NCBI RefSeq assembly: GCF_029978005.1
Contig: NZ_JARKOZ010000084.1
Span: 1-64,000 of the forward strand
Origin: Solidesulfovibrio sp.
GTDB lineage: Bacteria; Desulfobacterota; Desulfovibrionia; Desulfovibrionales; Desulfovibrionaceae
Direction of reading: 5' to 3'
Length of the DNA: 64,000 nucleotides
Part shown: piece after piece, positions 1-64,000 of the stretch
How the letters are laid out: each line of letters opens with the position of its first letter
How positions within the stretch are numbered: position 1 is the stretch's first letter
Position numbers and translations under genes: made by a program
The notes under the pieces: model-generated
What the model was told of the DNA's origin: nothing
The model's database searches: none
Seen by the model: only the letters and a program-made list of their open reading frames with translations

Positions 1-767
1 TGCAGGTCCACGGTCTTGCACTGCACGAGCTCCACCGGAGCCTGGCGCAGGAAGCCGGCGAAGAGGAATTCGTCGATGTCGTCGGGCAGGGGGGCGGTGG
101 CGGCGTAGGTGCAGGCCGGGTCCGGGCCCAGGGCCACGGCCACGGGCAGGCGCTCGCCGGCTTTTTGGGAGAGCTTGTAATGGTGCGCCCCGCCCTTGTG
201 GCGGTGCCAGTGCATGCCGGTGGTGTTTCTGTCGTAGACCTGCATGCGGTACATGCCCACGTTGCGCTTGCCCGTGACCGGGTCCCTGGTCACGACCACG
301 GGAAAGGTGATGAACGGCCCGGCGTCGCCCGGCCAGGTGGTCAGCACCGGCAGGATGGACAGGTCCACGTCGTCGCCGGTCAGGACCACGTCCTGGCAGC
401 GGCCGCTCCCCACGGTCTTGGGGAAGATGCCGGCCATCTTGGCCAGCTTGGGCAGGAGCTTGAGCTTGTCGATGAGGGTGTCGGGTTTTTCCATCTCGAG
501 CACGGCGTCGATGCGCCGGCCCAGGGCGTCGAGGTCTTCGCACTCGAGCGCCAGGTGCATGCGCGGGTACGAGCCGAACATGTTGGTGAGCACCGGAAAG
601 CGCGCGCCCTGGGGTTTCTCGAACAGAAGCGCCGGCCCCGTGGCTTTGGACACCCGGTCCGTGACCTCGGCGATCTCCAGGTAGGGGGAAAGGGGCGCGC
701 CGATGCGCTTGAGCTCCCCTTTTTTCTCCAGAAGTTTCAGAAATTCCTGCAAGTCCTTGTATGCCAT
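1..767 (-). CDS. UbiD-family decarboxylase (5' part only)
   Basis: The gene starts at an ATG on the minus strand and runs off the left edge, so only about 255 N-terminal residues are visible. The visible protein begins MAYKDLQEFLKLLEKKGELK and contains GPALLFEKPQGARFPVLTNMFGS. This is the usual opening of UbiD-type prenylated-FMN decarboxylases, which act in ubiquinone or menaquinone synthesis or on other aromatic acids. In an anaerobe a menaquinone (futalosine-type) role is most likely, but that is inference. A GGAG lies about eight bases before the ATG. It is downstream of the flagellar operon and may be read with it or separately; 53 bases separate it from the gene upstream. Confidence 0.85.
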   Translation of the reverse strand, partial: MAYKDLQEFLKLLEKKGELKRIGAPLSPYLEIAEVTDRVSKATGPALLFEKPQGARFPVLTNMFGSYPRMHLALECEDLDALGRRIDAVLEMEKPDTLIDKLKLLPKLAKMAGIFPKTVGSGRCQDVVLTGDDVDLSILPVLTTWPGDAGPFITFPVVVTRDPVTGKRNVGMYRMQVYDRNTTGMHWHRHKGGAHHYKLSQKAGERLPVAVALGPDPACTYAATAPLPDDIDEFLFAGFLRQAPVELVQCKTVDL

Positions 768-820
768 CGGGAATGCTCCAAGCGGACGGTCTCTGGCGGC
801 GACGAGGCCGGTCCCCGGCT

Positions 821-1693
821 TTATACCCGAAGCCGCAGCCCCGTAAAGGGCCGGGCCGTGGCGGCGAGTCGCCCGGCCAGAAAGCCCGAGGCCAGGGCGG
901 GGGGCAGCGGGCCTGCGTTCTGGCAGGCCGGGGCGAGTTCGGACCGGCCGAAGCGCACGCTCGCCAGGGCGCGCAGGATCGCCCCGGCTTCCTTTTCGCG
1001 CTCGCACATGAGGCGGTAGAGGATGCGGCCGGGCCGCCAGGAGATCACGGCGGCCACGACGCCCGCCTCCTCCAGTCGGCCGCTGACGCGAAGCGACCAG
1101 CCGGGCCCGCCCTCGGCCGCGGAAAGGCGCGCCTCCAGCAGTTCGGACTGGGCCAGCCCCGGAAAGGCCCAGGGCACGTAGCGGGGCCGGCCGGCGTCGG
1201 CCGGCAGAAAGGCCCGGGCGGCGGCGAAAAGCTCGGCCACGGCCGCGAAATCGGCCCGGGCGGCGGGATCGGCGGCCAGGAAGGCGGCGAAGCGCCGGCG
1301 CGCGGCCGAAAGGTCCAGGGGCGGCGGCGCGGGCAGGGAAACCCGGGCCAGGCGGCGTTCGAAGCGGGAGCGGGCCTCGGTCAGGCCGGCCAGGAGCAGG
1401 GACGGGTCGGCGGCGGCCGAAGGCGGGGGCGTGACGTCTCGCAGCACCAGTTCCGGCTCCAGGCGCTCGATGCGAAAGACGAGCTCCCGGCCGGGCACGG
1501 GCTCGTGCTCCAGCAGGGCCAGCAGCTTGTGCCCGGCCACGACCACCCAGTACAGTCCGCCCGGCCCGGGCCCGAGCAGCCGGCCGCGCACGGTCTGGCC
1601 GACCCGGCGGCCGCGTCGGAAGGCCTCGGGATCGGAGCGGTCCTTGCCGCCGGGCGTCTGCCCGCCGCCGCCTCCCTGACCGGAAATCCGCAT
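821..1693 (-). CDS. Hypothetical protein, possibly FliK-like
   Basis: A 290-residue protein rich in Arg, Ala, Gly and Pro, with no signal peptide or membrane segment. It lies at the end of the flagellar operon, just after a small coiled-coil membrane protein. Residues about 28-90 form a beta-rich segment (GQTVRGRLLGPGPGGLYWVV). The C-terminal third (WSLRVSGRLEEAGVVAAVIS and onward) has the alternating strand/helix look of FliK-type hook-length control C-terminal domains. That resemblance is by eye only. I cannot assign a function with confidence. Position and composition suggest a flagellar accessory role. Confidence 0.6.
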   Translation of the reverse strand: MRISGQGGGGGQTPGGKDRSDPEAFRRGRRVGQTVRGRLLGPGPGGLYWVVVAGHKLLALLEHEPVPGRELVFRIERLEPELVLRDVTPPPSAAADPSLLLAGLTEARSRFERRLARVSLPAPPPLDLSAARRRFAAFLAADPAARADFAAVAELFAAARAFLPADAGRPRYVPWAFPGLAQSELLEARLSAAEGGPGWSLRVSGRLEEAGVVAAVISWRPGRILYRLMCEREKEAGAILRALASVRFGRSELAPACQNAGPLPPALASGFLAGRLAATARPFTGLRLRV

Positions 1694-1741
1694 GCCGCCC
1701 GTCCGCCGCGCGCCGGGAAGGTCCCGGGAAAAGGGTTGGGC

Positions 1742-2173
1742 TTAGGCCCCGGGGAGTCCGGGGTTCTGGGCGAGGATGAGCTCCACCTCGTCCAGGGACA
1801 GGCCCGTGGCCTTGGCCAGGGCCTGAGGACTCTGGCCGCGCCGGGAGCCGTTGACGATGATCTGGCGCAGGAATTCCGGGGACCGGCTGTATTCCTTGGC
1901 CTTCTTGACCAGCTTCTCCAACTCGGCCCGGCGCTGTTCGAGCTTCTGGTCGAGTTCGGCCAGCTCGGCCTGGCGGCGGGTGAAGCTGCCCACCAGCTCC
2001 TGCTCGAGCTTGGCGTTGAAATCGAGCTTTCTCAGCAGTGCGTCCTGGTTTTTCTGGAGCTTCGCGAGCAAATCCTCGGAGCGGCGCAGGCGCGAGAAGA
2101 AGAGCACCACGAGCAGCAAGAGCACCAGCTCGCACACGGTGAGGAAGATGACGAGAAGGGAATAGCCGTTCAT
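1742..2173 (-). CDS. Coiled-coil inner-membrane protein, DUF2802-like
   Basis: About 143 residues. One N-terminal membrane helix (residues about 4-26, LLVIFLTVCELVLLLLVVLF) is followed by a long coiled coil (about 30-95, heptads of Leu, Glu and Lys). A short C-terminal helical motif (SPQALAKATGLSLDEVELIL) looks like a helix-turn-helix. This layout matches DUF2802-type proteins, which are often encoded near flagellar and chemotaxis genes. The start was set at the ATG giving MNGYSLLVIF; an ATG six codons upstream (2191) is also open. The function is unknown. Confidence 0.7.
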   Translation of the reverse strand: MNGYSLLVIFLTVCELVLLLLVVLFFSRLRRSEDLLAKLQKNQDALLRKLDFNAKLEQELVGSFTRRQAELAELDQKLEQRRAELEKLVKKAKEYSRSPEFLRQIIVNGSRRGQSPQALAKATGLSLDEVELILAQNPGLPGA

Positions 2174-2293
2174 GGTTGGTGGCCGATGCATACGCCGCGA
2201 GAGCGCTCCAAGGCAAGGGGCTTGGCCCTGACGACGGCGCGGAAAAGGGAGAAGCCTGGTGAGGCCATGGGACGGCCGGGGGCGGACGCGGAA

Positions 2294-2608
2294 TCAGATC
2301 TTGCGGTCGATGATGTGGCCGGCGAAGGGCGAGGGGTTGCTGGCCTGGGTCTCCTCGGGCTCGGGGGCGGCCCGGCGGCGGCGACGCTGCTGGAACTGGC
2401 CCGGGGACTGGCGCTCCTTCTGGTCGCCCACGGAATCCATGGCGTCCTGCTGCTCGATGCGCTGGGGCTGCTTGGCCTGGTCGGCCAGGGCCTGGCGGGC
2501 CATTTCCTGGGAGGCGGCCAGGGCGGCCTCGGGTTGCACGAGCTCGGCATGGGCCACGTTCTGGGCGTAGGGCATGGTCTGGAAGATGGTGGTCAAATCG
2601 ATGGACAT
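2294..2608 (-). CDS. Small hypothetical protein of the flagellar operon
   Basis: A 104-residue soluble protein with a Gln/Arg/Glu-rich, probably disordered centre and a short ordered end (SPFAGHIIDRKI). Its ATG follows directly on the TAG stop of fliL with no spacer, so it is almost certainly translated with fliL. I do not recognise a domain. Small disordered proteins ending in a hydrophobic IID-type motif are common next to fliL-like genes, but I have no function to offer. Length and direction agree with the operon. Confidence 0.65.
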   Translation of the reverse strand: MSIDLTTIFQTMPYAQNVAHAELVQPEAALAASQEMARQALADQAKQPQRIEQQDAMDSVGDQKERQSPGQFQQRRRRRAAPEPEETQASNPSPFAGHIIDRKI

Positions 2609-3322
2609 CTACTTCACCAGGAAATCCTCGATAAGCAGGTTATCCAGCGGTTGGGCCCCGACGAACTGGTTGATGACCGACAGGACGTCCTTTTTTATCG
2701 CCTCGGTGTTGTTCTTATCGGTCAGAAACTCCATATTCTTATTCTTCAGATAATAATACACGGCGTCGCGCACGACAATGAGGTTGCGCTTGAGTTCCAG
2801 CTCCACCGGGGGCTCCTGGGTGACGGCCGTGAACCGGATGGTCAGGAAGCGGGTGCGGCCCTTGGGATCGGTGAGCTCCACCAGGAACGGGTCCATGGGG
2901 ATGACGATCTCGCGCTTGGGCGCGGGCGGTTCGGGCGGTGGCGGCGTCGGCGCGATGGGCGTCGGCGCGGCCTCCTCGACGGGCGGTGGCGCGGCCTCCT
3001 CGACGGGCTCCGGAGGCGGGGCGGGTTTTTTCAGGAACAGGAAATAGGCGGCCACGCCGGCGACAAGGAGAAGGGCCGCCGCGCCGATGAGGATGAAGAG
3101 CTTCTTGCGGGAGGGTTTGGCCGCCTCTTGCGCGGGCTCGGCGAAGGGGCTGGCGGCTGCCTCGGCCTGGGGCGGGGCCTCCTCCTCGACCTCGTCCTCG
3201 AGGAAGGGGGCGTCGTCGAGGTCGAGGTCGACCTTCTGCAGGGCCTTCGGCAGGTCGTCGGACAACTCGCTGTCGTCAAGCTTGGCCTTGACCTGGAAAT
3301 CGAGATTGTCGTCGGCGACCAT
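2609..3322 (-). CDS. fliL: Flagellar basal body-associated protein FliL
   Basis: About 237 residues. An acidic N-terminal cytoplasmic part (about 1-70) is followed by one membrane helix (about 77-97, LFILIGAAALLLVAGVAAYF), a Pro-rich periplasmic linker, and a C-terminal FliL domain (from EIVIPMDPFLVELTDPKG to the end). FliL surrounds the stator units and supports motor torque. The N-terminal region is longer than in enteric FliL (about 155 aa). The start at 3322 was chosen because GAGG lies five bases before the ATG; a GTG nine codons upstream (3349) is also open but less well placed. It belongs to the leftward flagellar operon. Confidence 0.85.
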   Translation of the reverse strand: MVADDNLDFQVKAKLDDSELSDDLPKALQKVDLDLDDAPFLEDEVEEEAPPQAEAAASPFAEPAQEAAKPSRKKLFILIGAAALLLVAGVAAYFLFLKKPAPPPEPVEEAAPPPVEEAAPTPIAPTPPPPEPPAPKREIVIPMDPFLVELTDPKGRTRFLTIRFTAVTQEPPVELELKRNLIVVRDAVYYYLKNKNMEFLTDKNNTEAIKKDVLSVINQFVGAQPLDNLLIEDFLVK

Positions 3323-3525
3323 GGCTGCCTCGTAACGGTCGACGGACACGGCGACGTCCCGGTCGCGCCGCGGGAAGGCGACGCTGCGTCACGCTTCCGT
3401 GAAATGAGCCGGCGGCGCGTCGTCCGGCCGTCCGGGTCCTCGGGGAAAGGAAACGGGGCCGGCCGCCGCCGCGGCCCGCCCCGTGCTCCCGGACCGTGTC
3501 CGGGCTCCGACAGGCGGCGGCGCCG

Positions 3526-3909
3526 CTATTTGTCGAAAATCTTGTCGATCTTCTGGCCGAGAGTCTCGGCCGTGAAGGGCTTGACGATGTAGTTGGACAC
3601 CTTGGCCTGGACGGCTTCGATGATGTTCTCCTGTTGGGCTTCGGCCGTGACCATGAGGAAGGGCAGGTTGGCGAACTCCTCGCTGGAGCGCACCTTGCGC
3701 AGCAGTTCGATGCCCGGCATGTTCGGCATGTTCCAGTCGGAGATGATGAAGTCGATCTTGTCCTTGTTGAGGGTCTCCCAGGCGGTGCTGCCGTCGTCGG
3801 CCTCGATGATGTTGTTGAAGCCCAGTTGCCTGAGGATGTTCTTTATGATCCTGCGCATGGTGGAAAAGTCGTCGACGACCAGGATGCGCATTTCCTTATT
3901 GGCGGCCAT
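3526..3909 (-). CDS. cheY: Chemotaxis response regulator CheY
   Basis: A 127-residue single receiver domain. The acidic pair is D13/D14, the phospho-acceptor is D58 (IISDWNMPNMPG), the switch Thr is T88 and the conserved Lys is K110 (VKPFTAETL). SDWNMPNMPG is the hallmark of true flagellar CheY, which binds FliM to change rotation. AGGAG precedes the ATG. It lies between fliA and fliL, away from the cheA-cheW-cheR-cheB cluster on the other strand, and is probably the output regulator of that cluster. Confidence 0.95.
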   Translation of the reverse strand: MAANKEMRILVVDDFSTMRRIIKNILRQLGFNNIIEADDGSTAWETLNKDKIDFIISDWNMPNMPGIELLRKVRSSEEFANLPFLMVTAEAQQENIIEAVQAKVSNYIVKPFTAETLGQKIDKIFDK

Positions 3910-3990
3910 GGCTCTTCTCCTGTTGTTCCAGAGTGGTCATCAGCCTGTCCGGCCGGGCGGCCCGCTCCCTGGGGAAGGCCCGCCGCCAAA

Positions 3991-4785
3991 TCAGTGCTGC
4001 TCGATGTTGAACTGGGCTTTGAACTTCTGCCGCAGCCGGGCCAACGCCTGGGAATGCAGCTGCGACACGCGCCCCTCGGTGATTCCCATGACCTCGGAAG
4101 TTTCCCGCATGTTCAATTCCTCACCGTAATAGAGCGACAATACCAGCTTTTCCCGGGGAGTCAAATCATCGATGAGAGAGGCCAGCTTGTCGACCAGCTC
4201 CTTGAATTCGGCCGATTTGTAGGGCTCGTTTTCCAGCTGGTTCTTCTGGTAGGAGGAAATGTTCTCGGTGATGGCGTCGAGGCTCAGGCACAGCTGGTTC
4301 TGGAGCGCCTCGAGCCCCTGGGACACCTCGCGTTCGGTGAGCCCCGTGGCTTCGGCCAGCTGCTCCACGGTGGCCGGCTTGCCCGAGTCGCCCTCGATGC
4401 GCCGCGAGGCCTCCTCCAGGGTGCGCACCCGGTGGCGCTGGCCGCGGGAGAACCAGTCCATGCGCCGCAGGTCGTCGAGCATGGCCCCCTTGATGCGCGA
4501 TTCGGCGTAGGTCTCGAACTTGATGCCCAGTTCCGGCCGGAACCGGCCCAGGGCCTCGAGCAGGCCCATGGCCCCGGCGCTCAGCAGTTCGCCGAGTTCC
4601 ACGGACTGGGGCAGCTTGGCCTTGAGGCGGGAGGCCACGATTTTGATCTTGGGCGAGTAATGGCGCACGATCTCCTGTCGATCGCGCGCGTCGAACTCCT
4701 CCCAACGGGCGTCGCCGGATTCGAGCCTAAGCCAGGGGCTGTTCCTGGAAGAGGAGCTTTTTCCAGAAAAATTTGATGTTTCCAT
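3991..4785 (-). CDS. fliA: Flagellar RNA polymerase sigma factor FliA (sigma-28)
   Basis: A 264-residue sigma-70-family factor without region 1. Region 2 is seen in VELGELLSAGAMGLLEALGRF and KFETYAESRIKGAMLDDLR. Region 3 is centred on the ATVEQLAEATGLTEREV segment. Region 4 carries the helix-turn-helix (MRETSEVMGITEGRVSQLHS). FliA directs late flagellar and chemotaxis genes. The only good ATG lies inside the end of flhG, giving a 59-bp overlap; no in-frame start exists nearer the conserved WEEFDARDRQEIV. The order flhF-flhG-fliA-cheY is typical of polar flagellates. Confidence 0.93.
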   Translation of the reverse strand: METSNFSGKSSSSRNSPWLRLESGDARWEEFDARDRQEIVRHYSPKIKIVASRLKAKLPQSVELGELLSAGAMGLLEALGRFRPELGIKFETYAESRIKGAMLDDLRRMDWFSRGQRHRVRTLEEASRRIEGDSGKPATVEQLAEATGLTEREVSQGLEALQNQLCLSLDAITENISSYQKNQLENEPYKSAEFKELVDKLASLIDDLTPREKLVLSLYYGEELNMRETSEVMGITEGRVSQLHSQALARLRQKFKAQFNIEQH

Positions 4786-5593
4786 CGAGCTTGGCGTCCA
4801 CGTCCCAGGAATCGATCGTTTGGGCCAGTTCCATGAGCTTCCTGCTGGCCGGAGCGTCCGGGCTCAGGAAGCAGAAGGGTTTTTGGCGGATGACCGCGTT
4901 TTTCACGGCCGGATCGGCGGGCACGACCCCGGTGAAGTCCAGGGAGATGCCCGACAGGAAATGGTCGCAGGCCGTGGACAGCTTCTCGTAGACCGCCTTG
5001 GCGGCTTTGACGCTCGGGGCCATGTTGACCACCACCCGGAAGCGGTGCACGTCGTGCTGCAAGTGCATGACCTTGATGAGCGCATACGCGTCGGTCAGGG
5101 AGGTGGGCTCGGTCGTCAGGACCAGCAGCCGTTCCCGGGCCGCCAAGTTGAAGTAAATCACATTGTCATTGATTCCGGCCCCGGTGTCCACAATCAAATA
5201 GTTGATGCGGCCCTCCAGGTAGTCCATGGCCTCGAGCAGGTCGAGCTTCTGGCCGGTGGAAAGGGCCAGCATGTCGCTCACGCCCGAGGAGGCCGGCAGG
5301 ATGGAAAAGCCGAAAGGCGTTTCCATGAGCACCTGCTTGAGGTCCACGCCCTCGTGGAACAGGTGGAACAGGTTCATCTTGGGGGTAAGCCCGAGCAGGA
5401 TGTCGACGTTGGCCAGGCCCAGGTCGGCGTCGAGCAGCACGACCTTGCGCCCCAGGCGGGACAGGCAATAGGCCAGGTTGACCGACAGGTTGGTCTTGCC
5501 CACGCCTCCCTTGCCCGAGGTGACGGACAGCACCTGAGGGATTTCCGTCGCTGGGCGGGCGGTTGCGGGTGTTGCGGCGAAACGGCTTGGCAT
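4727..5593 (-). CDS. flhG: Flagellar number regulator FlhG (MinD-like ATPase)
   Basis: A 288-residue ParA/MinD-family ATPase. It has the deviant Walker A SGKGGVGKTNLSVNLA after a 20-residue tail, switch I around LLDADLGLANVDILLG, and the Walker B-like VDTGAGINDNV. FlhG/FleN works with FlhF to set flagellar number and place at the pole. Directly downstream of flhF (32-bp gap), it overlaps fliA by 59 bp, which suggests coupled translation. AAGGACG precedes the ATG. The membrane-targeting C-terminal helix of classical MinD is not obvious here. Confidence 0.92.
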   Translation of the reverse strand: MPSRFAATPATARPATEIPQVLSVTSGKGGVGKTNLSVNLAYCLSRLGRKVVLLDADLGLANVDILLGLTPKMNLFHLFHEGVDLKQVLMETPFGFSILPASSGVSDMLALSTGQKLDLLEAMDYLEGRINYLIVDTGAGINDNVIYFNLAARERLLVLTTEPTSLTDAYALIKVMHLQHDVHRFRVVVNMAPSVKAAKAVYEKLSTACDHFLSGISLDFTGVVPADPAVKNAVIRQKPFCFLSPDAPASRKLMELAQTIDSWDVDAKLDGNIKFFWKKLLFQEQPLA

Positions 5594-5625
5594 GCGTCGT
5601 CCTTAGGCTCCGGCGTGGGATCGCG

Positions 5626-6729
5626 TCATTCGCCGGGCAACTGGTGTTTGAAGAGCAGTTTCCAAACAGCCTTGCCCGAAGCCGGCGTCATGCCCTGGGT
5701 CAGCTCCGGCCCGTGGCCCAGGGCCGAAACGGGCAGGGACGAGGCGTGCGCCATGTTGACAAGGCTTCCGTAATTACAGGCTTCGTCGAGCTTCGTCCAG
5801 ACGAGACTGGAAAGGGGCGGGCAGCGGTACACCCGCAGGGAGTGCTCCAACTGGTTGGCGGCGAAAAGGGGCGAGAGCACCAGATGGGCGCGCAGCCGTT
5901 CCCGGCCGGTCAGGCCCATGGAGGCGCACCAGCCGTCCATGGCCCCTTCGCCGCGAAGGCTCGGCGTGTCGATGAAGACCGCCGCGCCGGCGTCGGCCTC
6001 GTCAAGAATCCGGCGGAAATCCTCGGGCCCGTCGGCCTCGGCGTAGGTCAGGCCGGAAAGCTCGGCGTAGTGGCGCAGCAGCAGCCTCCCCTTGCCCCGG
6101 CCGCTGTCGGCGTTGACCACCACGACGCGCCGGCCGGGGTCGGCCGCCCGGGCGGCCAGGGCCAGGCGCAGCAGGACCGAGGTCTTGCCGACGCCGCTTG
6201 GGCCCACGAACATGTGGGCCGCGCCGGGCCATTCGGCTTCCGTCAGGGGTTTGACGCGAACCAGGCGCGACAGGGCCGGGATGACCGTGTCCTCGCCCCG
6301 GTCCATGATGGAGCGGAAGACGGCCAGCACCGAGGCCTCGTCCACGCCCTCGCGCTCCAGGTATTCGAGCGCCAGGCGCTGGCGCGGGGACAGGGCGGAA
6401 AAATCCATGCGCGGGCGCAGAAGCGCCAGCAGGTGTCCCTTGATCTCGCCCCATTCCCGGTTCCAGTCGCCTGTCGCGGGCTGGCCGTTTCCCTTGGCCT
6501 GGCCGCCGGCCGGGACGTTGCCGTTGCCGCCGCCCGGGGACGCGGTCTTTGGCGGCGCGGGCCGCAGGGGGGAATCGGGCTGCTCCAGGGCGGCCATGAC
6601 CTCGCACAGGCTGCGCCCGTCCTCGCGCACGCTCTGGCTGCCGAGGATCACGGCCTCTTTTCCGAGCTCCTGGCGGATCTGCCCCAGGCAGGCCGCCATG
6701 GACTCGCCGCGAAAGGTCTTAACCCGCAT
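5626..6729 (-). CDS. flhF: Flagellar biosynthesis GTPase FlhF
   Basis: A 367-residue SRP-type GTPase. The N-terminal B domain opens MRVKTFRGESMAACLGQIRQ and is followed by a Gly/Pro-rich linker (about 75-110). The C-terminal NG domain carries the P-loop FVGPSGVGKTSVLLRLA, the VNADSGRGKG motif, and WTKLDEACNYGSLVNMA near the end. FlhF recruits early flagellar components to the cell pole. The start overlaps the stop of flhA by 11 bp, so the pair is probably co-translated. The P-loop serine at GPSGVGKT departs slightly from the more common GPTGVGKT. Confidence 0.92.
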   Translation of the reverse strand: MRVKTFRGESMAACLGQIRQELGKEAVILGSQSVREDGRSLCEVMAALEQPDSPLRPAPPKTASPGGGNGNVPAGGQAKGNGQPATGDWNREWGEIKGHLLALLRPRMDFSALSPRQRLALEYLEREGVDEASVLAVFRSIMDRGEDTVIPALSRLVRVKPLTEAEWPGAAHMFVGPSGVGKTSVLLRLALAARAADPGRRVVVVNADSGRGKGRLLLRHYAELSGLTYAEADGPEDFRRILDEADAGAAVFIDTPSLRGEGAMDGWCASMGLTGRERLRAHLVLSPLFAANQLEHSLRVYRCPPLSSLVWTKLDEACNYGSLVNMAHASSLPVSALGHGPELTQGMTPASGKAVWKLLFKHQLPGE

Positions 6730-8821
6730 TGGACAGTCCTATGTTGGCGACGGATTGCAGTTTGATCTCGGCCGGGATCTCGGCCTGGGAGATGACCGGC
6801 AGATTGGGGATGAACCGGGCCAGAAGCTGGGCCAGATGGGGACGCACCAGGGGAGTGGTCAGGAGCACGGGCTGGCCGTCGCTGACGAGCGCCTTGTCCA
6901 TGGCCCGCTGGATGGCCTGGATGATGCGCTGGGCCAGGCCGGGCTCCATGGCCAGGTAGGCCCCGTGGTCGGTCTGGCGCACGCTTTCCTGGATGGCTCC
7001 CTCGACCTTGGGCGTGAGGTTGAGGATGGGCAGGGCCCCGTCGCTGGTCAGGTAGGGTTTGACGATGGTGCGGCCCATGCGGGAGCGCACGTATTCCGTG
7101 AGCTGGTCCGGGTCCTTCACCGAGGAGCCGTAGTCGGCCATGGTCTCGGCCACGGTGAGCAGGTCGCGGATGGACACGCCTTCCTTGACCAGGTTTTGCA
7201 GCACCTTCTGCACGCCGCCAAGCGTCATGGCGCCGGGCACCAGGTCCTCCACGGCCTTGGGCGCGCGCTTGGCCAGGTTGTCGAGCAGGACCTGCACTTC
7301 CTGGCGGCCCAGGAACTCGTGCAGGTGGCGCTTGAAGACCTCGGTCAGGTGGGTGGCGATGACCGTGGCCGGATCGACGACGGTGTAGCCGGCCAGCATG
7401 GCCTCGTCCTTCTGGAGCTCCGGCACCCACAGGGCGGGCAGGTTGAAGGCGGGCTCGCGGGTTTCCACGCCCTTGATGCGGTGCTTGGCGTCGCCGGGGT
7501 CCATGGCCAGGTAGTGGTCGATGAGGATCTCGGCCGTGGCCACCTCGTTGCCTTTTATCAGCACCACGTACTGGCCGGGGCGCAACTGGAGGTTGTCGCG
7601 CAGGTGCAGCGAGGGAATGACCACGCCCATGTCCAGGGCGAACTGGCGGCGGATGGAGCGGATGCGCGAGAGCAGGTTGCCGTTTTGCTCCTCGTCCACG
7701 AGCGGGATCAGGCCGTAGCCGACCTCGAGCTCCAGGGCGTCCAGCGGCAGGAGCGTCTGGACCTCCTCCGGGGTTTCGAGTTCCGGCGCGGGCTTCTTGT
7801 CCTTGGTGTCGGCCTCGGCCTGGAGCATTTCCTGCTGCCTGGCCGACAGGCGGCTGACGAAGAAGAGCAGGGCGGACATGACCAGGAAGGGCAGGGTCGG
7901 CAGCCCCGGCACCAGGCCGAAGAGCAGCAGCATGCCCGACACCAGGCGCAGAGCCCTGGGGTGGAAGGTCAGCTGGGCCAGGAATTCCTCGCCCATCTTG
8001 GCCTCGGCCGCGGCTCGGGAGACGATGAGGCCGGCGGACGTGGAGATGATGATGGAGGGGATGATGGAGACCAGGCCGTCGCCGATGGTCAGCAGGGTGT
8101 AGGTCTGGGCGGCGTCCTTCCAGTCCATGCCCTTTTGCATGACGCCGATCAGGAAGCCGCCGAAGATGTTGATGGCGGTGATGATGATGGTGGCGGTGAC
8201 GTCTCCGGAGACGAACTTGCCCGCGCCGTCCATGGCGCCGTAGAAGTCGGCCTCCTTGCGGATGGCCTCGCGGCGGTCGGTGGCCTGCTTTTCGTTGATG
8301 AGGCCGGCGTTGAGGTCGGCTTCGATGGCCATCTGCTTGCCCGGCATGGCGTCCAGGGTGAAGCGGGCGGCCACCTCGGCGATGCGGGTGGTGCCGGCCA
8401 CGATGACCTTCTTGTTGATGGCGAAGAGCACCAGGAAGATGACGCAGCCGACCACGTAGTTGCCGCCGACGACGAACTGGCCGAAGGCCTGGATCACGTG
8501 GCCGGCGGCCGAGGGGCCCTCGTCGCCGTGCAGCAGGATGAGGCGGGTGGAGGCCACGTTCATGGACAGGCGCAGCATGGTGGTGACGAGCAGCAACGAC
8601 GGGTAGATGGAGAATTCCAGGGGCGAGCCCATGAACATGCTGGTGATGAGCACCACGAGGCTGATGGAGATGGAGAAGGTGAGCATCAGGTCGATGAAGG
8701 CCGGGGGGATGGGCACGAGCATCACGAACAGGATGACCACCACGCCGGCGGCGAGCATGATGTCGCCCTGGCGAGTGAACTGCTCGTAATTGAATTTGAC
8801 CGGGTTCGCTTGCTTCGCCAT
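6719..8821 (-). CDS. flhA: Flagellar type III export gate protein FlhA
   Basis: A 700-residue protein of the usual FlhA length. The N-terminal half carries about eight membrane helices (from about 20 to 325) with the conserved FHIPEP-family segment around DAMPGKQMAIEADLNAGLI. The C-terminal half is the cytoplasmic FlhAC domain that docks export chaperones (LPALWVPELQKDEAMLAGYT). With FlhB, FliR and others it forms the proton-driven export gate. It is followed by flhF (11-bp overlap) and preceded by flhB (32-bp gap). The Shine-Dalgarno sequence is weak. Confidence 0.96.
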   Translation of the reverse strand: MAKQANPVKFNYEQFTRQGDIMLAAGVVVILFVMLVPIPPAFIDLMLTFSISISLVVLITSMFMGSPLEFSIYPSLLLVTTMLRLSMNVASTRLILLHGDEGPSAAGHVIQAFGQFVVGGNYVVGCVIFLVLFAINKKVIVAGTTRIAEVAARFTLDAMPGKQMAIEADLNAGLINEKQATDRREAIRKEADFYGAMDGAGKFVSGDVTATIIITAINIFGGFLIGVMQKGMDWKDAAQTYTLLTIGDGLVSIIPSIIISTSAGLIVSRAAAEAKMGEEFLAQLTFHPRALRLVSGMLLLFGLVPGLPTLPFLVMSALLFFVSRLSARQQEMLQAEADTKDKKPAPELETPEEVQTLLPLDALELEVGYGLIPLVDEEQNGNLLSRIRSIRRQFALDMGVVIPSLHLRDNLQLRPGQYVVLIKGNEVATAEILIDHYLAMDPGDAKHRIKGVETREPAFNLPALWVPELQKDEAMLAGYTVVDPATVIATHLTEVFKRHLHEFLGRQEVQVLLDNLAKRAPKAVEDLVPGAMTLGGVQKVLQNLVKEGVSIRDLLTVAETMADYGSSVKDPDQLTEYVRSRMGRTIVKPYLTSDGALPILNLTPKVEGAIQESVRQTDHGAYLAMEPGLAQRIIQAIQRAMDKALVSDGQPVLLTTPLVRPHLAQLLARFIPNLPVISQAEIPAEIKLQSVANIGLSNAG

Positions 8822-8853
8822 GATTTTGACGCCCCTTCCCGTTTGCCTCCCGA

Positions 8854-9927
8854 TCAGCGGGGACCGCCGGGACGCTTGAACTTGTCGAGTTGGGCCAGGA
8901 TCGAGGCCACCGCCTGGTAGAGATCCTCGGGGATGACCTGGCCGATCTCGACGCTCTTATACAAGGCCTGTGCCAGGGGCTTGTTCTCGCGGATGGGAAT
9001 GCGATGCTCCCGGGCGATTTCCTTGATCTTCTCGGCCACATGGTCCGCGCCCTTGGCCAGAAGCATGGGGGCGGGCGTCTCCTTGGGATCGTAGCGCAGG
9101 GCGCAGGCCAGGTGGGTCGGGTTGGTGATGACCACGTCGGCCTTGGGAACCTCCTGGAACATGCGCCGCTGCATGACCTCCATCATCTTCTGCTTCTGCT
9201 TCCGCTTGATGACCGGGTCGCCCAGGGCCTGCTTGGTTTCGTCCTTGATCTCGTCCTTGGTCATCTTGAGGTTTTCTTCGTAGTCCCAGCGCGTGTACCA
9301 GACGTCGAGGATGGCGATGACGAGCATGGGGCCCATGGTGTAGAGCACCAGCGTGAAGCCGTTTTGCAGGATGAAGACGATCAGGGCTTCCGTCGTCTGG
9401 TAGAAAAGGGGCAGGAATTCGTTGAATTTGCGTTTGAGGATGATGTAGGGCGCGATGGCGATGGCGGCGGCCATGGCCACCTGCTTGCCGAGCTGGACCA
9501 GGGTCCTGGGGTTGATGAGCAGCTTCTGCACGGCCCCCATGGGGTTGAACAGGTTGCTGAAGTCCGGGTTGAAGAGCTTGGAGTACCAGACTTCGCCCAC
9601 CTGCAGCCGCTGGGTGACGTAGGCCACCACGGCCATGACCAGAAGGATCGGCAAGAGCATCAGGGCCAGCTTCTGGGAGAGCATCCACAGGAGGGCGGTG
9701 ACCCCGTCGGTGGTGGCCTCGAAGCGCAGGTTCTGGCCGAGGAACTGGACGAAGACGGCCTTGAGGTCGTCGCCGAGCCCGACGATGACGAAGCGGATGG
9801 CGATGAGCCCGGCCATGAGCACGGTGAGCTTGGGCAGCTCCTGGCTGCGGGGGACGGACCCCTTCTCGCGCGCCTTGCCGCGTCGTTTGGTGGTGGCTTT
9901 TTCTGTCTTGCTCGGATCTCTCGCCAT
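8854..9927 (-). CDS. flhB: Flagellar export switch protein FlhB
   Basis: A 357-residue protein with a basic N-terminus (DPSKTEKATTKRRGKAREKG), four membrane helices (about 35-60, 85-110, 145-165, 180-210) and a cytoplasmic C-terminal domain. The autocleavage motif is N269-P270-T271-H272 (VVITNPTHLACALRYD), the same residue numbers as in Salmonella FlhB. Cleavage there switches export from rod/hook to filament substrates. It lies between fliR and flhA with 21- and 32-bp gaps. Confidence 0.96.
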   Translation of the reverse strand: MARDPSKTEKATTKRRGKAREKGSVPRSQELPKLTVLMAGLIAIRFVIVGLGDDLKAVFVQFLGQNLRFEATTDGVTALLWMLSQKLALMLLPILLVMAVVAYVTQRLQVGEVWYSKLFNPDFSNLFNPMGAVQKLLINPRTLVQLGKQVAMAAAIAIAPYIILKRKFNEFLPLFYQTTEALIVFILQNGFTLVLYTMGPMLVIAILDVWYTRWDYEENLKMTKDEIKDETKQALGDPVIKRKQKQKMMEVMQRRMFQEVPKADVVITNPTHLACALRYDPKETPAPMLLAKGADHVAEKIKEIAREHRIPIRENKPLAQALYKSVEIGQVIPEDLYQAVASILAQLDKFKRPGGPR

Positions 9928-9948
9928 GACCGGCGTCCTTTCCCCGCG

Positions 9949-10740
9949 TTATCCCGAGGCCTTGAGCACGAGCCTGTACATGGGGACGAGTTCGTCGATG
10001 AACTGGCCCACGTAGATGACCAGGGCGGCGAAGACCAGGGTCATGAAGAGGAAGCCCACGCCGATCTTGAGCGGGAAGCCGATGAAGAGCACGTTCATTT
10101 GCGGCGCGGCCCGGGCCACCAGGGCCAACGCGAGGTCCACCAGGAAGATCGAGGCCATGATCGGAGCGGCGATCTTGACGGCCATGACGAGAATCTGACT
10201 GGAGAAGGATATGAGGTGCTCGCCCAGGGCGGCATTGACGAGCAGGCCGCCGGGAGGCACCAGCTCGAAGCTCTGGGCCAGGGCGCCGATGAGGATCAGG
10301 TGGCCGTTGAGGCTCAGGAACAGCATGGTGGTCACCTGGTTCATCAGGTGGCCCAGGCCCGATTCCGAGGCACCCGTCATGGGGTCGATGCTGTTCATGA
10401 GCGTGAACCCCATGGAGAAGCCCATGACCGCGCCGGCGCTTTGCACGGCGGCGAAAAGAAACGATACCAGGATGTTGAGCAGAAGCCCCATGATCACCTC
10501 GCCAAGGAACATGAGGGCGATCATCCAGGGGTTGGCCGGCATGAGCGTGCCGGGAAAGGACAGCATGGGGTACACGGCCAGGGCCATCACGATGCACAGC
10601 GCGCCCTTGACGGAATTGGGAACCAGGGTCGCCCCGAAAAACGGCAGCATGAACAGCAGCACGCTCATCCGCATGAGCGTCAGGAAGAAGCCGAAAACCA
10701 CGTTCGGATCGAACTGGAACAGGTTCATGCGGCAGCGCAA
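9949..10740 (-). CDS. fliR: Flagellar export gate protein FliR
   Basis: A 263-residue integral membrane protein with about six helices, opening MNLFQFDPNVVFGFFLTLMR. It has the conserved FliR segments LVPNSVKGALCIVMALAVYP and the MGFSMGFTLMNSIDPMTG loop. FliR joins FliP and FliQ in the export-gate core. fliP and fliQ are not in this window. The visible order is fliR-flhB-flhA, as in many flagellates. It is preceded by an M23 peptidase gene 27 bp upstream. Confidence 0.94.
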   Translation of the reverse strand: MRCRMNLFQFDPNVVFGFFLTLMRMSVLLFMLPFFGATLVPNSVKGALCIVMALAVYPMLSFPGTLMPANPWMIALMFLGEVIMGLLLNILVSFLFAAVQSAGAVMGFSMGFTLMNSIDPMTGASESGLGHLMNQVTTMLFLSLNGHLILIGALAQSFELVPPGGLLVNAALGEHLISFSSQILVMAVKIAAPIMASIFLVDLALALVARAAPQMNVLFIGFPLKIGVGFLFMTLVFAALVIYVGQFIDELVPMYRLVLKASG

Positions 10741-10767
10741 GCAAAACCCGGGCCACGGGCCGGGAGG

Positions 10768-11664
10768 CTATTCCAGGATGTAGCGCATGGGGTTGACGGG
10801 CACCCCGCCCAGGCGCGTCTCGTAGCGCAGGTGCGGCCCCGAGCCCTGGCCGACGTCGCCCACATGGCCGAGCAGTTGTCCCCTGGACACGGCCTGCCCC
10901 TTGGTCACGACCACGTCGCGCATGTGGCCGTAGGTGGTGACCAGCCCCCCCTGGTGGTCGAGGACCAAGCCGGATCCCCCGCCGTCCGATTCGCCGGCGT
11001 AGGTGACCACGCCGGCTCCCGGGGCGACCACCGGGGTGCCCAGGGGCGCGGCGATGTCCATGCCCTTGTGGAACTCCTTTTTCCCGGTGAACGGCGACAC
11101 CCGCTCTCCGAAGGGGGAGGCGATCCAGCCTTCCACGGGCCAGGAGGCGGGCATGGCCGCCAGGCGGGCCTTGTCCGCGGCCAGGGCGTCCAGGAGTTCG
11201 CCCTGGCGCAGGCGCTCCCGGGCCGCGCCCTCGCCCAGGGCGTCCAGGAACTGATGGAGCTTGCGGGTGAGCATTTCCTGGCGGTAGAGCGGCAGGTACT
11301 TCTTCTCGAAGTCCTGCTCGTCGCCGCCGGACGGGGAGACCTCCCGGGGGGCCTGTTCCAGGCCCACCATCTGGCGCAGCTTGGCATCGAAGACGCGCAG
11401 CCGCGACAGGTCCGACTCCAGGGCCTTGATCTTGTCGCCAAGGCCGAGGATCTGCGCGTTCTGGTCCTTGGCCTGCTGTTCGAAGGAGGCGGCCTCGCGC
11501 TCCATGCGTTTATAATTGTAATAAAATCGCACCAGATAGGCGTCCACGGCCACCAGGGCCGCCAGGACCGCCAGGATCAGGGCGAAAAGCCAGCCCCGAA
11601 AGCGCAGCTTGCGGCAGGAGCCGTGCTGGTCCCGGAAGATGACGATCTGGTAGTTCTTAAACAT
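10768..11664 (-). CDS. M23-family peptidoglycan endopeptidase
   Basis: A 298-residue protein with one N-terminal membrane anchor (about 25-45, LFALILAVLAALVAVDAY), a long coiled coil (about 52-100) and a C-terminal LytM/M23 domain. Zinc ligands can be seen in KEFHKGMDIAAPLGTP (H and D), and the HxH-type pair in YGHMRD...GPHLRYE. It probably cleaves cross-links in the periplasm. It overlaps the ttcA-like gene by 8 bp and is followed by fliR, so a role in opening the wall for the flagellar rod is possible. A general cell-wall role is equally possible. The SD AAGGGA is well placed. Confidence 0.88.
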   Translation of the reverse strand: MFKNYQIVIFRDQHGSCRKLRFRGWLFALILAVLAALVAVDAYLVRFYYNYKRMEREAASFEQQAKDQNAQILGLGDKIKALESDLSRLRVFDAKLRQMVGLEQAPREVSPSGGDEQDFEKKYLPLYRQEMLTRKLHQFLDALGEGAARERLRQGELLDALAADKARLAAMPASWPVEGWIASPFGERVSPFTGKKEFHKGMDIAAPLGTPVVAPGAGVVTYAGESDGGGSGLVLDHQGGLVTTYGHMRDVVVTKGQAVSRGQLLGHVGDVGQGSGPHLRYETRLGGVPVNPMRYILE

Positions 11665-12451
11665 CCCGGTCCCTTGCCGCCGCCCCGTCGGACTGCGCGT
11701 CGCGCGCGCCCTGCCAGCGCCCCAGGGCGTTATGGAGGTTGACGGCGCGCTTTTTCCCGCCGGCGCAGATGTCCCGGATCCAGGTCTCGGCCTCGTGGCG
11801 CATGGATTTCCCGGCCATGGGGCAGGGATTGGCGAACACGGGCAGCTCCCAGGCCTTGGCCGCCCGCACGATGGTCTTCTTGTCCACGAGCAAAAGCGGG
11901 CGGATGACCGTCAGGCGGCCGCCGAAGAAGGATTCCCGGCAGGACAGCCCGTCCACGCGGCCGTTCTGGAACATGTTGAGAAAGAAGGTGGCGGCCAGGT
12001 CGTCGGCGTTGTGGCCGAAGGCCAGGTGGCTGAGCCCGTAGGCGGCGCACAGGTCGAAAAGCCGTTTGCGCCGCAGCCAGGCGCAGTAGAAGCAGGCTGA
12101 TTTCTTCTTGTTTTCGTCGGAGAAGGCCCTTGGGCCGAAATCCGTGACCTCGATGTGGGCGGCGATGCCGAGGTCGGCGCAGAGTCCCGCCAGGGGGGCG
12201 TGGTTGGTCGTGTCGAAGCCGGGGTTGAGGTGCAGCAGCATGAGCTCCACCGGAAAGGGGACGATGCGCCGGCGCACGTGCATCACGGCCAGCATGACCA
12301 GGCTGTCCACGCCGCCGGACACGGCCAGGCCCACCCGGGCCCGGGGGGCGAGCTGGCCGGTTTCCATCATGAGCTTGCCGGCCTTGGCCACGCAGACCCG
12401 CTGGGCGTAGCCCAGGTCCCGGGCGCGCAGGGGATGGGAGGCGCGCGTCAA
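11657..12451 (-). CDS. ttcA: TtcA-like tRNA 2-thiocytidine synthetase family protein
   Basis: A 264-residue PP-loop ATPase with the signature LAVSGGVDSLVML, a CFYC cysteine pair (KKKSACFYCAWLRRKRLF), the FGHNADD motif and a later cysteine in FANPCPMAGKS. This is the TtcA arrangement, which thiolates C32 of certain tRNAs using a [4Fe-4S] cluster. The only start compatible with the conserved LGYAQRV segment is a TTG that overlaps the stop of the HDOD gene (TTGA), with GGAAAG upstream. It sits inside a motility operon, an unusual place for a tRNA-modification gene. Another thiolation target cannot be excluded. Confidence 0.8.
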   Translation of the reverse strand: MTRASHPLRARDLGYAQRVCVAKAGKLMMETGQLAPRARVGLAVSGGVDSLVMLAVMHVRRRIVPFPVELMLLHLNPGFDTTNHAPLAGLCADLGIAAHIEVTDFGPRAFSDENKKKSACFYCAWLRRKRLFDLCAAYGLSHLAFGHNADDLAATFFLNMFQNGRVDGLSCRESFFGGRLTVIRPLLLVDKKTIVRAAKAWELPVFANPCPMAGKSMRHEAETWIRDICAGGKKRAVNLHNALGRWQGARDAQSDGAAARDRDV

Positions 12452-13302
12452 AACGTGCTTTCCATGAGGATTTCGCGAACCTCGGCGATCTGTTCGAGGA
12501 TCGTCTCCATGACGGCCTCCATCTGTTCGGGGGTGACGTCGAGGCGGGCGAACACCGCCGCCGAGGGCGTGTACTGCATGCCGTCGATGCCCATGCCGAT
12601 GCCGGTCATCTTGGCGATGACGTCGCCCACGTGCACGAGATCCAGGGCCAGGTCGGGCTCCGGGCAGTCGTCGGGCCGCAGCCGGTAGCGGACCACGTTG
12701 ACGATGGGGGTGGGGATGGACCAGCGTTCGAGGAGGATGGCCCCCAGTTCGGCGTGGTCGATGCCGAGGATCTCCTGCTCGGCCTTCTCGAAGGGGATCT
12801 GCCGTTCGTGGGCCAGGGTCAGGATGGGGCCGGCGTCAACCTCCAGGAAGGAACCCAGGGCGGTCTTGCCGATGTTGACGAGCAGCCCGGCCGTGAAGGT
12901 GTGGGGCGGCGCGACGAGGCCGAGTTCCCGGGCCAGGGTTTCCGAGGCCGTGGCCACGGCCACGGAGTGTTCGAGAAGTTCCCCCGGACGCAGGCCGTAG
13001 CCCTTGATCTCGTAGCGGGTCATGGGGGCCACGCCCGAGGCGATGACCAGCTGGTAGACCCGGTTGAGCCCCAGGCGCATGAGCGCCTCGCGCACGGAGG
13101 TCACCTTGCCGCCGCCGCCGAAGAACGACGAGTTGGCCATGCGCAGCACGTTGACCGTGAGTCCCGGGTCGTACTCGATGATGCGGGCGAGCTGGCGCAG
13201 GTCGGCTTCGGGATTGCCGATGTAGGCCAGCACCTTCTGCACGGGCATGGGCATCTGGGGGATGGCCAGGGCCTTCTGGATGATTTCCTCGCGTCGGCTC
13301 AT
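12448..13302 (-). CDS. HDOD-domain signalling protein
   Basis: A 284-residue soluble protein that is nearly all HDOD domain. It opens SRREEIIQKALAIPQMPMPV and has IIEYDPGLTVNVLRMANSSF, then ALMRLGLNRVYQLVIASG. HDOD domains resemble HD phosphohydrolases but lack the catalytic His-Asp and act in signalling or two-component networks. The start at 13302 gives an ATGA overlap with the cheD stop and has a purine-rich SD. An ATG seven codons upstream (13323) is less likely. Its place directly after cheD suggests a role in motility control. Confidence 0.85.
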   Translation of the reverse strand: MSRREEIIQKALAIPQMPMPVQKVLAYIGNPEADLRQLARIIEYDPGLTVNVLRMANSSFFGGGGKVTSVREALMRLGLNRVYQLVIASGVAPMTRYEIKGYGLRPGELLEHSVAVATASETLARELGLVAPPHTFTAGLLVNIGKTALGSFLEVDAGPILTLAHERQIPFEKAEQEILGIDHAELGAILLERWSIPTPIVNVVRYRLRPDDCPEPDLALDLVHVGDVIAKMTGIGMGIDGMQYTPSAAVFARLDVTPEQMEAVMETILEQIAEVREILMESTF

Positions 13303-13772
13303 AAATCCCAGGACCTCCCGCATGACGAAATCACGACCCGGCCCGTTTCCGCGTAAAGGCGCATGGTGCGCGGGATGGTGCCGCCGACGTCTTCGGCGGC
13401 GAGGCGCATGTCGTTGACTTGCAAGAGCTTTTTGAGGGCCGCGAAATTGTTGGCGCCGGTGTCGAACTGGTTGGAGATGTGCATCATACGGCCGCAGCCG
13501 GCGGCCTTGAGCACGAGGCTTTCCCGCGTGGCCCCGCGATTGAACAGGGCGCGCATCATCTGCGGCACGCCGAGGTTGACGTACATGAAGGGGTTTTTGA
13601 CCGGCCCCTTGCCGTCGCGGGCCACCGGCAGCAGGCAATGGATGAGCCCGGCCACGCCCGCCTCGGGGTCGTAGGCGGCCAGCCCCAGGCAGGAGCCCAG
13701 GGCGTGGGTGACAAGCACGTCCTTGGCCCTGCTCGTGACCTTCATGTCGGAGATGCTGACGATGATCTCCAT
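13299..13772 (-). CDS. cheD: Chemoreceptor glutamine deamidase CheD
   Basis: 157 residues. The catalytic triad is T22, C28 and H45 (VTHALGSCLGLAAYD...GLIH), one residue off the Thermotoga CheD numbering (T21, C27, H44). CheD deamidates Gln in receptor methylation helices and can bind CheC or CheY-P. The start chosen gives MEIIVSISDMKV; a longer open frame upstream has no family similarity. It is the first recognisable gene of the leftward motility operon. The 214 bp to the divergent dedA must hold both promoters, though I see no clear consensus there. Confidence 0.92.
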   Translation of the reverse strand: MEIIVSISDMKVTSRAKDVLVTHALGSCLGLAAYDPEAGVAGLIHCLLPVARDGKGPVKNPFMYVNLGVPQMMRALFNRGATRESLVLKAAGCGRMMHISNQFDTGANNFAALKKLLQVNDMRLAAEDVGGTIPRTMRLYAETGRVVISSCGRSWDL

Positions 13773-13986
13773 GAACCGTGTTCCGTGGCGCTTCCTGGCT
13801 GAGGCTTCGGGATGGGGGACGCGGGCGTGCGTCCGAGGCGGCAAACTAGCCGGAAACGCCGGCCAGGACAAGCCGGACGCTCTCGTCGTGTCTGTCGGCT
13901 GTGGACAGAAGCCGCGCAAGCGAATACGTTGCCTCGGCTTTCAAACGAGCAAGGATCGCGAGGCAGTCGGCCAAACGGAGCGGGCG

Positions 13987-14565
13987 ATGTCCATTGAATT
14001 CCTCAAGCACGTCATCGAGCAGTACGGCTATCTGGCGCTTTTCATAGGCACGTTCCTGGAAGGGGAGACCATCCTGCTTCTGGCGGGGTTCGCCGCCCAT
14101 TCGCCCCAGTTCGGCCTGGACCTGCGCTGGGTGATCCTGTCCGCCTTCGCCGGCAGCCTGGCCGGCGACCAGACGGCCTTCTTCGTCGGCCGCCACTACG
14201 GGCGCAGGCTCGTGGCGCGCAGCGAGAAATGGCGGGAAAGGGCCGAGCGGGTCCACCGCATGCTGGCCAAGTACCACGAGGTACTCATCCTGTCCTTCCG
14301 GTTCTTCTACGGCTTGCGCAACCTCACGCCCTTCGTCCTGGGCACGGCCGACATCACCGTGCGCAAGTTCTTCGTCTTGAACGCCGTGGGCGCACTGGTC
14401 TGGGCCGTGGCCTTCGCGCTCATCGGCTACGCCTTCGGCAGCCTGCTCGAAAACGTTCTGACCCGGGTCATCGACAACGTTCACAACGCGGAGATGCTCG
14501 TCCTGGGCCTGGCCGTGGCCGTGGTCGCGGCGGTATGGGTGGTCAAGCGCCTGCGGCGGCGCTGA
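13987..14565 (+). CDS. DedA-family inner-membrane protein
   Basis: A 192-residue membrane protein with about five hydrophobic segments. The DedA hallmarks are the N-terminal re-entrant motif FLEGETILLLAGFAA, the GDQTAFFVGRHYGRRL segment, and the basic FRFFYGLRNLTPFVLG motif. DedA proteins are lipid scramblases or transporters, some for undecaprenyl phosphate, needed for envelope homeostasis. GGAGCG precedes the ATG. It stands alone between the divergent cheD operon and the chemotaxis operon. Confidence 0.9.
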   Translation: MSIEFLKHVIEQYGYLALFIGTFLEGETILLLAGFAAHSPQFGLDLRWVILSAFAGSLAGDQTAFFVGRHYGRRLVARSEKWRERAERVHRMLAKYHEVLILSFRFFYGLRNLTPFVLGTADITVRKFFVLNAVGALVWAVAFALIGYAFGSLLENVLTRVIDNVHNAEMLVLGLAVAVVAAVWVVKRLRRR

Positions 14566-14615
14566 CGCGTCCGTCCCGGCCGGCGCGCGCCCGTTTGGCC
14601 CCGTCCAGGCCGGAC

Positions 14616-14631
14616 GACAAAGGCCTTTGTC
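14616..14631. promoter_or_regulatory. Perfect 16-bp palindrome after dedA
   Basis: GACAAAGGCCTTTGTC is a perfect palindrome, followed by TTTT and an A-rich run (14638-14645). It could be a short terminator for dedA (6-bp stem, GGCC loop, then TTTT) or an operator in front of the chemotaxis operon. The sequence alone does not decide. Confidence 0.4.
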
Positions 14632-14750
14632 TTTTGCGAAAAAAAGTGTAGGCAATCCATGGCCCCGACTTGTCCGGGGCGAATGGGGCGAAGCGCTGTC
14701 GTGCCCGCGCTTCGAGCACGCGCCGCGCGTATCGCGGCGGGGACGGGACA

Positions 14751-16547
14751 ATGGCCGACACCACCCACCGGGCGCGCGAGGCGAACGCGGCGCTGCGCGA
14801 GTGCAGAAGAGCTCTTGGCGGCATGGGGCAGGGGCTGACTTCCGTCGTGCACGGGCGCGAAAAAGATTTTCTGGCCCTCGGGGAAAGCCTGATGGAGCTG
14901 GAGTCCTCGTGCGGCGACATCTCACGCCAGGCCGACGAACTGACGTCCTGCGCCACGGGCCAGAACCTGCACGTCGCCCTGGAACGGTTTTCCGGACAGC
15001 TGGCCGGACTGACCGGCGGCGCGACCGTGGAGGCCGGGCGGGCGAGCCTGCGCGACATCGAGGCCGTGGCCGGCATCGTCGAGGAACTCGCCGGCATCCT
15101 CTCGGCCTTTTCGCGCATCGTCAAACACCTCTCCATGCTCGGCATCGCCACCCGCATCGAAAGCGCCCGCCTGGGCGGGGACGGGCGCGGCTTCTCCACC
15201 CTGGCCGACGACGTGGAAAAGCTCGCCCACCTCATCGTGGACCACTGCGCCGGCATCGCGGCCAAGGTCGAGGCCCTGCGCGGCCACGTCGCCTCGGCGC
15301 GGGAGCGGACGCTCGGCATCATCCACGCTCAGGAGCAGTGCTTCGAGCTGGTTTCCAGGGAGCTGTCGGCCAACATCGCCGGACTGGCCGCCATGTCCGC
15401 CAGCTCGGCCGAGCTGTCGGTCGAGCTGGCGCGAAACGCCGAAAGCATCCGCGCCGAAATCGGCCAGGCCGTGCGTTCCCTGCAATCCCACGACATCGTG
15501 CGCCAGCAGATCGAGCACGCCGAGCACGCCCTGGCCGAGGTGGCCCACGTCCTCGACGAGGACGGCGGCCGGGCGGGCGAAGAGGACGCCGTGGACCTGG
15601 CCGCCTTCGTGGCCGACGTGCTGACCCTGCAGGATTCGCAGCTCAAAAGCGCCGACGAGCATTTCGCCCAGGCCGCCGACCGACTGCGCGGCGCCCTGGA
15701 TTCGCTCGCCGCCCGCATCCGGAACATCGGCGAGGCCATCACCTCGGCCATCGGCGGCCAGGGCAAGGACAACTCCCTGGCCCGGGTCGAATCCGGCATC
15801 GCCATGGTCAAGGAGGAGCTCGGCGGCTTCGCCGCCCAGGGCGAGGCCCTCGGCGGCATCATGGATTCCGTGGCCGGCACCATCACGGACATGGGCGGTT
15901 CCATCGAGGCCATCGAGGAGGTCGGGGCCGAGATCGAACTGATCGCCATCAACGCCAGCATCAAGGCCGCCCACACCGGCGCGGCCGGCGCGGCGCTCGG
16001 CGTGCTGGCCCTGGCCATCCAGCGCCTCTCCGTGGACGCCATCCGCCAGACCGACGCCGTGGCCGGCATCCTGCGGGAGATTTCCAAGGCGTCGCGCACG
16101 CTGCAGGACAACGCCGGACGCTGCAACGACCAGACCGAATCCTGGCGCGTCATCGGCGAGCTCGACGCCGTGCTCTCCGACGCCAGCGCCTCTTCCGGGC
16201 GTTGCCTCGATCTTTTCGAATCCCTGCAGCGTTCCAGCGCCTCCGTGGGCGAGCGGGCCGCCAAGGTGGGCGCGGGCATCGACTTCGACCGGGACATCGG
16301 CGCGCGCCTGGGGGCCATCCGGCGCGCCCTGGCCGATCAGGTGTCCCTGGCCAGGAAGGTCGCCCCGGAAGGAGGCAGCGGCCGCAGCGCCCGGCTGCGC
16401 CAGCTCTACGACCGCTATACCATGGAAGCCGAACGGGCCGTGCACGAGGCCGCCTTCGGCCAGGCAGGGTCGGGAGCGGCGGCGCCGGCGGCAGGGCCGG
16501 CGTCCGAGGACTCCGGAGAGTTCGGTGACAATGTCGAACTGTTCTGA
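14751..16547 (+). CDS. Soluble MCP-like chemotaxis protein with two receptor-tip-like segments
   Basis: A 598-residue protein with no membrane helix, almost entirely long helices. Two regions look like the hairpin tip of methyl-accepting proteins. Residues about 128-159 read LSMLGIATRIESARLGGDGR and continue GFSTLADDVEKLA. Residues about 396-427 read ELIAINASIKAAHTGAAGAA. A SHDIVRQQIEHAEHAL motif (about 246-261) lies between them, and the end is SGEFGDNVELF. As the first gene of the cheA-cheW-cheR-cheB operon it probably acts as a cytoplasmic receptor or scaffold. The start at 14751 was chosen over 14670 because it has a GGGACGGG sequence upstream. It lacks a recognisable sensor domain. Confidence 0.8.
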   Translation: MADTTHRAREANAALRECRRALGGMGQGLTSVVHGREKDFLALGESLMELESSCGDISRQADELTSCATGQNLHVALERFSGQLAGLTGGATVEAGRASLRDIEAVAGIVEELAGILSAFSRIVKHLSMLGIATRIESARLGGDGRGFSTLADDVEKLAHLIVDHCAGIAAKVEALRGHVASARERTLGIIHAQEQCFELVSRELSANIAGLAAMSASSAELSVELARNAESIRAEIGQAVRSLQSHDIVRQQIEHAEHALAEVAHVLDEDGGRAGEEDAVDLAAFVADVLTLQDSQLKSADEHFAQAADRLRGALDSLAARIRNIGEAITSAIGGQGKDNSLARVESGIAMVKEELGGFAAQGEALGGIMDSVAGTITDMGGSIEAIEEVGAEIELIAINASIKAAHTGAAGAALGVLALAIQRLSVDAIRQTDAVAGILREISKASRTLQDNAGRCNDQTESWRVIGELDAVLSDASASSGRCLDLFESLQRSSASVGERAAKVGAGIDFDRDIGARLGAIRRALADQVSLARKVAPEGGSGRSARLRQLYDRYTMEAERAVHEAAFGQAGSGAAAPAAGPASEDSGEFGDNVELF

Positions 16548-16586
16548 CGCGTCCGGCCGTGAACCGGCAGGGAGGCCGTCACGCCG

Positions 16587-18710
16587 ATGAAGAACCAGGA
16601 AGACGCCCACCGCGCCGCCTACGTCGAGGAGGCCAGGGACCTGCTGGCCGAACTCGAGGCCTCGCTCCTGGAACTGGAGCACAGCCCCGGCGACGTCGAC
16701 CTCCTGCACAAGATCTTTCGCGGCCTGCACACCGTCAAGGGCTCGGGCGCGATGTTCGGCTTCGACGACATCGCGGCCTTCACCCACGACGTGGAATCGG
16801 TTTTCGACCGGGTGCGCAACGGGCTGCTCGGCGTGGACCGCCGGCTGCTCGACCTGTCGCTTCGGGCCTGCGACCACATCCGCGCCCTGCTCGATCCCCG
16901 GGAGGAACAGGAGGCGGAACTGGCCGCCACGGGGGCCGAGCTCCTGGCCGGCTTCCGGGCCGTGGCCGGGGCGGTCGAACCTTCCCCGGCACGGCCGGCC
17001 GAGACGTCTGCGTCCGAGAAGTCGCGGCCCGGCGTATCCCGCATCTGCCGGCTGCGCTTCCGGCCCCACGGCGACATGCTGGCCAGCGGCAACAATCCCC
17101 TGCTTCTCCTGGAGGACTTGGCGGCGCTCGGCGACTGCCGCTGCTACGTCCACACCGAGGACGTCCCCGCCCTCGAGGACCTCGATCCCGAATCCTGCCT
17201 CGTCTGGTGGGACTGCGTGCTGCGCACCGAAGCCGAGGCCGCGGCCGTTGCGGACGTGTTCGTCTTCGTCGAGGACGACTGCGAGCTGCGCCTCGACGTG
17301 CTCGACGACGGCTGCGCCGGAGACGGCGAGGCCGTCCACCGCCGCCTGGGCGAAATACTGGTCTCGCGCGGCGACATCAGGGAGGAGGATCTGGAGGCCG
17401 CCCTGGCCGCCCAGCGGCGTCTCGGCGATATCCTGTCCGACACGGGCCTGGTCAGCCCCGGCACGGTGGCCTCGGCCCTGTCCGAGCAGCAGGCCGTGCA
17501 GGAGCTGTCCCAGAGGACCTGCGATCGCAGCGACAAGGCCTCGAGCATCCGCGTGGCGGCCGACAAGCTCGACGATCTGGTCGATCTGGTGGGCGAACTG
17601 GTCATCGTCCAGGCCCAGATCCGCCAGGCCGTGGAGGATCGGGGCGATCCGGCCCTGCGCGGCCTGGCCGAGCACCTGGAACGCCTGGCCGAGAGCCTGC
17701 GCGATTCGACGCTGTCCATCCGCATGCTGCCCATCGGGGCAACCTTCGCCCGATTCCGCCGCCTGGTGCGCGACCTGACCGCCGAACTCGGCAAGGAGAT
17801 CGATCTGGTCACCCAGGGCGAGGAGACGGAACTCGACAAGACCGTCATCGAGCGGCTGGGCGATCCGCTGGTCCACCTGCTGCGCAACAGCATCGACCAC
17901 GGCATCGAGTTTCCCGACGTCCGCAAGGCGGCGGGAAAGCCGCCCGCGGGCGTCATTCGCTTAAGCGCCGCCCATTCCGGCGGCGAGGTGGTCATCACCG
18001 TGGCCGACGACGGCGCGGGCCTGAGCGCCCAGGCCATCCGCAAGCGGGCCGAGGAGCGCGGGCTGATCCCCGCCGGGGCGGAGATGACGGCCAAGGAGCT
18101 CTACAACCTCATCTTCCTGCCCGGCTTTTCCACGGCCAAAGCCGTCACCAGCATTTCCGGGCGCGGCGTGGGCATGGACGTGGTCAAGCGGGCCATCGAC
18201 GCCCTGCGCGGCTCGGTGGAGATCGATTCGCAGCCCGGACGCGGCGCGACCATCACCGTGCGCCTGCCCCTGACCCTGGCCATCATCGACGGCTTGCAGA
18301 TCCAGGTGGGCGCGGAGTATTACGTCGTTCCGCTGGGACTCGTGGAGGAGTGCGTGGAGAGGGCCCGCGGCGGCGACGGGACGGAGCCCGGGATGCTCAA
18401 CATGCGCGGCCAGGTCGTGCCCTGCCTGCGCCTGCGTGAGGCCTTCGCCATAGACGGGGATCGCCCGGTCATCGAGCCCATCGTGGTGGTCACCGTGGAC
18501 GGAGCCAGGGTCGGCCTGGCCGTGGACAGGGTGGTGGGCGAGCACCAGACCGTCATCAAGAGCCTGGGCCCGCTGTACCGCGACATCGAGGAATTTTCCG
18601 GCGCCACCATCCGGGGAGACGGCCGCATGGCCCTGATCCTGGACGTGGCGGCGCTGGTGCGCCGGGCGGCCGACCCGGACGGATCGCATCCGGCCCTTTT
18701 TGCCAAGTGA
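16587..18710 (+). CDS. cheA: Chemotaxis histidine kinase CheA with MshEN-like tandem motif
   Basis: 707 residues. Hpt domain: H48 in GLHTVKGSGAMFG. Residues about 150-240 form a domain of the kind seen in deltaproteobacterial CheAs (RFRPHGDMLASGNNPLLLLE). Residues 253-301 hold two 24-residue repeats, RLGEILVSRGDIREEDLEAA and RLGDILSDTGLVSPGTVASA, each continued to a terminal Gln. P3 dimerisation: about 320-375. ATPase: N box HLLRNSIDHGIEFPD, G1 DDGAGLS, G2 GRGVGMDVVK. CheW-like P5 domain: about 565-700. It phosphorylates CheY and CheB. It lies 39 bp after the MCP-like gene and 58 bp before cheW. Confidence 0.95.
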   Translation: MKNQEDAHRAAYVEEARDLLAELEASLLELEHSPGDVDLLHKIFRGLHTVKGSGAMFGFDDIAAFTHDVESVFDRVRNGLLGVDRRLLDLSLRACDHIRALLDPREEQEAELAATGAELLAGFRAVAGAVEPSPARPAETSASEKSRPGVSRICRLRFRPHGDMLASGNNPLLLLEDLAALGDCRCYVHTEDVPALEDLDPESCLVWWDCVLRTEAEAAAVADVFVFVEDDCELRLDVLDDGCAGDGEAVHRRLGEILVSRGDIREEDLEAALAAQRRLGDILSDTGLVSPGTVASALSEQQAVQELSQRTCDRSDKASSIRVAADKLDDLVDLVGELVIVQAQIRQAVEDRGDPALRGLAEHLERLAESLRDSTLSIRMLPIGATFARFRRLVRDLTAELGKEIDLVTQGEETELDKTVIERLGDPLVHLLRNSIDHGIEFPDVRKAAGKPPAGVIRLSAAHSGGEVVITVADDGAGLSAQAIRKRAEERGLIPAGAEMTAKELYNLIFLPGFSTAKAVTSISGRGVGMDVVKRAIDALRGSVEIDSQPGRGATITVRLPLTLAIIDGLQIQVGAEYYVVPLGLVEECVERARGGDGTEPGMLNMRGQVVPCLRLREAFAIDGDRPVIEPIVVVTVDGARVGLAVDRVVGEHQTVIKSLGPLYRDIEEFSGATIRGDGRMALILDVAALVRRAADPDGSHPALFAK

Positions 18711-18768
18711 AAACCGCCAATCGCGCCGCATCCCGCGCCAACCGCCGGGGATCGGGAGGACGACAGCC

Positions 18769-19281
18769 ATGGCCGAGGCCGCAAACAGCAACGACAACCA
18801 GTACCTGACCTTCACCCTGGAACGGGAACTCTTCGCCCTGGACATCGGCTCGGTGCGCGAGGTCCTCGAACTGGTCAACATCACGCGCGTGCCCCGCACG
18901 CCGGACTACATCCGGGGCGTGATCAACCTGCGCGGCCGGGCCGTGCCCGTGGTGGACCTCAAGCTCAAGTTCGGCATGGGCGCCACCGAACGCACGGTCA
19001 ACACCTGCATCATCATCGTGGAGGTCAACCTGGAAGGCGAGGCCACGGTCCTCGGAGCCCTGGCCGATTCGGTCCAGGAGGTCTACGAGATGGAAAGCTC
19101 CCAGATCGAGCCCACGCCGCGGATGGGCACGCCCATCAAGTCCGATTTCATCCGGGGCATGGGCAAGTCCGGAGACCAGTTCATCATCATCCTGGACATC
19201 AACAAGGTCTTCACCTCCCTGGAATTGGCCGGCCTGGCCCAGACCCTGGGCGAGGCCGCGCCCGAGAACGCGGAGGCCTGA
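18769..19281 (+). CDS. cheW: Chemotaxis adaptor CheW
   Basis: A 170-residue CheW domain: YLTFTLERELFALDIGSVRE, then the conserved VPRTPDYIRGVINLRGRAVP. CheW links receptors to CheA. GGGAGGA lies eight bases before the ATG and fixes the start. The stop overlaps the first possible cheR ATG (TGATG), so the two are translationally coupled. Confidence 0.95.
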   Translation: MAEAANSNDNQYLTFTLERELFALDIGSVREVLELVNITRVPRTPDYIRGVINLRGRAVPVVDLKLKFGMGATERTVNTCIIIVEVNLEGEATVLGALADSVQEVYEMESSQIEPTPRMGTPIKSDFIRGMGKSGDQFIIILDINKVFTSLELAGLAQTLGEAAPENAEA

Positions 19282-20147
19282 TGCCCATGGCGGGTGCGGG
19301 CGCTCCGGCGCGGGCCAGCGGCCTGGCCACCATGTCGGAAAAGGAATTCAAGCGGTTAAGCGAGTTCATCCATGCCGAGGTCGGCATCAAGCTGCCCCTG
19401 TCCAAGAAGGTCATGGTGGAGGCCAGGCTGCAAAAGCGCCTGCGCACCCTCGGCATGGCGGGCTACCGCCAGTACTACGAGTACCTCTTCAGCCCCCAGG
19501 GCCTGGACGAGGAACTCGTCCACCTCATCGACGTCATCACCACCAACACCACGGAATTCTTCCGGGAGCCGCGCCACTTCGAGGTTCTGACCCAGGACGT
19601 GCTGCCGGCCTGGCGCTCCGCCAACGGTCCGGCCCGGCCCTTTCGCCTGTGGAGCGCCGGCTGCTCCACCGGGGAGGAGCCCTATACCCTGTCCATCGTG
19701 CTCTCGGAATTCGCCTCGCGCGTCTCGGGCTTCCGGTTTTCCATCATGGCCACGGACATCTCCACCCGTGTGCTGTCCCTGGCCAAAAACGGCGTCTATC
19801 CCGAGGAACGACTGGCCAAGATGTCCATGGAGCTCAAGCGGCGGTATTTCCTGCGCAGCAAGGACAAGTCGCGAAAGCTCGTGCGGCTTGTGCCCGAACT
19901 GCGCGGGGCCATCGACTTCCGCCGCCTCAACTTCATGGAGTCCTTCAGCTTTCCGGAGCCTATGGACACCATCTTCTGCCGCAACGTCATGATCTATTTC
20001 GACCGGGCCACCCAGGAGCAGCTTCTCCAGAAGTTCTGCTTCCAGCTGCGCTCCGGGGGCCACCTGTTCATCGGCCACTCCGAAAGCCTCACCGGCATGG
20101 ACTTGCCCTTGCGCCAGCACGCTCCCACGGTTTATAGGAAAATCTAA
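19281..20147 (+). CDS. cheR: Chemoreceptor methyltransferase CheR
   Basis: 288 residues from the ATG that overlaps the cheW stop. An internal ATG at 19332 (MSEKEFKRLSEF) would give 271 residues, nearer the usual CheR length. The N-terminal helical domain (about 20-80) is followed by the SAM-binding fold: TTEFFREPRHFEVL, LWSAGCSTGEEPYTLSIVL (the SAM loop), ATDIS, and FCRNVMIYFD near the end. CheR methylates receptor glutamates. No C-terminal TPR extension is present. Confidence 0.94.
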   Translation: MPMAGAGAPARASGLATMSEKEFKRLSEFIHAEVGIKLPLSKKVMVEARLQKRLRTLGMAGYRQYYEYLFSPQGLDEELVHLIDVITTNTTEFFREPRHFEVLTQDVLPAWRSANGPARPFRLWSAGCSTGEEPYTLSIVLSEFASRVSGFRFSIMATDISTRVLSLAKNGVYPEERLAKMSMELKRRYFLRSKDKSRKLVRLVPELRGAIDFRRLNFMESFSFPEPMDTIFCRNVMIYFDRATQEQLLQKFCFQLRSGGHLFIGHSESLTGMDLPLRQHAPTVYRKI

Positions 20148-20180
20148 CCCGCCGTTCCAATCTCCGCGCAGAGGTAGCCC

Positions 20181-21254
20181 GTGAGCAATCGCATCAAGGT
20201 TCTGGTGGTGGACGATTCCGCCTTGGTCCGGCAGACCCTGACCGACATCCTGTCCTCGGACCCCGAGATCGAGGTCATCGGCTCGGCCGGCGATCCCTAC
20301 GCCGCGGTCAAGCGCATGGAAACGCAGGCCCCGGACGTCATCACCCTGGACATCGAGATGCCGCGCATGGACGGCCTGACCTTTCTGCGCAAGATCATGT
20401 CCCAGCACCCCATTCCGGTGGTCATCTGCTCGACCCTGACCGAATCCGGCTCGGAGACCACGCTGAGGGCCATGGAATACGGGGCCATGGACATCATCCT
20501 CAAGCCCAAGCTCGGCACGCGGCAATTCCTGGAGGAGTCGCGCATCCGGGTGGTGGACGCGGTCAAGGCGGCGGCCCGGGCCAAGATGAAAAAGCTCATG
20601 CCCGTCGCGCCCATGAAGGTCACGCCCAAACTCTCGGCCGACGCCGTGCTGCCCGGCCCCACGGGCAAGGCCATGTTCCAGACCACCGAGCGGGTCGTGG
20701 CCGTGGGCGCGTCCACGGGCGGCACCGAGGCGTTGCGCGAATTCCTCGAAGCCATGCCCCAGGACTGCCCGGGCATCGTCATCGTGCAGCACATGCCCGA
20801 GCAGTTCACCGCCGCCTTCGCCAAGCGCCTGGACGGCATCTGCCGCATCACCGTCAAGGAGGCCAGGGACAACGACACGATCCTGCGCGGCCAGGCGCTC
20901 ATCGCCCCGGGCAACCGCCACATGCTGCTCAAGCGCAGCGGCGCGCGCTATTTCGTGGAGGTCAAGGACGGCCCCCTGGTGCGCCGCCACCGGCCGAGCG
21001 TGGACGTGCTCTTCCGGTCCGCCGCCCGCTACGCCGGGAAAAACGCCGTGGGCGTCATCATGACCGGCATGGGCGACGACGGCGCGGCCGGCATGCAGGA
21101 GATGCACGAGACCGGGGCCTACACCATCGCGCAGGACGAGGCCTCCTGCGTGGTCTTCGGCATGCCCCAGGAAGCCATCAAGCTCGGCGGCGTGGACAAG
21201 ATCATGCCCCTTTCGCACATCGCCCACGAAGTGGTGCGGTTCTGTTCCAACTAG
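20181..21254 (+). CDS. cheB: Chemotaxis methylesterase CheB
   Basis: 357 residues from a GTG start with GAGGT upstream. The receiver domain has D11/D12 and the phospho-acceptor D57 ([15 protein letters not shown]). After a linker (about 140-165) comes the methylesterase domain with the catalytic triad in GASTGGTEA (Ser), VQHMPEQFT (His) and [10 protein letters not shown] (Asp). CheB removes receptor methyl groups and deamidates glutamines. It is the last gene of the chemotaxis operon, 33 bp after cheR. Confidence 0.96.
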
Positions 21255-21280
21255 CCGACGTTTTCCGAAAATGAGCGGCC

Positions 21281-21337
21281 CGCCGGTCGCGCGGCCGGCC
21301 CGCAGCGACGGCGGCCGGGCGAGCCGCGCGACCGGCG
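21281..21337 (+). terminator. Strong hairpin downstream of cheB
   Basis: A perfect 15-bp inverted repeat (21281-21295 with 21323-21337, arm CGCCGGTCGCGCGGC) encloses a GC-rich loop. A T5 run follows about 20 bases further on (21359-21363). It probably ends the chemotaxis operon, though the T run is too far away for a textbook intrinsic terminator. Confidence 0.5.
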
Positions 21338-21522
21338 GCGTCGCGTCGGCCCGGCGTCTTTTTCGAAGGGCATCGTCGGCCCAAACCTCTGGATGGAACG
21401 CGCGATTGCGCCTATAAGAGCCTTCCGGCAGGGGAGCGGGCCTGGGCCCGCGCGCCGGCCCACGGCCGCCTCGCCGGCGGGGTCGGCGGCGTCCGCATTC
21501 GTCCGCCTGAAGGATTCGCAGC

Positions 21523-22524
21523 ATGGACAAGGTACTCCTCGATTACGGCAGCGGGGGCCGGGCCTCCCACCGCTTCGTCAACGACCTCTTCTTCCGCCAC
21601 CTCGGCAACGACATCCTGGCCCGCATGGACGACGCGGCCGTGGTCTCCCTTCGTGGAGCGGTGGCCGTCAGCACGGACAGCTTCGTGGTGGACCCCATCT
21701 TCTTTCCGGGGGGCGACATCGGCTCCCTGGCCGTGCACGGCACGGTCAACGACGTGGCCATGATGGGCGCGCGGCCGCTTTTTCTGACCTGCGGCTTCAT
21801 CCTGGAGGAGGGGCTGCCCATGGACGACCTCGAGCGCGTGGTCGCCTCCATGGGCGAGGCGGCGCGCCGGGCCGGCGTGCGCGTGGTGGCCGGCGACACC
21901 AAGGTGGTGCCCCGCGGCGCTGCGGACAAGATCTTCATCAACACCACGGGCGTGGGCCAGGTGCTGGTCGATCCCGCGCCGAGCGGCCACCGGGCCGAGG
22001 TAGGCGACGCCGTCCTCGTCAGCGGCACCATGGGCGACCACGGCCTGGCCATCCTGTCCACGCGCCAGGGCCTGTCCTTCGACTCGCCGGTCAGAAGCGA
22101 CAGCGCCGCCCTGGGCGGGCTGGTGGAAAAGCTGCTGGCCGCCGTGGGGGACGTGCACGTGCTGCGCGACCCCACCCGGGGAGGGCTGGCCACCACCCTC
22201 AACGAGATCGCCGGCCAGTCCGGGGTGGGCATCGAACTGACCGAGCAGGCCATTCCGGTGGACCCCGCCGTGGCCGGCGGCTGCGCCGTGCTCGGGCTCG
22301 ACCCGCTGTACCTGGCCAACGAGGGCAAGTGCATCTGCATCCTGCCCGAAGCCAAGGCCCAGGCGGCCCTGGCGGTCCTGCGGGCCGATCCCCTGGGCGC
22401 TGGCGCGGCGGTGATCGGGCGCGTGGTGGCGCAGCACCAGGGCAAGGTCGCCCTGGTCACGCCCCTGGGCGGCAAGCGGCTGCTCGGCATGCTTGAGGGC
22501 GAGCAGTTGCCCCGCATCTGCTAG
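21523..22524 (+). CDS. hypE: Hydrogenase maturation protein HypE
   Basis: A 333-residue member of the AIR synthase/PurM fold (DYGSGGRASHRFVNDLFF; STDSFVVDPIFFPGGDIGSL). It ends in PRIC, and the C-terminal Cys is the residue carbamoylated by HypF and dehydrated to a thiocyanate to supply cyanide for [NiFe]-hydrogenases. It is therefore evidence for NiFe hydrogenase maturation in this organism. No other hyp gene is next to it. The 268 bp upstream contain the cheB hairpin and a TATAAG (21413) that may be its -10 box. Confidence 0.95.
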   Translation: MDKVLLDYGSGGRASHRFVNDLFFRHLGNDILARMDDAAVVSLRGAVAVSTDSFVVDPIFFPGGDIGSLAVHGTVNDVAMMGARPLFLTCGFILEEGLPMDDLERVVASMGEAARRAGVRVVAGDTKVVPRGAADKIFINTTGVGQVLVDPAPSGHRAEVGDAVLVSGTMGDHGLAILSTRQGLSFDSPVRSDSAALGGLVEKLLAAVGDVHVLRDPTRGGLATTLNEIAGQSGVGIELTEQAIPVDPAVAGGCAVLGLDPLYLANEGKCICILPEAKAQAALAVLRADPLGAGAAVIGRVVAQHQGKVALVTPLGGKRLLGMLEGEQLPRIC

Positions 22525-22566
22525 GTCGTTGGGAAGACAACATTTTACGGCAAAGGGAGCGCGGAC

Positions 22567-23355
22567 ATGAGCGTGTGCGATGTGGTGATCATGGGCGCCT
22601 TGGGGCGCATGGGCGCGACCCTGGCCCGGCTGGCCAAGGCCGATCCGGACCACTACCGGCTGGCCGGAGCGTTGGAGCGCAGCGGCTGCACAGCCGGGCT
22701 TTCCGGCCTCGAATGCGTGGTGGGCGACGACCTGCCCACGGTGCTGGCCAAATGCCCCGGCGCGGTGGTCATCGATTTCACGGCCCCGGCGAACTCCGTG
22801 GCCTCGGCGGCCGCGGCGGCCGCCGCCGGCAATCCCATCGTCGTCGGCACCACGGGGCTGACCCCGGACCAGACCGCCGCCCTGGCCGAGGCGGCGAAAA
22901 AGACCCCGGTCTTTTTCGCGCCCAACATGAGCGTGGGCTTAAACGTCCTGCTCACGGTGCTGCCCGACCTCGTCCGGCGGCTCGGCCCGGCCTACAACCT
23001 GGAGATCATGGAGATCCACCACAACAAGAAGGCCGATGCGCCGAGCGGCACGGCCATCAAGCTCGGCCAGTGCCTGGCCGAGGCCCGGGGCGCGGACTAC
23101 GACACGGTCAAGCGCCATACGCGCGACGGCATCATCGGCCCGCGCACTGGCGAGGAGATCGGCGTGGCGGCGCTTCGCGGCGGCGACGTGGTGGGCGACC
23201 ACACGGTGTATTTCTTCGGCCCGGGCGAGCGCATCGAGGTGACCCACCGGGTGGGCAACCGCGAGACCTTCGCCCAGGGGGCGCTGCGCGCCGCGGCCTG
23301 GCTCAGGAAGCAGCCGGCCGGCAAGCTCTACGCCATGGCCGACATGCTTTCCTGA
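22567..23355 (+). CDS. dapB: 4-hydroxy-tetrahydrodipicolinate reductase
   Basis: 262 residues. The N-terminal dinucleotide fold opens [29 protein letters not shown] and [12 protein letters not shown] follow. The DapB signature is [18 protein letters not shown], with the catalytic HH and Lys. It reduces the dihydrodipicolinate precursor in lysine and meso-diaminopimelate synthesis. It lies 42 bp after hypE with AAGGGAGC upstream, and converges on the histidine kinase gene. Confidence 0.95.
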
Positions 23356-23401
23356 AATTCCGCACGGCCGGCGGCGCGGGCGGGAGGCTGGCCGCGCCGC
23401 C

Positions 23402-25305
23402 TCATTTCGCCTGGCTTCCGGCCGCCTCTTCGTCGAGCTTCTCCCGCATGGCCTGCATCACTTCCCGCATGGCCGACTCCATGGTTTCGAAGGTCGCCGC
23501 CGACAGGGCGGGGTCGCGGTCCTTGGCGGCGCGTTCCAGGTCGTGGCTGGCCTGGCGCAGGCGCGGGGCGCACATGGTGGCGGCGGCCCCCTTGAGGGTG
23601 TGGGCCAGGAAGGCCAACTGGCCGTGATCGCCCCGGGCCCGGGCCTCGCGGATGACTTCCAGGTTGCCGGGCTGTCGGCCACGAAGGCCGCGAACAGCTT
23701 CATGAGAAAGCCCGTGTTGCCGCGCGCCTTGGTGAGCAGTTCCGACCAGTTCAGGACGTCGGGCGCGGGCGCGTCCGACTCGTCTGTCCAGGGCGCGGCC
23801 GGGGTGGCCGCGACGGTGGCGCCCGTGGCCCGGGCCAGGGCCGCGGCCAGGGCCTCGGGGCTTACGGGCTTGCTCAGGTATTCGTTCATGCCGGCGCGCA
23901 AAAACGTCTCCCGGTCGCCCTTTAAGGCATGGGCGGTCAGGGCCACGATGGGGATGTCGGGATCGAAGTCGCCGGTCTCGTCGGCTCTGATGGCCCGTGT
24001 GGCCTCCAGGCCGTCCATTTCGGGCATCTGGATGTCCATGAGGATGACGTCGAAATGCCGACGTCGCAGGATCTCCAGGGCGCGGCGTCCGGTGTGGGCC
24101 GTGACCACGCGGTGGCCGTCGGTTTCCAGAAGTTCCTTGGCGTAGAGCTGGTTGATGGGGTTGTCCTCGGCCAGGAGCACGGTCAGGGGACGTGCATGCG
24201 CCGCCTCCCCGGGCACGAGCGGGGCCGGGCCGTCCTCGGCATGACCGGCGGGCAGGGCGAATTCGAGGGTGAAGGTGAACACGCTCCCCTGGCCTTCCTC
24301 GCTTTCCACGCCGTAGTCGCCGCCCTGCATGGCAACAAGGTGGCGCACGATGGCGAGCCCCAACCCAGCTCCCTGGTAGCGCCGGGCCGGGGAAACGTCG
24401 GCCTGGGTGAAGCTGTCGAAGATGGCCTGTATCTTGTCGCGGGGAATGCCGATGCCTGTGTCCCGCACGGCGAAGCGCAGGCGGACGGCATCCGGGTCGC
24501 GCCCGTCGTCGGCGAAGGACACGGCCAGGATCACACTGCCGGAATCGGTGAACTTGACCGCGTTGCCGACCAGATTGATCAGGATCTGGCGCAGCCGGCT
24601 GGCGTCGCCGACCAGGATGGCCGGCACGTCGCCAAGGAGCCGGCTTTCCAGCGCCAGGCCCTTTTTCGCGGCCAGGGGCCGGAACACGCTGACCGCTTCC
24701 TCCACGGTCTCGTGCAGGTCGAAGGGGGTGCGGGCCAGCTCCAGCGCCCCCACCTCGATGCGGGCGTAATCCACGATGTCGTTGAGCACCGTGAGCAGGG
24801 ACTTGGCCGAGTGCCTGGCCATCTCCAGGTATTCCCGCTGCTTGTCCGTCAACTCCGTGGCCAGGGTCAGCTCGGTCATGCCCAGGATGCCGATCATGGG
24901 CGTGCGTATCTCGTGGGTGATGTTGGCCAGGAAGTGGCTCTTGGCCCGTTCGCCGGCCAGGGCCGCCTTCTTGGCCGTGGCCAGCTCGTCCGCCGCCCGG
25001 CGATGGGCGCTGACGTCGCGAAGGAGCACCCTGGTCAGGGGCAGTCCCTGGTCGCTGAGGCGTTCGAAGCGCAGGACGGCCCGGCGGCCGCTGGCGGCCA
25101 GGCGCACCTCGGTTGGCCCCTCGCCGGCCAGGGGGATGCCGAAGACCGTGCCGCGCAGCTGGTTCGGCGTCGTGGCGAGCATGCTCCCGGCCTCGCCCGT
25201 GGCGTGGATGATGATGCCGTCGTTGTCCAGAAGCAGCAGGGCGTCGCCGGTCAGCGCGGCCATGGCCTCGGTGTCCCGTATCAGGCGCTTGAGCATGGCT
25301 GTCAT
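23402..25305 (-). CDS. Hybrid sensor histidine kinase with REC and Hpt domains, frameshifted
   Basis: The gene starts at the ATG that overlaps the rtcB stop (ATGA, with AAAGG upstream). Domains: PAS-like (about 15-100), HisKA with H131 (SHFLANITHEIRTPMIG), HATPase (DTGIGIPRDKI; GAGLGLAIVRHL), receiver (LLAEDNPINQL; VILMDIQMPEMDG), then Hpt. The frame breaks in the Hpt domain near 23666-23673. The first frame runs on to a stop at 23458 as nonsense, while the Hpt histidine (FLAHTLKGAAATM) continues in another frame to 23402. Adding one base would give about 634 residues. No membrane segment is seen. This is either a sequencing error or a real loss of the phosphotransfer domain. Confidence 0.8.
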
Positions 25306-26732
25306 CCTTTGATGCAGGCCAGGGGGCGCAGCCGGGCGGCTGGCATGGCCAGTCCCGAGGCGTGGACGGCGGCCGTCACGTCCTCGATGTCCTTGTAGGC
25401 TCCGGGAGCTTCCTCCCCCAGGCCGCGCAGGTCGTGGGCGCGCACGGAAATGCCCCGGGCGGCCAGGGAATCCAGCACGTCGCGCCCCTTGAAGCGTTTG
25501 AGGGCCTGCTTGCGGCTCATGGCCCGGCCGGCCCCGTGGCAGGCCGAGGAAAAGGCCAGCGCCTCGGCGGCGTCGGTTCCGGTCAGGATGGCCGAGGCCG
25601 TGCCCATGCTGCCGCCGACGATGACGGGCTGGCCGAGGCCGGCGAAGGCCGCCGGCAGGTCGGGATGGCTTGGACCCAGGGCCCGGGTCGCGCCCTTGCG
25701 GTGGACGAAAAGCGTCTTTTCCCGACCGCCGACCATATGGCGCTCGGCCCGGCACAGGTTGTGGGAGACGTCGTAGAGCAGGCGCAGGCGTGAACCGGGA
25801 AAAAGACCGGCGAAGGCCTCGCGACACAGGTGCGTGACGACCTGACGGCCGGCCAGGGCGCAGTTGGCGGCGGCGCGCATGGCCCCGAGGTAGCGCCTGG
25901 TCTCGTCGGAATCGGCCGGGGCGCAGGCCAGTTCGCGGTCGGGCAGGATCAGGCCGTGCTTGGATGCGGCCCGCAGCATGGCCTCCATGTGGTCCGTGGC
26001 TGTTTGATGGCCCAGGCCCCGGGAGCCGCAGTGCACGGACACCCCCACCTGCCCCGGGCGCAGACCCAGAGCCGTGGCGACGCGGGCGTCGCGCACCTCC
26101 TCCACGTACTGGACCTCCAGATAGTGGTTACCGGACCCGAGGGTTCCCAGGGCGTCGCGCTGGCGCTCCTTGGCCCTGGGCGAGACCGCGTCCGGGTCGG
26201 CCCCGGCCAGGCGGCCGCCGTCCTCGATGCGCGCAAGATCCTCTTTCTCGCCGAAACCCGCCTCCACGGCCCAGACCGCGCCGCCGGCGAGCATGGCGTC
26301 CATGTCCCTGGCGGAAAGGCGCAGATTGCCCGGCGCGCCGAGCCCGGCCGGCACCAGGGCGAAAAGGGCGTCGGCCAGGGCTTCGCGCAGGGGCTCCACG
26401 TCTTCCTTGTCCAGGTCGGAAACGAGCGTGCGCACGCCGCAGGCGATGTCGAAACCCACACCCCCGGCGCTGACCACGCCGCCTTCTCCCGGGTCGAAAG
26501 CGGCCACGCAGCCGATGGGGAAGCCGTAGCCGGCATGGGCGTCGGGCATGGCCGTCACGGGCGAGACGACGCCCGGCAGGGAGGCGACGTTGCGCAACTG
26601 GGCGAACACGCCGTCCTCCATGGCCGCGACGGCCGCCGGCGAACCGAAGACCCGGGCCGGGACGCGCATGGTCCCGGTCCGGGGCAGCTCCCAGGAAAAC
26701 GCATCGCGTCGCGTCAGGCCTTGCCGCGCCAT
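25302..26732 (-). CDS. rtcB: RNA-splicing ligase RtcB
   Basis: 476 residues. RtcB metal and catalytic motifs: MPDAHAGYGFPIGCVAAF, the key cysteine in FDIACGVRTL, SGNHYLEVQ, VHCGSRGLGHQ, and the guanylated histidine in SSACHGAGRAMSRKQA. RtcB joins 2',3'-cyclic phosphate and 5'-OH RNA ends with GTP and Mn2+. The start at 26732 (MARQGLTRRDAFSW) is supported by AAGGAAAAG; an ATG 18 codons earlier is open but unsupported. No archease gene is adjacent. Its stop overlaps the histidine kinase start. Confidence 0.93.
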   Translation of the reverse strand: MARQGLTRRDAFSWELPRTGTMRVPARVFGSPAAVAAMEDGVFAQLRNVASLPGVVSPVTAMPDAHAGYGFPIGCVAAFDPGEGGVVSAGGVGFDIACGVRTLVSDLDKEDVEPLREALADALFALVPAGLGAPGNLRLSARDMDAMLAGGAVWAVEAGFGEKEDLARIEDGGRLAGADPDAVSPRAKERQRDALGTLGSGNHYLEVQYVEEVRDARVATALGLRPGQVGVSVHCGSRGLGHQTATDHMEAMLRAASKHGLILPDRELACAPADSDETRRYLGAMRAAANCALAGRQVVTHLCREAFAGLFPGSRLRLLYDVSHNLCRAERHMVGGREKTLFVHRKGATRALGPSHPDLPAAFAGLGQPVIVGGSMGTASAILTGTDAAEALAFSSACHGAGRAMSRKQALKRFKGRDVLDSLAARGISVRAHDLRGLGEEAPGAYKDIEDVTAAVHASGLAMPAARLRPLACIKG

Positions 26733-26819
26733 ATCTTTTCCTTTTCCGCCGGGCGGCGGTCGCTTCGCCCGGGCGGTCCTCGTCATCCCCGCATCGTAGC
26801 CCGGAAGGGGCGAGGATTG

Positions 26820-28106
26820 TCAAGGCGCAGCCGGGGGGGCGGGGGAGAAATCGGCCGGGAGAAGGGCTTTCGCCACCACGGCGTTGCCGAGGGGAGTGAG
26901 GTGAGTGTCCGTGGGCCAGTAGCAGCGGCCAGCGTCGGGCGCGTCCATGAGCGCGGGCTCCATGTCCACGGTGGCGATGCCGAGCGTACGCAGCATGGCC
27001 AGGAGCGTGGCCGTCAGGGCGTTGAGATTGCGCGCGGCGTCGGCGGCCTTGGCCGCGAATTCCGAGCGCCGGGGCACGGCGGTGAAGTCGATGCGCGGAT
27101 AAAGGACCTGCAGGGCCGTGGGCAGCACGACGACCCGAAGGGACAGGCCGGCCCTTTGGGCCAGGGCGCGCAGGTCGGAAAGCGCTTGGCGCACCTCGTT
27201 CTCCTCGGCCGCGCCGAACCAGGAGGCGTCGATGAAGCTGCGGTAGAAGGGATGGAAGGCGAAGGGCAGGCCCCGCTCTGTAGGCACGGTGAGCGGCACG
27301 GGATAATAGCCCTGCGTGTCCACGGCGGCCGGGGGCGGGGCGGCCAGGGCCTGTCCCTGGCCGGCGTCGGCGTCGCGCAGGTACCGGTACAGGCGGCCGA
27401 GCGAGGCGAGGCGGAAATGGCGCGAGACCCCCAGCCGCTCTTCGGCCTGGCGATGGCGGTAGACGAAGAGGTCCGCCGCCAGGTCGTTGCCCACGTAGAC
27501 GAGCACGACGACCTCGCGGCCGGCGAAACGTTCCGACGAGCCGGCCGGGGCCCCCTCGGTCAGGCGGCGCAGAATGTCGCGGTACTGGGGCAGGCCGTAG
27601 CCGTTCTTGCAGGCGGCGTACACGGGTTTGCCGCTGCGCTTTTCGTACAGGGCCGGGATGCTCTGGGCCGTGCCCGAGCCCGCGCCGTAGCAAAAGGAGT
27701 CGCCGATGAAAAGCGTCTCGGCCTGGCTCGGCGTCCGGCCGTTCCACCAGCCCAGGGCGTCGGTGCCGGACACCTCCACGGCCGGGGGATCGGGCAGGGC
27801 CACGCCGTAGGCCCGGTAGGCGTCGTCGGCCGTGCCGCGGCACGGCGGCAGGCCCGGGGCGTTGACGTAGCCGTGCAGCCAGGGCCGGTACAGGGGATTG
27901 GTCGCCGGGTCGTAGACGCCGTAAGAGTAGAGCAGTTCGCGGTGTTTTTCGGAAAAGCGGTCGAGCCTGGGCAGGACACGGTAGACGAAGGCGTCGAGCC
28001 CGACCAGGGCCAGGTACAGGGCGGCCACGAGGATAAGCAGGCGGGCAGCGCGGCGATGCCCGCCACGGCGGGACTGGTGGTGGAGGAAGGCGTGCATGGG
28101 CGTCAT
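26820..28106 (-). CDS. Membrane-anchored SGNH-fold protein, AlgX/AlgJ-like
   Basis: 428 residues. One N-terminal membrane helix (about 21-40, ARLLILVAALYLALVGLDAF) is followed by an extracytoplasmic domain. SGNH-hydrolase blocks are visible: GDSFCYGAGSG (block I), LVYVGNDLAADL (GxND, block III), and TDTHLTPLGN (Asp/His, block V). The wide spacing and DTHLT resemble AlgX/AlgJ/DltD-type acyltransferases of exopolysaccharides rather than small lipases. Its neighbours give no polysaccharide context, so the substrate is unknown. An alternative ATG lies three codons in. Confidence 0.75.
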   Translation of the reverse strand: MTPMHAFLHHQSRRGGHRRAARLLILVAALYLALVGLDAFVYRVLPRLDRFSEKHRELLYSYGVYDPATNPLYRPWLHGYVNAPGLPPCRGTADDAYRAYGVALPDPPAVEVSGTDALGWWNGRTPSQAETLFIGDSFCYGAGSGTAQSIPALYEKRSGKPVYAACKNGYGLPQYRDILRRLTEGAPAGSSERFAGREVVVLVYVGNDLAADLFVYRHRQAEERLGVSRHFRLASLGRLYRYLRDADAGQGQALAAPPPAAVDTQGYYPVPLTVPTERGLPFAFHPFYRSFIDASWFGAAEENEVRQALSDLRALAQRAGLSLRVVVLPTALQVLYPRIDFTAVPRRSEFAAKAADAARNLNALTATLLAMLRTLGIATVDMEPALMDAPDAGRCYWPTDTHLTPLGNAVVAKALLPADFSPAPPAAP

Positions 28107-28230
28107 GGGGCCAGCGGCGGCCCGGCCGGGGGGACAAGGCGGAAGGGGCCCGGATTCCGGGCGGGAGACGGCGGCCGGGGACTGGTGGCGAGCGGCCGGA
28201 ATGTCTCCGGCCGCCCGCGTCGTGTCGGTT

Positions 28231-28662
28231 TCAGATCTTGTAGAGCTGTTCCCCGGGGATGATGGGGATGTTGTTTTTCTGGAGCAGTTCGATGGCCTGG
28301 TCGGTGCGGTCGAAGCGCACGATGATGACCGCCGACTTCTCGCACTGGTGCACGAAGGCGTACATGTACTCGACGTTGATGCCGCCGGCGCACAGGAGCT
28401 TGAGGATGGAGTGCAGGCCGCCCGGCGCGTCGGGCACTTCCACGGCCACCACGGCGTTGCGGCCCACGGTGAAGCCGTGTTCCTTGAGCGCGACCTTGGC
28501 TTTTTCGTGGTCGCTGACGATCAGGCGCAGGATGCCGAAATCCGAGGTGTCGGCCAGGGACAGGGCCCGGATGCTGATGTCGGCCTCGGCCAGGACGCGG
28601 GTCACTTCCTCCAGGCGGCCGGCCCGGTTTTCCAGGAAGATGGAAATCTGTTCGGCTTTCAT
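28231..28662 (-). CDS. Tandem ACT-domain protein
   Basis: 143 residues formed of two ACT domains. The first opens EQISIFLENRAGRLEEVTRV and the second AVVAVEVPDAPGGLHSILKL. ACT domains bind amino acids. This type is typically encoded beside phenylacetate-CoA ligase and indolepyruvate oxidoreductase in anaerobes. It lies 30 bp after the ligase gene with GGAGGG before the ATG, so the pair is co-transcribed. It probably senses an aromatic or branched amino acid, which is inference. Confidence 0.88.
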   Translation of the reverse strand: MKAEQISIFLENRAGRLEEVTRVLAEADISIRALSLADTSDFGILRLIVSDHEKAKVALKEHGFTVGRNAVVAVEVPDAPGGLHSILKLLCAGGINVEYMYAFVHQCEKSAVIIVRFDRTDQAIELLQKNNIPIIPGEQLYKI

Positions 28663-28692
28663 GGCGTTTCCCTCCGGATGACGTTGGGACCG

Positions 28693-29994
28693 TTAGGCGT
28701 GGCGCAGATCGAGGACGCGCTTGGCCTTGCCCTCGGAACGCTGGATGGCCCGGGGCTCGACCAGCTTGACCAGGGCGGTGACGCCCAGGAATTCCTTGAT
28801 GTTCTTCTGGATCTTGCCTTCCAGGCGCTGGAGCTTCCTGACCTCGTCGGAGAAGATCTTCTCGTCGACCTCGACCTGGACCGTGAGCGTGTCGAGGTTG
28901 CCCTCGCGCTCGACCACCAGCTGGTAGTAGGGGGTGAGGCCCTCGGTCTCGAGCAGGATGCTCTCGATCTGGGACGGGAAGACGTTGACGCCCCGGATGA
29001 TGAGCATGTCGTCGCTTCTGCCCTGGACGCGCACCATGCGGGCGGTGGTGCGGCCGCACTTGCAGGGCACGGTCTCCAGGCGGGTGATGTCTCGGGTGCG
29101 GTAGCGGATCAGCGGCTGGGCTTCCTTGGTCAGGGTGGTGATGACCAGCTCGCCGACCTCGCCCGGCTTGACCGGCTCCTTGGTCTCGGGGTCGATGACC
29201 TCGCACAGGAAATGGTCCTCCTGGAGGTGGGCCCCGTTTTGGGCCTCGACGCACTCGATGCCCACGCCCGGTCCCATGACCTCGGACAGGCCGTAGATGT
29301 CGATGGCCTTGATGCCCATCTTTTTTTCGATCTCCCGGCGCATTTCGTCGGTCCAGGGCTCGGCCCCGAACACGCCGATGCGAAGGGGCAGCTCCTTGAG
29401 GTCGATGCCGGCTTCCAGCGCCGTCTCGTAGAGCACCAGGCTGTAGGACGGCGTGCAGCAAAGCACGGTAGCCCCGAAGTCGCGCAGCAGCATGGCCTGC
29501 CGCCGGGTGCCGCCGCCCGAGACCGGCACCGTGGTCGCGCCCAGGCGCTCGGCCCCGTAATGGGCCCCGAGGCCGCCGGTAAAGAGGCCATAACCATAGG
29601 CCACGTGGATGATGTCGCGCCGCGAGGCTCCGGCCGCGGTCAGGGATCGGGCCATCATGGTGGCCCAGTTGTTGACGTCGCGCTGGGTGTAGCCGGCGAC
29701 GGTGGCCCTGCCCGTGGTGCCGGAGGAGGCGTGGATGCGCACCACATTGTCCTTGGGCACGGCGAAGAGGCCGAAGGGATAGTGGTTGCGCAGGTCCTGC
29801 TTCTCGGTAAAAGGCAGGTAGCGCACGTCGGCCAGGCTCTTGATGTCGGAGGGCTTGACGCCGAGCTCGTCGAAGGCCTTCCTGTAGAAGGCGACATTGG
29901 CGTAGACCCGTTCGCAAAGGCCTTTGAGGCGCTTGAGCTGCAAGGCCTCCAGTTCTTCCCTGGGCAGGGTTTCGATATCCATATCGAAAATCAT
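28693..29994 (-). CDS. paaK: Phenylacetate-CoA ligase family protein
   Basis: 433 residues. AMP-forming ligase motifs: [18 protein letters not shown] (P-loop), [24 protein letters not shown], and [20 protein letters not shown]. It activates arylacetates such as phenylacetate or indoleacetate to CoA thioesters. In anaerobes it often works after oxidation of aromatic amino acids. The start at 29994 has GGAGGAAG upstream. Its partner is the ACT protein. No ior/por genes are adjacent. Its link to the distant hpd genes is only thematic. Confidence 0.9.
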
Positions 29995-30179
29995 GCGGCT
30001 TCCTCCCATGACGTCGTGGCGCGTCCAAAGGCGATACCTGCCCGAAAGCCGACCGCCACGTCAAGAGAGGGTCCGGAAAAAAGGGCTTTCCCGGCGGCGT
30101 TTGCGGGCCGGCCCCAAATCGGATAGAGGTCCGGCGTCTCCCCGATGAAAGGGGAGCGCCAGCATTTCCCGGAGAGACG

Positions 30180-30599
30180 ATGCCCCACAAGAAATCCGAC
30201 AAGAATCTGTCCGCCGTCGCCAAGGCCGTCATCGTGGCCGGCTGGCTGGCCGAGAAGAAGGCCAAGGACATCCTGGCCCTGGACGTGGCCTCCATCAACC
30301 CCGTATGCGAGGCCATGGTCGTGGCCTCGGCCGTGAGTCTGCGCCAGGCCAAGGCCCTGGCCGACCACGTGCTCGAACGCTGCGGCGAGGAGGGGTTTTC
30401 CTACCTCGGCATGGAGGGCTACCGCCACGGCCAGTGGGTGCTTCTCGACCTCAACGACGTCATGGTCCACATCTTCCAGGAAGACCTGCGCCCCTTCTAC
30501 AATATCGAAGGCCTGTGGTCCGAGGGCAAGCGCATTTCCTTGCCGCCCGCCCCGGCCAAAGCCCCGGCGACTCCCGAACCGGACCCGAGCGACGCATGA
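30180..30599 (+). CDS. rsfS: Ribosomal silencing factor RsfS
   Basis: 139 residues: AKDILALDVASINPVCEAMV, ASAVSLRQAKALADHV, then YRHGQWVLLDLNDVMVHIFQ and LRPFYNIEGLWSEG. These are the family hallmarks. RsfS binds uL14 and blocks 30S-50S joining in slow growth. GGAGAG precedes the ATG. The Pro/Ala-rich tail is not conserved. It overlaps gpmI by an ATGA junction. Confidence 0.94.
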   Translation: MPHKKSDKNLSAVAKAVIVAGWLAEKKAKDILALDVASINPVCEAMVVASAVSLRQAKALADHVLERCGEEGFSYLGMEGYRHGQWVLLDLNDVMVHIFQEDLRPFYNIEGLWSEGKRISLPPAPAKAPATPEPDPSDA

Positions 30600-32116
30600 C
30601 CCCGACCCTGCTCCTCATCCTCGACGGCTGGGGCCTGGCCCCGGCCGGGCCCGGCAACGCCGTGACCCTGGCCAGGACCCCGAACCTCGACCGGTTGCTG
30701 GCCGGCCATCCCTCCACCACGCTGGCCTGTTCGGGCCGGTCCGTGGGGCTGCCGGACGGCTTCATGGGCAACTCCGAGGTCGGCCACATGAACATCGGCG
30801 CGGGCCGGGTGGTCTACCAGGACATGACCCGCATCGACATGGCCGTGGAGGAGGGGGAGCTGGCCAAAAACCCGGTGCTGGCCGATCTGGTCGCCGCATC
30901 GCTGGCCGCCGGCGGCCGGGTGCATCTCATGGGCCTGGTTTCCGACGGCGGAGTGCACAGCCACCTCAATCACCTCAAGGCCCTCGTCGCGGCCCTGGCC
31001 GCCCTGGGCCAGAAGGACGTACTCGTCCACGCCTTCCTCGACGGCCGCGACACGCCGCCCCAAAGCGGCGCGGGCTACGTGGCCGACCTGGACAAATTCC
31101 TGCATGCAACCGGCGTCGGCCGCATCGCCTCGCTGACGGGCCGGTTCTACGCCATGGACCGCGACAAGCGCTACGAGCGCGTGGCCGAGGCCTACGCCGC
31201 CCTGACCGAAGGCGCGGGCGAGGCTTTCGCCGACCCCGTTCCCGCCGTGGAAGCGGCCTACGCCGCCGGGCAGACGGACGAATTCGTCAAGCCGCGGGTA
31301 CTGGCCGGGGGCGACGGGGTGATCCGCGACGGCGACGCCGTCTTTTTCTTCAACTTCCGGGCCGACCGGGCCCGGGAGCTCACGGCGGCGCTCACCCGCG
31401 ACGATTTCGACGGCTTCGCCCGAAAGGCGCGCCCCAAACTCTCCGGCTTCGCCACCATGACCGAATACGACGGCTCCTTCGGCCTGCCCGCGGCCTTCGC
31501 CCCGGAAAGCGTCTCGGACGTGCTGGGCGAAATCTACTCCCGGGCCGGGCACAGCCAACTGCGCCTGGCCGAGACCGAGAAATACGCCCACGTCACCTAT
31601 TTCATGAACTGCGGCCGCGAGGAGCCTTTCCCCGGCGAGGAGCGCATCCTCATCCCCTCGCCGCGCGATGTCGCCACCTACGACCTCAAGCCGCAGATGA
31701 GCGCGGCGGCCGTGACCGACGCCTTTCTGGAATCGCTGCCAAAAGGCCATGCCCTGGCCGTGGTCAACCTGGCCAACTGCGACATGGTCGGCCACACCGG
31801 CGTGCTGCCGGCGGCCGTCACCGCCGTGGAGACCGTCGACGCGTGCGTCGGGCGCATCGCGAAGGCCGCCCTGGCCGCCGGCTGGCGGCTTTGCGTGACG
31901 GCCGACCACGGCAACGCCGAGGAGATGATCGCCCCGGACGGCGGCCCCATGACCGCCCACACCCTCAACCCGGTGCGCTTCATCCTCGTCGACGCGGCGC
32001 GAAAGGGCGCGAAGCTGCTGCCGGGCAAGCTCGGCGACATCGCCCCGACCATCCTGTGTCTGGCCGGCCTGCCCGTGCCGGCGGCCATGACCGGAACCTG
32101 TCTTTTGGCGGAGTAG
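30596..32116 (+). CDS. gpmI: Cofactor-independent phosphoglycerate mutase
   Basis: 506 residues of the alkaline-phosphatase superfamily. Metal ligand in LLILDGWGLAPAGPGNAV; phospho-Ser in GFMGNSEVGHMNIGAG; substrate residues in HAFLDGRDTPPQS; ADHGNAEEM and TAHTLNPV near the end. It interconverts 3- and 2-phosphoglycerate in glycolysis and gluconeogenesis using Mn2+. The start is the ATG overlapping the rsfS stop. Confidence 0.96.
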   Translation: MTPTLLLILDGWGLAPAGPGNAVTLARTPNLDRLLAGHPSTTLACSGRSVGLPDGFMGNSEVGHMNIGAGRVVYQDMTRIDMAVEEGELAKNPVLADLVAASLAAGGRVHLMGLVSDGGVHSHLNHLKALVAALAALGQKDVLVHAFLDGRDTPPQSGAGYVADLDKFLHATGVGRIASLTGRFYAMDRDKRYERVAEAYAALTEGAGEAFADPVPAVEAAYAAGQTDEFVKPRVLAGGDGVIRDGDAVFFFNFRADRARELTAALTRDDFDGFARKARPKLSGFATMTEYDGSFGLPAAFAPESVSDVLGEIYSRAGHSQLRLAETEKYAHVTYFMNCGREEPFPGEERILIPSPRDVATYDLKPQMSAAAVTDAFLESLPKGHALAVVNLANCDMVGHTGVLPAAVTAVETVDACVGRIAKAALAAGWRLCVTADHGNAEEMIAPDGGPMTAHTLNPVRFILVDAARKGAKLLPGKLGDIAPTILCLAGLPVPAAMTGTCLLAE

Positions 32117-32122
32117 GGCGAC

Positions 32123-32368
32123 ATGGGCAACGAACAGCGAAAACCCCTCACGCCGGCCAAACCCGTGGGCGTGGAACTGGTGTTTCTTTATCCCTGCCCG
32201 TTTTGCCACCGCGAGGTGCCGGTGGTCGCGCCGGTCAAGCCGACCATGATCGCCTGCGACGCCTGCCGGGGCCGGTTTCCCATCGTACCCGTGGACGAGC
32301 GCTCGGTGCGCTTCGTCAAGGTGATGCTGGCCGGCGGCAAGGCGGCGGTGGACCCGGATTTTCTCTAG
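32123..32368 (+). CDS. Small zinc-ribbon protein
   Basis: An 81-residue protein with a four-cysteine knuckle pair, CPFC (about 25-28) and CDAC (about 45-48), the usual zinc-ribbon spacing, on a beta-rich core. It lies six bases after gpmI and 45 bases before a membrane protease gene. The function is unknown. Confidence 0.75.
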   Translation: MGNEQRKPLTPAKPVGVELVFLYPCPFCHREVPVVAPVKPTMIACDACRGRFPIVPVDERSVRFVKVMLAGGKAAVDPDFL

Positions 32369-32413
32369 TCCGAATCGTCGGCCGGCCTCCCGGCCGACAC
32401 GCGAGGCAATCCC

Positions 32414-33139
32414 ATGCCTTATGTGACGTACGTCGCGGTCGCGCTGCTTTTGGGCCTTGTGATCCTCGTGCACGAACTGGGGCACTTCCTGGCCGCCAAG
32501 GCCGTGGGCCTGCCCGTGGCCCGATTCTCTCTGGGCTTCGGGCCGGTGGTGTGGAGCCGCAAGTGGGGCGGCACGCGCTGCTGCCTGTCCGCCGTGCCTT
32601 TCGGCGGCTACGTGTTGCTCGCCCTTTCCGGCGAGGCCGACTACCTCGCCTTGCCGCTGTGGCGGCGCCTCATCTTCAGCCTGGCCGGCCCGGCCGCCAA
32701 TCTCCTCTTCGCCCTGGGCTGCTACGCCGCCTATTACGTCGCGAACGCTGCCGAGCCCTCCTTTGTCGAGGCCTGCCTCACCCCTCTGGCCTGGACCGCC
32801 GGCAACGTCGCGGCCATGGTCGCGGCCCTGGGACAGCTCTTCGGCCAGGCGGAAAACCTGAGCAGCCTGGTCGGCATCGTGGCCGAGGGCGGCAGGTTCG
32901 TGGGCAAAAGCGCCTCGCGGCTCCTCATGCTCGGCGGCTACGTTTCCGTGAGTCTGGCGGTGTGCAACCTGCTGCCCCTGCCGCCGCTTGACGGCGGCAA
33001 GATCGTTTGCGACGTCCTGGTGCGTTGCCGCGCCGGCCTGGCCCGGTACTACCTGCCCGTCACGGCCTGCGGCTGGCTGGCGCTTATCGCGCTCATGCTC
33101 TACGCCACGGTCCACGACGTCTGGCGCGTCCTGGCCTAG
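32414..33139 (+). CDS. Site-2-type (M50) membrane metalloprotease without PDZ domain
   Basis: 241 residues with about four to five membrane helices. The zinc site HELGH (about 21-25) lies in helix 1 ([20 protein letters not shown]). The third ligand is in [13 protein letters not shown] (about 188-200). The RseP-like loop [20 protein letters not shown] follows helix 1. RseP/RasP homologues carry one or two PDZ domains between these parts and are about 350-450 residues long. Here the gap holds only hydrophobic helices, so substrate choice must differ. It may also be the sole RseP-type protein. Confidence 0.85.
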
Positions 33140-33167
33140 GACGCGGCGCTTCCGGCGGTTTCGCCCC

Positions 33168-35213
33168 ATGCCCCGTGACAACGCCCCGGTCCCGGCCAGG
33201 CGCGACAAGACGCCTGCCCGCGCCCTGGCCGACCTGCTCGGGGCCAGCGACGTCCCGCTCACGGCCCTGGAACTCTCCCACTTGGCCGGCTACGGCGAAA
33301 AGGCCGTGCTCGAGGCCCTTGCCCACCTGCGCCTGTCCTTGCGGCGCACGTCCTGGCCGCTTCGCCTGCATCCGGCCCGCTGCCTGGCCTGCGGCCACGT
33401 CTTTTCCAAGCGCGACCGGCTGGCCAAGCCCGGAAAATGTCCGGTCTGCCGGTCGACGCGCCTCGAACCTCCCCGATTTTCCCTTGAACCGTCGCCAAAT
33501 ATGGACGACGCGGCCCCTTTGGGCCACTATGCTCCAGGCGCATCCCAAGGAGGACCCCCCATGCCCGCAAGCCCGCTGGCCGGCAAACCGGCCCCGCGTT
33601 CCCTGCTCGTCAACGTGCCCCGGCTCGTCGCCTCCTACTATTCCATCACCCCGGACCCGGCCGATCCGCTCCAGCGCGTCGCCTTCGGCACTTCGGGCCA
33701 TCGCGGCAGCTCCTTCGACGGCTCCTTCAACGAGGACCACATCCTGGCCACGACCCAGGCCATCTGCGACTACCGGGCCGGGCAGGATATCGCCGGGCCG
33801 CTTTTCCTCGGCATGGACACCCACGCCCTGTCCGAGCCGGCGTTCATTTCCGCCCTGGAAGTGCTGGCCGCCAACGGCGTGGCCACACGCATCCAGACGG
33901 GCCGGGGCTACACGCCCACACCTGTCGTCTCCCACGCCATCCTGACCTTCAACCGCGACCACGCGAACGCCCGCGCCGATGGCGTCGTCATCACGCCCTC
34001 CCACAATCCCCCGGCCGACGGCGGCTTCAAGTACAATCCTCCCTCGGGCGGTCCGGCCGACACCGACGTCACCCGCGTCGTCCAGGACATGGCCAACGCC
34101 TACCTGGAGAAAAAGCTCGCCGGGGTCAGGCGCATGCCCTACGAGGCCGCCCTTCGCGCGGGCTGCGTGGAGGAATACGACTACGTCGGGCCCTATGTGG
34201 CCGATCTCGGCAACATCGTGGACATGGCCGCCATCCGGGGCGCCGGGCTTCGCATCGGCGTCGATCCCCTGGGCGGCTCGGGCATCGCCTTCTGGGAGCC
34301 CATGGCCGAGCGCTACGGCCTCGACCTTTCGCTCATCAGCGACGTGGTGGACCCGACCTTTTCATTCATGACCGTGGACAAGGACGGCAAGATCCGCATG
34401 GACTGCTCCTCGCCCTACGCCATGGCCCGGCTCATCGAGCACCGCGCCTCCTACGACATCGCCTTCGGCAACGACCCGGACTACGACCGCCACGGCATCG
34501 TCACCAGGGGCGCGGGCCTGCTCAATCCCAACAGCTACCTCGCCGTGGCCGTCGACTACCTGTTCACGACCCGAACCGGCTGGCGCGCCGACGCCGCCGT
34601 GGGCAAGACCGTGGTGTCGAGCGCCATGATCGACCGGGTGGCCGCTTTGCTCGGCCGGCGGCTGTGCGAGGTGCCGGTGGGCTTCAAATGGTTCGTCTCC
34701 GGGCTCATCGACGGCTCCTTCGGCTTCGGCGGCGAGGAGAGCGCCGGGGCGTCCTACCTGCGCAAGGACGGCACGGTCTGGACCACGGACAAGGACGGCA
34801 TCATCATGGACCTGCTCGCCTGCGAGATCACGGCCGCAACCGGCAAGGACCCGGCCGAGCGCTATGCGGAACTGACCGCCCGCTTCGGCGAGCCCCTCTA
34901 CGAACGCCTGGACGCCCCGGCCACCAAGGCGCAAAAGGCCGCTCTGGCCAAGCTGTCGCCGGACATGGTCGCGGCCTCCTCCCTGGCCGGCGAGGCCATA
35001 ACGGCCAAGCTCACCCGCGCCCCGGGCAACGACGCCCCCATCGGCGGGCTCAAGGTGGTCACGAAAAACGGCTGGTTCGCCGCCCGGCCCTCAGGCACCG
35101 AGGACGTCTACAAAATTTACGCCGAGAGCTTCAACGGCCGCGAACACTTGCAGGCCCTGCAGGCCGAGGCCCGGGAGATCGTGGACGCCGCCTTCAAGGC
35201 GGCCGGGGTGTAG
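33168..35213 (+). CDS. HTH plus zinc-ribbon regulator, open in frame through phosphoglucomutase
   Basis: The first about 110 residues form a small regulator: a winged-helix-like part ([20 protein letters not shown]) and a zinc ribbon (CLACGHVF...KCPVC, about 72-95) ending [10 protein letters not shown]. This matches the COG3357-type HTH/zinc-ribbon proteins, usually free-standing at about 100-120 residues. Here no stop follows. The frame continues for 131 codons to the ATG of phosphoglucomutase and on to its stop, a possible 681-residue fusion. The strong internal ribosome site at 33547-33553 suggests the enzyme is also made alone. Confidence 0.6.
33547..33553 (+). promoter_or_regulatory. Strong internal ribosome-binding site for pgm
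   Basis: AAGGAGG lies seven bases before the ATG at 33561, inside the reading frame of the upstream HTH/zinc-ribbon gene. It is a near-perfect Shine-Dalgarno sequence and is the reason for annotating pgm with its own start despite the continuous frame. Confidence 0.8.
33561..35213 (+). CDS. pgm: Alpha-D-glucose phosphate-specific phosphoglucomutase
   Basis: 550 residues, the usual Pgm length. [17 protein letters not shown] near the start; the phospho-Ser loop [17 protein letters not shown]; the metal loop [11 protein letters not shown]; the sugar loop [16 protein letters not shown]; the phosphate loop [15 protein letters not shown]. It interconverts glucose-1- and glucose-6-phosphate for glycogen or envelope sugars. 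The start is fixed by AAGGAGG. The upstream regulator-like gene has no stop codon before it. Confidence 0.95.
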
Positions 35214-35220
35214 GGGAGAG

Positions 35221-35284
35221 AGGGGGAGATGCCTCCGGCGGCCAGGAGGGGGGTGACCCCCTCCTGGACCTCCTCCATGGGGGG
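35221..35284 (+). repeat. Dispersed intergenic hairpin repeat, copy 1
   Basis: The copy contains GATGCCTCCGGCGGCCAGGA followed by a palindrome (35242-35267; arms CCAGGAGGGGG and CCCCCTCCTGG around TGA) and GGACCTCCT. It fills most of the space between pgm and the next small gene. Related copies lie at 36061-36120 (inverted) and 47629-47693. Confidence 0.8.
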
Positions 35285-35308
35285 TTGCGGCCGGGGGAGG
35301 CGGGGATT

Positions 35309-35554
35309 ATGGAAGACGGCCTGGACGGGGAGGCGCGGCGGTTGCTCGCCGTGTTGGCGGCGGTGCGGGAAGCGCCGTTTCCCGGGAGGGTCATGCCGGG
35401 CGAGGTGGCGGTGGGGCTGGGGTTGTCGCCAAGGCGGGCCTGGGGGCTCTTTCGGGCGCTTTTCGCCGCTGGGTACTACGAATACGACATTTCGGCCTAC
35501 AGCGGCCGGTTGACCGAAGCCGGCCGGCTGGCCGCAAGGAAAGAATCGACGTGA
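35309..35554 (+). CDS. Small hypothetical protein, possible winged-helix
   Basis: 81 residues with a helix-rich start (GEARRLLAVLAAVREAPFPG), a turn-helix segment (PGEVAVGLGLSPRRAWGLFR) and a tail ending LTEAGRLAARKEST, like the wing and last helix of small winged-helix proteins. GGGGGAGG lies upstream of the ATG. It overlaps the next gene by GTGA, so the two are a pair. The function is unknown; DNA binding is a guess. Confidence 0.6.
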   Translation: MEDGLDGEARRLLAVLAAVREAPFPGRVMPGEVAVGLGLSPRRAWGLFRALFAAGYYEYDISAYSGRLTEAGRLAARKEST

Positions 35555-36024
35555 AGCTTGCACAACATTGCTTGAGCGCCATCCCCCTGGCCGCGGCCGG
35601 CTACGCCGCCGCCGGCGGCAGCTGGGCGGCGGCCTTCGCCGCCGGTTTTTCCAGCGTGCTCATCGACCTCGACCATGTCACCGATTACGTGCTCTACAAC
35701 CGCGGCTGGGGCGGTGTGCAGGATTTCTTCAAAAGCTGTGAGGAAGGCAAGCTCGACCGGCTCTACCTGATCTTCCATTCCTTCGAGTTCGTGATCTTCC
35801 TGTGGCTGCTGGTGGGCTTCGGCATCGCCGCGCCCTGGGGCGTGGGGCTGACCATCGGCGTCTCGGGGCATATGCTCCTCGACTGGGTGGGCAACCGCCA
35901 CATCGTGCAGCCGTCGTTCTACTGGCTGTGGTTTCGGGCTCTCAACGGCTTCGACGGCAACCGCCTCTACCGCGTGCCTCCCGGAACCCTGGCCGCCGCC
36001 CGCGCCGCCAGCCCCAAAAACTAG
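35551..36024 (+). CDS. Membrane protein, DUF457/YdjM-like metal-binding type
   Basis: 157 residues with about three membrane helices (about 10-38, 80-100, 102-118). Polar motifs sit beside the helices: LIDLDHVTDY, FHSFEF, and SGHMLLDWVGNRH. Such Asp/His motifs in a small membrane protein resemble the YdjM/DUF457 'membrane-bound metal-dependent hydrolase' group. The start is a GTG overlapping the upstream stop, with AAGGAAAG before it. The pair is bounded on both sides by copies of the hairpin repeat. Confidence 0.65.
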   Translation: MKLAQHCLSAIPLAAAGYAAAGGSWAAAFAAGFSSVLIDLDHVTDYVLYNRGWGGVQDFFKSCEEGKLDRLYLIFHSFEFVIFLWLLVGFGIAAPWGVGLTIGVSGHMLLDWVGNRHIVQPSFYWLWFRALNGFDGNRLYRVPPGTLAAARAASPKN

Positions 36025-36060
36025 CTCCCTCTCCCCGTTTTCCGCCCCATCCCTCCCCCT

Positions 36061-36120
36061 ATCGGGGAGGTCCAGGAGGGGGTGACCCCCTCCTGGCCGC
36101 CGGAGGCATCTTCCTCTTCT
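36061..36120 (-). repeat. Dispersed intergenic hairpin repeat, copy 2 (inverted)
   Basis: Read on the minus strand it carries the same GAAGATGCCTCCGGCGGCCA and palindrome (36072-36096; arms CCAGGAGGGGG and CCCCCTCCTGG) as copy 1. It lies between the converging ends of a small membrane protein gene and the adenylate cyclase gene, and could act as a two-way terminator. Confidence 0.8.
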
Positions 36121-36138
36121 CTCTTCCCTTCTCCTCCC

Positions 36139-39100
36139 CTATCGCCGCATGTCGCGGGCGGTGGGGCATTGGGACTTGGCCGGGGCGTAGAGGGTCAGGC
36201 GCAGGGCGTGGTCCAGGCCGAGCGTCGTCGATTCCTTGAGGAAAAGCGGCGGCGATCCGTCGAAGACGTCGAGGTCCGCGGCGCGTTCCAGATGGAAGAG
36301 CTCGCCCCAGGTCGTGGCGTACAGGGCGTCCACGGTCAGGGTGCGCCGGTCCTCGCGCGGCGAGAGCAGGTTGACCGCGCAAAGCGCCGTCGTGATCCGC
36401 TCCTTGGAGAGCCCGAGCGACAGCGGCGGGGCGAAGGTGTCCTTGACCGGAAAGGCTTCGTACACGGCGTCGAGCAGGCCGGTCACGTCGGGCAGGGTCA
36501 GGGGCGCGGGCAGGGCGGCGGCCTTGAGGTGCATGCCCGGCCGGTAGATCTCGTTGGCCACGAGCCAGGCGCAAAGGCGCGGCAGGCTGGCGTCCTGGCG
36601 CACGGTCTCGCGCCGGCGCGCCTTGCGGTCCGGGCCGGCCGGCTCGGCGCGCACCGTGAAGCCCTTTTCGCGCGGGGCGATCTCCTCGTAGGCGATCTCC
36701 AGGGAGGCGAACAGGTCGCGTCCGGGTCGCACGAAGGGCATGCGCATGATTTTTCCCACCTTGCGCCCGAAGCTGGCGGCGATGCGCCGCGAGAGCATGG
36801 TCTGGTCGCGCTCGGTGAGGCCGCCGCCGCTGGCCAGTTCCTTGCTGCGTTCCTTGAGCCGCTCGTAGGCGCGCAGGAAATGGGCGGCGATGGCTTCGCC
36901 CAGGGCCTGCGCCTGGGCGAAGCCGTCCTCGTCGGCCTGGCCCTCGCGCCGGGGCGGCGGCGGGCGCAACCCGGCCGCTGGCGGAGCGTAGGGAAAATAG
37001 TGGTCCAGGAGCGTCTCGCCCGTGCGGCTGGCGTACTCCTCGCTGGGATCGAAGCCGGTTTTCTGGAGAAAAGCCTGGCGCAGGAGCTCCACGGCGCCGG
37101 TCCGGCCGCCTTCCTGGTAGAAGCGCGTGACCTCGCGAAAGAGCAGGGCATAAGGATCGCAGCGCCACAGCCCGCCCTGGTTGGCGAAGACGTGCTGCTT
37201 GAGGGTGTCGCAAAGGGGTTCGGGCGCGCCGGGCTGGGCGGCGTACTTCTCGAGCAGCCCGAACTTGATGATGGACTTGAAGGGGCTGGTCAGGGACTTG
37301 ACGATCATCCACAGCGAGGCCCCGAAGTATTCGTCCCCGGCGATGGGTTGCAGGCAGCCGAAGTCCAGGCTGTCGGCGTCGGCCTCGGGCGCGACACGGG
37401 CCATGGCGGCCAGGGCACGGTCGTAGACCTCCTGGCCCACACCCGGGGCCAGGCACCACCAGGCGGGCTTCCTGCCGCCGACGACCAGCGCCGTGCGGTA
37501 GAACTCCTCCTTGAGCAGCCTTCCCTGGGCCGAGCCGTAGCCCTCGTCGTCGGAGTAGCCGAAGACGTTGTCGCGCACGTCCTGCACGCTCATGCAAAAG
37601 AAGTGGATTTCGAGCCCCGCCTCCTGCATGGCGGCACGGCTGGCCGCTTCGAGCTTGGCGGCGAAGGCCTCCCTATGGGGGCTTTGGGCCGCGGCGGGAC
37701 CGAGGCAGACCCAGACGTCGAGGTCCGAGTCCGCGCCCTGGGCCACGGTGCCCACGCTGCCGATGGTGTAGACCGCTTCCACGGGCAGGGCGTCGTCCGG
37801 GGGGCGCGGCGGTGCGTCCCGGGCCAGGCCGAAGTGTCGGGCGAGAAGGCGGCAGGTGGACAGGTCGGGATGGAATCCGGCCACCCGGGCGGCCGGCGCG
37901 GGAGTGGTCTTGCCGTCGGCGTCCCGGGAGAGGCCCGCCTCGACGAGGCCGGACAGCATGTCGAGAAAGGCCGCGCCCGTGTCGCCGAGCCGTCGCCGGG
38001 CCCAGGCGGCGCGCCGCTTGTTGCTGGCCAGCATGGCCCGACGGCGGCGGGCCACGTCGCGGGCGAAAAGCGCCGCGTCCAGGCAGGCGGCCAAAAGCCT
38101 GGGGCCGCCGCCTTCGAGCAGGGCGGCGGGCAGGGGCGGGGAGACGGCGGCTTCGGCCATGGCCACGGCGTCGTCCTTGGCCATGGCTCCGAGGATGTCC
38201 GGCTCGTCGGTGACGCCGCCGAACCGGGCCCCGGCGAAATAGCAGCCCTCGGTGCGCACGCCGGCGAGATCGGCCTTGGGAAAGGCGGCCATCTCGAACA
38301 GGCAGTCCGAAAAGAGCGCGCCCCGGGCGGCAAGGTCGTGGAAGGCGGCACGCACCAGGCTGACCGCCCGGAAGCGGCAGGTTTCCAGGCGAAAGCCGGC
38401 CAGGGAAGCGCCGAAGAAGTCGCATTCGGTCACGTCCACGCCCGAAAGTGTCACGTCTTCGCCCCGGGCCGCGTCGAAGGCGCAGCCGCGCAGTTCGCAG
38501 GACTCGAAGCGTACCTGCTCCAGGACCGTCCCGCTGAAGCGACAGTTGGCGAAGCGGCAGCCGGCGAAGGCGACGCGGCGCAATCGCGCCGCGTCGAAGG
38601 CGACGTCCGTGAACTGGCAGTCCGTGAACGTGGCCTCGGAAAAGGCGGCCTGGGACAGGTCCACGGCCCGCAGCACGCAGCGCGTGGCCGCCACCCCCGT
38701 CACGGCGGCCCCTTCGAGCCTGGTCCAGAGAATCTGCCGTCTGTTGAGCTCCCCCCCTTGCGCCAGGTCCCGGCGCAGGGCCTCGTCGCCGCCGTCCTGT
38801 CCCGGGCCGGGCGCGGCAACCAGGGTCTTGACGCGCTTCCACAGGCCTTTTTGCTCCTGGCTCTCCTGCGCCGGGCCGGGCAGGGGGGCGCGAGGGGGGA
38901 AGGGGCGTGAGGCGGCCCGGGAGCGCAGGGCCAGGTCCCCGGCCATGGCCCGGGCCAGTTCGGGCGTGGCCGCGGCCGTTTTGGCCACGGCCCGGGCGGC
39001 GGTCTCCATGGCGCCGGGCGCGGCGGCGGCCAGCACGGCATAGACCGCGCCGAGGGCCAGGCGTCGGGGTTCGGTCGGCAGGCCGCGCAGGGCCTGGCCG

Positions 39101-40020
39101 AACGCGGCCAGGGACAGCCCGGCCAGGAACGGGGCGAGTTCCTCGGCCCGGTCGGGGCTGGCGGTCAGGAGGCCTGCCGCGACCGTGGCCGCCCGGGGCT
39201 CGTCGCAGCGGGCCAGGGCGCTCAGGGCGGCGGCGGCCAGGGACGGGTCGGTCGCGCCGCAAAGGGCCTCCACCGGACCGGCGACCACGGCCGGGTCCAG
39301 GCCCGGAGTCTCGGCCAGGGCGCGGCACACGGTCTCGGCCGAGATCTCGTCCAGCTCCCCCAGTCGTCCGGCCAGTTGCTGGACGAGGGTGGGCTCGCGC
39401 AGCCGGCCGACCACCCGGGCCATGTAGCGGGTCTGCTCGGCGGAGAGGTCCATCTGGAGGAGCTGGTGCAGCCACATGCCGAGCCGGCCGCGCACCAGGG
39501 CGTTGCGCACGGGCAGGGCCGGGTATTCATGGCGGTTGGCGAGCAGGTCGAGGAGGATGAGCAGTTCGTCCGGCGTGCGCTCCACCAGATCGGCCAGGAC
39601 CGACAGGCCGAAGGCGGCGGTCTTGGGCCGCGACGGCCGGGGACGGCGGAAGAAGGCGTTGACGAAAAGGAGCTTCTCCTCGTCCTTGAGGCAGCCGAGA
39701 AGGCTTAAGGCCTGGTCCTCGGGCATCTTTTCCAGGTGGATGACCGAAAGGACCTCGCCCTCGACGCCCAGGCGGAAGAGCAGGCCGAAGGCCTGTCGGG
39801 CGAAGGCCTCGTCGCCGGCTTCGAGCAGGGCGGCCAGGAGGAAGGCCAGCTCCGAGGCCTCGCCGGCCGTGGCCGGGTCGTCGGCCGCGCCCCGGTCGAT
39901 GAAGGCCAGGGTCTGCCTGGCCAGGGGGACCAGGGACGTGAGATCGGACCCGGGCGGCTGGGACAGCCCCGTGCGCAGGGTCCGCATGATGGCCCGGGCC
40001 GGAGAGCCCGGCCGCTTCAC
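36139..40020 (-). CDS. cyaA: Class I adenylate cyclase with HEAT-like and pentapeptide-repeat regions
   Basis: 1293 residues. About 30-370: Leu/Ala-rich helical repeats, HEAT-like. About 435-600: pentapeptide repeats of the A(D/N)LXX kind (CRFANCRF, CELRGCAF, CDFFGASL and similar). About 690-1293: class I cyclase, with the nucleotidyltransferase motif GSVGTVAQ...SDLDVWV (catalytic D766 and D768), then DEYFGASLWMIVKSLTSPFK and LLRQAFLQKTGF. It makes cAMP. Enteric CyaA is about 850 residues and lacks the repeats. The start is a GTG with GAGG upstream; an ATG at 39987 is possible. It stands alone on the minus strand, with the HD-GYP gene upstream. Confidence 0.85.
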   Translation of the reverse strand: MKRPGSPARAIMRTLRTGLSQPPGSDLTSLVPLARQTLAFIDRGAADDPATAGEASELAFLLAALLEAGDEAFARQAFGLLFRLGVEGEVLSVIHLEKMPEDQALSLLGCLKDEEKLLFVNAFFRRPRPSRPKTAAFGLSVLADLVERTPDELLILLDLLANRHEYPALPVRNALVRGRLGMWLHQLLQMDLSAEQTRYMARVVGRLREPTLVQQLAGRLGELDEISAETVCRALAETPGLDPAVVAGPVEALCGATDPSLAAAALSALARCDEPRAATVAAGLLTASPDRAEELAPFLAGLSLAAFGQALRGLPTEPRRLALGAVYAVLAAAAPGAMETAARAVAKTAAATPELARAMAGDLALRSRAASRPFPPRAPLPGPAQESQEQKGLWKRVKTLVAAPGPGQDGGDEALRRDLAQGGELNRRQILWTRLEGAAVTGVAATRCVLRAVDLSQAAFSEATFTDCQFTDVAFDAARLRRVAFAGCRFANCRFSGTVLEQVRFESCELRGCAFDAARGEDVTLSGVDVTECDFFGASLAGFRLETCRFRAVSLVRAAFHDLAARGALFSDCLFEMAAFPKADLAGVRTEGCYFAGARFGGVTDEPDILGAMAKDDAVAMAEAAVSPPLPAALLEGGGPRLLAACLDAALFARDVARRRRAMLASNKRRAAWARRRLGDTGAAFLDMLSGLVEAGLSRDADGKTTPAPAARVAGFHPDLSTCRLLARHFGLARDAPPRPPDDALPVEAVYTIGSVGTVAQGADSDLDVWVCLGPAAAQSPHREAFAAKLEAASRAAMQEAGLEIHFFCMSVQDVRDNVFGYSDDEGYGSAQGRLLKEEFYRTALVVGGRKPAWWCLAPGVGQEVYDRALAAMARVAPEADADSLDFGCLQPIAGDEYFGASLWMIVKSLTSPFKSIIKFGLLEKYAAQPGAPEPLCDTLKQHVFANQGGLWRCDPYALLFREVTRFYQEGGRTGAVELLRQAFLQKTGFDPSEEYASRTGETLLDHYFPYAPPAAGLRPPPPRREGQADEDGFAQAQALGEAIAAHFLRAYERLKERSKELASGGGLTERDQTMLSRRIAASFGRKVGKIMRMPFVRPGRDLFASLEIAYEEIAPREKGFTVRAEPAGPDRKARRRETVRQDASLPRLCAWLVANEIYRPGMHLKAAALPAPLTLPDVTGLLDAVYEAFPVKDTFAPPLSLGLSKERITTALCAVNLLSPREDRRTLTVDALYATTWGELFHLERAADLDVFDGSPPLFLKESTTLGLDHALRLTLYAPAKSQCPTARDMRR

Positions 40021-40158
40021 GGCAGGCCTCGGGCGTTTCCCCGTGCCCGGACCCGGAAAGCGCCGGAGGAGGACGTCAAAGGCGACATGGCTGCGTGGCC
40101 GGGCTTGTCCTTGAAGAATGGAGCCGCTGGCTTCAAGGGGCGCGACGCGGGGTGGACG

Positions 40159-41445
40159 TCAGGGCCTGGGCGCGACGTCGACATAGTAGGCGACCTGCTT
40201 GCCGGGGTTCAGGTATTGGAGCACCTCCGGGGCCAGTTCCGAGGGCCTCAGCGCCTTGGCCACGGTCAGTTCGGTCTCGATGCACAGGTCGATGATGAGC
40301 GCTTCGCGCTTGGGGATGTCCGGGTGGTAGACCTTGACGCTCGGGCGCATGGAGTCGCGCAGGTTGGCCGAGACCACCATGCCCTGCATGCCGTTGGAGA
40401 GCGCCACCAGGGAGCCCGGCGGGTAGACGCCGAGCTTGCGGATGAACATGGTCGCGGCCTTGGGGTCGAAGAGCGCCCGGCGCTTGTAGAGGGCCTTCAT
40501 GGCCTCGTGGGGGGTGGGAGGCTCGGCCCCTTCCTTGGGATTGAGCACGCGGTCGTAGAGGTTGGCCACGGCGGCGATGCGCCCGCCGAGGGTGATGGCC
40601 TCGCCCCTCAGGCGGCCGGGAAAGCCCGAGCCGTCGATGTATTCGTGGTGCTGCAGGACCAGCGCCTGGGCGGACGGGGGAAAGCCGGGCACTGCGGAGA
40701 GCATGCGCGCGCCGATCTTGGGGTGCTCCATGTAGTACTCCTTGAGCACCTTGTTCATGGTCACCATGTTGCCCTTGGTGAACCGCTGGATGGGCACGCG
40801 TCCCTTGCCCACGTCGTGAAACAGCGACCCCAGGCCGACCTCCTCGATGTCGGACTTTTGCAGCCCCATCTCCTTGGCCAGCATCATGGAGAGCACGGCC
40901 ACGTTGAGGGCGTGATAGTGCCTGGCCTCCTCCCGCATCTTGGCGGTCATGACGTTGATGAGCACGTCGAGGTCGGACAGGAAGGTCTCGGCCATGGGGC
41001 CGACCACCTCGCCGGCCGCCTCGAGAACTTCGGGGCTCGGCGAGGAGACCTTCTTGATGGCCTCGACCACCTGGTCCATGGCCTTCTCGTAGCGGCGTTC
41101 GCAGGCGGCGAAGCGCTCCAGGCGGTCCTTGTTGCGCTCGATGGTCTCGCGCTTGAGCGACGACAGTTCGGCCGAGACCGGCGTCTTGGCCGTGCTCCAC
41201 GGCCCTTTCTGGCGCTTGCCGGCCGTGCCGTCGATCTCCTCCAGGGAGATGGGCAGGCGGTCGGATTTCTCCGGCAGGCAAAGGACGTGGGAAAGGCCGA
41301 GGGCGACGACCTTGGCCACGTCGGCGTCGCTTGCGAGCTTGAAGCCCTTTTGCGGAAAGGGATGGCGCAGTCCCGGTTCGTCGATGCGGATGAAAAGCCC
41401 CGGGCAGAGCTGTTCGATCAGGATGGGGTATTCGTCGATGTGCAT
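40159..41445 (-). CDS. HD-GYP-type c-di-GMP phosphodiesterase
   Basis: 428 residues. The N-terminal about 130 residues resemble the DUF3391 module that precedes many HD-GYP domains (LCPGLFIRIDEPG). The HD-GYP domain has SLFHDVGKGRVP and HHEYIDGSGFPGRL, the second reading GFP in place of the classical GYP, plus VANLYDRVLNP. It is expected to hydrolyse c-di-GMP. Divergent from the TPR gene (199 bp) and upstream of the cyclase gene (138 bp gap) on the same strand. Confidence 0.87.
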   Translation of the reverse strand: MHIDEYPILIEQLCPGLFIRIDEPGLRHPFPQKGFKLASDADVAKVVALGLSHVLCLPEKSDRLPISLEEIDGTAGKRQKGPWSTAKTPVSAELSSLKRETIERNKDRLERFAACERRYEKAMDQVVEAIKKVSSPSPEVLEAAGEVVGPMAETFLSDLDVLINVMTAKMREEARHYHALNVAVLSMMLAKEMGLQKSDIEEVGLGSLFHDVGKGRVPIQRFTKGNMVTMNKVLKEYYMEHPKIGARMLSAVPGFPPSAQALVLQHHEYIDGSGFPGRLRGEAITLGGRIAAVANLYDRVLNPKEGAEPPTPHEAMKALYKRRALFDPKAATMFIRKLGVYPPGSLVALSNGMQGMVVSANLRDSMRPSVKVYHPDIPKREALIIDLCIETELTVAKALRPSELAPEVLQYLNPGKQVAYYVDVAPRP

Positions 41446-41590
41446 GGGGCGTCATCCCGGGCTGGCCGCCGGGGGCCGGCCGCGAGGAGCGGCGGGCCTG
41501 TCGCCGCGGCGACCCTCAGCATACGCGGCCGGGAAAAAGCCTGTCAACACGCGCCGACAGTTCCTTTGCCATCTCTTTTCGCCTTCCGTC

Positions 41591-41619
41591 TTGCCCTGGG
41601 CGCGCCCAGTCGCTATCTA
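41591..41619 (+). promoter_or_regulatory. Possible sigma-70-like promoter for the TPR gene
   Basis: TTGCCC and TATCTA are spaced by 17 bases, 26 bp before the ATG at 41645. The spacer contains the palindrome TGGGCGCGCCCA. The match is moderate. Confidence 0.35.
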
Positions 41620-41644
41620 GGTCGGAAGACGACAATGGTATTCC

Positions 41645-42436
41645 ATGGCACCGCACGCCACGCCGCATAGCAAGTCCTCCTCCGGAATCAGGCCCGTCAA
41701 GGGCGTGTTCTCCACCGACGCCCAGCAGTTCCTCGGCAAGCACCGCCTCGGCCGCGTCGCCCAGCGCCTGTTCGTCTACGCCGAGGAGCAGGAGGACGGC
41801 CGGGTGGCTGTGTGGCGCTTAAGCCGCAACTTCATCCCCACCGGCCAGAAGCGGTTTCTGCAAAAGGAGAGGCTCTTCGCCGAATACGTGCCCGAGCCGG
41901 GCATTTACATCAACAAGGTGATGCCGGTGATGCGCCGCCTCGACGACGCCCTGGCCGTGGCCGACAGGCACCGGGCCAACCGGGAGCTTTTCGCCGCCGA
42001 GTTCGAATACCAAAACGTACTGCGGCTGGACGAGGACCACGTCAAGGCGACGTTCGGCCTGGGCCTGACCTATCTGGAGCGCCAGGAGAAGCAAAACGCC
42101 GACATCGTGTTCCGCAAGATCATGCGCATCGAGGCGGCCTTCACCGAGGAGCACAAGCACCTCTTCAACGACTTCGGCATCCAGATGCGCAAGCTCGGCA
42201 TGTTCGACGAGGCCATGCGCTATTACGCCCGGGCCTATCGGCTGTGCCGCACCGACGAGCACCTCCTCTACAACATCGCCCGGACCCAGTACGAGAAGGG
42301 GCGTTTGAAAAGCGCCAGGATGATGCTGGCTCGCGCCCTGCGGCTCAACCCCGATTTCCCCGAAGGAAAGACCTTCATGGCCTATCTCGAATCCCGCTTG
42401 CGTGGCGAGGACGTGCCGGAATTGCCCCCGCAGTGA
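41645..42436 (+). CDS. Tetratricopeptide-repeat protein
   Basis: A 263-residue soluble protein. The N-terminal about 90 residues ([20 protein letters not shown]) are of no recognised family. About 100-245 hold TPR-like helix pairs, for example [20 protein letters not shown] and [20 protein letters not shown] and [20 protein letters not shown]. It is probably a protein-interaction scaffold. The position between HD-GYP and MCP genes hints at a signalling role, but this is context only. Confidence 0.8.
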
Positions 42437-42632
42437 CGCCGGACGAGGCGATGTCACGGGCGTCGCTTCTTTCGTGCTATCCAGTATTGCTGGACTTTTC
42501 CGTTTTTTCCCTTTGTATGTTCCTTCAGGGTTTGACATCGTGCCTTTCCCGGTGAAAAACGCCGACCAAGGACGCAGTGGGCTGGACGCATCGAGCCGGC
42601 CCGTCGTCGCGGCGTCAGCAAGGAGTCGTGCC

Positions 42633-44411
42633 ATGCCCAGTCTCAAGGTCGGCGTGAAGCTGTTCGCTTCCGTGTGCGTCGCCTCTCTTGTCGCCATCCT
42701 CATCGCCGTGGTGGGCTACCGGGGCCTGCGCGACACGGGCGCGGCCGCCGCCGAGGTGGCCGGGGCCACGCTGCCGCGGGTGGCCGGGCTCGGCATGGTC
42801 AAGGAGGGGCTGCTGGCCGCCCAGTCGGCCGAGCGCACCATCCTCGTGCCGGAGCTGGCCAATTCCAAGGAGTTCGAGCGCCAGCGCGAGAACCTGGAAA
42901 AGGGCCTGGCCCTGGTGGACCAGGGGCGCGCCATGGTGGAGGGGCGCTTTTCCGGCGAGGAGGAAGTCGGGCAGTGGCGGAAGTTCGACGCCGCCCTGGA
43001 GGACTGGCGCAAGACCAACGCCAAGGTGCTGGAACTCGTTTCCCAGAACAAGCGCAGCAACGCCTTGACCCTGTCCATCGGCACCTCCATGATTTCCCTG
43101 CGCACGGCCACGGCCGCCGTGAATTTTTTACTGGAAGAGAGCCGCGCCCGGGCCGAGGCCCTGGCCGCCGACGCGCGGGCGCAGGCCGACAGACGCGGCC
43201 TGACCCTCGTCGCGGCCGCCGGGGTCTGCCTGCTCGTGTCCCTGGGGCTGGGCACGGCCGTGGCCCTGTCCATCGTGCGGCCCCTGCGCCGGGGCGTGGC
43301 CTTCGCCAGGGCCGTGGCCGACGGGGACATGCAGGCCAGGCTCGACGTCAAAAGCCGCGATGAGATCGGCGAACTGGCCGACGCCCTGCGCAAGATGCTG
43401 GCCGCGCTCAAGGAGAACATCGCCGCCGCCGAGAAGCGCGGCGAGGAGGCCGCGGCCGAGGCCCAAAAGGCCCGCCAGGCCCAGGCCGCGGCCGAGGAAC
43501 ACCGGCAGGCCGCCGAATCGGCCCGGCAGGAGGGCATGCTCCACGCCGCCACGCGCCTCACGGCCGTGGTCGAGGCCCTGACTGGGGCCGCCGGCGAGCT
43601 GACCTCCCGGGCCGAGCAGGCCGCCCGGGACGCGGACGAGCAGTCGTCGCGCCTGTCCGAAACCGTGACCTCCATGGGCCAGATGCGGGCCACGGTCCTG
43701 GATGTGGCCCAAAACGCCGCCACGGCCTCGGAAACGGCCGCCGCCGCCCGGGAGCGCGCCGCCTCCGGAGCGGACGTGGTGCGCCGGGCCGTGGCCGGCA
43801 TCGGCCAGGCCAGGGACAAGGCCATGCGCTTAAGCGACGACATGACGGCCCTTGGCGGCAAGGCCGACGGCATCGGCCGCATCCTCGGCGTCATCACGGA
43901 CATCGCCGACCAGACCAACCTGCTGGCCTTAAACGCCGCCATCGAGGCGGCCCGGGCCGGCGAGGCCGGCCGGGGTTTCGCCGTGGTGGCCGACGAGGTG
44001 AGAAAGCTGGCCGAAAAGACCATGTCCGCCACCTCCGAGGTGGCCAGGGCCATCGGCGACGTCCAGGAAGGCACGCGGCAAAGCGCCTCGGGCGTGCGCG
44101 AGGCCGTGGACGTCATCGAATCCGCCACCGCCCTGGCCGACGAGTCCGGCCGGGCCCTTGCCGCCATCGTGTCCCTCGTCGAGGCGGCCGCGGACCAGGT
44201 GCGCTCCATCGCCGCCGCCTCGCAGCAACAGTCGGCCGCGGCCGAGGCCATCGAGAGATCGGTCGCCGCCGTGAACCGCCTGTCCGAGGACACGGCCCGG
44301 TCCATGGAACTCTCCACGCGGACCGTGGCCGGTCTGGCCGGCCAGACCCGGGAGCTCGGGGCGCTCATCGAGGAGTTGGGCGGCTCGGGTCGTCCGGCGA
44401 TTTCGGCCTGA
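42633..44411 (+). CDS. Methyl-accepting chemotaxis protein
   Basis: 592 residues. TM1 about 8-28 ([20 protein letters not shown]), a helical periplasmic sensor of about 160 residues (four-helix-bundle size), TM2 about 191-213, then HAMP ([20 protein letters not shown]) and the signalling domain with a canonical tip ([20 protein letters not shown]). The C-terminus lacks an NWETF-type CheR tether. AGGAG precedes the ATG. The ligand is unknown. It stands alone, so it probably feeds the cheA cluster at 16.6 kb. Confidence 0.92.
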
Positions 44412-44450
44412 TCCGCGGTGCGGCCTGTCACGGTGTTTTGCCCGGGCATC

Positions 44451-44479
44451 TTGACCATCATCCCCGAAGCGCCTACACT
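44451..44479 (+). promoter_or_regulatory. Sigma-70-type promoter for ilvE
   Basis: TTGACC and TACACT are separated by exactly 17 bases. This is one of the clearest vegetative promoters in the window, with a leader of about 85 bases to the ilvE ATG at 44572. Confidence 0.7.
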
Positions 44480-44571
44480 GCTGCGTTTACGTTCCAAACG
44501 TCACGCAAGTACGACACAACGCCGCCGCCGGGATGGGTCCGCTCGCGGTTATAAGCAACGGGGGAAGGAAG

Positions 44572-45495
44572 ATGGGGTTACGTACTGACTTTATCTGGAT
44601 GGATGGTACGCTCACGCCTTGGGATCAGGCCAACGTGCATGTCCTGACCCACGGCCTGCATTACGGGTACGCCGTGTTCGAGGGCATCCGGGCATACGAG
44701 TGCGTCGACGGCTCCTCGGCGGTCTTTCGGCTCAAGGAGCATGTGGACCGGCTGTTCGGTTCCGCGAAAATCCTGGGCATCGCCATTCCCTTCACGCAAC
44801 AGCAGGTTGCGGACGCTTGCGTGGAAACGCTCCAAGCCAACAAGATGCCCGCCGGCTACATCCGGCCGCTGGTGTTCGTGGGCTCCGGCTCCATGGGCGT
44901 CAATCCCGCCGACAACCCCATCCGCGTGGCCATCGCCGTGTGGCCGTGGGGCGCCTACCTCGGCGCCGAGGCGCTGGAAAAGGGCATCAGCATCCGCACC
45001 TCGAGCTACACCCGCTTCCATGTCAATTCGATGATGAGCAAGGCCAAGTCGGCCGGCAACTACGTCAACTCCGTGCTGGCCAAGACCGAAGCCCTGGCCG
45101 ACGGCTACGACGAGGCCATGATGCTCGACGCCTCCGGCTACGTGGCCGAGGGTTCGGGAGAAAACATCTACATCGTGAAAAACGGCGTGATCAAAACCCC
45201 GCCCCTGACCACGGTGCTCGCCGGCATCACCCGCGACAGCGTCATCGCTTTGGCAAAGGAGATGGGGTACGAGGTGGTGGAGCAGTTCTTCACCCGCGAC
45301 GAGGTCTACGTGGCCGACGAGGCGTTTTTCACGGGCACGGCCGCCGAACTGACCCCGATCCGCGCGCTGGACCGCCGCGTCATCGGCGAGGGCCATGCCG
45401 GACCGGTGGCCAAGGCGCTCCAGAAGGCCTTCTTCAAGGTCGTCAAGGGCGAAAACCCGAAATACGCCGGCTGGCTGCACCGCTACAGCCTGTAA
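44572..45495 (+). CDS. ilvE: Branched-chain amino acid aminotransferase
   Basis: 307 residues of fold-type IV PLP enzymes. HGLHYGYAVFEGIRAYE at the start; the PLP lysine in SMMSKAKSAGNYVNSVLAKT; DEAMMLDASGYVAEGSGENI; TTVLAGITRDSVIALAKEMG binding phosphate. It makes Val, Leu and Ile from their keto acids. GGGGAAGGAAG precedes the ATG at 44572 and decides the start. It has its own promoter upstream. Confidence 0.95.
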   Translation: MGLRTDFIWMDGTLTPWDQANVHVLTHGLHYGYAVFEGIRAYECVDGSSAVFRLKEHVDRLFGSAKILGIAIPFTQQQVADACVETLQANKMPAGYIRPLVFVGSGSMGVNPADNPIRVAIAVWPWGAYLGAEALEKGISIRTSSYTRFHVNSMMSKAKSAGNYVNSVLAKTEALADGYDEAMMLDASGYVAEGSGENIYIVKNGVIKTPPLTTVLAGITRDSVIALAKEMGYEVVEQFFTRDEVYVADEAFFTGTAAELTPIRALDRRVIGEGHAGPVAKALQKAFFKVVKGENPKYAGWLHRYSL

Positions 45496-45547
45496 CAAGC
45501 CCCGGGCGGCCCCTCCGGCCGGAGGCGGGGCCGCCCGGACACCGCGT

Positions 45548-47290
45548 ATGAGCACCACCAGCCTTACCGCCAAATACCGGCCCCAACGCTTCGCCGACGT
45601 GGCCGGCCAGGAGGCCGTCAAGCGCATCCTGTCCCGGGCGGCGGCCGAGGACAAGATCGCGCCGGCCTATCTTTTCAGCGGCACCCGGGGCGTGGGCAAG
45701 ACCACGCTGGCCCGCATCCTGGCCAAGGCCGTCAACTGCGAGACCGCGCCCACGGCCGAACCCTGCAACGTCTGCTCCCAGTGCCGGCAGATCACCGCCG
45801 GGGTCTCGCCCGACGTCATCGAGATCGACGCCGCCACCCACGGCAAGGTCGAGGACGCCAGGCGGCTCAAGGAGGACGTGGGCTACGCGCCGCTCAACAG
45901 CCGCTACAAGGTCTTCATCATCGACGAAGCCCACATGCTCTCCACGGCGGCCTTCAACGCCCTGCTCAAGACCCTGGAGGAGCCGCCGGCCCGCGTCACC
46001 TTCATCCTGGCCACCACCGAGGCCCACAAGTTTCCGGCCACCATCATCAGCCGCTGCCAGCACTACCTCTTCAAGCGCCTGGCCCAGCCCGAACTGGAAG
46101 CCCATCTGACCGGGGTGCTTTCGCGCGAGAACCTCGTCTTCGAGCCGAGCGCGGTCAAGCTCATCGCCCGGCGCGGCGCGGGCAGCGTGCGCGACTCCAT
46201 GTCCCTTTTGGCCCAGGTTTTGGCCCTGGGCGGCGAGGGCCTCACCGAGGCCGACGCCAGAAACGTCCTGGGCCTGGCCGGCCAGGATGTCTTTTTCGGC
46301 CTCATCGAGGCCATCCACGCCCAGGACGGCCCGGCCGTGGTGGACGTGCTGCGCCAGGTCCTGGACAAGGGCCTGGACATCGGCTTTTTCCTGCGCGAGC
46401 TGGCCGGCATGTGGCGCAACCTGTTCCTGTTGCGCCAGGCCGGCGAGAAGGGGCTGGCCGTGGTCGACCTGCCGGCCGAGGAGACGGGCCTGTGGCTCGA
46501 CTGGGCCGGCCGTTTCGACGCGGCCCACATCCATGCCTGCTGGCAGATGACCCTGGAAGGCCAGCGAAGGGTGCTCACGAGCCTGGAACCGGCCCTGTCC
46601 CTGGAGCTCATGCTCTTAAACCTCGCCTATCTGCCGCGCCTGCTGCCCCTGCAAAATCTCGCGTCCTGCGCCATGCCGCCGGGCGGCGGCGGCTCCGCTC
46701 CGGCCGGGTCGTCCGGGCCTTCGGGCCGGGGCGCGCCGGCCGGCGGCCCGGCTCCCGCCCCGCGCCAGGCTGCCCCGGCCCAGGGGAGCCGGCCCGTCGG
46801 CCAGTCACAGGCCGCGCCCGCCGCGCCAAGAGCCCCGCGCCCCGGCGGCTGGCGGCCGCCCGAGGCCGCCCCAGCCGCATCCCGGCCCGCGCCGGTTCAG
46901 GGCCATGCTCCATCGTCCGCCCCGATCCCGGCAGGGCCCCGTACCTTCGACGGCTTCAAGCGGTTCGCTTCCAAAAACGGCGAGGTCATGGGCCTCAAGG
47001 CGGCCAGGGGCGTCTACGCACCCGATCCCGAGCCGGGTGTCCTGCGTTTCGTGTGCGCCAACGCCTTCCACGTCAACCAGTTGCGCCACCCGGACAAGCT
47101 GCGCCAGCTGACGGCCCTGGCCGCCGAATACTTCGGCCGGCCCGTGGAAATCGTCGTCGAGGCCGCAGAAGGGGGAGGCGGCGACCGGATGTCGCCCGAC
47201 GACCTCAAGCGCTACATCGACGAACGGCCCGAGGTGCGGCAGGCCATGTCCGCCTTCGACGCCGAGATCATCGAACGAAAACCCCGCTGA
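45548..47290 (+). CDS. dnaX: DNA polymerase III subunit gamma/tau
   Basis: 580 residues. AAA+ clamp-loader core: LTAKYRPQRFADVAGQEAVK, Walker A SGTRGVGKTTLAR, the zinc knuckle with four Cys (NCETAPTAEPCNVCSQC), Walker B FIIDEAHMLS, SRC motif IISRCQHY. Domain III reaches about 370; a Pro/Ala/Gly-rich linker (about 380-460) follows, then a tau C-terminal part. No A-AAA-AAG slippery site was seen, so no short gamma form is predicted. Followed by ybaB, recR and recD2. Confidence 0.94.
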   Translation: MSTTSLTAKYRPQRFADVAGQEAVKRILSRAAAEDKIAPAYLFSGTRGVGKTTLARILAKAVNCETAPTAEPCNVCSQCRQITAGVSPDVIEIDAATHGKVEDARRLKEDVGYAPLNSRYKVFIIDEAHMLSTAAFNALLKTLEEPPARVTFILATTEAHKFPATIISRCQHYLFKRLAQPELEAHLTGVLSRENLVFEPSAVKLIARRGAGSVRDSMSLLAQVLALGGEGLTEADARNVLGLAGQDVFFGLIEAIHAQDGPAVVDVLRQVLDKGLDIGFFLRELAGMWRNLFLLRQAGEKGLAVVDLPAEETGLWLDWAGRFDAAHIHACWQMTLEGQRRVLTSLEPALSLELMLLNLAYLPRLLPLQNLASCAMPPGGGGSAPAGSSGPSGRGAPAGGPAPAPRQAAPAQGSRPVGQSQAAPAAPRAPRPGGWRPPEAAPAASRPAPVQGHAPSSAPIPAGPRTFDGFKRFASKNGEVMGLKAARGVYAPDPEPGVLRFVCANAFHVNQLRHPDKLRQLTALAAEYFGRPVEIVVEAAEGGGGDRMSPDDLKRYIDERPEVRQAMSAFDAEIIERKPR

Positions 47291-47313
47291 AGGCGGGTCA
47301 TGGAGGACCATGC

Positions 47314-47625
47314 ATGAAGGGAATGAACGAACTGGTGCGCCAAGCCCAGATCATGCAAAAGAAAATGTCGAAACTTCAAGAAGAGCTTGAGCTTCGCACC
47401 GTCGAGGGTTCGGCCGGCGGCGGCATGGTCACGGCCGTGGTGTCCGGGGCCAACGAGCTCAAATCCATCGTCATCGACAAGACCGTGGTCGACCCGGCCG
47501 ACGTGGACATGCTCCAGGACCTGGTCCTGGCCGCGGTCAACGACGGCCTCAAGAAGGCCAAGGCCATGATGGAAGCCGAAATGGGCCAGATCACCGGCGG
47601 CATCAAGATGCCGGGGATGTTTTAA
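47314..47625 (+). CDS. ybaB: YbaB/EbfC nucleoid-associated protein
   Basis: 103 residues: MNELVRQAQIMQKKMSKLQE, then a beta-rich centre (TVEGSAGGGMVTAVVSGANE) and a C-terminal helix. It is a small dimeric DNA-binding tweezers protein. GGAGGACC precedes the ATG. It lies between dnaX (23 bp) and recR, the usual order. Confidence 0.94.
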   Translation: MKGMNELVRQAQIMQKKMSKLQEELELRTVEGSAGGGMVTAVVSGANELKSIVIDKTVVDPADVDMLQDLVLAAVNDGLKKAKAMMEAEMGQITGGIKMPGMF

Positions 47626-47628
47626 GAG

Positions 47629-47693
47629 CGAAGAGGAAGATGCCTCCGGCGGCCGGGAGGGGCAGTGCCCCTCCTGGACCTCCCCAAAGGGGG
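47629..47693 (+). repeat. Dispersed intergenic hairpin repeat, copy 3
   Basis: It carries GAAGATGCCTCCGGCGGCCG, then a palindrome with altered but still pairing arms (GGAGGGGCA, G, TGCCCCTCC), then GGACCTCCCC. It occupies the ybaB-recR gap. The arm bases differ from copies 1 and 2 in a compensating way, so the hairpin itself seems to be kept. Confidence 0.8.
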
Positions 47694-47718
47694 GCAGGGG
47701 CCACGAGGGAACGGATAA

Positions 47719-48333
47719 ATGGCTGTGCAGACGACATTGCCGGCTCCCCTGGCGGAGCTGGTCGAGCAGTTGGCCAGGTTGCCCGGGCTTGGCCCCAAAT
47801 CCGCGCTCAAGGCGGCCATGACCCTGCTCGAATGGCCGCGCGGCCGGGCCGAAACCCTGGGCGAGGCCATTTTGCGCCTGCGCGAGCGGCTGTGCCTGTG
47901 CTCGCGCTGCGCCGGACTCTCCGAAACCCCGGTCTGCCCGGTCTGCGCCGACCCGACCCGCGCTCCGGAGCAGCTGTGCCTGGTGGCCCAGTGGGACGCC
48001 GTCATGCTCCTGGAGGAGACAGCCCAGTTTCGTGGCTACTACCTGGTCCTCGGCGGCCTCCTCGATCCCCTGGAAGGCGTGTCCGCCGGCCAGTTGCGCC
48101 TGGACGCCCTGCGCGCGAGGCTCGCCGAGGGCGTGGTCACGGAGTGCATCCTGGCCCTTGGCGCGACGCTGGCCGCCGAGGCCACGGCCTCGCACATCAA
48201 AAACCTCCTGGCCCGGGAGTTCCCGAACGTGCGCCTCACCCGCCTGGCCCAGGGCATTCCGCTCGGGGCCGAGGTCAAATACGTGGACAAGGAAACCCTG
48301 TCCCAATCCCTGCGTTACCGCCAGGACCTGTAG
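47719..48333 (+). CDS. recR: Recombination mediator RecR
   Basis: 204 residues. HhH segment LARLPGLGPKSALKAAMTLL; the zinc finger CSRCAGLSETPVCPVC; Toprim domain from LCLVAQWDAVMLLEET to VLGGLLDPL; the Walker B-like RLAQGIPLGAEVKYVDKETL. It acts with RecO to load RecA at gaps. The Toprim start reads VAQ where VES or VEE is more usual. Confidence 0.94.
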   Translation: MAVQTTLPAPLAELVEQLARLPGLGPKSALKAAMTLLEWPRGRAETLGEAILRLRERLCLCSRCAGLSETPVCPVCADPTRAPEQLCLVAQWDAVMLLEETAQFRGYYLVLGGLLDPLEGVSAGQLRLDALRARLAEGVVTECILALGATLAAEATASHIKNLLAREFPNVRLTRLAQGIPLGAEVKYVDKETLSQSLRYRQDL

Positions 48334-48347
48334 GACGACATCGCGTC

Positions 48348-50540
48348 ATGGCCGACGAGGCGAAAACGACCGAAATCTCCGCCGAGGTGCAGACCGTCAC
48401 CTTCTTCAACGAAGGGTCGAACTACCTCATCGCCAAGGTCCGGTCCAAGGACGAGCCCGGGCCGTTTTCCATCGTCGGCTACGTGGACCGGGTGACTCCC
48501 GGGGAGATGCTGCGCCTGACCGGCTCCTGGGCCACCCATCCCAAGTACGGCCGCCAGTTCCAGGTGGCCACCTTCGACCGGGAGATGCCGGCCACGGTCA
48601 ACGGCATCCGCCGCTACCTGGCCTCGGGCATGATCAAGGGCGTGGGCGGGGTGCTGGCCACGCGCATGGTGGACGCCTTCGGCGAGAAGGTGCTCGACAT
48701 CCTCGACAGCGAGCCGGAAAAACTGCTTTCCGTGGAAGGGCTCGGCAAAAAGAAGCTCAAGGAGATCGTGGCCTCGTGGAATGCGCAGCACGAGGTGCGT
48801 TCGCTCATGCTGTTCCTGCAGACCCACGAGATCGCCACCACCCACGCCGGCAAGATCTTCAAGCTCTACGGCAACAGCGCCGAGGCCCGCATCCGGGCCA
48901 ATCCCTACGAGTTGGCCTACGAGATACGCGGCATCGCGTTTAAGACCGCCGACGCCATGGCGTTGCGCCTGGGGTTCGCCCCGGACAGCCCCGAACGCCT
49001 GCAAGCCGCCCTGGTCTACATGCTCTTCACCATGGGCGAGCAGGGGCACATGTTCGTGCCGCGCGACGTGCTCTTCGAAAAGACTGCCGCCATGATCGAG
49101 GGCGTGGCCCCGGAGCGCCTGGACGAGGCCCTGGGCGACCTGGAGACCCTCAAGCGGGTCAAGGTCGAGGCCTTGCCCGCCCAGGGCGTCGAATCCGCCG
49201 TGTACCTGCGCCACAACTACGCCCTGGAGGTGGAGATCGCCCGCCGGCTGCACGACCTGGCCACCCACCCCGGCGCGGACCTGCGCGGCAAGGTGGAAAA
49301 GCTCCTGCCGGCCCTGGAATCCGAGGCGCGCATCCAGCTTTCGCCCGAACAGCGCCAGGCCGCCGTGGACGCCTGCGCCGAGAAGGTCTTCGTCATCACC
49401 GGCGGCCCGGGCACGGGCAAGACCACCATCACCCGCATGGTGGTGGCCGCCCTTGACAAGCTGGGCTTAAAAGTCAAACTTGCCGCGCCGACGGGCCGGG
49501 CGGCCAAGCGGCTGGCCGAGGCCACGGGCTGGCCGGCGGCGACGCTGCACCGCCTGCTGCAATCCACGCCGGACGGCAGCTTCGCCTTGTGCGAGGACAA
49601 CAAACTCAAGACCGACGTGCTGCTCGTGGACGAGGTCAGCATGCTCGACGCCAGGCTCTGCGCCCACATGCTGCGGGCCATGCCGGCCCCGGCCCGGCTC
49701 GTGCTCGTCGGCGACGCCGACCAGTTGCCGTCCGTCGGCGCGGGCAACGTCCTGGCCGACGTGCTGGCCAGCCAGGCCGTGGCCAGCGCCCGCCTGAGCC
49801 GGATCTTCCGCCAGGCCCAGCAGAGCATGATCGTGGTCAACGCCCACCGGGTCAACCAGGGGCAGTTTCCCCAGGCCGCGGACAGGCCGCCCCCGGAGGC
49901 GGATTTTTTCTGGGTGGAGCAGGACGACCCGGCCACGGTGCGCGACATGATCGCGGCCCTGGTCTGCGAACGCATCCCCGAGGTCTACGGCCTCGACCCC
50001 ATGCGCGACGTCCAGGTGCTCTCGCCCATGCACAAGGGCGAGGCCGGCACCCAGTCGCTCAACGAGGCCCTGCGCGAGCGCCTCAATCCCAAGGGCCCGG
50101 AGGTCGCGCGCGGCATGGTGCGGTTTCGCCAGAACGACCGGGTGTTGCAGACCAAAAACGATTATGAAAAGGACGTCTTCAACGGCGATCTCGGCCACAT
50201 CGTGGAGGTCGACCCCGGCGAGGGCGAGGTGGTGGTCTCCTTCGACGGCAGAAGCGTGGCCTACGACCGCACCGAACTGGACGAACTGGCCCCGGCCTAT
50301 GCCGTGAGCATCCACAAATCCCAGGGAAGCGAATATCCGGCCGTGGTCGTCCCCATTTTGACACAACACTACGTCATGTTGCGCCGCAACCTGATCTACA
50401 CCGCCCTGACCAGGGCCAGACGCCTGGCCGTCATCATAGGCAGCCGGCGGGCCCTCATGCTCGGCCTGCGAAACGCCGGCGGGGACAGGCGCTACACCCA
50501 TCTCAACCATCGGCTTCGGGAGCTCTTCAATGCGCTGTAG
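48348..50540 (+). CDS. recD2: RecD2-type ATP-dependent DNA helicase
   Basis: 730 residues. N-terminal OB-like part (about 10-95) and helix-hairpin-helix repeats (LLSVEGLGKKKLKEIVASWN); SF1B helicase core with Walker A VITGGPGTGKTTITRMV, motif II LLVDEVSMLD, motif III LVGDADQLPSVGAGNVLADV, and late motifs YAVSIHKSQGSEYPAVVVP and YTALTRARRLAVI. It is a 5'-3' helicase separate from RecBCD, linked to mismatch repair and replication-fork stability. It lies 14 bp after recR. Confidence 0.94.
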   Translation: MADEAKTTEISAEVQTVTFFNEGSNYLIAKVRSKDEPGPFSIVGYVDRVTPGEMLRLTGSWATHPKYGRQFQVATFDREMPATVNGIRRYLASGMIKGVGGVLATRMVDAFGEKVLDILDSEPEKLLSVEGLGKKKLKEIVASWNAQHEVRSLMLFLQTHEIATTHAGKIFKLYGNSAEARIRANPYELAYEIRGIAFKTADAMALRLGFAPDSPERLQAALVYMLFTMGEQGHMFVPRDVLFEKTAAMIEGVAPERLDEALGDLETLKRVKVEALPAQGVESAVYLRHNYALEVEIARRLHDLATHPGADLRGKVEKLLPALESEARIQLSPEQRQAAVDACAEKVFVITGGPGTGKTTITRMVVAALDKLGLKVKLAAPTGRAAKRLAEATGWPAATLHRLLQSTPDGSFALCEDNKLKTDVLLVDEVSMLDARLCAHMLRAMPAPARLVLVGDADQLPSVGAGNVLADVLASQAVASARLSRIFRQAQQSMIVVNAHRVNQGQFPQAADRPPPEADFFWVEQDDPATVRDMIAALVCERIPEVYGLDPMRDVQVLSPMHKGEAGTQSLNEALRERLNPKGPEVARGMVRFRQNDRVLQTKNDYEKDVFNGDLGHIVEVDPGEGEVVVSFDGRSVAYDRTELDELAPAYAVSIHKSQGSEYPAVVVPILTQHYVMLRRNLIYTALTRARRLAVIIGSRRALMLGLRNAGGDRRYTHLNHRLRELFNAL

Positions 50541-50585
50541 CTGCACGGCCGGCCACGACGGGGCCGCTTTCCGGGACGATTCGAC

Positions 50586-51548
50586 ATGCTCATGAAAAAA
50601 GCCGCCGGTCTGCTGGCGCGCCTCCTCCTCGTCGGCGGTTGCCTGGTCTACGCCTTCTGGGGCATCGATTTCAGCCAGTTGTGGGACACGCTCCTGCGTT
50701 ACGATGATCTGGCCCTTTTCTGGACGACCGCCTTTTCCTTCTTCGGCTACGCCGTCATGGCCCTGCGGCTCAATTTCCTTTCCGGTTTCGTGGCGGGCAA
50801 TTGGCTGTGCTTCAAGGCGTTTTTGATGTCCATGGCCGTCAACAACATCGTGCCGGCCAAGCTCGGCGAGCTGGCCAAGGCCTTCTACCTGCGCCGGGAA
50901 TGCCGCTTTTCGCTGTCGCGCAGCATCACCATGGTCTTCTGGGAGCGCTTTTTCGACCTCAACGCCATCCTGGCCATGGGCCTGGTCGTGGCTTTCCACT
51001 TCAAGCTCAAGATGGCCTTCGTGCCCCTGGCCGCGGCCGTGGGCGGCATATGGGCGGCCCTTTGGGTCGTGCGCACCTATCCGGACTTCGTCGGCCGCAT
51101 CATCGACAAGATGCCGTCCAACCGGCTGGCCGAGTTTTTGGCCGAACTGAAGCTGCAGGTGCTCCACGGCGTGACCCCGTCGTTTATGATCCTGCTTGGC
51201 CTGTACACCGCGGTCTGCTGGGTCTTTTACGCCAGCTCCACCTTCCTGGTGCTCATGTGGGTGGCCAAGATGCCGATTTCCTTCGGCCACGCCGCAGCGG
51301 TCTTCGTCATTTCCTCGCTCGGCATGGCCATGCCGTCCTCTCCGGGGGCCCTCGGCGTCTTCGAGGCGGCGGTGGTCTTTTCCCTGGGGCTTTTCGGCGT
51401 GGACCGCTCCCAGGCCCTGGCCGCCGGGCTGGTGCTGCACATGGTGCAGTACATCCCGGTGACCGTGGCCGGGCTTTTGGTCCTCGGCAAGAGCGGGCTG
51501 AGCCTGCGCAAGATACGCCACAGCGAAGAGGCCTTGGAAGAAGCCTGA
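50586..51548 (+). CDS. YbhN/AglD-like (LPG synthase TM region) membrane protein
   Basis: 320 residues with about seven to eight membrane helices. Family motifs: AVNNIVPAKLGELAKAFYLR and the ERFFDLNAI segment, then SSLGMAMPSSPGALGVFEAA. This UPF0104 group relates to the flippase half of MprF and to putative lipid-linked sugar transporters. The substrate is unknown. It lies 45 bp after recD2 and 11 bp before thiD. Confidence 0.85.
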   Translation: MLMKKAAGLLARLLLVGGCLVYAFWGIDFSQLWDTLLRYDDLALFWTTAFSFFGYAVMALRLNFLSGFVAGNWLCFKAFLMSMAVNNIVPAKLGELAKAFYLRRECRFSLSRSITMVFWERFFDLNAILAMGLVVAFHFKLKMAFVPLAAAVGGIWAALWVVRTYPDFVGRIIDKMPSNRLAEFLAELKLQVLHGVTPSFMILLGLYTAVCWVFYASSTFLVLMWVAKMPISFGHAAAVFVISSLGMAMPSSPGALGVFEAAVVFSLGLFGVDRSQALAAGLVLHMVQYIPVTVAGLLVLGKSGLSLRKIRHSEEALEEA

Positions 51549-51559
51549 GGAGGTCCTCC

Positions 51560-52378
51560 ATGCATCCGCCATGTGTGCTCACCGTGGCCGGGTCCGACAG
51601 CGGCGGTGGGGCCGGCATCCAGGCCGACCTCAAGACCTTCATGATGCAGGGCTGCTACGGCCTTTCCGTGGTCACCGCCCTGACCGCCCAGAACACCCGG
51701 GCCGTCACGGCCATCGAGGCCCCCACGCCCGGCTTCGTGGCCGAGCAACTGCGCGTGGTGCTTTCGGATTTCCCCGTCCGGGCGGCCAAGACGGGCATGC
51801 TCTTTTCCGCTCCCATCATCGAGGCCGTGGCCGGGGGGCTGGCCGGCAAGAACTTTCCCCTGGTGGTCGATCCGGTGTGCGTGGCCCAGTCCGGGGCCAG
51901 GCTCCTTTTGCCCGAGGCCATGGCGGCGCTGACCTCCTGCATGTTGCCCCTGGCCGACCTGCTCACCCCCAACCGTCTGGAGGCCGAGGCCCTTGCCGAC
52001 ATGGCCATCGTCACGCGCGAGGACGCCATGGAAGCGGGGCGGCGACTGCTCGACCTCGGCGCGGGGGCGGTGCTCGTCAAGGGCGGGCATTTCGAGCCCG
52101 ATTCGGGGCAGACGGGCGAGGCGGTCGTGGACGTGCTCCTCACCCGTCAGGGCCTGGTGCGGGAATACGCTCGGCCGAGGGTGGCCACGCGCAACACCCA
52201 CGGTACGGGCTGCACGCTCTCCGCGGCCATCGCGGCCCACTTGAGTCTGGGCGAGCCTCTGGAAGAGGCGGTCGCCTCCGGCCGGGACTATCTGCAGCTG
52301 GCCCTGGAAACGGCCTGGGATCTGGGCGGCGGCGACGGCCCGGTCAACCACCTCGCACCGTTTCTGGGAAAAGCCTGA
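51560..52378 (+). CDS. thiD: Hydroxymethylpyrimidine/phosphomethylpyrimidine kinase
   Basis: 272 residues: VLTVAGSDSGGGAGIQADLK at the N-terminus, TALTAQNTRAVTAIEAPTPG, VVDPVCVAQSGARLL, LTPNRLEAEAL, and the catalytic NTHGTGCTLSAAIAAHL. It phosphorylates HMP twice for thiamine synthesis or salvage. GAGGAGG precedes the ATG. No TPP riboswitch was seen upstream; the gene reads in the same direction as the upstream membrane protein gene. Confidence 0.94.
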   Translation: MHPPCVLTVAGSDSGGGAGIQADLKTFMMQGCYGLSVVTALTAQNTRAVTAIEAPTPGFVAEQLRVVLSDFPVRAAKTGMLFSAPIIEAVAGGLAGKNFPLVVDPVCVAQSGARLLLPEAMAALTSCMLPLADLLTPNRLEAEALADMAIVTREDAMEAGRRLLDLGAGAVLVKGGHFEPDSGQTGEAVVDVLLTRQGLVREYARPRVATRNTHGTGCTLSAAIAAHLSLGEPLEEAVASGRDYLQLALETAWDLGGGDGPVNHLAPFLGKA

Positions 52379-52478
52379 ACGGGCCGGTCAGGCGGCGTTT
52401 TTCGCCAGCCGACGGTTTCCATGATTGTGGCCTGGCCCGCTTTCGCGTAAGAAAATTCGCCCGTCGACGACGGACCGT

Positions 52479-52563
52479 GCGAGAGTGGCGGAACTGGGAG
52501 ACGCACCAGACTTAGGATCTGGCGCCGCAAGGCATGGGGGTTCGAGCCCCCCCTCTCGCACCA
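52479..52563 (+). tRNA. tRNA-Leu (anticodon UAG)
   Basis: 85 nt with encoded CCA. The acceptor stem GCGAGAG (52479-52485) pairs with CTCTCGC (52553-52559). The anticodon loop CTTAGGA (52511-52517) gives TAG at 52513-52515, between CCAGA and TCTGG. It has a long variable arm of class II, the T stem GGGGG/CCCCC and loop TTCGAGC. It reads CUA and related Leu codons. Confidence 0.95.
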
Positions 52564-52985
52564 AGCTGATTTCATTCATATTTACAATTCTCACCCTTCA
52601 CAAAAGAAACTTCCGGGACAGAATCTGTCCCGGCCCTGTCCCGGCCTTGTAGCTTCTGCCCTTCCTCTCCAGCCCCTAAGTCACTCATCCCCCCGTCAGG
52701 GTTGCGCGTCCGCCGGAGGTCGCCTCGCGGCCGGGTCGGATAGGCCCCGGGGAAGGCGGGCCGGACCCCTTGCATGGTTTCGCATACGCAAAAAAGGATG
52801 GCTATGTTGCCATCCTTTTTTGCGCCCGCCCGGCATCCGCCGGGTGCTCGCGGCGCGGGCCCCCTCGCCGGGCGCGCGGCGCTTGTGTCACGTCCACGAA
52901 ATACAGGCATCTGTATTCCATGGATGACGTGCTGCAGCGGTCATGGTTTTTCCAAAAATACTATCGTCTTTTCAGGGACGTCACC
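52564..52985. other. Gene-free stretch between tRNA-Leu and the MFS gene
   Basis: No coding region is credible here. It holds a perfect 21-bp dyad (52613-52633, CCGGGACAG AAT CTGTCCCGG), an intrinsic two-way terminator (52790-52821), and a second long hairpin (52890-52932). The hairpin has a core of AATACAG-GCAT-CTGTATT extended by partly paired flanks. Confidence 0.7.
52790..52821. terminator. Bidirectional intrinsic terminator
   Basis: A-rich run plus GGATGGC, loop TATGTT, GCCATCC plus T-run: a 13-bp stem whose A and T ends give a U-tract in both directions. It lies between the rightward thiD/tRNA-Leu unit and the leftward MFS gene. Confidence 0.8.
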
Positions 52986-54158
52986 CTAGCCGTCGACGTC
53001 CGCAGCCGGCTCCGCGCAGGGACGGCGCATGGCCAGCACCGCCAGAAGGGGCACCCCGGCTCCCAGCACCCCCAGCCAACCGAGCATGCCGGCCTTGGAC
53101 TCCCAGTTGCAGGAAATGACCAGCATGGCCACCGCCCCCCAGACGAACAGGGAAAAGGTCATCAGCGCCGCGGCCGCGCCCACGTCCTGCTGGACCAGTT
53201 CCAGGAGCAGGTGATTGCTGATCGGACGGCTCATGCCGTAAAAAACGGTGATGCCGAACATGCAAAGGGCCACGGCCGTGGGGTTGGGGCCGCCGGTCGC
53301 CGCCAGCACCGTGGAGGCCGCCGCCATGCCCGCCAGGGAGCAGCGCAACAGCGCCGTGGCGGTGACGCTGGCGCACAGGCGGGCGCTCAGGAGCGAACCG
53401 GCCATGATGGCGAACCCGTTGAGCCCGAACAGGAAGCCGTAGGCCTGTTCGCTGACGCCGAAACCGTTGATGTAGATCGACGACGAGCCGCCCACGAAGC
53501 CGAAATAGCCAAGCCCCATGAAGGTGAGGGCGAAGTTGAGCATGATGAAGCGGGTGTTGCGGAAAAGCACCCCGTAGCGCTTGATCACCGGCCAGAATCC
53601 GCCGGAGGTGAAACTGTCCAGGGGCTCTTCGAGCCCCAGGCAGCCGAGAAAGACCAACAGCCCCGTCGCTCCCTGACAGACGAAGATGCCCCGCCAGGAC
53701 ATGACGAGCAGCAGCTCGCCGCCGATCATGGGCGCGATCATGGGGCAAAGGGGCATGATGACGCCGATGGAGGCCAGGACCCGCTGCCGCCTGACGCCGC
53801 TGTACAGGTCCTTGGCCAGGGCCAGGGACAGGGCGGCGGCCGCCGCCGCGCCCACGGCCTGGGTTGCCCGACCGGCGATGAGCACCCAGATGGAGTCGGC
53901 CAAGGCGCAGGCGAAGCAACTGGCCACGTACAGGCCAAGCCCCCAGAGCAGTACCGGTCTGCGGCCGATGCGGTCGGACAGGGGGCCGTGCACCAGCAGG
54001 CAGAGGCTGAAGCAGATGAAGAAGGCCACCACGGAGATGTTGGCCTCGGCCAGTGAAATGCCCCACAGGGTTTGCAGGGTCGGGATGGCCGGCAGGTACA
54101 TGTCCGTGGAAAGGGCGGGCAGGCCGCTGAGCAGTCCGAGGAGGATGAGCATTTTCAT
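52986..54158 (-). CDS. MFS drug-resistance transporter, Bcr/CflA-like
   Basis: 390 residues, about 12 membrane helices. It opens MKMLILLGLLSGLPALSTDM, followed by the Bcr/CflA signature YLPAIPTLQ; motif A is HGPLSDRIGRRPVLL. This group exports drugs and small hydrophobic compounds by H+ antiport. The start is the first ATG before the hydrophobic core; the SD is weak. A perfect sigma-54-type promoter match lies 48 bp upstream (54206-54221). It is the most distal transporter of the hpd region. Confidence 0.85.
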   Translation of the reverse strand: MKMLILLGLLSGLPALSTDMYLPAIPTLQTLWGISLAEANISVVAFFICFSLCLLVHGPLSDRIGRRPVLLWGLGLYVASCFACALADSIWVLIAGRATQAVGAAAAAALSLALAKDLYSGVRRQRVLASIGVIMPLCPMIAPMIGGELLLVMSWRGIFVCQGATGLLVFLGCLGLEEPLDSFTSGGFWPVIKRYGVLFRNTRFIMLNFALTFMGLGYFGFVGGSSSIYINGFGVSEQAYGFLFGLNGFAIMAGSLLSARLCASVTATALLRCSLAGMAAASTVLAATGGPNPTAVALCMFGITVFYGMSRPISNHLLLELVQQDVGAAAALMTFSLFVWGAVAMLVISCNWESKAGMLGWLGVLGAGVPLLAVLAMRRPCAEPAADVDG

Positions 54159-54205
54159 AGCGTGGCGTCCGTATGACCATAGTTGGATTGGGATTGTGCT
54201 GTCGA

Positions 54206-54221
54206 AGCAAGTCACATGCCA
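54206..54221 (-). promoter_or_regulatory. Sigma-54 (-24/-12) promoter, perfect consensus
   Basis: On the minus strand TGGCATG-TGAC-TTGCT matches TGGCAYG-N4-TTGCW at every defined position. Transcription would start near 54195, giving a leader of about 37 bases to the MFS start at 54158. Confidence 0.7.
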
Positions 54222-54448
54222 TGCCCGAATCATCGTTGCTGCGGGGGAGGGTGGACGAAAGCGGGCTCTTTTACAGGGATCTCCGGCCAACCGCGTCCCG
54301 CGCAATGAAGCTGTTTTCAGTAACATCCCGTAATTAAAGATGTGTTTTCGGTTGACGAGTTTGTCCCATTGCGCGCCTGCCCTGACCCGCGCGCTGGCGG
54401 GTGCGAAGCCGTTGCGGCCGTGTTGGCCGATGCCGGCGGCTGGGGCGC

Positions 54449-54483
54449 AAAAAAGGCGGCTTCCCGCAGTGCGAAAAGCCGCC
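54449..54483 (-). terminator. Intrinsic terminator of the OFA transporter gene
   Basis: On the minus strand the stem GGCGGCTT/AAGCCGCC (54476-54483 with 54455-54462) is followed by TTTTTT (54454-54449), about 75 bases after the stop at 54558. It is a textbook rho-independent terminator. Confidence 0.85.
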
Positions 54484-54557
54484 GGCAATGGGCTGGGCCG
54501 GTGGCCGTGACGCGGCATGGCTCCGCGTCGTCCGGCCCAGCCCCGAGGGTGGCGGGA

Positions 54558-55871
54558 CTAGGTGGTCGCCGCCGCGGGCGCGGCCAGGCGACGCTCTTCG
54601 GGGTTGAGGAGCCTCAGCGGCAAGGAGGTGGCGAAGATCAGCGACAGCAGGAAGGACACCAGGGCCACGGCCAGGGAGGCCGTGTAGCTGCCCGTGACGT
54701 CCTTGAGGTAGCCGCCGAGGAAGGAACCGGTGAACGGCCCGGTGCCCATGACGATCAGCGTGGCCAGGCCCCAGATCTTGCCGAGGGTCTTGCGGCCGTA
54801 GAGCGAGCCGCTGTAGCCGACGACGCCGCCCGGCACGATGGCCCAGTAGACGGCGAAGAGCACGCAGGACACCACGCCGATCCACAGGGACTGGCGCTGG
54901 AGGAAGAGCAGGACGCAGGCGACGATGCCGATGGAGGGGCCGAGCTGGAGCATGCGCTTGCGGCCCAGCGGTTCGTAGCCCGTGACCTTGACGGTATAGT
55001 CGGCCACGATGCCCATGATGGGCATGCTGAAGATGCCGACCACGCCGATGACCATGTACATGTACGAAGCCGTGCTGATGTCCATGCCGAGGTCCACGCG
55101 CCAGTAGCTGACCACCTGCGTCCAGACCAGGAACTCGGCCAGCACGCTGAACACGAAGGTGAGGATCGCGCCCCAGATGGGGTAGGAGCTGAAGGCCTGG
55201 CCGATGGTCCACTCGTATTCCTTGGCCGGAGCCGCGCCACCCGCCGCGGGCATGGCGCCGTCGGCGTGCAGGCCGTAGGACTCGGGGCCGCGCTTGGCCA
55301 GGAAGAAGGCGATGGCCAGGACGACGAAGGTCGTATAGCCGAGGCCTTCGTAGATGGACCGCCACGAGGTGCCTTCCGAGAGCGCGTTCTTGATGAAGTA
55401 GGTCAGGATGAGCTGGCCCAGCGGGGCGCCGGCGAAGGCGAAGCCCCACATGGTGGCGTAGCTCTTGCCGACGTACCACTTGCGCACGGAGATGGTGGAC
55501 GTCACCCACAACATGCCCGTGGCGATGCCGCCGAACAGGCCGTAGGCCAGGATGTAGGCGGGCATGCTGGTGATTTGGCCGGTCACGTAAAAGCCCAGGG
55601 CTCCCAGGACGGCCGAGATGGCGAACACGGGCTTGGTGCCCCATTTGTCCAGGATCATGCCGCAGAAAAACGCCGATATGGCATAGATCGTCATCATGAT
55701 GGAATAACCGATGGTCGTCTGGGCGTTGGTCCAGCCCATGTCCTTGAGCATCGGGTCCTTCAGTATGGCGAAGGTGGAACGGTATCCGAAAAGCACGAAC
55801 ACGGCCAGAAACGAGGCGGCTACGACCAGGTGGCCGTAGAGTCGCTGTTTCGCTGCGTCTGGGTTGCTCAT
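54558..55871 (-). CDS. OFA-family MFS transporter (oxalate/formate antiporter-like)
   Basis: 437 residues, 12 predicted membrane helices. Family features: GYRSTFAILKDPMLKDMGWT in the first loop, GMILDKWGTKPVF (motif A), and the long central loop after LAKRGPESYGLHADG. OFA proteins carry small carboxylates, including oxalate, formate and aromatic acids in some anaerobes. The start at 55871 has GAGGATC upstream; an ATG 11 codons earlier is open. It has its own terminator and a sigma-54-type promoter at 56151-56166, giving a leader of about 270 bases. Uptake of an arylacetate for HpdB is possible but unproven. Confidence 0.88.
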   Translation of the reverse strand: MSNPDAAKQRLYGHLVVAASFLAVFVLFGYRSTFAILKDPMLKDMGWTNAQTTIGYSIMMTIYAISAFFCGMILDKWGTKPVFAISAVLGALGFYVTGQITSMPAYILAYGLFGGIATGMLWVTSTISVRKWYVGKSYATMWGFAFAGAPLGQLILTYFIKNALSEGTSWRSIYEGLGYTTFVVLAIAFFLAKRGPESYGLHADGAMPAAGGAAPAKEYEWTIGQAFSSYPIWGAILTFVFSVLAEFLVWTQVVSYWRVDLGMDISTASYMYMVIGVVGIFSMPIMGIVADYTVKVTGYEPLGRKRMLQLGPSIGIVACVLLFLQRQSLWIGVVSCVLFAVYWAIVPGGVVGYSGSLYGRKTLGKIWGLATLIVMGTGPFTGSFLGGYLKDVTGSYTASLAVALVSFLLSLIFATSLPLRLLNPEERRLAAPAAATT

Positions 55872-56150
55872 GGAGATCCTCGTTAGGGATGTTGCGTCCG
55901 GCATTGTCAGCCTGACCTGCGTTGTTCCAGAAAATCCACTGCCTCGTGCGCTGCGTCGCCGGGGGAAACGACGCAGTCGGGCGATCGGGCGAGAGCGATA
56001 CCGTTTTTGTTTTCAAGGCCGCCGGCCGGTACGGTCGCGTCGTGGCTTTCGTGAGGCCACGGCCATGATTCATGCGTCCGGGTCCACGGCGGCAGCCGAT
56101 CGGTTGCTTGCGCTGCCTGCCTGAACTCGGTTCCTGTGCAGTGGACGAAG

Positions 56151-56166
56151 AGCAAGGCGCATGCCT
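56151..56166 (-). promoter_or_regulatory. Sigma-54-type promoter for the OFA transporter
   Basis: On the minus strand AGGCATG-CGCC-TTGCT differs from the consensus TGGCAYG-N4-TTGCW only at the first base. An AT-rich tract lies directly upstream, as expected for an IHF-bent sigma-54 promoter. Confidence 0.6.
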
Positions 56167-56728
56167 GGAGATTATTTCGCAAATTATTTTTAATTTTCAG
56201 TATGTTGATTGATTTTGTTCGCTCGGGCCGGTCCATGGGGGCGGCTGGCCGTTCCCGGTCATGCCAAGCTTGGCCCAACCGTATCGGCCTGCCGCCTTGT
56301 TGCGCCGGGCCAGGGCGCGTGCGCGGGAATGGGCGGATTTGGCACTGCTTGGGCGGGGCTTGGCCCAGCCGGCGTTCCAGGGGGCTTCCGGGGCGCGAAA
56401 AAATCGGTGCTGGCGATGAGTTATACCCTGGCCGGCTTGCGGCCGGGCGCGACGGCAAGGAAGGGCGGTTCTGAAGGTGGCGAGGCGAAAGCGGTGGGGG
56501 GCCGGGAGGGCGCTTGCGCCGGCTTTCCCGCATTGCGGGGAGCAAGGACGAACGGGGGCCGGGGAGGGCGCGGCGGCTCGGCGCGCGGCCACGACGGAAG
56601 CGGTTTTGCTGCGCCACGCTTCCCCCTCCGCACCGGATGCGGCTTGTCCGCGCGGCTGCACTGGAGGACTGTCGGTCCCTCTTTGCCGGGATGCCGGGCG
56701 CGGCTGCGGCAAGAGGCCGTGTGCCGTG

Positions 56729-56758
56729 GCCGGGCGCGACGGCGAGGCCGCGCCCGGC
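56729..56758 (-). terminator. Hairpin after the second MFS gene
   Basis: Perfect 10-bp arms GCCGGGCGCG/CGCGCCCGGC around a 10-base loop lie 33 bases beyond the MFS stop at 56791. There is no T-run, so termination is only suggested. Confidence 0.35.
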
Positions 56759-56790
56759 AGGCAAGGACGGGCGCGGGGGCGCGGCCGGGC

Positions 56791-58005
56791 TCAGTCGGCC
56801 CGTTCGCCGGCCGGCCGGGGCCGGTCGAACACGCCTGTTTTCCAGATCTTGTAGAGCATGAGGATCTGCAGCAGCGCGCCCAGGGACAGGGCGGAAAAGC
56901 CCAGGGTGAAGCCGCCGGAGAGCTGGCGCAGGATGCCGAAGACCTCCGGCCCGATGAGGATGCCGAGATTTTCGCCGATGATGATGACGGCCATGGCCAC
57001 GCCGATGCCTTCCGGCCGTTTGGCCAGCATGGGACCCGAGGCGAAGATGATGGTGGGCACGATGCCGGCGATGAGCCCCATGGCCACGAGCACGGCGTAG
57101 AACGTCTCCAGGGACGGGATGGCGAAAAGCGGCCACAGCACGGCCAGGCCCGCCGGCGGCAGCACGAAAAGCAGCCTGCTGCGGCCGAAGCGCTTGAGGA
57201 AAAAGCCGCCGTAGATGTTGCTCAGGATGGAAAAGGGCCAATAGAGGATGGAGGCGTCGGCGGCCTGGAGGAGCGACTGGCCCATGTTCTCGCTCAGATA
57301 GGTCGTGATCCAGGTGACCAGGGAGAAAAAGCCGAAGGTGTAGGCCGCGAACGCGACGGCCGCGAACCAGACCTTGGCGTTGCCCAACTCGTCCAGGATG
57401 GCTTGTCGGCTGGGCAGCGCGGCCTCGGCCAGGCCGCTTTGCCGGTGGGACGGGATGACCAGGGCGTAGGCGGCGATGCCCGGGCACACGAGCAGGAGCA
57501 GGAACAGCCAATAGGCGCTCAGGGAATAGTGATCGAGCAGCCGGGGCGCGGCGAAGAACATGAGCAGGCTGCCGCAGGGGATCCAGGTGGACCAGATGCC
57601 CATGGCCAGGGGCAGCAGGGGCTTGGACACGAATTGCCCGATGGCCGAGGGCGCGGCCACGGCCACCAGGGCGAAGCCCACGCCCTGGATGATCCGGCCG
57701 GCCAGGAAGACCGGGTAGAGGGAGTGGCATGTGGCCAGAAGGATCAGGCCCAGGCCGCAGCAGAGCAGCAAGAGCCCCCACAATCCCACCCGCCTGACGC
57801 CGCAGCGCTGGATGACCAGGCCGCAGGGCGTGGCGAAGACCAGCGCGGCCAGGGCGAACAGGGTCATGAGCATGCCGGCGTTGGCGTAGGAGAGCTGGAA
57901 GCGGTCCTGGAGCACCGGCAGCAGCGGCGTGACCGAGCATTGGACGAAGGAGGCGATGACGCCCACGGCGAAGGTCACCCAGATGATCCACCAATCTTTT
58001 TTCAC
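56791..58005 (-). CDS. MFS transporter (12 TM)
   Basis: 404 residues with 12 predicted helices. It begins at a GTG overlapping the stop of the upstream MFS gene (GTGA), giving a start of MKKDWWIIWVTFAVGVIASF. Motif A-like loop: ATPCGLVIQRCGVRRVGLWG. It is a general MFS_1 protein, closer to organic-anion or cyanate-type carriers than to multidrug pumps, by eye only. It is made with the 14-TM MFS upstream and so is likely to share its regulation. The substrate is unknown. Confidence 0.85.
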   Translation of the reverse strand: MKKDWWIIWVTFAVGVIASFVQCSVTPLLPVLQDRFQLSYANAGMLMTLFALAALVFATPCGLVIQRCGVRRVGLWGLLLLCCGLGLILLATCHSLYPVFLAGRIIQGVGFALVAVAAPSAIGQFVSKPLLPLAMGIWSTWIPCGSLLMFFAAPRLLDHYSLSAYWLFLLLLVCPGIAAYALVIPSHRQSGLAEAALPSRQAILDELGNAKVWFAAVAFAAYTFGFFSLVTWITTYLSENMGQSLLQAADASILYWPFSILSNIYGGFFLKRFGRSRLLFVLPPAGLAVLWPLFAIPSLETFYAVLVAMGLIAGIVPTIIFASGPMLAKRPEGIGVAMAVIIIGENLGILIGPEVFGILRQLSGGFTLGFSALSLGALLQILMLYKIWKTGVFDRPRPAGERAD

Positions 58006-59441
58006 GACGACACCCGGGACGCCTTGGCGGTTGCATGGTGGGAGGAAGAGGAGGACTCGCCGTCGGCCGGCTGGCTCCGGCGCGAGGACGTCACGATGCC
58101 GAGCAGGGAGTACAGGGCCAGGATGCAAAGCCCCAGGCGCATGCAGGCCAGAAAGGCAGGCATGGTCTCCTGGCCGACCGGCCGGCCGGACAGACAAAGG
58201 GACAACAGGACGGTGATGGTGGTCATGCTGAGCACCATGCCCAGGGTGCGCATGGTGCCGACCATGCCCGAGGCCAGGCCGTAGCGTTCCCTGGGCACGC
58301 TGCCCATGATGATCATGGTATTGGGGGTAATGAAGATGCCGTAGCCCGCGCCGATGCAAAGCAGTTCGACCACGAGCAGCGGCAGGGGCATGGCCGCGTC
58401 GAGGGTGGCGGCGGCCGCCACCAGGCCGAGGCAGGTGACGGCCATGCCGCAGGTGGCCAGGGGGACCGGGGAGCGCTTGTCCGCGAGCCGCCCCACGAAC
58501 GGCGATGCCAACATCTGGGTCACGGGCATGCACAGCAGGACCACTCCGGCCATGGTGGGCGAAAGGTTCATGGAATACTGGAGATAGAGGCTCATGAAAA
58601 AGGTCAGGCCGAAGGTGGAGGCGTAGTTGCCCATGGCGGCCAGGCAGCTCAGGGCGAAGGTCCGGTTGTGGACGATCTCGTGCAGGTCGAGCAGGGGCGC
58701 GGCCGTGCGGGACTGGAGGCGGCAGAAGGCCCACAGGATCGCGGCCCCGAGGACCACGGCCAGGAGGCCGGCCAGGCCCTTGTCCGCATGGGAGGCCCCA
58801 CCGGCCAACAGGCTCAGACCCAGGGCGTAGAGCGCCGCGCCCTTCCAGTCCACGGTCCGCCGGCCCTGGCCGGCCGTGGGCGCGACGTGCAGGCCGACCA
58901 GGCACAAGACCGCCCCCGCCAGGCCGAAGGGCACGAACAGCCAGAACAGGGAGCGCCAGCCAAGGCTCGAGGCGACGAACCCGCCGATCAGGGGGCCGCT
59001 GGACAGGCCGCCGTAGATGAAGGCCTGGAGGATGCCGATCTTCTTGCCGCGCCGGTCGGGCGGATAGGCCAAAGAGACCAGGGCCACGCTGCCGGAGAGG
59101 AGGGAGGCGGCGGACAGGCCTTGCAAGGCGCGCACGAGGATGAGCGTCTCGATGTCCGGAGCCAGGCCCAGGACGCCCGTGGTGGCGGAGAAGCAGACGA
59201 AGCCGACGATGTAGATGCGCCGCCAGCCGAAGATGTCGCCCAGGCGGCCGAAGAAGAGCATGGAAACGGCCGTGGCCAGGACGTAGGTCTGCTCGACCAG
59301 GCCGAGCTGCAGGGCCGAGGCGTGGAGGTCCCGGCCGGCCGAGGGCAGGATGACGGCCACGCCGGTGACCATGACCGGAATGAGGTACTGGGCGACGCAG
59401 GCGATGGTCAGCAGGAGCCAGGGACGGGTTTGGCGCGACAC
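58002..59441 (-). CDS. MFS transporter, DHA2/EmrB-like (14 TM)
   Basis: 479 residues, about 14 helices: GVAVILPSAGRDLHASALQL, motif A FFGRLGDIFGWRRIYIVG, motif C-like LSSGPLIGGFVASSLGWR. This is the DHA2 drug:H+ antiporter pattern. The start is a GTG with GGGGGAC upstream. The polar tail (Ser/His-rich, last about 25 residues) overlaps the start of the next MFS gene. It lies 282 bp after hpdA, from which it is separated by hairpins and a weak sigma-54-type site. Export of p-cresol or related phenols is a fair guess. Confidence 0.87.
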   Translation of the reverse strand: MSRQTRPWLLLTIACVAQYLIPVMVTGVAVILPSAGRDLHASALQLGLVEQTYVLATAVSMLFFGRLGDIFGWRRIYIVGFVCFSATTGVLGLAPDIETLILVRALQGLSAASLLSGSVALVSLAYPPDRRGKKIGILQAFIYGGLSSGPLIGGFVASSLGWRSLFWLFVPFGLAGAVLCLVGLHVAPTAGQGRRTVDWKGAALYALGLSLLAGGASHADKGLAGLLAVVLGAAILWAFCRLQSRTAAPLLDLHEIVHNRTFALSCLAAMGNYASTFGLTFFMSLYLQYSMNLSPTMAGVVLLCMPVTQMLASPFVGRLADKRSPVPLATCGMAVTCLGLVAAAATLDAAMPLPLLVVELLCIGAGYGIFITPNTMIIMGSVPRERYGLASGMVGTMRTLGMVLSMTTITVLLSLCLSGRPVGQETMPAFLACMRLGLCILALYSLLGIVTSSRRSQPADGESSSSSHHATAKASRVSS

Positions 59442-59546
59442 GGTGTCCCCCTTGTGTTCGCATCGTGGGCAATGGGCCGCGAGCCGGGCCGGCGTCCGGA
59501 CGCGCCGGCCCGGCGGCGGCCGGAGCGGAAGCGAGCGATTTCGAAA

Positions 59547-59562
59547 AGCAAGGAACGTTCCT
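59547..59562 (-). promoter_or_regulatory. Possible sigma-54-type promoter for the MFS pair
   Basis: On the minus strand AGGAACG-TTCC-TTGCT keeps GG and GC at the right 10-base spacing and the TTGCT box, with two mismatches. It is weaker than the sites at 54206 and 56151. Confidence 0.4.
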
Positions 59563-59622
59563 GCCGGGGCGCGGGGGCGCGATTTCGGCGCAAGACCCCG
59601 GAGCGCGGAGGGGAGAGCGACG

Positions 59623-59648
59623 CGCCCCGTCCGGTCCCGGACGGGGCG
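59623..59648. promoter_or_regulatory. Strong hairpin between hpdA and the MFS pair
   Basis: Perfect 11-bp arms CGCCCCGTCCG/CGGACGGGGCG with a four-base loop lie about 75 bases after the hpdA stop. There is no T-run. It may end or protect the hpd transcript. Confidence 0.5.
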
Positions 59649-59651
59649 TCT

Positions 59652-59697
59652 GTCACGCGGCGTGACGGTCCTGTCCCTGCGCGTGACGGCGTCACGC
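59652..59697. promoter_or_regulatory. Pair of dyads with the half-site GTCACGC
   Basis: GTCACGC-G-GCGTGAC (59652-59666) is a perfect 15-bp palindrome. GCGTGAC-GGC-GTCACGC (59681-59697) repeats the same half-sites in reverse order. They lie 90-150 bp upstream of the possible sigma-54 promoter, where activator-binding sites usually sit. They could instead be RNA hairpins at the end of the hpdA transcript. Confidence 0.5.
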
Positions 59698-59723
59698 CGG
59701 CGCGTCGCGTCGCTCCCACGGCT

Positions 59724-60665
59724 TCAGGCCAGTTCCTCGTCCACGTAGCAGGCCACGCCGTGATCCAGGAACAGGTCCTGGATGGCCCGCATCCTGTCCT
59801 TGGGCGTGGGTTCGAACTCCTTGTAGGGGTAGCTGCGGCCGAGTTGGCTCCACTTCGTGTCGCCCAGGCGGTGAAAGGGCAGGATGTTGACTTCGAAGAG
59901 CTTGTTGGCGTTCATGAAGTCGATGACCCGTAGGATGTTTTCTTCGTCGTCGTTGAACCCCTCGATGACGGGGATGCGCAGGACCAGTCGGCCTTTCCAG
60001 CCCGAATTGGCCAGCGTGGCGATGTTGTGCAGGATCAGCTCGTTGCCCACGCCCGTCTTTTCCTTGTGCCGGGCGCTGTCCATGTGCTTGCAGTCGATGA
60101 GGGCGAAGTTGATCAGGTCGAAAATTTCCAGGAAGTCCTTGGTCTTGGTGTGCGCGGTCGTTTCGATGGCCCGGTGCACGGATTGTTCCTTGCAGCGCCG
60201 CAGCAGGCGCACCAGGAAGTCCTTTTGCATAGTGGCCTCGCCGCCGCTGAAGGTGACGCCGCCGCCCTGGGACCAGAACTGGCTGTCGCGCAGGATGGCC
60301 CGCATGACCTCATCGTCGGTCATCCATTTGCCGGAAAGGCGGGCGGCTTCGTAGATGCAGCGATCCACGCAGTCGTGGCTGGGGCATTTGTCGCAAAGGG
60401 CCATGTCGAAATGGAGCTTGCCGTCGCCGTTGGGGCGGATGGCCCCGTAAGGGCAGGCTTTGAGGCAGCGCTTGCAGTTTGTTTTGTCGTATTTGCATTT
60501 GGCCTGGCTGAAAAGAAAGCGTTGCCGCAGTTCGAGGCCCTCGGGATTGGAGCACCACTGACAGCGCAAAGGACAGCCGCTCAGGAAGACCAACGTCCGG
60601 CTGCCCGGACCGTCGTGCACCGAGAAGCTCTGGATGTCGAAAACCAAGCCTTGGCCCTCTTTCAT
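59724..60665 (-). CDS. hpdA: 4-hydroxyphenylacetate decarboxylase activating enzyme
   Basis: 313 residues. Radical-SAM cluster motif SGCPLRCQWCSNPEG (CxxxCxxC); an inserted ferredoxin-like domain with two Cys clusters (CKYDKTNCKRCLKACPYGAI and CDKCPSHDCVDRC); VTFSGGEATMQ for SAM. It makes the glycyl radical on HpdB using SAM and an electron. Two extra [4Fe-4S] clusters are typical of HpdA-type activases. GGGAGGA precedes the ATG. It lies 290 bp after hpdC, with a strong hairpin just before its ribosome site. Confidence 0.93.
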   Translation of the reverse strand: MKEGQGLVFDIQSFSVHDGPGSRTLVFLSGCPLRCQWCSNPEGLELRQRFLFSQAKCKYDKTNCKRCLKACPYGAIRPNGDGKLHFDMALCDKCPSHDCVDRCIYEAARLSGKWMTDDEVMRAILRDSQFWSQGGGVTFSGGEATMQKDFLVRLLRRCKEQSVHRAIETTAHTKTKDFLEIFDLINFALIDCKHMDSARHKEKTGVGNELILHNIATLANSGWKGRLVLRIPVIEGFNDDEENILRVIDFMNANKLFEVNILPFHRLGDTKWSQLGRSYPYKEFEPTPKDRMRAIQDLFLDHGVACYVDEELA

Positions 60666-60690
60666 AACGATCCTCCCGTGACGTTGACAC

Positions 60691-60720
60691 GGACAGGAGG
60701 GCGGTAACGCCCTCCTGTCC
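60691..60720 (-). promoter_or_regulatory. 13-bp hairpin just upstream of hpdA
   Basis: Perfect arms GGACAGGAGGGCG (60691-60703) and CGCCCTCCTGTCC (60708-60720) enclose a four-base loop, 25 bases before the hpdA start. It may block upstream decay or processing, or set the lower amount of activase relative to HpdB/HpdC. Confidence 0.6.
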
Positions 60721-60847
60721 GGAGTTTGCAGAGCCGGTGACGCATGTTCGCGGGGCGCTTACCCCCTCCCGCCCGCACGGGGCGTTCGCTCCTGCGCCAG
60801 CCCGATCGCCGATCGCCGCGCCCTGTTCCCGGGTGGGAACCGCTGGC

Positions 60848-60870
60848 GGAGGGTTTCCCCCGAAACCTCC
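60848..60870 (-). promoter_or_regulatory. Hairpin in the hpdC-hpdA gap
   Basis: GGAGG-G-TTTC and GAAA-CCTCC pair with one bulge. Its sense is unclear; it may be part of the RNA structure in this gap. Confidence 0.35.
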
Positions 60871-60908
60871 CGCCGGGCGCCTCGCCTGTCGAAGGGGGGC
60901 TGCTCCCG

Positions 60909-60940
60909 CGGCGCAGCCCCGCGACCGGGGCTGCGCGGCG
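60909..60940 (-). terminator. Strong hairpin just after hpdC
   Basis: Arms with the core GCGCAGCCCCG/CGGGGCTGCGC and a short loop lie about 16 bases after the hpdC stop. With no T-run it may be a partial terminator or a 3' stabiliser of the hpdBC message. Confidence 0.5.
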
Positions 60941-60955
60941 TCTCCCGTCCGTGGC

Positions 60956-61225
60956 CTAGTTGTTCCAGCCCTGGCAGTTGACCGCGGGCATTTCGCCGTA
61001 GGCCCAGAAGCTCTTGTCCTCGAGCCCCACGCAGTTGCCGAGTCCGTCCTTGGTCCGATCGACGAAGCTCTTGCAGTTCTTGCACTTGGGCAGCTCTTCG
61101 AACTTCGGGCAGCATTCCGAATCGATGGCGATCATCTCGTTGGTCCAGGCGCACAGTCCCTTGGCCGCGTCGACCGGAATGAAGTTCTTGCAGTCGTCGT
61201 GTTTGCTTCCCTTCGTGTTGGACAT
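60956..61225 (-). CDS. hpdC: 4-hydroxyphenylacetate decarboxylase small subunit
   Basis: 89 residues. Ligand pattern of HpdC: H9-x2-C12, C25, C39 for one [4Fe-4S] cluster, and C48-x2-C51, C65, C84 for the other (KHDDCKNF; LPKCKNCKSFV; GLGNCVGLE). This small subunit is found only with the 4-hydroxyphenylacetate decarboxylase type of glycyl-radical enzyme, where it binds HpdB and controls its oligomeric state and activity. The start has AGGAGGCG upstream; it lies 10 bp after hpdB. Usual length about 85 aa. Confidence 0.93.
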   Translation of the reverse strand: MSNTKGSKHDDCKNFIPVDAAKGLCAWTNEMIAIDSECCPKFEELPKCKNCKSFVDRTKDGLGNCVGLEDKSFWAYGEMPAVNCQGWNN

Positions 61226-61235
61226 CTCGCGCCTC

Positions 61236-63971
61236 CTAGATGGATTCGTATTCGGTTCTGGCAATCACTTCGTCCTGGATGTGCTTGCCGATTTCGACCC
61301 AGTACTGGGTAAAGCCCGCCACGCGCACCAGCAGGTCGCGGTGCTGCTCGGGATTGGCCTGGGCCTGGCGCATGACCTTGGAGTCGCAGACGTTGAACTG
61401 GATGTGGTGCGCGCCGCGACGCAGGTAGGCCTTGATCAGGTCGGCCAGGTGACGGGTGCCGTTTTCGCCCTTGATGGCCAGGGGGTGGATCTTCATGTTC
61501 ATCTGCGAGTTCTGCGACCAGGACTGGTCCCAGCAGGTCGCGGACTTGAACAGGGCGTAGGGGCCGTTGCGGTCCGTGCCCGGGTAGGCGGACATGGAGC
61601 CGTCGGCGAAGGTGGTGCCGTAGAGGCGTCCGTCGGGCGTGGCCAGGCAGGCGCGGCCCTGGGTGCCGTGGGTGGAGACCGAGTTCTGGCAGGTGTAGAG
61701 TTCGAGGCCGAACAGGGACTCGAAGGTATGGGCCACCTTGGTGAACCACTTCTCCCAGAGGATCAGGTACTTGTCCGCGGCGATGTCGTCGTTGCCGTAC
61801 TTGGGCGCCTGGAGGCAGTCGCCGTGGATGGCGTCGAATTCGTCGCCGTCGTCCTTCTTCACCTGTTCGGCCAGGGAGAAGCTGTCGATCTCGTCGGCCT
61901 TGTAGAAGCCGAAGTTGGCCAGAATGGCCTTGCGGAAGTCGTCCAGGGTGTACTTCTTGTCCTGGAAGACCAGCTTGTCGAGGGCGACGAAGGCGTTGAC
62001 CATGTTGATGGTGCCGCAGCTCTCGATGTTGTAGGTGCCGTTCCAGCGGTAGCCCATGTCGCCGATGTGATGGCCCTTGTCGAGGCAATCGGGCTTGAAC
62101 AGCGACTGGATGATGCACATGTTGTTCTTGCGCCAGATGTCGTGCTGGATGTTGTTGCACTTGCACAGCACGTCGATGGTCTTGGCGTAGTAGTCCTTGT
62201 AGACTTCCCAGATCTCGTCGAAGCTTTCCAGCTTCTTGCCGTGCGGCTCGAAGACCTGGATGCCCGTCCGGTTGTCGTAGCCGTTGAAAAGCACCATCTC
62301 CAGGATCTTCGGGTTGGAGATGAAGTGGACGCCCACGGCGGCGGGCTGGCTGGCCCCGGCCGGCACTTCGTACTCCTTGCCGCCCAGGTGCAGGACCTTC
62401 CACACGGCCGGGGCGGTTTCCAGGCAGCCGCCGATGGCGTAGGAGCGGGCCTCCTCCAGGGTCATGCCTTCCTTCTGGTAGTGGTTCCAGATGAACTCCG
62501 TGCCCATGCGGAAGCTGAACCAGGCCGGGTAGCCGGTGCCGATCTTGGTGCACTCGGCGCACTTGAGCACGAAGTCCTCGGGAATCTTCTCGTCCCAGAG
62601 GATGGACAGGGTCGGCTGGGGGCAGGGCATGGTCATGCCGGCGTGGATCATCAGGTATTCAAGCCTGTTGGTCGCCGGCTCGCCGGTGCGGGTCAGTCCG
62701 CCCACGGCCAGGTTGTTGAAGGTGTTGCCCGAAAGCACGCCGCCGACCACGCCGAAGGAGGCGAACACGTCGAAGCAGGTGAACTTGACCCGCTGCAGTT
62801 CGAGCAACTCCAGGGCTTCGTCCTCGGTGATGCGCCCGGCCGCGACGTCCTGCTCGAACCACGGCCAGAGCACCTGGCCGAGGCGGCCCGGGGACATGCC
62901 GGACAGGGCGTCCTCGTTGAGGGTGATGGTGTGCATGAACTGGATCATCTGCATGGCTTCGTAGAAGGTGCGGGGCTGCTTGTGGGCGATCCACTCGCAG
63001 CAGGCGCTGATCTTGTCGTAGTCGGCCAACAGCTTCGGGTCGTGGGTGTACTGCTTGAGGCGGCGGGCTTCCTTGGCGTAGTTCTCGATCCAGGTCTGGA
63101 TGCCCTTGATGAGCTCGATGCAGGAGGCGTAGAAGTACAGGCGGTCCATGCCGCTGATGCCGTCGCCGCTGGCGTTGCCGGCCACCTCGGCCTTTTTCTC
63201 CTCGCACATGGCGAGCAGCCCGTCGAAGCCGTACTCCAACGGATAGTAGTAGCTCATGACCTCGCGGCCCTGGGGCAGGGTGTAGCCGGAGTCGAACATG
63301 CAGATCATGGTGCGCATGATCTTTTCCTTGAGGTCGTACTCCGGAACCTCGCGCTCCCAGCGGTTGCCGAGGTCGTCCACGGACTTCTTGTACCAGGCCT
63401 TGGCGATCTTATTGAGCGCCGGCACTTCCTCGGCCCGGATGCCGAACTTGCCGGCGATGGAGACGATCTTGCCGAAGCTCTCGGTGACGTTGCCGCCGCC
63501 CGCGCCCACGCGAGACAGTTCGCCCGAGGACTCGCCGCCGCGCTTGAGGGCCTCCTGGTACATCTCGTCCTCGTGGGCCAGGAAGAAGCCTTCGGACAGC
63601 TGCGGCATGGGGAAGGAACCGCGGTAGTACCGGGCCTTGCAGCACACGATCAGCTCGCCCGGGATGATCAGCGGCGTGGTTTTGGCGAAGGCCACGGCCA
63701 GGGCCTTGGCCCGGCGGTAGACCGGGATCTCGTACTCGTGCTGGGCGTAGGTCCGGTTGTACCAGTAGCCGAACTCCATGCTGACCGAGGACAGGGTGTT
63801 CAGATACAGGTCATAGAGCTTTTCGACGCGGGGATGGGGCTTGAGGTCCTGGAATTCCCGGTCGACGATCTCTTCGGGGGCCTTGCCTCCGTACTGGAAG
63901 TTCATCCCGAGACCCTTTTCCGCCAGGATGTCGCCCAGCTTCTTCTTGCGCTGAAGATCGAGCTCAGTCAT
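61236..63971 (-). CDS. hpdB: 4-hydroxyphenylacetate decarboxylase glycyl-radical subunit
   Basis: 911 residues, a complete pyruvate-formate-lyase-fold enzyme. Active-site Cys C516 with E518 (YAIGGCLETAPAVWK), S357 (NEDALSGMSPGR), H549, E650, and the glycyl radical G886 (LVRVAGFTQYW). These match the clostridial residues C503, E505, S344, H536, E637 and G873 with a constant shift of 13. It decarboxylates 4-hydroxyphenylacetate, a tyrosine breakdown product, to p-cresol. AAGGAAGG precedes the ATG; the promoter is beyond the right edge. Confidence 0.93.
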   Translation of the reverse strand: MTELDLQRKKKLGDILAEKGLGMNFQYGGKAPEEIVDREFQDLKPHPRVEKLYDLYLNTLSSVSMEFGYWYNRTYAQHEYEIPVYRRAKALAVAFAKTTPLIIPGELIVCCKARYYRGSFPMPQLSEGFFLAHEDEMYQEALKRGGESSGELSRVGAGGGNVTESFGKIVSIAGKFGIRAEEVPALNKIAKAWYKKSVDDLGNRWEREVPEYDLKEKIMRTMICMFDSGYTLPQGREVMSYYYPLEYGFDGLLAMCEEKKAEVAGNASGDGISGMDRLYFYASCIELIKGIQTWIENYAKEARRLKQYTHDPKLLADYDKISACCEWIAHKQPRTFYEAMQMIQFMHTITLNEDALSGMSPGRLGQVLWPWFEQDVAAGRITEDEALELLELQRVKFTCFDVFASFGVVGGVLSGNTFNNLAVGGLTRTGEPATNRLEYLMIHAGMTMPCPQPTLSILWDEKIPEDFVLKCAECTKIGTGYPAWFSFRMGTEFIWNHYQKEGMTLEEARSYAIGGCLETAPAVWKVLHLGGKEYEVPAGASQPAAVGVHFISNPKILEMVLFNGYDNRTGIQVFEPHGKKLESFDEIWEVYKDYYAKTIDVLCKCNNIQHDIWRKNNMCIIQSLFKPDCLDKGHHIGDMGYRWNGTYNIESCGTINMVNAFVALDKLVFQDKKYTLDDFRKAILANFGFYKADEIDSFSLAEQVKKDDGDEFDAIHGDCLQAPKYGNDDIAADKYLILWEKWFTKVAHTFESLFGLELYTCQNSVSTHGTQGRACLATPDGRLYGTTFADGSMSAYPGTDRNGPYALFKSATCWDQSWSQNSQMNMKIHPLAIKGENGTRHLADLIKAYLRRGAHHIQFNVCDSKVMRQAQANPEQHRDLLVRVAGFTQYWVEIGKHIQDEVIARTEYESI

Positions 63972-64000
63972 GCAGCACCTTCCTTGCAGGTTATGGTGGA

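What the first reader, a model, noticed from the sequence alone, without database searches (positions are those of the whole stretch)
59724..63971. Complete hpdB-hpdC-hpdA (p-cresol-forming) cluster in an apparent sulfate reducer
The three genes occur in the clostridial order: glycyl-radical subunit, small Fe-S subunit and activase. This enzyme type is best known from Clostridioides difficile and relatives. The small subunit separates it from phenylacetate and indoleacetate decarboxylases. The surrounding genes look like Desulfovibrionaceae, so this would place p-cresol formation in a different group and suggests lateral transfer or an old, overlooked distribution.
Basis: partly seen in the sequence, partly recalled or inferred. 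Interest (0 to 1): 0.75.

Follow-up and report, generated by a model that had tools for sequence, protein, structure and literature searches.

The report
p-Cresol-forming enzyme genes in Desulfovibrionaceae bacterium
A bacterium of the sulfate-reducing Desulfovibrionaceae carries a complete, intact-looking gene set for 4-hydroxyphenylacetate decarboxylase, the enzyme that makes p-cresol in some gut clostridia, probably acquired sideways; the same enzyme family turns out to be spread over many more phyla than usually stated.

Summary
hpdB (61236-63971), hpdC (60956-61225) and hpdA (59724-60665), minus strand, each pass the NCBIfam equivalog cut-off for 4-hydroxyphenylacetate decarboxylase (HPAD). 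HpdB keeps the catalytic residues and HpdC both Fe4S4 ligand quartets. In trees HpdB lies inside HPAD. The host is Desulfovibrionaceae with dsrA. HpdC is in 6 of 288 family genomes and none of 13 congeners; the locus follows a tRNA-Leu in DNA absent from 10 congeners read, so lateral gain is likely. It is no first outside clostridia: HPAD with HpdC occurs in 14 named phyla. Beyond the finding: the genome has a second HPAD whose HpdC lost the first cluster's ligands; the MFS carrier at 54558-55904 belongs to a family directly behind hpdC in 40 of 84 other loci, a candidate for the unidentified HPA transporter; and HpdB has an unusual Asn763 that probably lines the pocket. p-Cresol formation is untested. 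New member of a known kind, moderately interesting.

The parts
61236..63971 (-). hpdB, glycyl-radical (catalytic) subunit of 4-hydroxyphenylacetate decarboxylase, 911 aa; C516, E518, H549, E650, radical G886; unusual N763
60956..61225 (-). hpdC, small Fe-S subunit, 89 aa; ligand sets H9 C12 C25 C39 and C48 C51 C65 C84
59724..60665 (-). hpdA, radical-SAM activase, 313 aa, CxxxCxxC plus Cys-rich ferredoxin-like insert
54558..55904 (-). MFS carrier, weakly like lactate and oxalate/formate carriers (below their cut-offs); candidate arylacetate (HPA) transporter of the system, separated from hpdA by two other MFS genes
58002..59441 (-). MFS gene, EmrB-like (176 bits, cut-off 230), between hpdA and the candidate HPA carrier; no match at the 86 other loci searched; link to the system unknown
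56791..58035 (-). MFS gene (start uncertain, about 58011); matches at 2 of the 86 other loci (L051, L053)
52479..52563 (+). tRNA-Leu; left border of the stretch that the 10 congeners read lack

Best explanation
[quoted passage not shown] HpdA reductively cleaves SAM and puts a radical on G886 of HpdB; the radical passes to C516; with E518 and the phenol-side pair H549/E650 the enzyme decarboxylates 4-hydroxyphenylacetate (HPA) to p-cresol and CO2. HpdC binds two Fe4S4 clusters and supports the complex. HPA is probably brought in by the MFS carrier at 54558-55904; decarboxylation uses up a cytoplasmic proton, so import plus decarboxylation could raise internal pH or help the proton-motive force, while p-cresol inhibits competitors. 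Shown here: gene identity, conserved residues, tree position, gene linkage. Inferred from the characterised clostridial enzymes: the chemistry. Inferred only: transport, regulation, physiological use.
For: All three genes pass equivalog cut-offs. Of the nine active-site residues that PMC4979209 names for C. scatologenes HPAD (passage) eight are kept (R223, S344, G345, F405, C503, E505, H536, E637), as are L400 and G873; S344, H536 and E637 are kept in 87 of 87 HPADs aligned, while the two indoleacetate decarboxylases have Leu at 637. All eight HpdC ligand positions kept. HpdB sits in a six-sequence clade with Bacillota at 100/98, nested among lineages that hold the C. scatologenes, Tannerella and Tractidigestivibacter HPADs. 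Carrier family: in this genome two strong matches, both at HPAD loci, the third 22.6 bits; directly behind hpdC in 40 of 84 other loci with hpdC, 0 of 12 control loci. dsrA over cut-off; indolepyruvate:ferredoxin oxidoreductase alpha over cut-off, 678 against 651, so aryl-pyruvate oxidation towards arylacetates is plausible.
Against: No activity data. At position 750 the window HpdB and its one close relative (L016) have Asn, against Ile in 77 and Met in 8 of 85 other HPADs. The ninth named residue, Gly532, is Ala here; Ser in 82, Ala in 4 and Gly in 1 of 87. HpdB scores lower on the HPAD model (1466) than the second HPAD of the same genome (1555). No sigma-54 site above chance upstream. The hpdC-hpdA gap is 290 bases, so one transcript is not certain. 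Four other members of its clade have changed residues at 214 and 754. 44 of 84 other loci lack the carrier behind hpdC, and G147 has a second strong match to it on a contig other than its HPAD locus.
Confidence: 0.77

Rival explanations
1. A para-hydroxyarylacetate decarboxylase retuned to a ring-substituted substrate, such as 3,4-dihydroxyphenylacetate (giving 4-methylcatechol) or homovanillate (giving creosol), with the genome's second HPAD (contig C30) handling HPA itself.
For: N763 replaces a position that is otherwise Ile or Met. By a hand alignment it lies two residues before the position matching Thr645 of HypD, a substrate-contacting residue of strand beta-8 (PMC7077986, passages), so its side chain should face the pocket. 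Positions 214 and 754 vary in 4 of 87 HPADs, all four in the six-member clade that holds the window enzyme. Two HPADs of different lineage in one genome invite a division of labour.
Against: All phenol-side and catalytic residues are kept; Asn at one position may be neutral; no coordinates could be measured here.
Confidence: 0.15
2. Assembly or binning artefact: the hpd stretch belongs to another organism in the sample.
For: Genome in 224 contigs with 4.14% estimated contamination; the locus lies at a contig end; two dsrA genes over cut-off; hpdC and hpdA are a little lower in GC (0.59, 0.61) than the left neighbours (0.63-0.70).
Against: The same contig carries thiD and tRNA-Leu; this 971-base piece has one match in the genome and full-length matches in 10 of 13 congeners. 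hpdB has GC 0.63 and GC3 0.94, near the left neighbours (GC3 0.88-0.92) and unlike its 84% identical relative (GC3 0.67). Four of 13 congeners also have two dsrA genes over cut-off, one of them a one-contig genome (G269).
Confidence: 0.05
3. A different glycyl-radical decarboxylase (indoleacetate or phenylacetate type) or another GRE class.
For: Same superfamily; weaker matches to indoleacetate decarboxylase and hydroxyproline dehydratase models.
Against: 658 bits against a cut-off of 1100 for indoleacetate decarboxylase; tree position; HpdC present; Glu at 637 where indoleacetate decarboxylase has Leu. Phenylacetate decarboxylase PhdB was not in the trees.
Confidence: 0.02

Closest known systems
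4-hydroxyphenylacetate decarboxylase HpdBCA of Clostridium scatologenes (PDB 2y8n/2yaj) and Clostridioides difficile
   Same: gene order B-C-A (the clostridial order is from PMC4979209, passage); subunits and activase over curated cut-offs; catalytic residues; two Fe4S4 ligand sets in HpdC
   Different: host phylum; Asn instead of Ile at C. scatologenes position 750; four MFS genes follow; no PFOR-type or kinase gene among the seven proteins searched around the locus, unlike the C. scatologenes cluster (PMC13285125, section read)
HPAD of uncultured Desulfovibrionaceae bacterium isolate E02__bin324 (CALUUT010000024.1; L016 = part of L022)
   Same: 84% identical HpdB, 62% HpdC, 65% HpdA, order B-C-A, Asn at 750, two-cluster HpdC, divergent PAS-type regulator gene
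   Different: GC 0.54 instead of 0.63 in hpdB; other neighbours
HPAD of Emergencia timonensis and Bacilliculturomica massiliensis (L101, L071)
   Same: in the same six-sequence clade (100/98), two-cluster HpdC, order B-C-A
   Different: 56-58% identity; Phe214 replaced; 750 is Ile
Second HPAD of the same genome (G000 contig C30, L015)
   Same: passes the same HpdB and HpdC models; catalytic residues kept
   Different: 60% identity; order B-C-MFS-A; HpdC has Y/T/D/P in place of the first cluster's H/C/C/C

Membership tests
4-hydroxyphenylacetate decarboxylase (HpdBCA) | large subunit over the NF033715 equivalog cut-off | tested here: met
   1466 bits against 1150
4-hydroxyphenylacetate decarboxylase (HpdBCA) | Cys and Glu of the Cys loop, radical Gly, phenol-side Glu and His | tested here: met
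   C516, E518, G886, E650, H549
4-hydroxyphenylacetate decarboxylase (HpdBCA) | small subunit with two Fe4S4 ligand sets next to hpdB | tested here: met
   NF033716 106 bits against 50; both quartets present. The ligand positions are recalled, not from a call
4-hydroxyphenylacetate decarboxylase (HpdBCA) | radical-SAM activase with ferredoxin-like insert | tested here: met
   NF033717 450 bits against 420; Radical_SAM over its Pfam cut-off; CPLRCQWC and Cys-rich insert seen in the sequence; the Pfam ferredoxin models over that insert stay below their cut-offs
4-hydroxyphenylacetate decarboxylase (HpdBCA) | groups with characterised HPAD, not with IAD | tested here: met
   C. scatologenes HPAD and Tractidigestivibacter HPAD and IAD included, C. 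difficile HPAD and PhdB not
4-hydroxyphenylacetate decarboxylase (HpdBCA) | other pocket residues as in the family | tested here: inconclusive
   214, 223, 344, 345, 400, 405, 754 kept; 750 Ile to Asn; 531/532 Ala-Ala, as also in L061 and L077
4-hydroxyphenylacetate decarboxylase (HpdBCA) | forms p-cresol from HPA | not testable with these tools
   needs enzyme assay or culture
indoleacetate decarboxylase | over the NF033718 cut-off, no small subunit, no Glu at 637 | tested here: not met
   658 bits against 1100; HpdC present; Glu present

The most novel reading that the evidence does not exclude
One Desulfovibrionaceae genome carries two HPAD systems of separate origin that have split their work: the window enzyme, with an Asn in its pocket, decarboxylates a ring-substituted 4-hydroxyphenylacetate (such as the dihydroxy or methoxy form), while the C30 enzyme makes p-cresol with a small subunit that has naturally lost one of its two Fe4S4 clusters; both are fed by one family of MFS carriers, the missing HPA transporter.
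Probability: 0.13. Interest if true: 0.68.

Novelty: new member of a known kind. Interest (0 to 1): 0.5.

Why it matters
p-Cresol is bacteriostatic and, in people, a precursor of a uremic toxin, usually credited to clostridia; a 2017 in silico survey placed the pathway in Firmicutes and not in Proteobacteria, Fusobacteria or Bacteroidetes (PMC5682003, passages). The gene family is far wider. Two acknowledged gaps become testable: the HPA transporter, called 'currently unidentified' for C. difficile (PMC7925072, passages), for which a linked carrier family is offered; and the small subunit, whose function is called unknown or unclear (PMC12358834, passages; PMC11194802, passages), for which 20 of 86 natural small subunits without the first ligand set, one of them in this same genome, give a ready comparison.

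Tried and rejected
Sigma-54 promoter upstream of hpdB: its best score was reached in 455 of 500 mononucleotide shuffles, so no evidence. Sigma-70 and terminator scans of 52500-64000: 3 promoter-like (1.2 expected) and 10 terminator-like (7.4 expected), nothing to build on. PAS/AAA regulators (called sigma-54-type from recall of their motifs; no family search was run on them) near HPAD: each of two queries hit 18 of 87 loci, but also 2 of 12 control loci, so only the fixed divergent place in 5 of 5 type-II Desulfovibrionaceae loci counts. Viral carriage: the viral-contig scan gave no relative. PaaK, DUF4125 and AMP-ligase neighbours: 2, 9 and 3 of 87 loci, not pursued. A DNA search with the C30 flank in the genus returned mostly repeated gene families and did not settle where C30 lies. 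Phylum sample of 395 genomes: only G000 had HpdC, although records named Desulfobacterium and Desulfobacteraceae carry it (L054, L062), so that sample may understate.

Rows dropped and limits: L022 was left out because L016 is part of it letter for letter; L001-L003 were left out of the trees; L017 was left out of the pocket counts as below the HPAD cut-off; L072 and L081 have no HpdC match in the DNA held (L072 ends 26 bases after hpdB). Only the best 80 of 174 genome contigs relatives were returned, so the phylum count is a lower bound for this search. Of the 84 other loci in the carrier count 78 have 1400 bases or more behind hpdC. Three congeners (G261, G262, G269) were not read beyond the tRNA. 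The crystal-structure paper is not held and I did not try the other early HPAD papers; whether the one-cluster HpdC of Tannerella is already in print I could not check, and one search for it found nothing.
Full report
WHAT IS THERE. Searches confirm three minus-strand genes at the stated place: hpdB 61236-63971 (911 aa), hpdC 60956-61225 (89 aa) and hpdA 59724-60665 (313 aa). They pass the NCBIfam equivalog cut-offs for the large subunit (1466 against 1150 bits), small subunit (106 against 50) and activase (450 against 420) of 4-hydroxyphenylacetate decarboxylase (HPAD). The hpdB-hpdC gap is 10 bases, the hpdC-hpdA gap 290. HpdB and HpdC match the two chains of the solved C. scatologenes enzyme (2y8n). 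HpdA has the radical-SAM motif and a Cys-rich insert.

CATALYTIC RESIDUES. On an alignment of 93 sequences, 87 of them HPADs, the window keeps F214, R223, S344, G345, L400, F405, C503, E505, H536, E637, T754 and G873 (C. scatologenes numbering). PMC4979209 names nine active-site residues (passage): eight are kept and Gly532 is Ala. PMC6181972 adds the roles of the two Glu residues and of Leu400 (passages). Positions 214, 750 and 754 I chose from recall. The two indoleacetate decarboxylases have Leu at 637. In the window's HpdC the ligands are H9, C12, C25, C39 and C48, C51, C65, C84, matched to C. scatologenes positions 3, 6, 19, 36 and 45, 48, 62, 80; that these are the cluster ligands is recalled and fits the conservation.

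AN UNUSUAL POCKET RESIDUE. Of 85 other HPADs 77 have Ile and 8 Met at position 750; the window and its relative L016 have Asn (N763). At 532 the 87 HPADs have Ser 82 times, Ala 4 times (window, L016, L061, L077) and Gly once, in C. scatologenes. That 750 lines the pocket is inference: counting back from a shared downstream motif, Thr645 of HypD, which hydrogen-bonds its substrate from strand beta-8 (PMC7077986, passages), matches position 752, and 750 is two residues before it on the same face of the strand. I aligned HypD by hand from the primer letters in that paper; one search printed other GREs. Val709 of benzylsuccinate synthase, which from recall I believe matches 750, is described as a hydrophobic residue near the active cysteine (PMC11194802, passage).

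TREES. A 90-row tree and a 39-row tree with a mixture model both put the window HpdB inside HPAD, with two indoleacetate decarboxylases as outgroup. The window and L016 pair at full support and lie in a six-sequence clade (97, 100/98) with Bacilliculturomica, Emergencia, Clostridiales VE202-21 and a Lachnospiraceae bin. The C. scatologenes enzyme is itself on a long branch, so its own place is unsure. C. difficile HPAD and PhdB were not included.

HOST AND SPREAD. The genome (G000, 4.8 Mb, 224 contigs, 96.3% complete, 4.14% contaminated) shares its family with G016, whose contig is in the public record as an uncultured Desulfovibrionaceae bacterium. Two dsrA genes are over the cut-off, as in 4 of 13 congeners; that it respires sulfate is inferred from this and the family. 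HpdC is in 6 of 288 genomes of the family and 1 of 14 of the genus. In a sample of 395 genomes of the phylum only G000 has it.

LATERAL GAIN. A 971-base piece with thiD and tRNA-Leu has matches in 14 of 14 genomes of the genus, in one piece in 11. In 10 of 13 congeners 12.8-18.9 kb beyond the tRNA were read: none of the four MFS or three hpd genes is there. What follows the tRNA varies, though some congeners share it with each other; the window's first 9 kb matched none of the ten. I noticed no integrase among the frames between tRNA and hpdB, without a dedicated search. GC3 of hpdB (0.94) fits its neighbours (0.88-0.92), that of L016's hpdB is 0.67, and the two genes are 80% identical as DNA, so the gain is not recent or the genes have adapted. 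The second HPAD groups with a Telmatospirillum (Rhodospirillaceae) sequence and one other Desulfovibrionaceae sequence, apart from three more Desulfovibrionaceae ones, another sign of transfer.

THE FAMILY IS WIDE. The genome-contig scan found 174 relatives; the best 80 were kept. They fall into 14 named phyla (one of them archaeal) plus five titles that the taxonomy did not place; many are metagenome bins. Of 87 loci, the window's own counted, 85 have a small subunit in the DNA held. So an HPAD outside clostridia is no surprise by itself, while the sparse presence in this family stands.

A SECOND HPAD WITH HALF A SMALL SUBUNIT. Contig C30 of the same genome holds hpdB-hpdC-MFS-hpdA with a divergent PAS/AAA regulator. 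Its HpdB passes the model (1555 bits); its HpdC has Y, T, D, P where the first cluster's ligands should be. Of 86 small subunits compared (window, C. scatologenes, 84 others) 66 keep all four first-set positions as His or Cys and 20 do not; the second set is Cys in all 86; all 20 have Asp in place of the third ligand. The 20 lie in at least two places of the tree, three Atopobiaceae (which keep one of the four Cys) and a large mixed clade; the tree needs four changes at the fewest, and starred branches force three. Tannerella forsythia, already cited as an HPAD bearer, is one of the 20. The small subunit's function is called unknown or unclear in PMC12358834 and PMC11194802 (passages), so this is a useful natural experiment.

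A LINKED CARRIER. The MFS gene 54558-55904 matches 41 of 87 HPAD loci, its own included, at E 1e-12. In 40 of 84 other loci with hpdC it stands directly behind hpdC, 19-208 bases on, and in 31 of these the activase lies beyond it; 0 of 12 control loci have it. Six whole genomes were searched: G000 has two strong matches, both at HPAD loci, and a third of 22.6 bits; Tannerella and Thermanaerothrix have one each, at the HPAD locus; G147 has one there and one on another contig; G016 has seven and Tractidigestivibacter three, several beside other glycyl-radical enzymes including indoleacetate decarboxylase (places). So the family goes with such enzymes more widely than HPAD alone. Against it: 44 of 84 loci lack it, among them the whole Bacteroidales-rich clade. 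The C. difficile work postulates an unidentified HPA transporter (PMC7925072, passages).

WHAT IS IN PRINT. In searches I saw no title or abstract start that reports HPAD genes in Desulfovibrionaceae; of the hits I looked into passages of three (PMC5682003, PMC10571392, PMC8397734), which do not report it there. PMC8397734 did place GREs of gut Desulfovibrionaceae in a tree with known HPADs; its result for HPAD was not in the passage seen. Most subscription journals are missing from the library, so this is not proof. PMC13285125 (abstract, one section, passages) gives the upstream pathway in C. scatologenes; this genome has an indolepyruvate oxidoreductase that could supply arylacetyl-CoA.

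VERDICT. A genuine HPAD gene set, laterally gained and sparse in its family: a new member of a known kind. The extra findings (carrier, half-ligand small subunit, N763) are what a specialist could use. Function is predicted, not shown.

Noticed in passing
L015 (G000 contig C30) 4902-10484: Second HPAD operon hpdB-hpdC-MFS-hpdA in the same genome, small subunit without the first Fe4S4 ligand set; same kind in four other Desulfovibrionaceae genomes (L018-L021).
   Followed up: partly
L017 4553-7502 (G016 contig C72): Glycyl-radical enzyme with an HpdC-like small subunit but Gly at 536 and Trp at 637; below the HPAD cut-off (1064 against 1150), sister to all HPADs on a long branch: possible new arylacetate decarboxylase.
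   Followed up: partly
L118 (G016 contig C9): The same Desulfovibrionaceae MAG also has an indoleacetate decarboxylase over its cut-off (1609 against 1100 bits): skatole potential outside the bearers named in PMC6181972.
   Followed up: no
L001, L002, L003 (G000 contigs C37, C28, C176): Three further glycyl-radical enzymes that pass no equivalog cut-off.
   Followed up: no
L061, L077: HPAD with HpdC in Enterobacteriaceae (Citrobacter amalonaticus, Cedecea), grouping with the long-branched C. scatologenes enzyme.
   Followed up: no
window contig C203, 64473 to contig end 64611 (past the window): Start of a divergent PAS-like frame upstream of hpdB, cut off by the contig end; L016 has a full PAS/AAA/HTH-like regulator in the same divergent place.
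   Followed up: partly
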